Source of the DNA: a virus | Length of the DNA stretch: 20,067 nucleotides | Virus record (IMG/VR): IMGVR_UViG_3300046655_000445 | Span: 1-20,067 of that record | Strand: one strand, 5' to 3' | Part shown: piece after piece, positions 1 to 20,067 of the stretch | Numbering within the stretch: position 1 is the first letter of the stretch | Layout of the letters: the number at the start of each line of letters is the position of its first letter | Notes under the pieces: generated by a model | Seen by the model: only the letters and a program-made list of their open reading frames with translations | Database searches by the model: none | What the model was told of the DNA's origin: nothing | Translations under genes and position numbers: made by a program

Positions 1-262
1 TGATGGAACTGAATCGACTGATGGAACCGCTGGAGGATCTCTAGACACAACCTCTAGATGGGCTTCTAGTGTCCAGAATAACTTCAATTCAAGTAGTTGG
101 GATCCATTTAACACATCTGGAACCGTATTGATGGTTGATGGAACTGAATCGACTGATGGAACCGCTGGAGGATCTCTAGACACAACCTCTAGATGGGCTT
201 CTAGTGTCCAGAATAACTTCAATTCAAGTAGTTGGGATCCATTTAACACATCTGGAACCGTA
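1..262 (+). repeat. 135-bp in-frame tandem duplication (127 bp identical)
   Basis: Bases 1-127 and 136-262 read identically, joined by an 8-base linker (TTGATGGT), giving a period of 135 bp or 45 codons. Identity extends through synonymous positions, so the duplication is recent or an assembly product. It keeps the frame of the fibre gene. The repeat begins at the window edge, so more copies may lie outside. Confidence 0.9.
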
Positions 263-277
263 CAAGTTCAACCATAA
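2..277 (+). CDS. Tail-fibre-like structural protein, C-terminal part (5' end outside window)
   Basis: The reading frame is open from base 2 and ends at TAA 275-277, so 91 residues are visible and the start lies upstream of the window. The sequence is rich in Ser, Thr, Gly, Asn and Asp, with repeated GTESTDGTAGGSLD and SSWDPFNTSGTV segments, as is usual for fibre or adhesin tails of marine myoviruses. It holds two copies of a 45-residue unit; the DNA copies (1-127 and 136-262) are identical, and the last copy is followed only by VQVQP. A structural role is inferred from composition and from the structural genes that follow. No enzyme motif is seen. The copy number upstream is unknown because the window begins inside the repeat. 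Confidence 0.6.
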   Translation, partial: DGTESTDGTAGGSLDTTSRWASSVQNNFNSSSWDPFNTSGTVLMVDGTESTDGTAGGSLDTTSRWASSVQNNFNSSSWDPFNTSGTVQVQP

Positions 278-303
278 TTATTGAGATTTGTAGAGAAAGA
301 AAT

Positions 304-311
304 TATAAATA
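304..311 (+). promoter_or_regulatory. T4-type late promoter box TATAAATA
   Basis: A perfect TATAAATA octamer lies in the 80-bp gap between the fibre end and the 484-aa gene. T4 late promoters consist of this single box, recognised by the phage factor gp55 with gp33 and the sliding clamp. Transcription would start near 317-320, leaving a leader of about 40 bases that contains AAGGAG at 343-348 before ATG 358. Confidence 0.75.
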
Positions 312-357
312 GTAACATTAACAACTAAGTTCATTTAATTCAAAAGGAGAATAAAAA

Positions 358-1812
358 ATGACAGATATAGCAGTATCGATCCCCCACGGCGGAGGATCAA
401 TCAAAACAAAAGAGCAGTTGCGGAATCAACACCAAAGACACGCTTTCGCATATTGTTGGTTAGGCGGAACAGCAACAACTGGGCCAGATAATAATCTTTT
501 CATGTCAGTAAGATTACAAATGGATCCAAATTTTGCGGTAGTTGATCTATACACTTATAATCTAAGAGATACATCCACTCATGGCAAAGTCACAAAGCGT
601 TCTAGACTTTACGCTCTGGGTGGCGAAGCCTTCAATAATAATACTAACAGTTTTGATGAAAGACAAATTAATATCGAAAGAGTTAATAGCACCACTGCGT
701 TGTTGAAAATACCATATTCAACAAGTAAATCTACCTGCTATGTATTAGAGGTAGATGAATCTACATATGATTGTGGCGTTTATGTATTCGAAGAAACTGC
801 GGGTGGGTTGTATAATTATAACAGCGCCATGTCTACTCAACCCTACGGTCAACAAGATTTGTTTATGCAACAAGTCGAAGATAATGTAGTTATCACTCAC
901 GAGCAAGATGGAAACTCTGGAGCATTTCTATGTCAAAGAGTATGGGATCCATCTGCAAAAACTTTAACTAAAACGAAAGTAGCTTGTCACAATGGCAACA
1001 GTGGGTCTCTCGATATACATAACCTCGGTAGTACCAGATATCTACCTACTTATGGAACCAACAGTGGCAGCGGCGAGAGCACTTACATACAATGGGGAAC
1101 AACTTCGGGCTCCTCGCCTCGTTATATTAACGCAGTAGAAGGAAGAGATGGTAAGTGGCACTTCAGATGTACAATTCAAGGATCTAGTAATTTTGGTTCT
1201 ATATATCGACCTAATGATTGGTGTGTGACATATATTCCAACATCAATGGGAGGAGATCTTGCAACAAGTGGTTGGTCACAGTCTTGGGGAGCAACTGGTG
1301 GGTTTTCTAACAATGATAACTATGGATATCTTAATAATCGGAACGGCCGATTCGGCGTTTTCCTTCCTATAGATGTTGAACCAAGTGCTGTAAGTAACGC
1401 AAATGCAAATAGTCCGGAATTTTATATGAAGTCTTGGGCAGAGATTGGTGGATCAAGTATGATAGTCCATGTAGACGGCAACCCGAATACAGAAATGAAT
1501 TATCATTCTAGTCAAACTAGTACTAGTTCATGGGCCCCGAAACAGGCGGTATGGACAGATTCAAATCATTTCTTCGTTCACTCCACTTCGAATAAAGACA
1601 GTTATTGGGGTGAAAGAAATTATCAGAAGTGGTTCCTCAATCAGTATGTAGATGAAACATATACCGCCAACCAAGGATATGGAAATCTTGGGGGTTCATT
1701 TGACTACAACAATATGGCGTCTAATGCCGGTTCTCAGTGGACAAAGATTGATGATTATACGTTAACCTGTAATGGATTTAACTATATCAATAATATCTGG
1801 GCCCCAGAGTAA
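358..1812 (+). CDS. Putative virion/tail structural protein, 484 aa, unrecognised
   Basis: The start ATG is well supported: AAGGAG lies ten bases upstream and a perfect late box (TATAAATA) about 50 bases upstream. I do not recognise the family. The protein is rich in Gly, Ser, Asn, Thr, Tyr and Trp and poor in charged helices, with no signal peptide or membrane segment, which suggests a beta-rich extracellular or virion protein such as a fibre, baseplate-attached adhesin or decoration protein. Several blocks of G-x-W or W-rich strands (for example near residues 305-320 and 360-370) could be blades or strands of a repeated beta fold, but no clear repeat was found. Late expression together with flanking adhesin genes supports a structural role. 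It ends at a perfect hairpin (1841-1866). Confidence 0.6.
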   Translation: MTDIAVSIPHGGGSIKTKEQLRNQHQRHAFAYCWLGGTATTGPDNNLFMSVRLQMDPNFAVVDLYTYNLRDTSTHGKVTKRSRLYALGGEAFNNNTNSFDERQINIERVNSTTALLKIPYSTSKSTCYVLEVDESTYDCGVYVFEETAGGLYNYNSAMSTQPYGQQDLFMQQVEDNVVITHEQDGNSGAFLCQRVWDPSAKTLTKTKVACHNGNSGSLDIHNLGSTRYLPTYGTNSGSGESTYIQWGTTSGSSPRYINAVEGRDGKWHFRCTIQGSSNFGSIYRPNDWCVTYIPTSMGGDLATSGWSQSWGATGGFSNNDNYGYLNNRNGRFGVFLPIDVEPSAVSNANANSPEFYMKSWAEIGGSSMIVHVDGNPNTEMNYHSSQTSTSSWAPKQAVWTDSNHFFVHSTSNKDSYWGERNYQKWFLNQYVDETYTANQGYGNLGGSFDYNNMASNAGSQWTKIDDYTLTCNGFNYINNIWAPE

Positions 1813-1840
1813 CCAAAACTTTCTGAATATCATGGGAATC

Positions 1841-1866
1841 AGAGTCCGGATGCAAATCCGGACTCT
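1841..1866 (+). terminator. Perfect 11-bp hairpin with GCAA loop after the 484-aa gene
   Basis: AGAGTCCGGAT (1841-1851), loop GCAA (1852-1855) and ATCCGGACTCT (1856-1866) form an uninterrupted 11-bp stem capped by a GNRA tetraloop. It sits 28 bases after the stop codon. The downstream tract (TATGATACTT) is a poor U-run, so it may be a weak terminator or a 3' end stabiliser rather than a strong terminator. Confidence 0.6.
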
Positions 1867-1893
1867 TATGATACTTAAAAATAGGAATCAAGA

Positions 1894-2463
1894 ATGTCAG
1901 ATACAAATTTAGACCCCTCAATCTCAGCACTCTCAACAAGAGCAACTGAAGTTGCTGCATCAGCAAGTGCAAGAGAACTTCTTAATCTTTCTAGAATTGC
2001 TCCTAGTTTGGAACAATCAGAGAATGCTGGATTGGAAGTTGCAATTAACTCAAGAGCAGCTGGTCTCGCTCCATCTGCAACTGCGACTGAACTAAAGAGT
2101 ATTGGTAAAGCAATCGGTAATGTTCTAGAACCAGACACATTTGTTGCTGGTGCGTTCATTCCTGCTCAGTTGGATCAGAGTGGAAAGTTTTTAAGTACTA
2201 GTGGAACCTCTAAGAACTGGGATGGAATATCCGTATCCGGACTATCAGAAGTCAATATTAGTGATATTGCGAATGACGAAACGCTAGTATATAACCATGT
2301 CTCAAGTCAATTCGAAAACTCATCTCAAGTATTTAATATCCCACAATACGCTCAAACTGCAGATCTCCCTGCCAGTGCAACTTCTGGTGCCACTGCGTTT
2401 GATGCGTCTACTGCAGAACTCAAATACTGGGATGGATCAGAGTGGAAAGTTTTTAAGTACTAG
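1894..2463 (+). CDS. Tail adhesin/fibre protein, N-terminal part of a split gene (189 aa)
   Basis: Starts at ATG 1894 with a weak AGGAA upstream. The first roughly 80 residues are Ala/Ser/Leu-rich and helical (LSTRATEVAASASARELL). A phage-fibre style segment QLDQSGKFL and KNWDGISVSGLS follows, then a second module ending TAELKYWDGSEWKVFKY with stop TAG 2461-2463. The end lies inside a 77-bp copy of bases 2171-2247. Removing 74 bp (2436-2509) joins this frame to the glycine-rich frame below and gives one 297-aa protein reading KYWDGSEDTYSAGTHIF across the join. I therefore infer the present C terminus is secondary. It is probably a receptor-binding or tail accessory protein expressed late with its upstream neighbour. 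Confidence 0.6.
   Translation: MSDTNLDPSISALSTRATEVAASASARELLNLSRIAPSLEQSENAGLEVAINSRAAGLAPSATATELKSIGKAIGNVLEPDTFVAGAFIPAQLDQSGKFLSTSGTSKNWDGISVSGLSEVNISDIANDETLVYNHVSSQFENSSQVFNIPQYAQTADLPASATSGATAFDASTAELKYWDGSEWKVFKY
2171..2247 (+). repeat. Direct repeat copy 1 (source copy), 77 bp
   Basis: This 77-bp stretch recurs identically at 2433-2509 (offset 262). Here it is read in frame as part of the LDQSGKFL to GISVSGLS segment, which looks like native fibre coding sequence, so this is taken as the source copy. Confidence 0.9.
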
Positions 2464-2509
2464 TGGAACCTCTAAGAACTGGGATGGAATATCCGTATCC
2501 GGACTATCA
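2433..2509 (+). repeat. Direct repeat copy 2 (inserted copy), 77 bp, frame-breaking
   Basis: Identical to 2171-2247 but in a different reading frame relative to the gene. It introduces the stop TAG 2461-2463 and shifts the frame. The hexamer ATCAGA occurs at both ends of the apparent insertion (2436-2441 and 2510-2515). Excising 2436-2509 (74 bp) restores a continuous frame. Confidence 0.9.
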
Positions 2510-2861
2510 ATCAGAAGATACATACTCTGCAGGAACGCACATATTCAATGTTAGTGGAGAGTATATCATCACACCATCAGCAGATGTTACTGCCACAGTT
2601 AAGATGTGGGGCGCTGGTGGAGGTGGTTCCGGTTATGTAAATGATACATACGGAACTGGGATTACTACTTCTATATCAGCCGGACTTGGGTTGAACCATA
2701 ACGGTCTTCCCCCATATGACGATGATTCAGATTATCCTGCCAATGCTGGTAGAGGCGGTTATGGTATAGGAACTTCCTTTAGGCCTGCAGTAGTCACTCA
2801 GTCAACTGGAGAAGATGGCTATAACGGATATGATGGTGCAGTGGTAATTATAATTTCTTAA
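2463..2861 (+). CDS. Glycine-rich tail-tip adhesin domain, C-terminal part of the split gene (132 aa)
   Basis: The frame opens at GTG 2463, overlapping the previous TAG by one base (TAGTG); ATG 2484 is an alternative. The first about 15 residues are read from the duplicated segment out of its native frame and are probably not natural. From about residue 22 a typical phage adhesin begins: AGTHIFNVSGEYIITP, then a glycine-rich stretch KMWGAGGGGSGY, and a C-terminal GYDGAVVIIIS. This pattern (F-x-V-P or S-G-x-Y followed by W-G-A-G-G-G-G and ending in a hydrophobic V-V-I-I strand) is common in tail-tip adhesins of phages. I infer it was fused to the preceding reading frame before the 74-bp insertion. 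Whether it is still translated is uncertain. Confidence 0.55.
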   Translation: MEPLRTGMEYPYPDYQSEDTYSAGTHIFNVSGEYIITPSADVTATVKMWGAGGGGSGYVNDTYGTGITTSISAGLGLNHNGLPPYDDDSDYPANAGRGGYGIGTSFRPAVVTQSTGEDGYNGYDGAVVIIIS

Positions 2862-2873
2862 TGAAAAGAATAC

Positions 2874-2899
2874 GGGGGGTCTAGAACCCCCCTTTCTTT
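2874..2899. terminator. Bidirectional hairpin terminator between convergent genes
   Basis: GGGGGGT (2874-2880), loop CTAGA (2881-2885) and ACCCCCC (2886-2892) are followed by TTTCTTT on the + strand. On the - strand the stem is followed by a mixed T-rich tract. It lies between the + strand adhesin (stop at 2859-2861) and the - strand HAD gene, whose TAG stop (2881-2883) is inside the loop. It should stop transcription from both sides. Confidence 0.85.
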
Positions 2900-3474
2900 A
2901 TGTACTGATAAATCTCTTTCCAGTTTCTGACTTGACGCACAGACCCATCAACAGTTCCTTCGTTGAATCTATGTTTCATCAGGACAGACTCAAGACCCAT
3001 CTCACTGCCCAGTAGGGCGTTCTCTCCCTTGTCTTCAACCCAGAGACACCCACTGTCGCGATAAGGTTCTAGTGCCTCGTTCTTGTCTGCACCAGTCTCT
3101 AAACAAACAAGTTTCTCGCAGAATGTTTCTCCGTATAACTTACTGAGGTTTTCTTGCCTAGCCTTTATTGCGTATGGGTTAGAACTCAAACTGGTAATCA
3201 CATGGAAGACATAACCCAATTCTTCGTGGATCTTACGAATGTACTTTACCGAGTCTCGCAGTGGAGTTAGGTGAGCTATATTGACGCTCTCATTGAATTC
3301 TTTTACAAGTTTCCTACCTTCGCCCCGTTCTAATCCATACCTCTGACCGACATTATACTTGGTTTCGTAGTTCCCTACCGGAGTATAACCTTTTTCCGAC
3401 ATCCATGCAGTAAAGGAGTATTCCCAATCAAGAATTACTCCATCACAGTCTGTAAGAATTACTTTATGTTTCAC
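2881..3474 (-). CDS. HAD-superfamily phosphatase (197 aa)
   Basis: The four HAD motifs are visible: motif I DCDGV with nucleophile D9 and D11, motif II ITSLSS (around residues 93-97), motif III lysine in GADKNE (K131) and motif IV WVEDK (D148). HAD enzymes of this size in T4-like phages are usually annotated as haloacid dehalogenase-like or 5'-nucleotidase-like hydrolases, so a role in nucleotide phosphate removal is plausible but the substrate is unknown. The GTG start at 3474 is the only start that keeps motif I; it overlaps the upstream stop by four bases (GTGA), so the gene is translationally coupled to the 50-aa gene before it. Last gene of the operon that starts at the 4133-4161 promoter. 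Confidence 0.85.
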   Translation of the reverse strand: MKHKVILTDCDGVILDWEYSFTAWMSEKGYTPVGNYETKYNVGQRYGLERGEGRKLVKEFNESVNIAHLTPLRDSVKYIRKIHEELGYVFHVITSLSSNPYAIKARQENLSKLYGETFCEKLVCLETGADKNEALEPYRDSGCLWVEDKGENALLGSEMGLESVLMKHRFNEGTVDGSVRQVRNWKEIYQYIKKGGF

Positions 3475-3623
3475 ACTTCCTCAATAAGACAGTATTCGGT
3501 ATGAATTCCATCTACGATTGCTTCCCAAACTTCAGCACCAAAGAACTCTGCCGCTTCACTAGAAGTCTCAAAGACTTTCTCTACACCAGAGGTTGATATC
3601 TGAACAACGATTTTATCCGCCAC
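3471..3623 (-). CDS. Small acidic protein, 50 aa, unknown
   Basis: GTG start at 3623, with an in-frame TAG just upstream so no longer start is possible, and stop TGA at 3471-3473. The product is acidic, with a predicted beta-alpha pattern (VVQISTSGVEKVFETSSEAAEFFG). It overlaps the preceding membrane-protein gene by eleven bases and the following HAD gene by four, the same close packing as the whole operon. No family recognised. Reality is supported by overlap geometry and clean phage-like composition rather than homology. Confidence 0.6.
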   Translation of the reverse strand: MADKIVVQISTSGVEKVFETSSEAAEFFGAEVWEAIVDGIHTEYCLIEEV

Positions 3624-3774
3624 TATGAATCTCTAAAACACGATAAAGACCAGTCACAATTAATATTGCAGAGAATCCTGCCCAAAGAATACTTTCTTGC
3701 AGGGTTAGAGTATCAGCCTCCAACCCCCCAGCAGCACCAAGAACCAACAAAAGACCCAGAATAACTCGTATCAT
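3613..3774 (-). CDS. Small two-helix membrane protein, 53 aa
   Basis: ATG at 3772-3774 overlaps the upstream TAA by one base (TAATG). The sequence has two hydrophobic stretches: residues 2-17 (IRVILGLLLVLGAAGG) and about 29-43 (ILWAGFSAILIVTGL), separated by a short polar loop. This is a typical tiny inner-membrane protein of marine T4-like phages. Function unknown. Its location in an early operon far from the lysis-type genes argues against a holin, although size alone would permit it. Confidence 0.7.
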   Translation of the reverse strand: MIRVILGLLLVLGAAGGLEADTLTLQESILWAGFSAILIVTGLYRVLEIHSGG

Positions 3775-4103
3775 TAGTTAGCTCCTGTCCAAGTTGCGCC
3801 ACCGAAGTTTCCTTCAAGGATGTTACCCCTTGAGAAGTTGCGAGCAGGAGCATTCCAACTTGCAGCCTTCAGAATGTCACCCTTCTTGAACTTTGCGTCC
3901 TTTTCGGTGTTGACGATGAAAGAGTGGACAGAATTTCCGGTGATGACTTTGATATATTTCTGACCTTCCTTGGTCGCAAGACCAGCGACGAACTCTCGCG
4001 CCATCTTGCCAGAAATAGCGTCTTCACTTCGTCCCGCAGCACCGATCCAACGTGTATAGTCTTCGCCGATGTGATGGACATATTCTGATAGTTCTTCTCT
4101 CAT
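3774..4103 (-). CDS. Conserved-looking small phage protein, 109 aa
   Basis: I place the start at the ATG at 4103 (MREELSEYVHHIGED), because GAGGA lies eight bases upstream; longer starts at 4118 (ATG) or 4121 (TTG) leave no ribosome site and almost no leader after the promoter at 4133-4161. The N terminus looks helical (to about residue 40). The C-terminal half has a beta-rich pattern, with KYIKVITGNSVHSFIVN followed by FKKGDILKAASWNAPARNF, reminiscent of a small barrel or substrate-binding domain. Proteins ending in this type of A-x-W-x-x-P-A-R-N-F-x-R-G-N pattern recur in marine T4-like phages, from memory. Function unknown. First gene of a four-gene overlapping operon. Confidence 0.7.
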   Translation of the reverse strand: MREELSEYVHHIGEDYTRWIGAAGRSEDAISGKMAREFVAGLATKEGQKYIKVITGNSVHSFIVNTEKDAKFKKGDILKAASWNAPARNFSRGNILEGNFGGATWTGAN

Positions 4104-4132
4104 TTGGTATTTCCTCATCAATTTATGGTTAT

Positions 4133-4161
4133 ATTATACTAAAAACCCGCAACCCCGTCAA
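4133..4161 (-). promoter_or_regulatory. Sigma70-type promoter TTGACG-17-TATAAT
   Basis: On the - strand, TTGACG (4156-4161), a 17-base spacer and TATAAT (4133-4138). It lies in the 70-bp gap after the 135-aa gene and just before the 109-aa gene, with a predicted start near 4126 and a leader of about 23 bases containing GAGGA. The spacer is GC-rich with broken symmetry (CCC/GGG runs), so part of it may also act as a weak terminator for the upstream operon. Confidence 0.85.
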
Positions 4162-4174
4162 GGGCTTTTACGAA

Positions 4175-4582
4175 TTATTTGGCCTTTAGAGTGGTAATTT
4201 GAGAAGAAAACTCTTCATTTTTTGCAATTTTCTCAAGTCGTTCTTCACGATAACCCAACGCACCTTCTCCCAAGAAAAGATCTCCCTTTGGGCCGCGAAA
4301 TAGAGTCGCAAGAGACGCTTCTGCGTCTTTCTTCTTCTGCAGAGCAGAGAACTCTGCCTGTTCGAAGGTAATTTTACCATGCGAAACGAAGTCTAGAAGC
4401 ATATCTGAAAAAGGAACCTCGCCGTTTGATCTCCAAACAGTAAGACCCTCGACTTGAACGGTCTGTTCGAATTTCTCTGGGATGGAGGTTTCTTTTTCTC
4501 CAGTAAATGTTCCCATCCGACTTCTTACAACCTTTTCACCGGCAATCTCGACTACGTTGGTCTCAAAAGTTTGCATAGACAT
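4175..4582 (-). CDS. Unknown phage protein, 135 aa
   Basis: ATG at 4582 with a GAGAGA purine run a few bases upstream. The N-terminal 60 residues look beta-rich (NVVEIAGEKVVRSRMGTFTG, VQVEGLTVWRSNGEVPFSD); the C-terminal half is charged and helical (FEQAEFSALQKKKDAEASLA). No family recognised, no membrane segment. It is the last gene after the tRNA pair in the block transcribed from the RNase H promoter, and is separated from the tRNA-Arg gene by about 100 bases without an evident gene. A weak AT hairpin (ATACAA/TTGTAT near 4632-4651) in that gap might end some transcripts. Confidence 0.65.
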   Translation of the reverse strand: MSMQTFETNVVEIAGEKVVRSRMGTFTGEKETSIPEKFEQTVQVEGLTVWRSNGEVPFSDMLLDFVSHGKITFEQAEFSALQKKKDAEASLATLFRGPKGDLFLGEGALGYREERLEKIAKNEEFSSQITTLKAK

Positions 4583-4681
4583 AAATTCTCTCTCAATTGT
4601 TTATGTGTATATGCTACATGACATTAAAAACAAATACAAGGCTTTTTTTGTATCAAAATGTTACAAAATGTTTCAGAATTG

Positions 4682-4758
4682 TGGCCCGTCTGACAGGAGT
4701 CGAACCTGTAACCTACGGCTTAGAAGGCCGTTGCTCTATCCTATTGAGCTACAGACGG
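4682..4758 (-). tRNA. tRNA-Arg (anticodon TCT)
   Basis: On the - strand the acceptor arms CCGTCTG and CAGACGG pair perfectly, followed by discriminator G and an encoded CCA. The D arm GCTC/GAGC, anticodon stem ACGGC/GCCGT with loop CTTCTAA (anticodon TCT, reads AGA), and T arm ACAGG/CCTGT with TTCGACT are all present. AGA is favoured in AT-rich phage genes, the usual reason for phages to carry this tRNA. Confidence 0.95.
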
Positions 4759-4765
4759 ATAAAAG

Positions 4766-4841
4766 TGGCTCCGCGAGTAGGGCTCGAACCTACGACCAGC
4801 TGATTAACAGTCAGCGGCTCTACCAACTGAGCTATCGCGGA
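4766..4841 (-). tRNA. tRNA-Asn (anticodon GTT)
   Basis: On the - strand the acceptor arms TCCGCGA/TCGCGGA pair perfectly, with discriminator G and encoded CCA. The D arm GCTC/GAGC, anticodon stem GCTGA/TCAGC with loop CTGTTAA (anticodon GTT), and T arm GTAGG/CCTAC are intact. Seven bases separate it from tRNA-Arg, so the two are processed from one transcript. It begins seven bases after the stop of the 50-aa gene. Confidence 0.95.
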
Positions 4842-4847
4842 ATGATT

Positions 4848-5000
4848 CTATACGTCTACTTCATAGACTGCATTAAGGATATATTTGAGACTTTCCATAA
4901 AAAGACTGCCCCTGATGATATGAGGATCTCTTCCCCACTTCTTGCGATAAACATCAATATAAATCTTTTTATAGATTTCAAATTCTTCTTCTCTAGTCAT
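4848..5000 (-). CDS. Small protein, 50 aa, unknown
   Basis: ATG at 4998-5000 overlaps the end of the WYL_2-like gene by eight bases, and stop TAG is at 4848-4850. The product is charged and mostly helical (MTREEEFEIYKKIYIDVYRKK, then a hydrophobic-heptad tail SLFMESLKYILNAVYEV). No family recognised. The tight overlap and the immediate start of tRNA-Asn after its stop support a real gene in the same transcript. Confidence 0.6.
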   Translation of the reverse strand: MTREEEFEIYKKIYIDVYRKKWGRDPHIIRGSLFMESLKYILNAVYEVDV

Positions 5001-5271
5001 TCACTTGTTCCAATGATTTAACAGAATTGATTCTAAACGACTTCCAAGACTCAGACTCCAAGTCCCATACAGACAAAGTTTCTGTTGGTTTTTGTCGTTT
5101 TGCTGATGCTCGACTGACATTAAATTCAGCTCTGGGCATAAACTTTTGAGATAGTGTGCAGAAAAGTTTTCTCTGATCTCCGTTGACTTTGATAAAGTCT
5201 ACCAAAAACTTGCCTCTTTTGAGAGACATTTCGATATTTTCCCTAGTTAGGGACACCGGCAAGTAACTCAT
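4993..5271 (-). CDS. WYL_2/Sm-like SH3-barrel protein (92 aa)
   Basis: The sequence follows the pattern of small phage proteins with an SH3/Sm-like barrel (Pfam WYL_2, formerly DUF2693, from memory): a strand pair with K-V-N-G-D-Q-R-K-L-F-C-T-L, a linker, then TLSVWDLESESWKSFRINSVKSL, where the VWD-x-x-x-x-x-W-K-S-F-R-I pattern is the hallmark. These proteins are common in T4-like phages; the fold is related to nucleic-acid-binding barrels but the function is not known. The start overlaps the end of the kinase gene by 29 bases, so it belongs to the same translational unit as the dioxygenase and kinase genes. Confidence 0.75.
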   Translation of the reverse strand: MSYLPVSLTRENIEMSLKRGKFLVDFIKVNGDQRKLFCTLSQKFMPRAEFNVSRASAKRQKPTETLSVWDLESESWKSFRINSVKSLEQVND

Positions 5272-5788
5272 ATATTACATTCTCCATTTTTTTACTTTCA
5301 ACTTTGGTATTGTTTTCTACAATAGTTATATTTCCCAATAGATTTATATTTTTTCTAATATTATCTATTTGACTTCTTCTTCCTCTTAACCAAACTTCAG
5401 TTTGAGTATCGTTACGAGATATATGTCTTCGTTTCTCTTCTTCCAAATCCACAGTAAGTATATAAACAGAAGATTTATAATTATCTACAACCCATTCGAT
5501 ATCTTCAGATCTGAAAAATCTGTCTCCTTCTACGATTGTATGTCTATATTTTTTACTTGCAAAGTCAATAAATTCTCTGAACTTAGGAATTGCCCCGTAA
5601 GATAATTTATCAGTGCCCCCAAATGTTTCTCCTTCGGGATACTGACCACATACTAGTATATCATCATGTTCCTGACATTTGAATAGTGGCATAGGTTCTA
5701 TAAGTTTATGAGAACCCAAACGAGCAATCAGACCCCTCATAAGAGTTGATTTCCCAGAACATGGTATACCGCCAATCAGAAATATCAT
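5243..5788 (-). CDS. P-loop nucleotide/nucleic-acid kinase (181 aa), possible hydroxymethyl-pyrimidine DNA kinase
   Basis: A Walker A motif GGIPCSGKST opens the protein (residues 6-15). Further features are GQYPEGETFGGTD (around 48-60), a base-type motif IVEGDRFF (85-92) and a basic lid region (KRRHISRND about 119-127 and RGRRSQ about 135-140). The size and layout fit small P-loop kinases. The GTD plus EGDR arrangement recalls the phage kinases that phosphorylate 5-hydroxymethyluracil in DNA during hypermodification, but a dNMP or small-metabolite kinase cannot be excluded. The start follows the dioxygenase stop directly (one base between), and the WYL_2-like gene overlaps its end. Kinase fold is certain; substrate is inference from the neighbour. 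Confidence 0.75.
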   Translation of the reverse strand: MIFLIGGIPCSGKSTLMRGLIARLGSHKLIEPMPLFKCQEHDDILVCGQYPEGETFGGTDKLSYGAIPKFREFIDFASKKYRHTIVEGDRFFRSEDIEWVVDNYKSSVYILTVDLEEEKRRHISRNDTQTEVWLRGRRSQIDNIRKNINLLGNITIVENNTKVESKKMENVIYELLAGVPN

Positions 5789-5789
5789 C

Positions 5790-6794
5790 TTATAAAAAAG
5801 AATCCAAAGTTATTTTACTTTCAACTTTATTAGCATGAACCCCGATTGGTTTTTCTGGTTTTCCAACAGGGCCTTTTGTTGCAACGTGTTCATCGCAATA
5901 TGCAACACAAGATAGCCGAATTCCTTCCCCTGTGATTGGTGTTACGCCATGAAGCTCATTGCTGTCTGCAATTAAAACATCTCCATCGTCTGCTTCAATC
6001 GCGATTCCGTATCTAGGAAAACATAAGTAAGCACCACCAAAATCTCCTATTCTGAAAACACACATTGTCGTTAAACCAAACTCTAAATCTTTGCCGTCTA
6101 AATGGGCAGACATTTTTTCAGTTCCACCACTGGAGTATTTGTTTGCAGAAAGTGCTGTTATTGGTGCTCCGCCAATGTGATATTTTTCTTCTATATAGTT
6201 ATCTGCAAATGTACGCTGTTGGGCCCAAATTTCTGGTGATGCTTTTTTAAGAGCAGACTCGTTGAGGGATGCAATTTTCTGCAGAACTTCCCATTTACCT
6301 TGATTCGATTTCTTTTTCATCCAACCACTTGGCCCGATCATTCCGGTAAATCTACCTCTCTTATAACCAATTAAAACTGAATGAATTGCATTTGCAGATG
6401 CAATACTATTAAACTTACCATTCTTTTTCAGTGGATAATAAGAATTAGGAGTTCTTAACACATAGTCTTTGCCTTCTATTAGACCCTGCCGTTTCATCTC
6501 TTCATGATCGACGGGGCCAGAAGCATTTGCTCTCATCGTCGATACATCATCAATAGAATATAAAGTATCTTTTATATTGTGATAATCTTCCCCTGCATAA
6601 GAATTTTTCACTATACAAGCAAGAATGGGTTTCTCAAATAAAGAAACTGATGGCTTGTATATTCTTATGATGTCTTCTTCTACGCCAATAGAAGATATAA
6701 CTTTATCATAAGATGTTTCGTCCAACCACTTCCCATTCCATTGAGAAAATGTTTCCTTAAATCCCAAATCCTTTTCTGCAGTAAATTCGATCAT
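5790..6794 (-). CDS. TET/JBP-type Fe(II)/2-oxoglutarate dioxygenase (334 aa)
   Basis: The C-terminal half carries the 2OG-dioxygenase core: HxD iron ligands H231 and D233 (SAHLDGKD), the small-residue strand FGGAYLCFPRYGIAIEADDGDVL (about 252-274), distal ligand H282 in ELHGV, and R293 for 2-oxoglutarate in GIRLSCVAYC. The layout H-x-D, about 50 residues, H-G-V-x-P, then R matches the TET/JBP family that oxidises 5-methyl pyrimidines in nucleic acid, including phage members. The N-terminal part contains LRTPNSYYPL and IHSVLIGYKRGRFTG, likely a substrate-recognition extension. Overlaps the 97-aa gene by ATGA and directly precedes the kinase. No methyltransferase is in this window, so the substrate (5mC, T or protein) is open. 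Confidence 0.8.
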   Translation of the reverse strand: MIEFTAEKDLGFKETFSQWNGKWLDETSYDKVISSIGVEEDIIRIYKPSVSLFEKPILACIVKNSYAGEDYHNIKDTLYSIDDVSTMRANASGPVDHEEMKRQGLIEGKDYVLRTPNSYYPLKKNGKFNSIASANAIHSVLIGYKRGRFTGMIGPSGWMKKKSNQGKWEVLQKIASLNESALKKASPEIWAQQRTFADNYIEEKYHIGGAPITALSANKYSSGGTEKMSAHLDGKDLEFGLTTMCVFRIGDFGGAYLCFPRYGIAIEADDGDVLIADSNELHGVTPITGEGIRLSCVAYCDEHVATKGPVGKPEKPIGVHANKVESKITLDSFL

Positions 6795-7084
6795 TCTTCA
6801 GTTCCAGTCTCTACATCCTTCTTAGAAGGTTGCTTCTTAAAGGGACTGCCCCAATAATCTCTGGCATTCACTTTGATATACCGGGCGTCAGTACGAGTTT
6901 TGTCCGGATTAGGGACAGTAAGAACTACATTCTTACCTTTTTTCCATGCATTGAGCTGGTTCATTGCTCGTTGCATTGGATAATTCGGATCGCCTGTCGG
7001 CCGACTTTTCGATGGGCCTGCAGACACCTTAGGGCCCGCAGGAATATTTGAGGTCTTGTTTGACCCACCCTTTCCTTTCGCCAT
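6791..7084 (-). CDS. Small basic protein, 97 aa
   Basis: The N-terminal 40 residues are Gly/Ser/Lys/Pro-rich and probably disordered (AKGKGGSNKTSNIPAGPK). A compact segment follows: AWKKGKNVVLTVPNPD and ARYIKVNARDYWGSPF, with a positively charged face. Similar small proteins with a KGK...V-P-N-P...Y-x-x-V-x-A-x-x-x-W-G pattern occur in marine T4-like phages, from memory; function unknown. A DNA- or RNA-binding role is possible from the charge but not shown. The stop overlaps the dioxygenase start (ATGA), which places it in that operon. Confidence 0.7.
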   Translation of the reverse strand: MAKGKGGSNKTSNIPAGPKVSAGPSKSRPTGDPNYPMQRAMNQLNAWKKGKNVVLTVPNPDKTRTDARYIKVNARDYWGSPFKKQPSKKDVETGTEE

Positions 7085-7087
7085 AAT

Positions 7088-7279
7088 TTAAACTATGCTC
7101 TTATTATAAGTCACTGAAGTTACTTCTGCTTGCTGATCGTACATACGACACTTTGCAATATATGTTGGCCAACGAAAATAATCATTTTCTTCGTTTAACC
7201 AGAACCAAGCAGCATAGTATGGATCAGTTTCATACTTTGCTGTATCTTCGGGGAGCATATGCTCTTCAAAATCTTGCAT
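7088..7279 (-). CDS. Small acidic aromatic-rich protein, 63 aa
   Basis: ATG at 7277-7279 overlaps the upstream TAA (TAATG). The product is acidic and aromatic-rich (DPYYAAWFWLNEENDYFRWPTY), with no cysteine pair or membrane segment. No family recognised. The one-base stop-start overlap and position in the operon make it a credible gene. It ends three bases before the start of the 97-aa gene. Confidence 0.6.
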   Translation of the reverse strand: MQDFEEHMLPEDTAKYETDPYYAAWFWLNEENDYFRWPTYIAKCRMYDQQAEVTSVTYNKSIV

Positions 7280-7527
7280 TATGTTGCTCCTGCTAGGTTT
7301 TTTGCGTAAGTCCTAGCGTCATCTTCCATGAGAAAGAACTTTGCAGTTACTTCTGGCCCGCCTTCTCTAGACCACTCAGATGCAAAGTCAATAAGTTTGA
7401 CCTCATACCCCCAAGTCTTTCTAAAGTTGATTATAGGCCGCATTTTGACCACTAGATTTTTAGAGAAGTTTTTGTAACTCTCTATTTTGTGGTGACGATT
7501 ATTTTTGTGAAAATCTTTCTTCTTCAT
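7279..7527 (-). CDS. Small basic protein, 82 aa
   Basis: ATG at 7525-7527 is preferred over a TTG one codon earlier. The N terminus is very basic with histidines (MKKKDFHKNNRHHKIESYKN). The remainder is a mixed alpha/beta segment (GYEVKLIDFASEWSREGG, then VTAKFFLMEDDARTYAKNL), resembling a small domain in which the last helix packs on a strand. No family recognised. It overlaps the preceding 52-aa gene by 29 bases in another frame, and its TAA stop overlaps the next start. Confidence 0.6.
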   Translation of the reverse strand: MKKKDFHKNNRHHKIESYKNFSKNLVVKMRPIINFRKTWGYEVKLIDFASEWSREGGPEVTAKFFLMEDDARTYAKNLAGAT

Positions 7528-7657
7528 CAATTATCCCATTATGTTTTACATGAACAAAGTCATCGATTAAAGCATTAGTTTGACTGAAACATGACATTAT
7601 AAAGACGAAAATAAGAAATAAGAATGATCCTTTCACGACTCTATTCATCATATTCAT
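7499..7657 (-). CDS. Small secreted or lipoprotein-like peptide, 52 aa
   Basis: The start is ATG 7655-7657 (two further in-frame ATGs follow at 7651 and 7648) with GGGGAG about ten bases upstream. The peptide has a classic signal sequence: basic N terminus (NRVVKG), hydrophobic core SFLFLIFVFIM, then SCFSQTNA. A Cys directly after the core (IMSC) fits a loose lipobox, so it may be a lipoprotein; cleavage after TNA is the alternative. Only about 25 residues remain after processing. Function unknown; it could act at the host envelope, for example in superinfection exclusion, but nothing in the sequence proves that. Confidence 0.6.
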   Translation of the reverse strand: MNMMNRVVKGSFLFLIFVFIMSCFSQTNALIDDFVHVKHNGIIDEEERFSQK

Positions 7658-7664
7658 CAGACTA

Positions 7665-8087
7665 CTACTCCCCTACTGCTTCCGGTAGAAGGTCTGGATG
7701 GACTTCTCTGACTAATCTCTCAGTCAGACCGGAAACTTTTATCTTGCGAGTGATAATCTTACAGAGGATTTCGGCCTCTTTAGGATTAAGACTCTCAAGA
7801 ATCTGAATAAGAATGATTCTCATCCTATCTTCGGATACATTACTGTCCGTATAGAACAGTCTAAGATCTTTCATTGTCTTCTCTAGGTAACTATCTTCTA
7901 GTCCTAGTGGTGCCTTGGATGGGCGATATTCTGGAATTTTTTTGATAGCGAACTTGATATTCCTATCGAACATATGTTGTAAAACACTCAAGAATCCAGT
8001 CCTTTTATGGACGGATAGAATATCTTTCTTTTGATTAATAGAACGTGTAGACTCTATTTCCTCAAAAATTTCAGATACTAACTTCAT
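7665..8087 (-). CDS. Conserved T4-like phage protein next to RNase H (140 aa; DUF6433-like)
   Basis: I choose ATG 8087 (MKLVSEIFEEIES), since AGAGG lies eight bases upstream; an upstream in-frame ATG at 8117 lacks a ribosome site and would deepen the overlap with RNase H to 47 bases. The pattern of an N-terminal helix pair, a middle segment with a FLSVLQHMFDRNIKF-like block, and a C-terminal LESLNPKEAEILCKII...GLTERLVREVHPDLLP is the one I recall as DUF6433, regularly found beside RNase H in marine T4-like phages. The function is not established. Co-expression with RNase H suggests a role in replication or late regulation, in the region where T4 carries genes 33 and 59; that parallel is only positional. 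Confidence 0.75.
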   Translation of the reverse strand: MKLVSEIFEEIESTRSINQKKDILSVHKRTGFLSVLQHMFDRNIKFAIKKIPEYRPSKAPLGLEDSYLEKTMKDLRLFYTDSNVSEDRMRIILIQILESLNPKEAEILCKIITRKIKVSGLTERLVREVHPDLLPEAVGE

Positions 8088-8949
8088 AATTTGCCTCTTT
8101 AAACTCAGACAATTCATCCATAAGAAGAATCATCTTGTTTTTAATAAAATAATCAAAAACTTTTTTCATGTCACCAGTCGGAAGCTTCTGATACTCTTGG
8201 AGAATTTGATTCTCTATTTCTTCGGGAACGAATGTTAGATCGACCAGTTGCTGATTTCTCTTATAGTTCTTCAGCATATTTGAATCACAGAAATCCTCTG
8301 GATCTCTATCAATATCCAACCAATCTACCATCTTATTTTTGGATAGGGCCTTCTGTCTCTTGCCCGTCACAAATACATCACCTGGCGATAAGAAGTTAGG
8401 AATACCATCTCCCCTATCTCCCCTAATAATGTGTTCTCTTATATATTTATAAGGATCTGAAGTTGAGATAAATTTCTTCAGAATAGGACTATACTGTGCA
8501 ACTCCTTCGTATCTTTGCAGTTGCTTAAAGTCTTTATCGCTAGAGATAATCAATATCTTTTCTCTTGAAGAGAAATGTCTTGTAAGAACACCAATTATAT
8601 CATCTGCCTCTGCGTGTTCTACTTCAAGTATCTTGTAGGGAAAAACTTCTCGTAAATCTTTCTTCACTTCTGTAATGGTGTTAAAGATAAGATTCCAATC
8701 GTATCCAGAAGACTCCCGCAGTTTCTTGCGGCTTGCTTTATACTGCGGGAACACTTCTTTGCGCCAAAAATCTCTATTATCACAACACAGAACGATGTTG
8801 CCATAATCTCCAGAAAATCTCTTCTTAACACTCAAAATGCTGTTAAGAATCATATGGCGAACTAAATTTTCGTCCACAGTTTCTTGGTAAGAGTTTATTT
8901 GTGTCATCAAGTTTGATATTACAACCTGATTCAAATCGACCAAAATCAT
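8071..8949 (-). CDS. rnh: T4-type RNase H (5'-3' exonuclease family, 292 aa)
   Basis: Removes RNA primers from lagging-strand fragments in T4 replication. The FEN1/5'-nuclease acidic motifs are in place: D5 in ILVDLNQ, D57 in LCCDNRDFWR, the E-A-D-D cluster in EHAEADDIIG (about 111-120), and D138 and D140 in IISSDKDFKQL. VRHMILNSI and QYKASRKK also match the T4 enzyme, which is slightly longer (305 aa). The gene starts just downstream of a near-consensus promoter (8978-9006). Its last 17 bases overlap the next gene, so the two are coupled. Confidence 0.93.
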   Translation of the reverse strand: MILVDLNQVVISNLMTQINSYQETVDENLVRHMILNSILSVKKRFSGDYGNIVLCCDNRDFWRKEVFPQYKASRKKLRESSGYDWNLIFNTITEVKKDLREVFPYKILEVEHAEADDIIGVLTRHFSSREKILIISSDKDFKQLQRYEGVAQYSPILKKFISTSDPYKYIREHIIRGDRGDGIPNFLSPGDVFVTGKRQKALSKNKMVDWLDIDRDPEDFCDSNMLKNYKRNQQLVDLTFVPEEIENQILQEYQKLPTGDMKKVFDYFIKNKMILLMDELSEFKEANYEVSI

Positions 8950-8977
8950 TTAAAAATCCATTTTTATAATGTAGCAC

Positions 8978-9006
8978 AGTATACAGAGTTATTCTGCATT
9001 TGTCAA
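8978..9006 (-). promoter_or_regulatory. Sigma70-type promoter TTGACA-17-TATACT before RNase H
   Basis: On the - strand, TTGACA (9001-9006), a 17-base spacer and TATACT (8978-8983), about 29 bases upstream of ATG 8949. The TGA stop codon of the upstream 95-aa gene (9003-9005) is inside the -35 box. Only one base departs from consensus in the two hexamers. Expected early promoter for the RNase H, dioxygenase and tRNA block. Confidence 0.88.
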
Positions 9007-9290
9007 GAGACTTTTCCTATGATGTCTCCAACGGATACCCGATTGAACTTTGTCTCGTTTCTATTTGTATATTGATTAAAATCATGAGACTTGACAGTTC
9101 CTTTGAATTGAAAACAGACATCAACATCCAATTGTTCATTATTATCAGCAAAGAATGATCCGTATCTTCCTGTCTTAGTCACAACACTATAGACAGTACT
9201 CTCGCCATAATGAGTATTGACATCTTTCTTTTCAATAACTTTTGCGAACCAAAGGGCTCGTTCTCCGACCTTTCCAATGAATTCACTCAT
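9003..9290 (-). CDS. Small OB-fold-like protein, 95 aa
   Basis: The sequence ERALWFAKVIEKKDVNTHYG, a G-R-Y-G-S-F-F strand, then FQFKGTVKSHDFNQYTNRNETKFNRVSV resembles small OB-fold modules in phage proteins, whose last strands read G-T-V-K-x-H-x-x-Y-x-x-x-x-Q-T-x-x-x-R-V. Such modules usually bind single-stranded nucleic acid, so that is a reasonable guess but not proven. The start overlaps the end of the 184-aa gene by eight bases. Its TGA stop is part of the -35 box of the next promoter. Confidence 0.65.
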   Translation of the reverse strand: MSEFIGKVGERALWFAKVIEKKDVNTHYGESTVYSVVTKTGRYGSFFADNNEQLDVDVCFQFKGTVKSHDFNQYTNRNETKFNRVSVGDIIGKVS

Positions 9291-9837
9291 ACTTAAACCA
9301 CTCCGGTACTTCTCTGTTAGTCCATTTCATGTTGAATCTTTTCTGCTTTGTCATGTAGAATTTCTGATATGACTTAACCGGATCTTCTGGGAACATACAT
9401 TCTGGATTTGACTTCATTGCCAACTTAAATTGTGTCATTCTGGTGCGAGGGATGTTCGCTGGCATCCGTTCTAGTGCATCCCGTAGTTTTGTGTCAGTCG
9501 CATGAACCTTGCCGTAACGGTGCGTGTATTCCTCGCAGAGAGCAGAAAAATGTTTCCAGTGCCACCTGTAGTTGATGAAAGATTCGCCAGTCCATACTGT
9601 ACATGGATGTTTATGATGAACAGCCTTGTAGAGAGTTAACTCCCTATTATCTGGAAGCATATAATACTTCACCTGTCGTTTTCCGGACACTGATGGTTTC
9701 AACATCTCTACGCCATCTAGTATACGATGTACTGTTGAGAGCATCTGAGCCGACTCAACGACCATCTTTGGAATGTGTTTATCGCACTGTTGTTGTGCCG
9801 CCTCTACTGGATCTCGACTCAATACAAATACATTCAT
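9283..9837 (-). CDS. Conserved phage protein with CDKH motif, 184 aa
   Basis: The N terminus NVFVLSRDPVEAAQQQCDKH followed by KMVVESAQMLSTVHRIL is a conserved signature I recall from many phage genomes, where the protein is usually hypothetical and occasionally labelled a DNA-repair enzyme. I do not accept a specific activity from the sequence alone. A further conserved block is KAVHHKHPCTVWTGESFINYRWHWKHF, with several His, Trp and Cys that could build a metal or nucleic-acid site. The C terminus ends in PVKSYQKFYMTKQKRFNMKWTNR-type basic sequence. The start overlaps the preceding stop (ATGA). An internal promoter in the upstream gene (9952-9980) could drive it separately. Confidence 0.75.
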   Translation of the reverse strand: MNVFVLSRDPVEAAQQQCDKHIPKMVVESAQMLSTVHRILDGVEMLKPSVSGKRQVKYYMLPDNRELTLYKAVHHKHPCTVWTGESFINYRWHWKHFSALCEEYTHRYGKVHATDTKLRDALERMPANIPRTRMTQFKLAMKSNPECMFPEDPVKSYQKFYMTKQKRFNMKWTNREVPEWFKYE

Positions 9838-10133
9838 TTCCCCATCCTTGATATTTCTTCTGCGTATTTTGCACTTGTTACGGGAACTGCATTAGACTTA
9901 TGCATAGTAGCAATACCTACAATGGAATCGCCCGTATATTTTGGTTTATCTATCATATCACAAGTAGTCGAACTTGTCAACTCCTTAGAAGGGTAAACAG
10001 TTTCTTGGCAAAGGATATTAGTTTTAGCTACCAGTGGACGAAATTCTGGTTGATATTTTTTGGTGGATTTGCGAGACTTTTTCCGTTTTCTGCCAGATGG
10101 ATCGTGTCTCATACTGCCGTAAATTATTTGCAT
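9834..10133 (-). CDS. Small basic protein, 99 aa
   Basis: I place the start at ATG 10133 (MQIIYGSMRHDPSG), with GAG seven bases upstream; the longer TTG start at 10145 would leave only about nine bases of leader after the promoter. The N-terminal third is strongly basic (SGRKRKKSRKSTKKY), the rest polar with no clear domain (QEFRPLV-like, then STTCDMIDKPKYTGDSIVGI). Short proteins with the same basic patch and a late K-P-x-Y-T-G-x-x-x-x-G-I-A-x-M-H-K-S-N motif are familiar from marine T4-like phages; function unknown. The stop overlaps the 184-aa start. Confidence 0.7.
   Translation of the reverse strand: MQIIYGSMRHDPSGRKRKKSRKSTKKYQPEFRPLVAKTNILCQETVYPSKELTSSTTCDMIDKPKYTGDSIVGIATMHKSNAVPVTSAKYAEEISRMGK
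9952..9980 (-). promoter_or_regulatory. Internal sigma70-type promoter TTGACA-17-TATGAT
   Basis: On the - strand inside the 99-aa gene: TTGACA (9975-9980), a 17-base spacer and TATGAT (9952-9957). Both hexamers are strong, but the position within coding sequence lowers certainty. It would give a second transcript for the 184-aa and 95-aa genes with a leader of roughly 108 bases. Confidence 0.55.
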
Positions 10134-10160
10134 AAATTTACTCAATTAAAAGATAAGACC

Positions 10161-10189
10161 ATTCTATAGAATAATCTAGTCTTTGTCAA
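10161..10189 (-). promoter_or_regulatory. Sigma70-type promoter TTGACA-17-TAGAAT with palindromic -10
   Basis: On the - strand, TTGACA (10184-10189), a 17-base spacer and TAGAAT (10161-10166). The -10 is half of the perfect 12-bp palindrome ATTCTATAGAAT (10161-10172), a possible operator. The promoter overlaps the last codons of the resolvase gene and starts transcription near 10154, before the 99-aa gene. Confidence 0.85.
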
Positions 10190-10745
10190 GTAAATTTATA
10201 CCATATTTGCAAATATAATAGGAATCTATGATATCCGATATAGGATTTCCTATTTTTGTAGATTTAGATTCCAGATATTGTTTTAAATCAATATTCGTAG
10301 AAGAAATAAAGCTTTCATACATCAATTCTTTATTTGCGTTTCCTTTGCCGGAAGCAAACTTTTTAATCTCTGCAGGGGAAACTAGATGATAGTCTATCTC
10401 AGAATTCCATAGTTTCCACTTCAGTAGACCACAGTTTTCTGCGATGTGAAATATTTTCCCTGTAGAATTATAACTATAATCTTCTATATAGACAGACTCT
10501 ATCTCATTTGTTAACACGATGTCTAACGCCCAATCAGATATAAAATCATATCTCTCTTCGGGATATTCGTAAGTAAATATTGTTGATTGGCCATCTATAT
10601 TCTTGAAAGAATACTCTGAGTACTTTTTGGTGGGCGAAAGAAAGTATACGTCACACGCTTCGAACACGAAATCTTTCGGGTCTCCTGAGTATGTACATAC
10701 AGACGGCGATGTTAGACTGTAATCAATTCCTGCTAGTCTTGCCAT
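10176..10745 (-). CDS. RuvC-like Holliday-junction resolvase (189 aa)
   Basis: The RNase-H-fold resolvase pattern is complete: first strand ARLAGIDYSLTSPSV with D8, second acidic strand SVYIEDYS with E88, and a C-terminal helix NPISDIIDSYYIC with D171 and D174, matching the D-E-D-D catalytic set of RuvC (D7, E66, D138, D141). The region GKGNANKELMYESF before the last motif is also RuvC-like. T4 resolves branched DNA with endonuclease VII (gp49); a RuvC-type enzyme is the likely replacement here, acting on recombination intermediates before packaging. Overlaps the zinc-ribbon gene by 13 bases and follows the RNR genes in the primase-led operon. Confidence 0.8.
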   Translation of the reverse strand: MARLAGIDYSLTSPSVCTYSGDPKDFVFEACDVYFLSPTKKYSEYSFKNIDGQSTIFTYEYPEERYDFISDWALDIVLTNEIESVYIEDYSYNSTGKIFHIAENCGLLKWKLWNSEIDYHLVSPAEIKKFASGKGNANKELMYESFISSTNIDLKQYLESKSTKIGNPISDIIDSYYICKYGINLLDKD

Positions 10746-10915
10746 AAATCCTCAGATTCTTCATACTGATCATCTTCCTCTGCGCTATACCCCTCTTCTA
10801 AATTTTCTCCACAATTTGGACAATAATTTATTCTGTCGTCATCATTTCTCAGATATATTTCAAAATAACAAGAGCAATACCTACATTCGACAATCAACAT
10901 AGAATCTTCGTTCAT
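10733..10915 (-). CDS. Small zinc-ribbon protein, 60 aa
   Basis: Two cysteine pairs form a zinc ribbon: CRYC (residues 11-14, with C16 adjacent) and CPNC (32-35) followed by G, as in C-P-N-C-G knuckles. The C-terminal third is highly acidic (EEGYSAEEDDQYEESED). ATG 10915 is preceded by AGGAA at a good distance. Phage zinc-ribbon proteins of this size often bind nucleic acid or a transcription complex, but the acidic tail could suggest a protein partner. The end overlaps the resolvase start. Confidence 0.75.
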   Translation of the reverse strand: MNEDSMLIVECRYCSCYFEIYLRNDDDRINYCPNCGENLEEGYSAEEDDQYEESEDLWQD

Positions 10916-10924
10916 AATAATTTC

Positions 10925-12163
10925 CTATGTGTAGGCGTCATCCCAACTTCCAACCAACCCTGCAACTTCATATTCCGTAACTCTATTTTCGAAGAAGTTA
11001 GTGTGGTCTGCGCCATTAAGAATCCATTCCAACCAAGGAAGAGGATTCGTTTTTACCTTAAATACAGGTTTTAGCCCCAGTTGAAGTAGTCTTCTATCAG
11101 TTATATATCTAATATAAACCTTTACCTCATCTGATGACAATCCATCAATATCTCCAATTTTATAAGCCAAGTCAATAAACTTATCTTCTAACTTAACTGC
11201 AGTCTTGGACATTTCATAAATTTCTTTCTTAAAGGAATCATCCACAATTCTTGGATGTTCTGAACAGTATGCTCTGAAAAGGTTTGCATTTCCTTCAACG
11301 TGCATAGATTCGTCTCTGATAGACCACTCTACGACCTTACCCATTCCTTTCATCTTTCCATATCTCTGGAAGTTGAGCAACATTACGAATGATGCGAATA
11401 GTGCGACACCTTCATTGAATACAGATTTTGCAAAGGCGAGTCCCAAACCTCTTACAGTAGAAGGATCAGAGTCTGTCATAAACTCTACCTTATCAGTCAT
11501 TTCCTGATACTCCAAGAATGCGTGATACTCACTATCAGGCAATCCAAGAGTCTCATTCAACAATGCATAGGCCCTTTGATGGATACCCTCTCTTGCAGCG
11601 AATGACCCCAACATATTACGAACTTCATTGTTCTTAATTCTGGGAATGAATTGATCATAGTAGTTCTTACCAACTTCTACATCTGATTGAGTGAATAATC
11701 GAAGGATATTTGTGATATATTCCTTTTCTGTAGGAGAAACTTTATCGGTTTTCCAATCCATTACATCTTCGGATAGATCAACCTCATCCTCAATCCAATG
11801 AACTTTCTCATGTTTTGTGGTTAGTTCTACTGCCCAAGGATAGAAGAATGGCTTGTAAGTCTGTGATACTTTTGTCAGTCCACCAGATACTTTCTTCAGT
11901 ATCTTATCTGCACTGACCATTAGATCGTCATACCCACCGATGTGCTTGTCATCGACAAATATCTGGGGCATAGAGTTAACTCTTCTAGGAAACGAACCTG
12001 TGCCTAGGACTTCTTTTGAACCATTTATTCTTTGATAAAACGAGAGACGTTGTTCCTCATCATCAAGAACAACCTCTGTATATTTGATATCAAAATCATC
12101 AAACCAATCTTTTGCTTTCACACAAAACGGACACCCCGTTTTTGAATAGATAGATACATCCAT
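10925..12163 (-). CDS. nrdB: Glutaredoxin-class I ribonucleotide reductase beta subunit fusion (412 aa)
   Basis: Residues 1-90 are a glutaredoxin: active site CPFC at 11-14, cis-Pro in SMPQIFVDDKHIGGYDDL. The remainder is a class I R2 protein. The six iron ligands fit D129 (EVDL), E192 and H195 (REGIHQR), E251 (NEGVALF), E285 and H288 (RDESMH). Y199, seven residues after E192, matches the radical tyrosine of classical R2 (E. coli Y122). The C terminus SWDDAYT would dock on NrdA. Together with NrdA it makes dNDPs; the fused glutaredoxin can supply electrons to NrdA's C-terminal cysteines. The start follows the nrdA stop by nine bases, with AGGAG at the ribosome site inside and after that stop codon. 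Confidence 0.95.
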   Translation of the reverse strand: MDVSIYSKTGCPFCVKAKDWFDDFDIKYTEVVLDDEEQRLSFYQRINGSKEVLGTGSFPRRVNSMPQIFVDDKHIGGYDDLMVSADKILKKVSGGLTKVSQTYKPFFYPWAVELTTKHEKVHWIEDEVDLSEDVMDWKTDKVSPTEKEYITNILRLFTQSDVEVGKNYYDQFIPRIKNNEVRNMLGSFAAREGIHQRAYALLNETLGLPDSEYHAFLEYQEMTDKVEFMTDSDPSTVRGLGLAFAKSVFNEGVALFASFVMLLNFQRYGKMKGMGKVVEWSIRDESMHVEGNANLFRAYCSEHPRIVDDSFKKEIYEMSKTAVKLEDKFIDLAYKIGDIDGLSSDEVKVYIRYITDRRLLQLGLKPVFKVKTNPLPWLEWILNGADHTNFFENRVTEYEVAGLVGSWDDAYT

Positions 12164-12172
12164 ATTTTTCTC

Positions 12173-13930
12173 CTAACCTTGACAAGCTTCACATTCGTCC
12201 TGACTTTCGTCGGTTGGAGTTTCGTAATCCTTTAGTGCTACTCTAGTAACCTTCTGTGCAACATTCTCTGCTCTACTTGAACTCTCAGTTCTTAAGTAGT
12301 AAAGTCCTTTACATCCACTTTCCCAAGCTCTATAATGGACTTTGTGTATATAAGATTTATCTGCAGATGGTGGAAAGAATATATTCAGTGATTGTCCCTG
12401 ACAGAGATACTTCTGTCGGTCTGCTGCTTGTTCTATCAATGCCATCTGGTCAATTTCTATCGCAGTCTTAAATACCTCTTTCAGATGTTCATCCAAGAAT
12501 GCTAGGTGTTGTACAGAACCACCATTAGTGATTATCGAACTCCATACTTCGTCAGTACTTTTATCGATTTTTTCCAATTCTTCCTCTAAGTATCTGTTCC
12601 TAACCAAATGAGAACCAACTCTGGTTCTATGGGTGTAGGCATTTGCCTTCAGAGGTTCAATTGAGGGAGAAGTATTCACAATGATTGAACTATTCGCATT
12701 GGGTGCAATAGCCAATAAATGTGAGTTACGAAGTCCAGAACCTTCCATGTCCGGACACTCCCCTCTTTCTTCCGCGAGTAACTTAGATTCCTCTGAAGCC
12801 TGATCTTTAATGAACTTAAATATCTCATTGTTCATTTCTCTTGCTTCTTCGGAATCGAAAGAGACTCTATGTTTATGGAAATAGGAATGCAATCCCATTG
12901 CACCTAGTCCCAAAGACCTCTCCATCTGTGCAGAGTATCTTGCCTTTGATATCTCATCTCCAGCATGGTCTATAAAATATTGTAATACATTATCCAAGAA
13001 TCTAATCAAATCTCGGACGATATTAGATTCTTTCCATTCGTCATACTTTTCGATATTTAGTGATGACAAGCAGCAAACAGCGGTTCTATCTTCGCTTGTG
13101 GGCAAATGAATTTCGTTACATAAGTTAGACCCATGTATCTTTAATCCTTTCTTCTTCATTTCTTTTGGAAGAAACCGATTAGCAGTATCTATAAAGTTTA
13201 AATATGGTTCTCCTGTTCTATATCGGGTTTCTAAAATAGTTTCCCACAACTTTCTAGCTCGGATTGTATCTTTCGCAGTCTTCTCATTCGGGTCAATTAA
13301 ATCCCATGTTAAATTTTCTTTAACTGCTTCCATGAATTTGTCGGTAATATTGACTGCGTGGTGTAGATTAAGATTCTTTCTATTCACATCACCAGTCGGA
13401 GTACGCATTCCTACGAACTCTAGGATGTCTGGATGGTCTATATCAAGATATGCTGCATAAGACCCTTTCCTAGTTTTGCCCTGCCTGTACGCCGTCATAT
13501 CCGCATCTACGGTGTGCATGAAAGGGATAGGGCCGGGTGCTTTATCAGATACTGATCGGACAGTGCTCCAATGACCACCGACACCACCACCCTTTACTGA
13601 CAACCATCTCAATTCAGACGAATGCGAAATAAGACCTTCTAGTGTGTCTGGGACATATGAAAGGAAACAAGAAATCGGCAGGGACTTTGGTTGTTTTCCT
13701 TGTTTCGGTGCGTTAGATAATACTGGAGAAGAGAACATAAACCATCCCTTCGACGCACCTTCATATATTCTCTGAGCAAGTTTTTTGTCTCCGCAAGAGT
13801 ACGCTATTGCGGCTCTTGCGAATGAATTTTGGGGGGATTTCTCACCTTCTATACAATAATAATCCTTCAATAATTTATAAGATTGTTCTGATAAATTCTC
13901 ATCTCGTTCATAGTCTACTTTCAATTTCAT
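12173..13930 (-). CDS. nrdA: Class I ribonucleotide reductase alpha subunit without ATP-cone (585 aa)
   Basis: Catalytic motifs are all found: C88 in PISCFLS and C286 in AVCCLSSLN (redox pair), N269-C271-E273 in GSNLCNEI (N437, C439 thiyl and E441 of E. coli), Y544 and Y545 in GLYYLRT (radical transfer tyrosines) and a C-terminal C580/C583 pair (CEAC). At 585 residues it is much shorter than E. coli NrdA (761 aa). The N terminus starts almost directly with the ten-stranded barrel region, so the regulatory ATP-cone is missing and dATP shut-off is not expected. The ATG has GAGG ten bases upstream. It sits between primase and nrdB in one operon. Confidence 0.95.
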   Translation of the reverse strand: MKLKVDYERDENLSEQSYKLLKDYYCIEGEKSPQNSFARAAIAYSCGDKKLAQRIYEGASKGWFMFSSPVLSNAPKQGKQPKSLPISCFLSYVPDTLEGLISHSSELRWLSVKGGGVGGHWSTVRSVSDKAPGPIPFMHTVDADMTAYRQGKTRKGSYAAYLDIDHPDILEFVGMRTPTGDVNRKNLNLHHAVNITDKFMEAVKENLTWDLIDPNEKTAKDTIRARKLWETILETRYRTGEPYLNFIDTANRFLPKEMKKKGLKIHGSNLCNEIHLPTSEDRTAVCCLSSLNIEKYDEWKESNIVRDLIRFLDNVLQYFIDHAGDEISKARYSAQMERSLGLGAMGLHSYFHKHRVSFDSEEAREMNNEIFKFIKDQASEESKLLAEERGECPDMEGSGLRNSHLLAIAPNANSSIIVNTSPSIEPLKANAYTHRTRVGSHLVRNRYLEEELEKIDKSTDEVWSSIITNGGSVQHLAFLDEHLKEVFKTAIEIDQMALIEQAADRQKYLCQGQSLNIFFPPSADKSYIHKVHYRAWESGCKGLYYLRTESSSRAENVAQKVTRVALKDYETPTDESQDECEACQG

Positions 13931-13942
13931 TATTAAACACCC

Positions 13943-15028
13943 TCAACACCGTTTCCATGCGGAAATTTTTAATTTCGCTTCTAATCCATTTGTTCTGTTG
14001 TTACTTATAATGTCTCGCAATTCTAAAACATCCATTCCAGACACTATAACATCATTTATATCTTTTTCTTCCACCCTGTTTGGCCATATAAAAATACTAA
14101 ATCCAGACTCTACAAAATTCGACATTCTCTTCACAATTTGTGGATTTCTTGGTTCGTTATCAAATACAAACACCACATCTGCAAATTTATCGAAGTACTT
14201 TAGACTGACATCACTCCCTGCCATTGCGATTGCATTATCAAGGAACAGAGAGTCGATTGGGCCCTCTGTCACATATACAGTTTTACTCTTATCTACTCTC
14301 TCCAAACCATAGATCTTTTCTGCGTCTTCATCTATCTTGATGGTAATATATCGCATACCGGAAGAGTCTAATGCTCTACCCTGTAATGCGATAAGTTTCT
14401 TGTTTTCATTGAAGAAGGGAATTACAATCCGTTTCTCATTATCTACAAGTTTATCGTACAATCTAGAATTGTCACCGAACTTAGAAAGTACTGTATTGAC
14501 TGTTGACTTAAAGTCTTCAGTGTAATATAATACATCCAAGTTAGGAATTTTTCTGTTCACCAAGTATCGTTTGGCTGGGTGTGAATCATCCAACTTTTTA
14601 ATTGGAGTCATACCCTTTAGTTTGTCTTTGAACTTTGCCTTAAAATCTATATTGAACTCAGTCTGTTCTTCTTTTACGAGAACTGAATTGTCCCTAAAAT
14701 CGTAATAGAACTTTAAAGGTTTATGTTCTTCTTTCTTTTGTTCTTTCTTTGGGTTGTTGTCTTTCCACTTCTCAAAGGTATATTGTTTATGGATTTCGCC
14801 ATCGAAAATACTCAAGAACTTACCAAGAGACATAGATGCACCACAATTATGGCACATATAAAAGAACTTGCTCTTCTTCTCAAAGAAGAACCCTCGAGCC
14901 TTGTAGGAGTGTTTCTGAGAGTCACCACATAAAGGACACCTACAATTGTATAGGTTGTCTCGTTTCTTTGCGAATCTCTCTAACTTACTCCCTACAAGAT
15001 TTATGTAGGTGTGATCAATATATAACAT
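13943..15028 (-). CDS. DNA primase, T4 gp61-type (361 aa)
   Basis: Makes RNA primers on the lagging strand together with the gp41-type helicase. The N-terminal zinc finger has CPLC (31-34, with C29 nearby) and CHNC (59-62). The TOPRIM-like catalytic part carries VTEGPIDSLF (E255), VFVFDNEP (D290 and E292) and IWPNRVEEKDINDVI (D323, D326). Length is close to T4 gp61 (342 aa). Start ATG 15028 is followed by LYIDHTYINLVGSKLERF, a typical gp61 N terminus in marine phages. It is the first gene after a strong sigma70-type promoter (15053-15081) and heads the nrdA-nrdB-resolvase operon. Confidence 0.92.
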   Translation of the reverse strand: MLYIDHTYINLVGSKLERFAKKRDNLYNCRCPLCGDSQKHSYKARGFFFEKKSKFFYMCHNCGASMSLGKFLSIFDGEIHKQYTFEKWKDNNPKKEQKKEEHKPLKFYYDFRDNSVLVKEEQTEFNIDFKAKFKDKLKGMTPIKKLDDSHPAKRYLVNRKIPNLDVLYYTEDFKSTVNTVLSKFGDNSRLYDKLVDNEKRIVIPFFNENKKLIALQGRALDSSGMRYITIKIDEDAEKIYGLERVDKSKTVYVTEGPIDSLFLDNAIAMAGSDVSLKYFDKFADVVFVFDNEPRNPQIVKRMSNFVESGFSIFIWPNRVEEKDINDVIVSGMDVLELRDIISNNRTNGLEAKLKISAWKRC

Positions 15029-15032
15029 AAAC

Positions 15033-15061
15033 GTGTACGATTTTTAGAAGATATTGTACAC
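15033..15061. promoter_or_regulatory. Inverted repeat around the primase transcription start
   Basis: GTGTAC (15033-15038) and GTACAC (15056-15061) are separated by 17 bases. The right arm overlaps the -10 TACAAT of the primase promoter and the left arm is in the leader. Because one arm lies upstream of the predicted start, it is more likely a protein-binding site than an RNA hairpin. Six-base arms could occur by chance. Confidence 0.35.
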
Positions 15062-15081
15062 TTTAGAATAGGACTTGTCAA
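15053..15081 (-). promoter_or_regulatory. Sigma70-type promoter TTGACA-17-TACAAT before primase
   Basis: On the - strand, TTGACA (15076-15081), a 17-base spacer and TACAAT (15053-15058). The TGA stop of the upstream membrane-protein gene (15078-15080) lies inside the -35 box. An inverted repeat (GTGTAC at 15033-15038 and GTACAC at 15056-15061) spans the -10 and the start site. Confidence 0.87.
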
Positions 15082-15425
15082 TCCGAATTGTGACTTTCCC
15101 TAAGAATTTTCAATTCTTCTCGGAATTCTTCTCTGGTGATGTAACTTACCATCTCTTTATTGATATCTTGGATATCTTTTTCTATCTCAACTAACCTTCT
15201 ACCCTGAGAATCCAGAGAACCTCTCAGTGATACGGACTCAGATAAAACTTGAGCGAGTCCTACTTTAACGTCTACTAGACCTGTTCCAACCCATGTCAGA
15301 AAACCAACAATCAAAACCATCGCGACTGTCTGTATTCTTTGTTCCATAGAATGTATCCTGTCCGTGTTATGTTTAACAGAATCTTGAAAGTCTTCCACAC
15401 TGTCCACGCTATCTTGTGCTGACAT
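15078..15425 (-). CDS. Membrane protein with one TM helix and coiled coil, 115 aa
   Basis: Residues 1-30 are acidic and helical (SVDSVEDFQDSVKHNTDRIHSMEQRI). A single hydrophobic helix follows (about 32-52, TVAMVLIVGFLTWVGTGLVDV), then a long heptad-like region to the end (LVEIEKDIQDINKEMVSYITREEFREEL). It lies directly after the lipoprotein gene, so it may take part in the same envelope process (lysis or membrane anchoring); a holin or holin-partner role is only a guess. ATG 15425 is preceded by TAGGAATAATT. The stop TGA is part of the primase promoter. Confidence 0.7.
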   Translation of the reverse strand: MSAQDSVDSVEDFQDSVKHNTDRIHSMEQRIQTVAMVLIVGFLTWVGTGLVDVKVGLAQVLSESVSLRGSLDSQGRRLVEIEKDIQDINKEMVSYITREEFREELKILRESHNSD

Positions 15426-15436
15426 AATTATTCCTA

Positions 15437-15832
15437 TTATTTATCTTCAGACTCTTTCGATTCATCTTCCGATTCGTAATACTCTCGGTATTGAGCAAGA
15501 ATAAAATTTTGCTCTTCCATATATTTTAAGATCTCTGCCATATTTATAGATATGGCCTCATAAGAATCCTTATCTAAGGCAAATAACGCGAGACTTTTTC
15601 CATCTTTCTTCAGTTCTTCTATTCTGGACTCATAAGTTTCTGGTGTTATGATCATCCACTTCACGCTCAACCAATCAACGGATTCTGGATTTTTCAATTT
15701 AAGTGGAAGTTTTTTAACTAAAACTTCTTTAGTAATTATCTTTTCGACTGGTTCTGGTCTTAACATAGAACAACCAGAAAAAACTGTCATCAAAAATACT
15801 AGTAATAATAAACTAAGAATTTTTATCTTCAT
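15437..15832 (-). CDS. Outer-membrane lipoprotein, possible o-spanin (131 aa)
   Basis: I choose ATG 15832 (MKIKILSLLLLVFLMTVFSGC), which has AGGAA six bases upstream; longer starts (15838, 15871) would put polar residues before the signal peptide. The basic start, hydrophobic core and VFSGC with Cys21 form a lipoprotein signal. The mature part starts with a proline-containing linker (SMLRPEPVEKI), followed by PLKLKNPESVDWLSVKWMII and a helical ALDKDSYEAISINMAEILKY...AQYREYYE block, a layout I recall from phage lipoproteins annotated o-spanin-like. It overlaps the preceding coiled-coil membrane gene by 20 bases in another frame, the usual spanin pair geometry. The function still needs proof, since no endolysin is nearby. 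Confidence 0.7.
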   Translation of the reverse strand: MKIKILSLLLLVFLMTVFSGCSMLRPEPVEKIITKEVLVKKLPLKLKNPESVDWLSVKWMIITPETYESRIEELKKDGKSLALFALDKDSYEAISINMAEILKYMEEQNFILAQYREYYESEDESKESEDK

Positions 15833-16217
15833 CTGCATTTCCTGTAATTCTATCAAGACGTTTTTTGACATCCCGATCCACTGCTCTATTTACTATTCTC
15901 TCAACTAGACCGGGCTTTTTGCTCGCAAGATAACCCAAATCATGTTCTCCAAGAGTTACTCGTAAATTATCTACTTCTTTCTCTAAATTGTTCCTGACTT
16001 CTTGTACTTCATCGGTGACTATTCTCAGCACAACAATATTCTCGTTAAGTCTGGTTATCTCGCCGTCCTTAGAGTTTATTGCATCTTCCATTTGTGCTGC
16101 ATTAATTTTCATCTGTTCTAAAGATTCTTTCAATCCCTTGATATAATACCACCCCCCTGCTCCCATAAGGAGAGGAATGAGTATCATAACTACCTTAAAT
16201 GTGCTGAAAAATTCCAT
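15813..16217 (-). CDS. Membrane-anchored coiled-coil protein, possible i-spanin (134 aa)
   Basis: An N-terminal transmembrane helix (about residues 8-28, KVVMILIPLLMGAGGWYYIKG) is followed by a long coiled coil (about 30-90: ESLEQMKINAAQMEDAINSK, ITRLNENIVVLRIVTDEVQE). The tail is basic then acidic (VNRAVDRDVKKRLDR). This is the architecture of Rz-type inner-membrane spanins, which span the periplasm and meet an outer-membrane lipoprotein. The overlapping lipoprotein gene downstream strengthens the call. ATG 16217 follows the 221-aa stop by one base. Confidence 0.65.
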   Translation of the reverse strand: MEFFSTFKVVMILIPLLMGAGGWYYIKGLKESLEQMKINAAQMEDAINSKDGEITRLNENIVVLRIVTDEVQEVRNNLEKEVDNLRVTLGEHDLGYLASKKPGLVERIVNRAVDRDVKKRLDRITGNADEDKNS

Positions 16218-16218
16218 T

Positions 16219-16884
16219 TTAAATCTCGTTATGTCTTCGTAAAATAGTCATAGTCCCATAAGAATCATTCATAAGTACCACACTCTTCTTTGGATTTCTT
16301 CTTATATAGTCTCTAATTTCTGATGCTTCTTCTGCAGAAATATAGTTCTGCCATCTCGCATACTTCTTCTTTCCTTTCAGAAGCTTATTATATGTATCAT
16401 TTTTTATTCTAAAAACCCGCATTCCAGCAAAATTCGCCGGAGGATTTTTACCCAACCCCGCAAGATGACTTGCGTCACCAATAGAATTCACTGGAGCGGC
16501 TTCCATCAAAAGTTTCTGAGTTTTCTCTTCAAGTATATTAACATAGTCACACAAGAATCCTTCTATCTGTTCGTATGTTTCATCATCTACATCTTTGAGA
16601 GATTTATTTCTTTCTTCTCTGAGAAGTGCGAATGCTGCTGCGTAACTTGCGATGCGGCTCTTTCCGAAAGGAAACTTCTCTAATACTCGTTTAAGATTAA
16701 ATATCAATCTATGAAAGAGAGTGTATGACGCCTTCTCTTCGGATGTCTTGAGTTGATTGGTCTTCTTTAACTGTTTCCCGTTTGCATCTACAATACCATG
16801 CTCAAACGCCTCCATATCTTTCCAAGGAGTCGTTATGACCTTGATAAATTTGTATGCTAGGAATGCATTGAAGACTGATGCCAT
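16219..16884 (-). CDS. Conserved marine-phage protein, possibly virion-associated (221 aa)
   Basis: The N-terminal block FLAYKFIKVITTPWKDMEAFEHGI...LKTSEEKASYTLFHRLIFNLKRVLEKFPFGKS with SYAAAFALLREE is a pattern I recall from many marine phages, often labelled structural. The C-terminal block GKKKYARWQNYIS...EIRDYIRRNPKKSVVLMNDSYGTMTILRR is a second conserved module, sometimes found fused to other N termini. Between them is a linker with APVNSIGDASHLAGLGK. No enzyme motif is seen. ATG 16884 overlaps the previous TAA (TAATG). Tandem late and sigma70-like promoters just upstream suggest transcription at two stages. Confidence 0.72.
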   Translation of the reverse strand: MASVFNAFLAYKFIKVITTPWKDMEAFEHGIVDANGKQLKKTNQLKTSEEKASYTLFHRLIFNLKRVLEKFPFGKSRIASYAAAFALLREERNKSLKDVDDETYEQIEGFLCDYVNILEEKTQKLLMEAAPVNSIGDASHLAGLGKNPPANFAGMRVFRIKNDTYNKLLKGKKKYARWQNYISAEEASEIRDYIRRNPKKSVVLMNDSYGTMTILRRHNEI

Positions 16885-17279
16885 TATAATTCCCTGAGTG
16901 TCTCTATTATATCATCATCTACGGGTATGTCAATACTATTTATATCAGACCCATTTACCCCATAAATGCGGTTTGGCATCTTGTTTATAAAGACTAGAAA
17001 ACTCTTCAGTATGTAATACTGAGAAGGATCTATCTTTAAAAAGAGAATTCGCGAAGCCGCAGTATTCCCCAAGACATTATATAAAATAATTAAGTGATTG
17101 ATAATCAATCTTTCTTTCAATATACGTTTTGTGTGGTATCTAAAAAAAAGTCTTTTGATATACTTTATCCGCTTCATATCATCCACAAACTCTTCGTATG
17201 TGTGACATTGCGGATTATCGTAAGACTTCATTTGATACATCAAGACGTTTTCTTCCGTCAAGTCATCAAATTTTTGCAT
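16884..17279 (-). CDS. Conserved T4-like phage protein, 131 aa
   Basis: Small helical protein with a pattern common in T4-like marine phages: FDDLTEENVLMYQMKSYDNPQC near the start, DDMKRIKYIKRLFFRY, ERLIINHLIILYNVLG and ASRILFLKI, LKSFLVFINKMP. From memory this family is an uncharacterised DUF that lies near fibre and neck genes. No catalytic motif. The start ATG 17279 follows the fibre stop by 22 bases and has no strong ribosome site (AAGAT only). The last codons of the gene carry a late box and a sigma70-like promoter for the next gene. Confidence 0.72.
   Translation of the reverse strand: MQKFDDLTEENVLMYQMKSYDNPQCHTYEEFVDDMKRIKYIKRLFFRYHTKRILKERLIINHLIILYNVLGNTAASRILFLKIDPSQYYILKSFLVFINKMPNRIYGVNGSDINSIDIPVDDDIIETLREL
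16906..16933 (-). promoter_or_regulatory. Sigma70-type promoter TTGACA-16-TATAAT before the 221-aa gene
   Basis: On the - strand inside the end of the 131-aa gene: TTGACA (16928-16933), a 16-base spacer and TATAAT (16906-16911). Both hexamers are perfect. The start would be near 16899, about 15 bases before ATG 16884, with AGGGA as ribosome site. Confidence 0.65.
16937..16944 (-). promoter_or_regulatory. T4-type late promoter box TATAAATA before the 221-aa gene
   Basis: The - strand reads TATAAATA at 16944-16937, 53 bases before ATG 16884 and three bases upstream of the sigma70-like -35 box. It lies within the 131-aa coding sequence, so chance occurrence is possible, but distance and neighbour fit a late promoter for a virion gene. 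Confidence 0.55.
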
Positions 17280-17301
17280 AAAATAATCTTAGTAGTTCAA
17301 A

Positions 17302-20067
17302 TTACCAAGTATCAGTCGAGAATTCTACTCTCTTCCAAATATCGGCGTTCCCATCAGTATAATTCGCTATACATCTATATATATAATCATTATCCATCGC
17401 AACATCTCCAACGGCATCTCCTGGCGATCCCTTAGACGTTGATGGTGCGTTCGTCAGTTCTAAATAAGAAGACAAATCTGCGGGAGCGAAAGTAAATACT
17501 CCTGTAGAATTTGTATAGTTTAATGAACCAGAGCCCGCAGCAGATACTGTAGAGACGCTAATATCATCAAGTTCAATCTTATCGGTTATAGAAGATGCAG
17601 TAAGATACCCGGCTGCGCTGTGATCTCCATATCCGTATGCAGTATTCCAATTTGATATATGTATTGGTGTAATTCCAGAGGCAACATGAGAAGTAAATAC
17701 TGGATCTTGTTCTGTAAATGAAGTCAGATAAGAAGATAACTCTGGTGGCGCAAAAGAGAATGTACCAGTAGAATTATCGTAGTTAAGAGAACCAGAACCA
17801 CTTGCGGCAACAGTAGATACACTAATATCGGTCAGTGCTGCTTTTGTTCCAATCTGATTTGATACTGTTGTCGCGAAGTTAGGATCATCTCCCAATGCGT
17901 CTGCAAGCTCATTGAGTGTATTTAATGTCTCTGGAGCAGAACTGACCACACTCGCGACCTGAGTGTCTACATAAGTTTCTGTTGCGTATGCGGATAATGA
18001 CGCAGAAGTTAAGAATGAACTCAGATCCGCAGGAGCAAATGAGAACACTCCAGTAGAATTATCGTAATTTAATGAACCAGAACCACTCGCAGAACCAGTA
18101 GAAACACTGACTCCAGCAAGAGTGATAAAATTAGTATCATTTGCGAAATCGCTCAAATCGGTAGGAGATCCGGACAGACTAGAATATGCACCATCAAATA
18201 AAGTAGGGGCTCCAGTCAAATCTCCATATGCACCAGAGAAGGCATCAGTTATTCCATAACCAGCAATAGTAGTTGGTTTTGCGGATACATTTGCGAATGA
18301 GATTCCTGTGATAAACCCTTGCGAGTTGACATAAGTCTCTGTAGCATATCCTGTAAGATCTGCACCTTCGGGGATTACTGGTTGATTTGTAAGACTATTA
18401 TAATCTCCATCAAATGCATCTGTGATTCCATAACCAGAAATAGTTGTTGGTTTTGATGTCAGATCTGCAAATGCAACTGTTGTTAGGTATGAACTCAAAT
18501 CTGGAGGATTAAATGTGAAGGTTCCAGCATCATTATAGTTGAGAGAACCGGAACCACTTGCACTACCCAAAGAAACATTAAAGTCTCCGACTGCTGCCTT
18601 TGTTCCAATCTGATTTGACACTGTTGTTGCAAAGTTTGGATCGTCTCCTAATGCGGCCGCCAGTTCGTTCAGAGTGTCCAAAGTTTCTGGGGCAGAACTG
18701 ACTACACCAGCAACCTGAGAATCAACATAAGTCTTTAATGCGTAAGTCGATAAATCAGACGCAACCAAATAAGAACTCAGATCTGCAGGAGCAAATGTAA
18801 GAACCCCGTCAGTGTTATTATAATTAAGAGAGCCAGAACCACTTGCAGATACACTATTAACACTTACTCCAGAACGAGATTCCGCAAGAGTAACATACGA
18901 ACCCAGATCACTAATCTGAGACTCTGTGATAGACAATGCCGCTTGATGTCCTGTTACGTCCGATTGAGTAACGGTATATCCGGTGATAAATCCTTGAGAC
19001 CCAACATATGCTTCAGTAGCATAACCAGAAAGATCTGCTGCAACCAAATAAGTTCCTAAGTCACTAATTTGTGATTCGGTGATAGACAATGCTGCTTGAT
19101 GTCCTGTAACGTCTGATTGAGTAACGACGTAATCAGTAATGTATCCAGAATCATTTGTAAATGACGATACATTAGTCGGAGTTCCGGACAAAGAAGAATA
19201 TGCTCCATCGAATAATGATGGTTTATTTTTAATAAAATCCGCTGCAGATGAATCTGTCTGATTATAGTCCGACTGCAACTGGACAGTCAAATATGCCTGA
19301 AGATCAATAATCTGAGACTCTGTGATAGACAATGCTGCTTGATGTCCTGTTACGTCCGATTGAGTAACTGTGTATCCAGTAATAAATCCTTGAGACCCAA
19401 CATATGCTTCAGTGGCATAACCACTTAAGTCTGATGCAACCAAGTATGTACCAAAATCACTAATTTGTGATTCGGTGATAGACAATGCTGCTTGATGTCC
19501 TGTTACGTCCGATTGAGTAACGGTATATCCGGTGATGTATCCAGAATCATTCGTAAATGAAGATACATTAGTCGGTGTTCCAGACAAATCTCCATATGCA
19601 CCAGAAGTTGCAACAGAAGATAGATCTGCACTATTTGCCTTTGTGCCGATTTGATTTGATATTGTTGTTGCAAAGTTTGGATCGTCTCCCAACGCAGTAG
19701 ACAGTTCGTTCAAAGTGTTTAAAGTTTCTGGTGCGGAATCAACAACTCCTGCTACTTGAGTATCCACATATGTCTTTAATGCATAATCAGAAGTCGCGGT
19801 AGCAGTAGTTAAGTAAGATCCCAAATCGGATATTTGTGATTCTGTGATAGTTAGAGCAGACTCATGACCAGTAACATCAGATTGAGTAACTGTGTAACCA
19901 GTGATAAATCCTTGAGCACCAACATATGCTTGAGTCGCATAAGTAGAAAGATCTGCCGCGACTAAGTATGTTCCAAGATCTGATATTTGAGATTCCGTAA
20001 TTGACAGAGCAGATTGATGGGCGGTTACTGCGGATTCAGAAACTGTTGTCAAATATGATTGTAAATC
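17302..20067 (-). CDS. Long repetitive tail-fibre protein, C-terminal 921 residues (5' end outside window)
   Basis: The frame is open across the right edge; TTG at 20052 is only the first possible start codon inside the window, and in-frame codons for DLQSYL precede it, so the protein continues upstream. The visible part is a string of modules: SITESQISDLGTYL with GYATEAYVGSQGFITGYTVTQ, SAPETLNTLNEL with ALGDDPNFATT, SASGSGSLNYN with FAPADLSSYL, and SSLSGTPTNVSSFTNDSGY. These are familiar from distal or side tail fibres of marine myoviruses. The conserved C terminus (GDVAMDNDYIYRCIANYTDG...IWKRVEFSTDTW) is probably a trimerisation or tip domain. It adsorbs to the host cell. Expressed late, with conserved phage genes downstream. 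Confidence 0.88.
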   Translation of the reverse strand, partial: DLQSYLTTVSESAVTAHQSALSITESQISDLGTYLVAADLSTYATQAYVGAQGFITGYTVTQSDVTGHESALTITESQISDLGSYLTTATATSDYALKTYVDTQVAGVVDSAPETLNTLNELSTALGDDPNFATTISNQIGTKANSADLSSVATSGAYGDLSGTPTNVSSFTNDSGYITGYTVTQSDVTGHQAALSITESQISDFGTYLVASDLSGYATEAYVGSQGFITGYTVTQSDVTGHQAALSITESQIIDLQAYLTVQLQSDYNQTDSSAADFIKNKPSLFDGAYSSLSGTPTNVSSFTNDSGYITDYVVTQSDVTGHQAALSITESQISDLGTYLVAADLSGYATEAYVGSQGFITGYTVTQSDVTGHQAALSITESQISDLGSYVTLAESRSGVSVNSVSASGSGSLNYNNTDGVLTFAPADLSSYLVASDLSTYALKTYVDSQVAGVVSSAPETLDTLNELAAALGDDPNFATTVSNQIGTKAAVGDFNVSLGSASGSGSLNYNDAGTFTFNPPDLSSYLTTVAFADLTSKPTTISGYGITDAFDGDYNSLTNQPVIPEGADLTGYATETYVNSQGFITGISFANVSAKPTTIAGYGITDAFSGAYGDLTGAPTLFDGAYSSLSGSPTDLSDFANDTNFITLAGVSVSTGSASGSGSLNYDNSTGVFSFAPADLSSFLTSASLSAYATETYVDTQVASVVSSAPETLNTLNELADALGDDPNFATTVSNQIGTKAALTDISVSTVAASGSGSLNYDNSTGTFSFAPPELSSYLTSFTEQDPVFTSHVASGITPIHISNWNTAYGYGDHSAAGYLTASSITDKIELDDISVSTVSAAGSGSLNYTNSTGVFTFAPADLSSYLELTNAPSTSKGSPGDAVGDVAMDNDYIYRCIANYTDGNADIWKRVEFSTDTW
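17840..19775 (-). repeat. Three copies of the SAPETL/ALGDDPNF module (about 138 bp each)
   Basis: Segments at about 17840-17978, 18596-18734 and 19637-19775 code for YVDTQVAGVV-SAPETLNTLNEL-ALGDDPNFATT-SNQIGTKA. The starts are 756 and 1041 bp apart (252 and 347 codons), so the copies keep frame. They differ at many third positions, showing older duplications than those at the left end of the window. Confidence 0.85.
18900..20060 (-). repeat. Repeated module coding for SITESQISDLG in the tail fibre
   Basis: About six copies of a segment coding for T-G-H-Q-A-A-L-S-I-T-E-S-Q-I-S-D-L start near 18914, 19069, 19312, 19467, 19832 and 19990. Neighbouring copies differ by a few, mostly synonymous bases. 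Two spacings of about 153-155 bp (near 51 codons) alternate with longer ones, so the modules were duplicated as larger blocks. Confidence 0.85.

What the first reader, a model, noticed from the sequence alone, without database searches (positions are those of the whole stretch)
4993..7084. TET/JBP dioxygenase, P-loop kinase and Sm-like protein in one overlapping operon: candidate DNA hypermodification module
The 334-aa protein has the H231/D233/H282/R293 set and spacing of TET/JBP oxygenases, known in phages to hydroxylate 5-methyl pyrimidines. The next gene, one base away, is a P-loop kinase with GTD and EGDR features reminiscent of kinases that phosphorylate hydroxymethyl-pyrimidines in phage DNA. 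A WYL_2/Sm-like barrel overlaps the kinase, and a basic 97-aa protein overlaps the oxygenase start. Together they could oxidise a methyl base, activate it by phosphorylation and direct the complex to DNA. TET plus kinase in a T4-like marine phage without an adjacent methyltransferase or transferase would be a little-described combination.
Basis: partly seen in the sequence, partly recalled or inferred. Interest (0 to 1): 0.8.

Follow-up and report, generated by a model that had tools for sequence, protein, structure and literature searches.

The report
Phage TET oxygenase–DNA-kinase gene pair
A marine T4-like phage has picked up a matched pair of genes, a TET-type DNA oxygenase and a kinase distantly related to known DNA-base kinases, that probably oxidise and then phosphorylate methylated cytosines in its own DNA, a modification step that has not been shown in any organism as far as I could check.

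Summary
The genes are real and mostly correctly read. The 334-aa protein is a genuine TET/JBP dioxygenase: it passes Pfam PF12851, has invariant H231/D233/H282/R293, and its 26 best PDB fold matches are all TET-type DNA oxygenases. The 181-aa protein is a P-loop kinase (PF18751). By profile-profile comparison and by fold its nearest characterised relatives are phage 5-hmdU DNA kinases, not dNMP kinases. The WYL_2/Sm-like and 97-aa genes are not part of the module. In five sister phages they abut with no TET or kinase, so the pair is a scarless ~1.54-kb insertion between them. In 42 of 49 testable loci the same kinase follows C5-methyltransferase–TET. In one lineage a TET-associated glycosyltransferase takes its place. 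The window is the only TET of 53 testable without a methyltransferase overlapping its start. However, sister genomes carry a C5-methyltransferase elsewhere (96–100% identical among them). Best reading: methyltransferase makes 5mC, TET makes 5hmC, the kinase phosphorylates 5hmC in DNA. Substrate and final product are untested. A published 5-hmdU DNA kinase does not phosphorylate 5hmC, so a 5hmC DNA kinase would be a new activity. New variant of a known kind.

The parts
5790..6794 (-). TET/JBP 2OG-Fe(II) dioxygenase, 334 aa; Fe ligands H231, D233, H282; 2OG-binding R293
   Evidence: PF12851 E 9e-12, over cut-off; invariant residues; best PDB profile hit TET2 E 5e-7; AF2 model pLDDT 80.9 whose top 26 PDB matches are TET2, CMD1, CcTet, NgTET1
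5243..5788 (-). P-loop kinase, 181 aa, remote relative of phage 5-hmdU DNA kinases; proposed 5hmC DNA kinase
   Evidence: PF18751 over cut-off; phrog_800 shared with M6 gp54; hhalign to the 5-HMUDK family Prob 95, E 3e-8 over 123 columns, versus P-loop-only matches for Tmk, Adk, T4 gp1; AF2 pLDDT 85.6, BFVD matches include phiW-14 and SP10 5-hmdU DNA kinases
5255..6793 (-). Inserted two-gene cassette (TET+kinase), about 1.54 kb, absent at this site in sister phages L081-L085
   Evidence: DNA alignment of the junctions; gene order in sisters
6791..7084 (-). 97-aa basic protein, phrog_23239: flanking backbone gene, not part of the cassette
   Evidence: 85-87% identical and directly followed by WYL_2 in L081-L085
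4993..5271 (-). WYL_2/Sm-like protein, 92 aa: flanking backbone gene, not part of the cassette
   Evidence: PF10902 E 5e-10; 82-90% identical in sisters lacking TET/kinase

Best explanation
The TET and the kinase form a two-gene DNA-modification cassette. It came from Melnitz-like marine myophages, where the order is C5-methyltransferase–TET–(variable gene)–kinase, and was inserted without its methyltransferase between two operon genes of a ~200-kb T4-like phage. The proposed steps are: (1) a phage C5-methyltransferase, encoded elsewhere, makes 5mC in phage DNA; (2) TET oxidises it to 5hmC; (3) the kinase phosphorylates the 5-hydroxymethyl group in DNA, giving a bulky negatively charged 5-phosphomethylcytosine. 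That base is either the final anti-restriction mark or an intermediate for an enzyme outside the window. Shown here: family membership of both proteins, the fold relationship of the kinase, the insertion, the neighbourhood association, purifying selection, and the methyltransferase in sisters. Inferred: substrates, order of steps, product and protective role.
For: TET identity. Kinase is the 5-HMUDK type rather than the dNMP type: shared VGxY...GxD...EG motif, hhalign with three controls, Foldseek TM 0.68-0.79 to phage kinases including the named 5-hmdU DNA kinases of phiW-14 and SP10, versus 0.4-0.6 to PDB dNMP kinases. Association: of 49 distinct kinase loci with 3 kb upstream, 42 have MTase+TET, 1 TET only (window), 3 MTase only, 3 neither; an MTase overlaps the TET in 52 of 53 testable loci. 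In about 20 loci TET and kinase abut with nothing between. In L045-L048 the kinase position after TET is taken by an epimerase and a TET-associated glycosyltransferase, PF20691 E 4e-11: one hmC-capping enzyme swapped for another. Insertion. The window kinase nests among kinases directly adjacent to TET (support 0.98). Sister MTase: whole G001 and contigs from the same samples as the other sisters, 96-100% identical. Phosphorylation of 5hmdU in phage SP8 DNA by itself blocks many restriction enzymes (PMC7653180).
Against: The window record is 20 kb, so the MTase is inferred from sisters. That MTase is only 35-38% identical to the TET-linked ones, so its target may not suit this TET. The kinase fails Pfam's own 5-hmdU kinase model PF18748, and no HMUDK_hel partner was found. 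Six of 49 kinase loci lack TET, so the kinase may have a TET-independent role. A published 5-HMUDK does not phosphorylate 5hmC DNA (PMC6457204). Cr30 has TET and kinase but no recognisable C5-MTase, and has ADDT and a thymidylate-synthase-family protein, which fits a 5hmU route there.
Confidence: 0.6

Rival explanations
1. The TET oxidises thymine (as JBP does) to 5hmU, and the kinase phosphorylates 5hmU, exactly as 5-hmdU DNA kinases do; no methyltransferase is needed, which is why the pair could move alone.
For: The kinase's nearest characterised relatives act on 5hmU; the one commercial 5-HMUDK is specific for hmU and ignores hmC (PMC6457204); Cr30 has TET, kinase and ADDT without a C5-MTase; no MTase adjoins the window TET.
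Against: In every other testable member of this TET clade (52 loci) a C5-MTase overlaps the TET start. The 5-hmdU kinases use a thymidylate-synthase-type hydroxymethylase; PF00303 is absent from Melnitz, G001, G003, G004, G005. ADDT is absent from all handles but Cr30.
Confidence: 0.15
2. The kinase is a nucleotide-pool or other small-substrate kinase that only travels with TET.
For: P-loop kinase fold, PDB matches include thymidylate, adenylate, guanylate and nicotinamide riboside kinases; six kinase loci have no TET within 3 kb upstream.
Against: Profile and fold searches put 5-hmdU DNA kinases ahead of dNMP kinases; tight gene order with MTase and TET, and replacement by a DNA glycosyltransferase.
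Confidence: 0.12
3. The phosphate is only an activated intermediate; an unrecognised transferase elsewhere in the genome (perhaps a variable gene such as Melnitz gp7, or an ATP-grasp ligase) adds the final group.
For: In M6, ViI and phiW-14 the phosphorylated base is an intermediate (PMC6449724); Cr30 pairs TET and kinase with ADDT; most relatives have a 330-430-aa gene of unknown function between TET and kinase.
Against: About 20 relatives have nothing between TET and kinase; no ADDT or TAGT in the complete Melnitz genome or in the 129-146-kb records G003-G005.
Confidence: 0.1
4. The TET is a counter-defence eraser that oxidises 5mC to strip or disguise methylation, and the kinase is a neighbour without a joint function.
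For: The TET stands without an adjacent methyltransferase in the window.
Against: Relatives encode methyltransferase and TET in one overlapping operon, so the methyl group is placed by the phage itself; the pair moved together.
Confidence: 0.03

Closest known systems
Phage TET / C5-methyltransferase cytosine hypermodification clusters (Burke et al. 2021 PNAS, doi 10.1073/pnas.2026742118; not held in the library, from memory and as cited in PMC11347163)
   Same: A phage TET/JBP dioxygenase whose family members overlap a C5-methyltransferase gene; predicted to hydroxylate 5mC in phage DNA; tailoring gene next door.
   Different: In the window the TET has no methyltransferase beside it, and the tailoring gene is a kinase rather than a glycosyltransferase.
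5-hmdU DNA kinase (5-HMUDK; M6 gp54, phiW-14 C9DG08, SP10 F8WQ30; Lee et al. 2018, as described in PMC6449724 and PMC7653180)
   Same: P-loop kinase of similar size, shared motif VGxY...GxD...EG, full-domain profile match and predicted fold.
   Different: Separate Pfam family (PF18751 versus PF18748), no helical HMUDK_hel partner, linked to TET and C5-MTase instead of a dUMP hydroxymethylase; a 5-HMUDK does not act on hmC (PMC6457204).
Methylophilales phage Melnitz gp5-gp8 (MZ577097; PMC9004378)
   Same: MTase gp5, TET gp6 (53% identical), gp7, kinase gp8 (54%) in one operon.
   Different: Melnitz keeps the methyltransferase and an unknown gene between TET and kinase. A term search of its paper found only the methylase discussed; 'dioxygenase' and 'kinase' do not occur.
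Caulobacter phage Cr30 TET-kinase-ADDT-TAGT region
   Same: TET (PF12851), related kinase (phrog_800 E 5e-24) in one 10-kb region.
   Different: Cr30 also has ADDT and a TAGT-like protein, no PF00145 methyltransferase, and a PF00303 protein.

Membership tests
TET/JBP dioxygenase (PF12851) | HxD...H Fe(II) triad and 2OG-binding Arg | tested here: met
   H231, D233, H282, R293 invariant in 7 diverse and 19 close TETs
TET/JBP dioxygenase (PF12851) | Scores over the curated cut-off and nearer to TETs than to protein or RNA hydroxylases | tested here: met
   45 bits versus 34.9; PDB fold ranks 1-26 all TET, CMD1, CcTet, NgTET (E 3e-12 to 2e-8), then FTO 8e-7, PHD2 1e-5
TET/JBP dioxygenase (PF12851) | Oxidises 5-methylpyrimidine in DNA | not testable with these tools
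   needs an enzyme assay
5-hmdU DNA kinase (PF18748 / 5-HMUDK) | Homologous kinase domain over its length, beyond the P-loop | tested here: met
   hhalign 123 columns, Prob 95, E 3e-8; controls align 22-29 columns at 3-17%
5-hmdU DNA kinase (PF18748 / 5-HMUDK) | Match to the curated 5-hmdU DNA kinase model | tested here: not met
   The window kinase matches PF18751, not PF18748; M6 gp54 matches PF18748 at 8e-18
5-hmdU DNA kinase (PF18748 / 5-HMUDK) | Helical domain or partner HMUDK_hel (PF18723) | tested here: not met
   No match in the ten records searched; the control search also rang nowhere, though M6 gp55 next to the kinase does match; the window has no neighbour of that kind
5-hmdU DNA kinase (PF18748 / 5-HMUDK) | Phosphorylates 5hmU in DNA | not testable with these tools
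   needs an enzyme assay
Phage MTase-TET cytosine hypermodification cluster | C5-methyltransferase adjacent to TET | tested here: not met
   None in the window; 52 of 53 testable relatives have it
Phage MTase-TET cytosine hypermodification cluster | C5-methyltransferase somewhere in the same genome | tested here: inconclusive
   Window record is only 20 kb; 96-100% identical copies in the sister clade
Thymine hypermodification pathway (hydroxymethylase-kinase-ADDT) | Thymidylate-synthase-type hydroxymethylase and ADDT in the genome | tested here: not met
   PF00303 and PF18724 absent from sister G001 (200,733 b) and from Melnitz; not testable for the window's own genome

The most novel reading that the evidence does not exclude
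This kinase family is the first DNA kinase for 5-hydroxymethylcytosine, and the window's phage and its many relatives carry 5-phosphomethylcytosine as a finished base in their virion DNA, made by a methyltransferase–TET–kinase relay in which the kinase can be exchanged for a glycosyltransferase.
Probability: 0.3. Interest if true: 0.8.

Novelty: new variant of a known kind. Interest (0 to 1): 0.58.

Why it matters
TET-based base modification in phages is known, and so is a kinase for 5hmU in DNA. A kinase acting on TET-made 5hmC is not described in the library I could search, and a known 5-HMUDK refuses hmC (PMC6457204). If right, it adds a new DNA base, a new enzyme for labelling 5hmC, and a protection strategy used by an abundant group of marine myophages (dozens of loci found here). 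An isolate is available: phage Melnitz. The window also shows that TET and kinase can move between phage lineages as a unit while the methyltransferase stays behind, which makes the dependence of TET on a particular methyltransferase directly testable.

Tried and rejected
Pairwise BLAST of the window or Cr30 kinase against M6 gp54 gave nothing; only profiles and folds show the relationship. phrog_800 on its own is weak evidence, since it rings in all 14 control genomes as a general P-loop profile, so hhalign controls and fold searches were added. Treating the WYL_2 and 97-aa genes as module parts was rejected on sister gene order. A chimeric contig was considered and rejected: both junctions fit into overlapping reading frames, and both flanks match the same sister lineage at 82-90%. 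The variable genes between TET and kinase looked ParB/Srx-like by motif, but Pfam and profile comparisons did not support this: best 32% probability to a ParB-like protein, and most families are unrelated to each other. They are not homologous to HMUDK_hel. An alignment-based TET scan failed because the alignment was too diverse. The Melnitz row was not accepted for structure prediction, so only window and IMG/VR sequences were used. Burke 2021, Iyer 2013 and Lee 2018 are not held, so statements about them beyond citing papers are from memory.

Full report
The observation. The window is a 20,067-base IMG/VR virus record. They sit in an operon of a T4-like phage with RNase H, NrdA, NrdB and primase genes. 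The RNase H (292 aa) is nearest to Methylophilales phage Melnitz among isolates (50%), followed by cyanophages; the primase is nearest to cyanophages.

The oxygenase. Pfam PF12851 is matched over its cut-off. H231, D233, H282 and R293 are invariant in an alignment with six diverse phage TETs and in 19 closer relatives. A profile search of the PDB returns TET2 first (E 5e-7) and the fungal TET 8jkk. The AlphaFold model (pLDDT 80.9) finds 26 TET-type DNA dioxygenase chains before FTO, ALKBH1 and PHD2.

The kinase. It passes PF18751 and shares phrog_800 with M6 gp54, a 5-hmdU DNA kinase by PF18748. Because phrog_800 also rings in all control genomes, I made profile-profile comparisons. The 28-member kinase family (A3) against eight 5-HMUDK-family proteins (A4) gives probability 95%, E 3e-8 over 123 columns, and M6 gp54 alone 94%. 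E. coli Tmk, Adk and T4 gp1 align only at the P-loop, 22-29 columns, 3-17%. A shared VGxY...GxD...EG pattern lies outside the P-loop. The AlphaFold model (pLDDT 85.6) matches viral models at TM 0.68-0.79, including Bordetella phage CN1's protein (its gene is an 81% relative of M6 gp54) and the named 5-hmdU DNA kinases of phiW-14 and SP10. PDB dNMP kinases reach only about 0.4-0.6. But PF18748 itself is not matched and no HMUDK_hel partner was found, so I do not file it as a 5-hmdU kinase; it probably works like one on another base.

The neighbourhood elsewhere. A search of viral contigs gave 61 loci with TET 74-83% identical. Almost all read C5-methyltransferase, TET overlapping it by about 16 bases, a variable slot of 0-1.5 kb, then the kinase. 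A kinase-led search added divergent loci. Counting distinct kinase loci with at least 3 kb upstream, 42 of 49 have methyltransferase and TET, one (the window) has TET only, three have methyltransferase only, and three have neither. Of 53 TET loci where it could be judged, only the window lacks the methyltransferase. In L045-L048 no kinase follows TET; instead there is a nucleotide-sugar epimerase and a TET-associated glycosyltransferase (PF20691 E 4e-11). The exchange of a kinase for a glycosyltransferase behind methyltransferase and TET is the best contextual argument that the kinase acts on the TET product.

The insertion. Sister phages of the window, including a 200,733-base record (G001), share its backbone genes at mostly 80-100% identity but have the 97-aa gene directly followed by WYL_2, with neither TET nor kinase. 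DNA alignment places a scarless insertion of about 1.54 kb exactly between those two genes. The Sm-like and 97-aa proteins are therefore flanks, not partners. In trees the window TET nests within the methyltransferase-linked clade, and the window kinase within the clade whose members directly abut TET (support 0.98), so the source operon probably was methyltransferase–TET–kinase. Codon-position divergence (TET against L008 0.14, 0.09, 0.47; kinase against L056 0.19, 0.12, 0.37) shows purifying selection on both genes.

The missing methyltransferase. G001 encodes one C5-methyltransferase far from this operon, and no TET, ADDT, TAGT or PF00303 protein. Contigs carrying a copy 96-97% identical come from the same metagenome samples as the other sisters (L251, L252, L253 and L305 with L083, L084, L081 and L085), and none of 80 such loci has TET or kinase. 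The window's phage therefore probably has it too, but this is inference. It is 35-38% identical to the TET-linked enzymes, so its target may differ.

Mechanism. The most likely relay is methyltransferase (5mC), TET (5hmC), kinase (5-phosphomethylcytosine in DNA). Phosphorylating 5hmdU alone already blocks many restriction enzymes in SP8 DNA (PMC7653180), so the phosphate could be the end product. In M6, ViI and phiW-14 the phosphate is an intermediate (PMC6449724), and Cr30 combines TET, kinase and ADDT, so a further transferase is possible. About 20 relatives have TET and kinase with nothing between, and complete Melnitz lacks ADDT and TAGT, which leans towards phosphate as the end product there. 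The main doubt is the base. The one characterised relative tested on hmC refuses it (PMC6457204), and Cr30 lacks a C5-methyltransferase, so a thymine route remains a real rival.

Novelty. Phage TET with C5-methyltransferase is known (Burke 2021, not held; cited in PMC11347163), and base kinases in phage DNA are known for hmU. No held paper uses a term for a 5hmC DNA kinase or its product, and the Melnitz paper mentions only the methylase. I rate it a new variant of a known kind, with a plausible new enzyme activity.

Noticed in passing
L008-L080 between TET and kinase; Melnitz gp7 (L002:6269-7552): A hypervariable gene slot (189-425 aa, several mutually unrelated families) sits between TET and kinase; several members show a ParB/Srx-like GxNR/GxHR motif that profile searches did not confirm.
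   Followed up: partly
L208, L213, L221, L222, L223; L220, L229, L231: The same kinase follows a variable gene with no TET nearby, in L220/L229/L231 with a methyltransferase but no TET. What it phosphorylates there is unexplained.
   Followed up: partly
L050:11533-12105, L182:6534-7109: A second, divergent P-loop kinase-like gene directly follows the kinase in some relatives.
   Followed up: no
L047:10999-12511 (also L045, L046, L048): Methyltransferase-TET followed by an epimerase and a TET-associated glycosyltransferase in place of the kinase.
   Followed up: yes
L003 (Cr30) 5789-14682: Cr30 has TET, kinase, ADDT and a TAGT-like protein but no PF00145 methyltransferase, and a PF00303 protein; its DNA would be worth base analysis.
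   Followed up: partly
L167:11490-12038 (G001 151489-152037): A 182-aa protein of unknown function directly follows the lone methyltransferase of the sister phage; by eye it looks nuclease-like.
   Followed up: no
L002:82-1131 and L222, L223, L229 upstream of the kinase: RimK-like ATP-grasp proteins lie near the modification genes of Melnitz (annotated) and, by eye, next to kinase loci of relatives; an amino-acid ligase could be a tailoring enzyme.
   Followed up: no
window 4682-4841: tRNA-Arg(TCT) and tRNA-Asn(GTT) genes on the minus strand just downstream of the operon.
   Followed up: no
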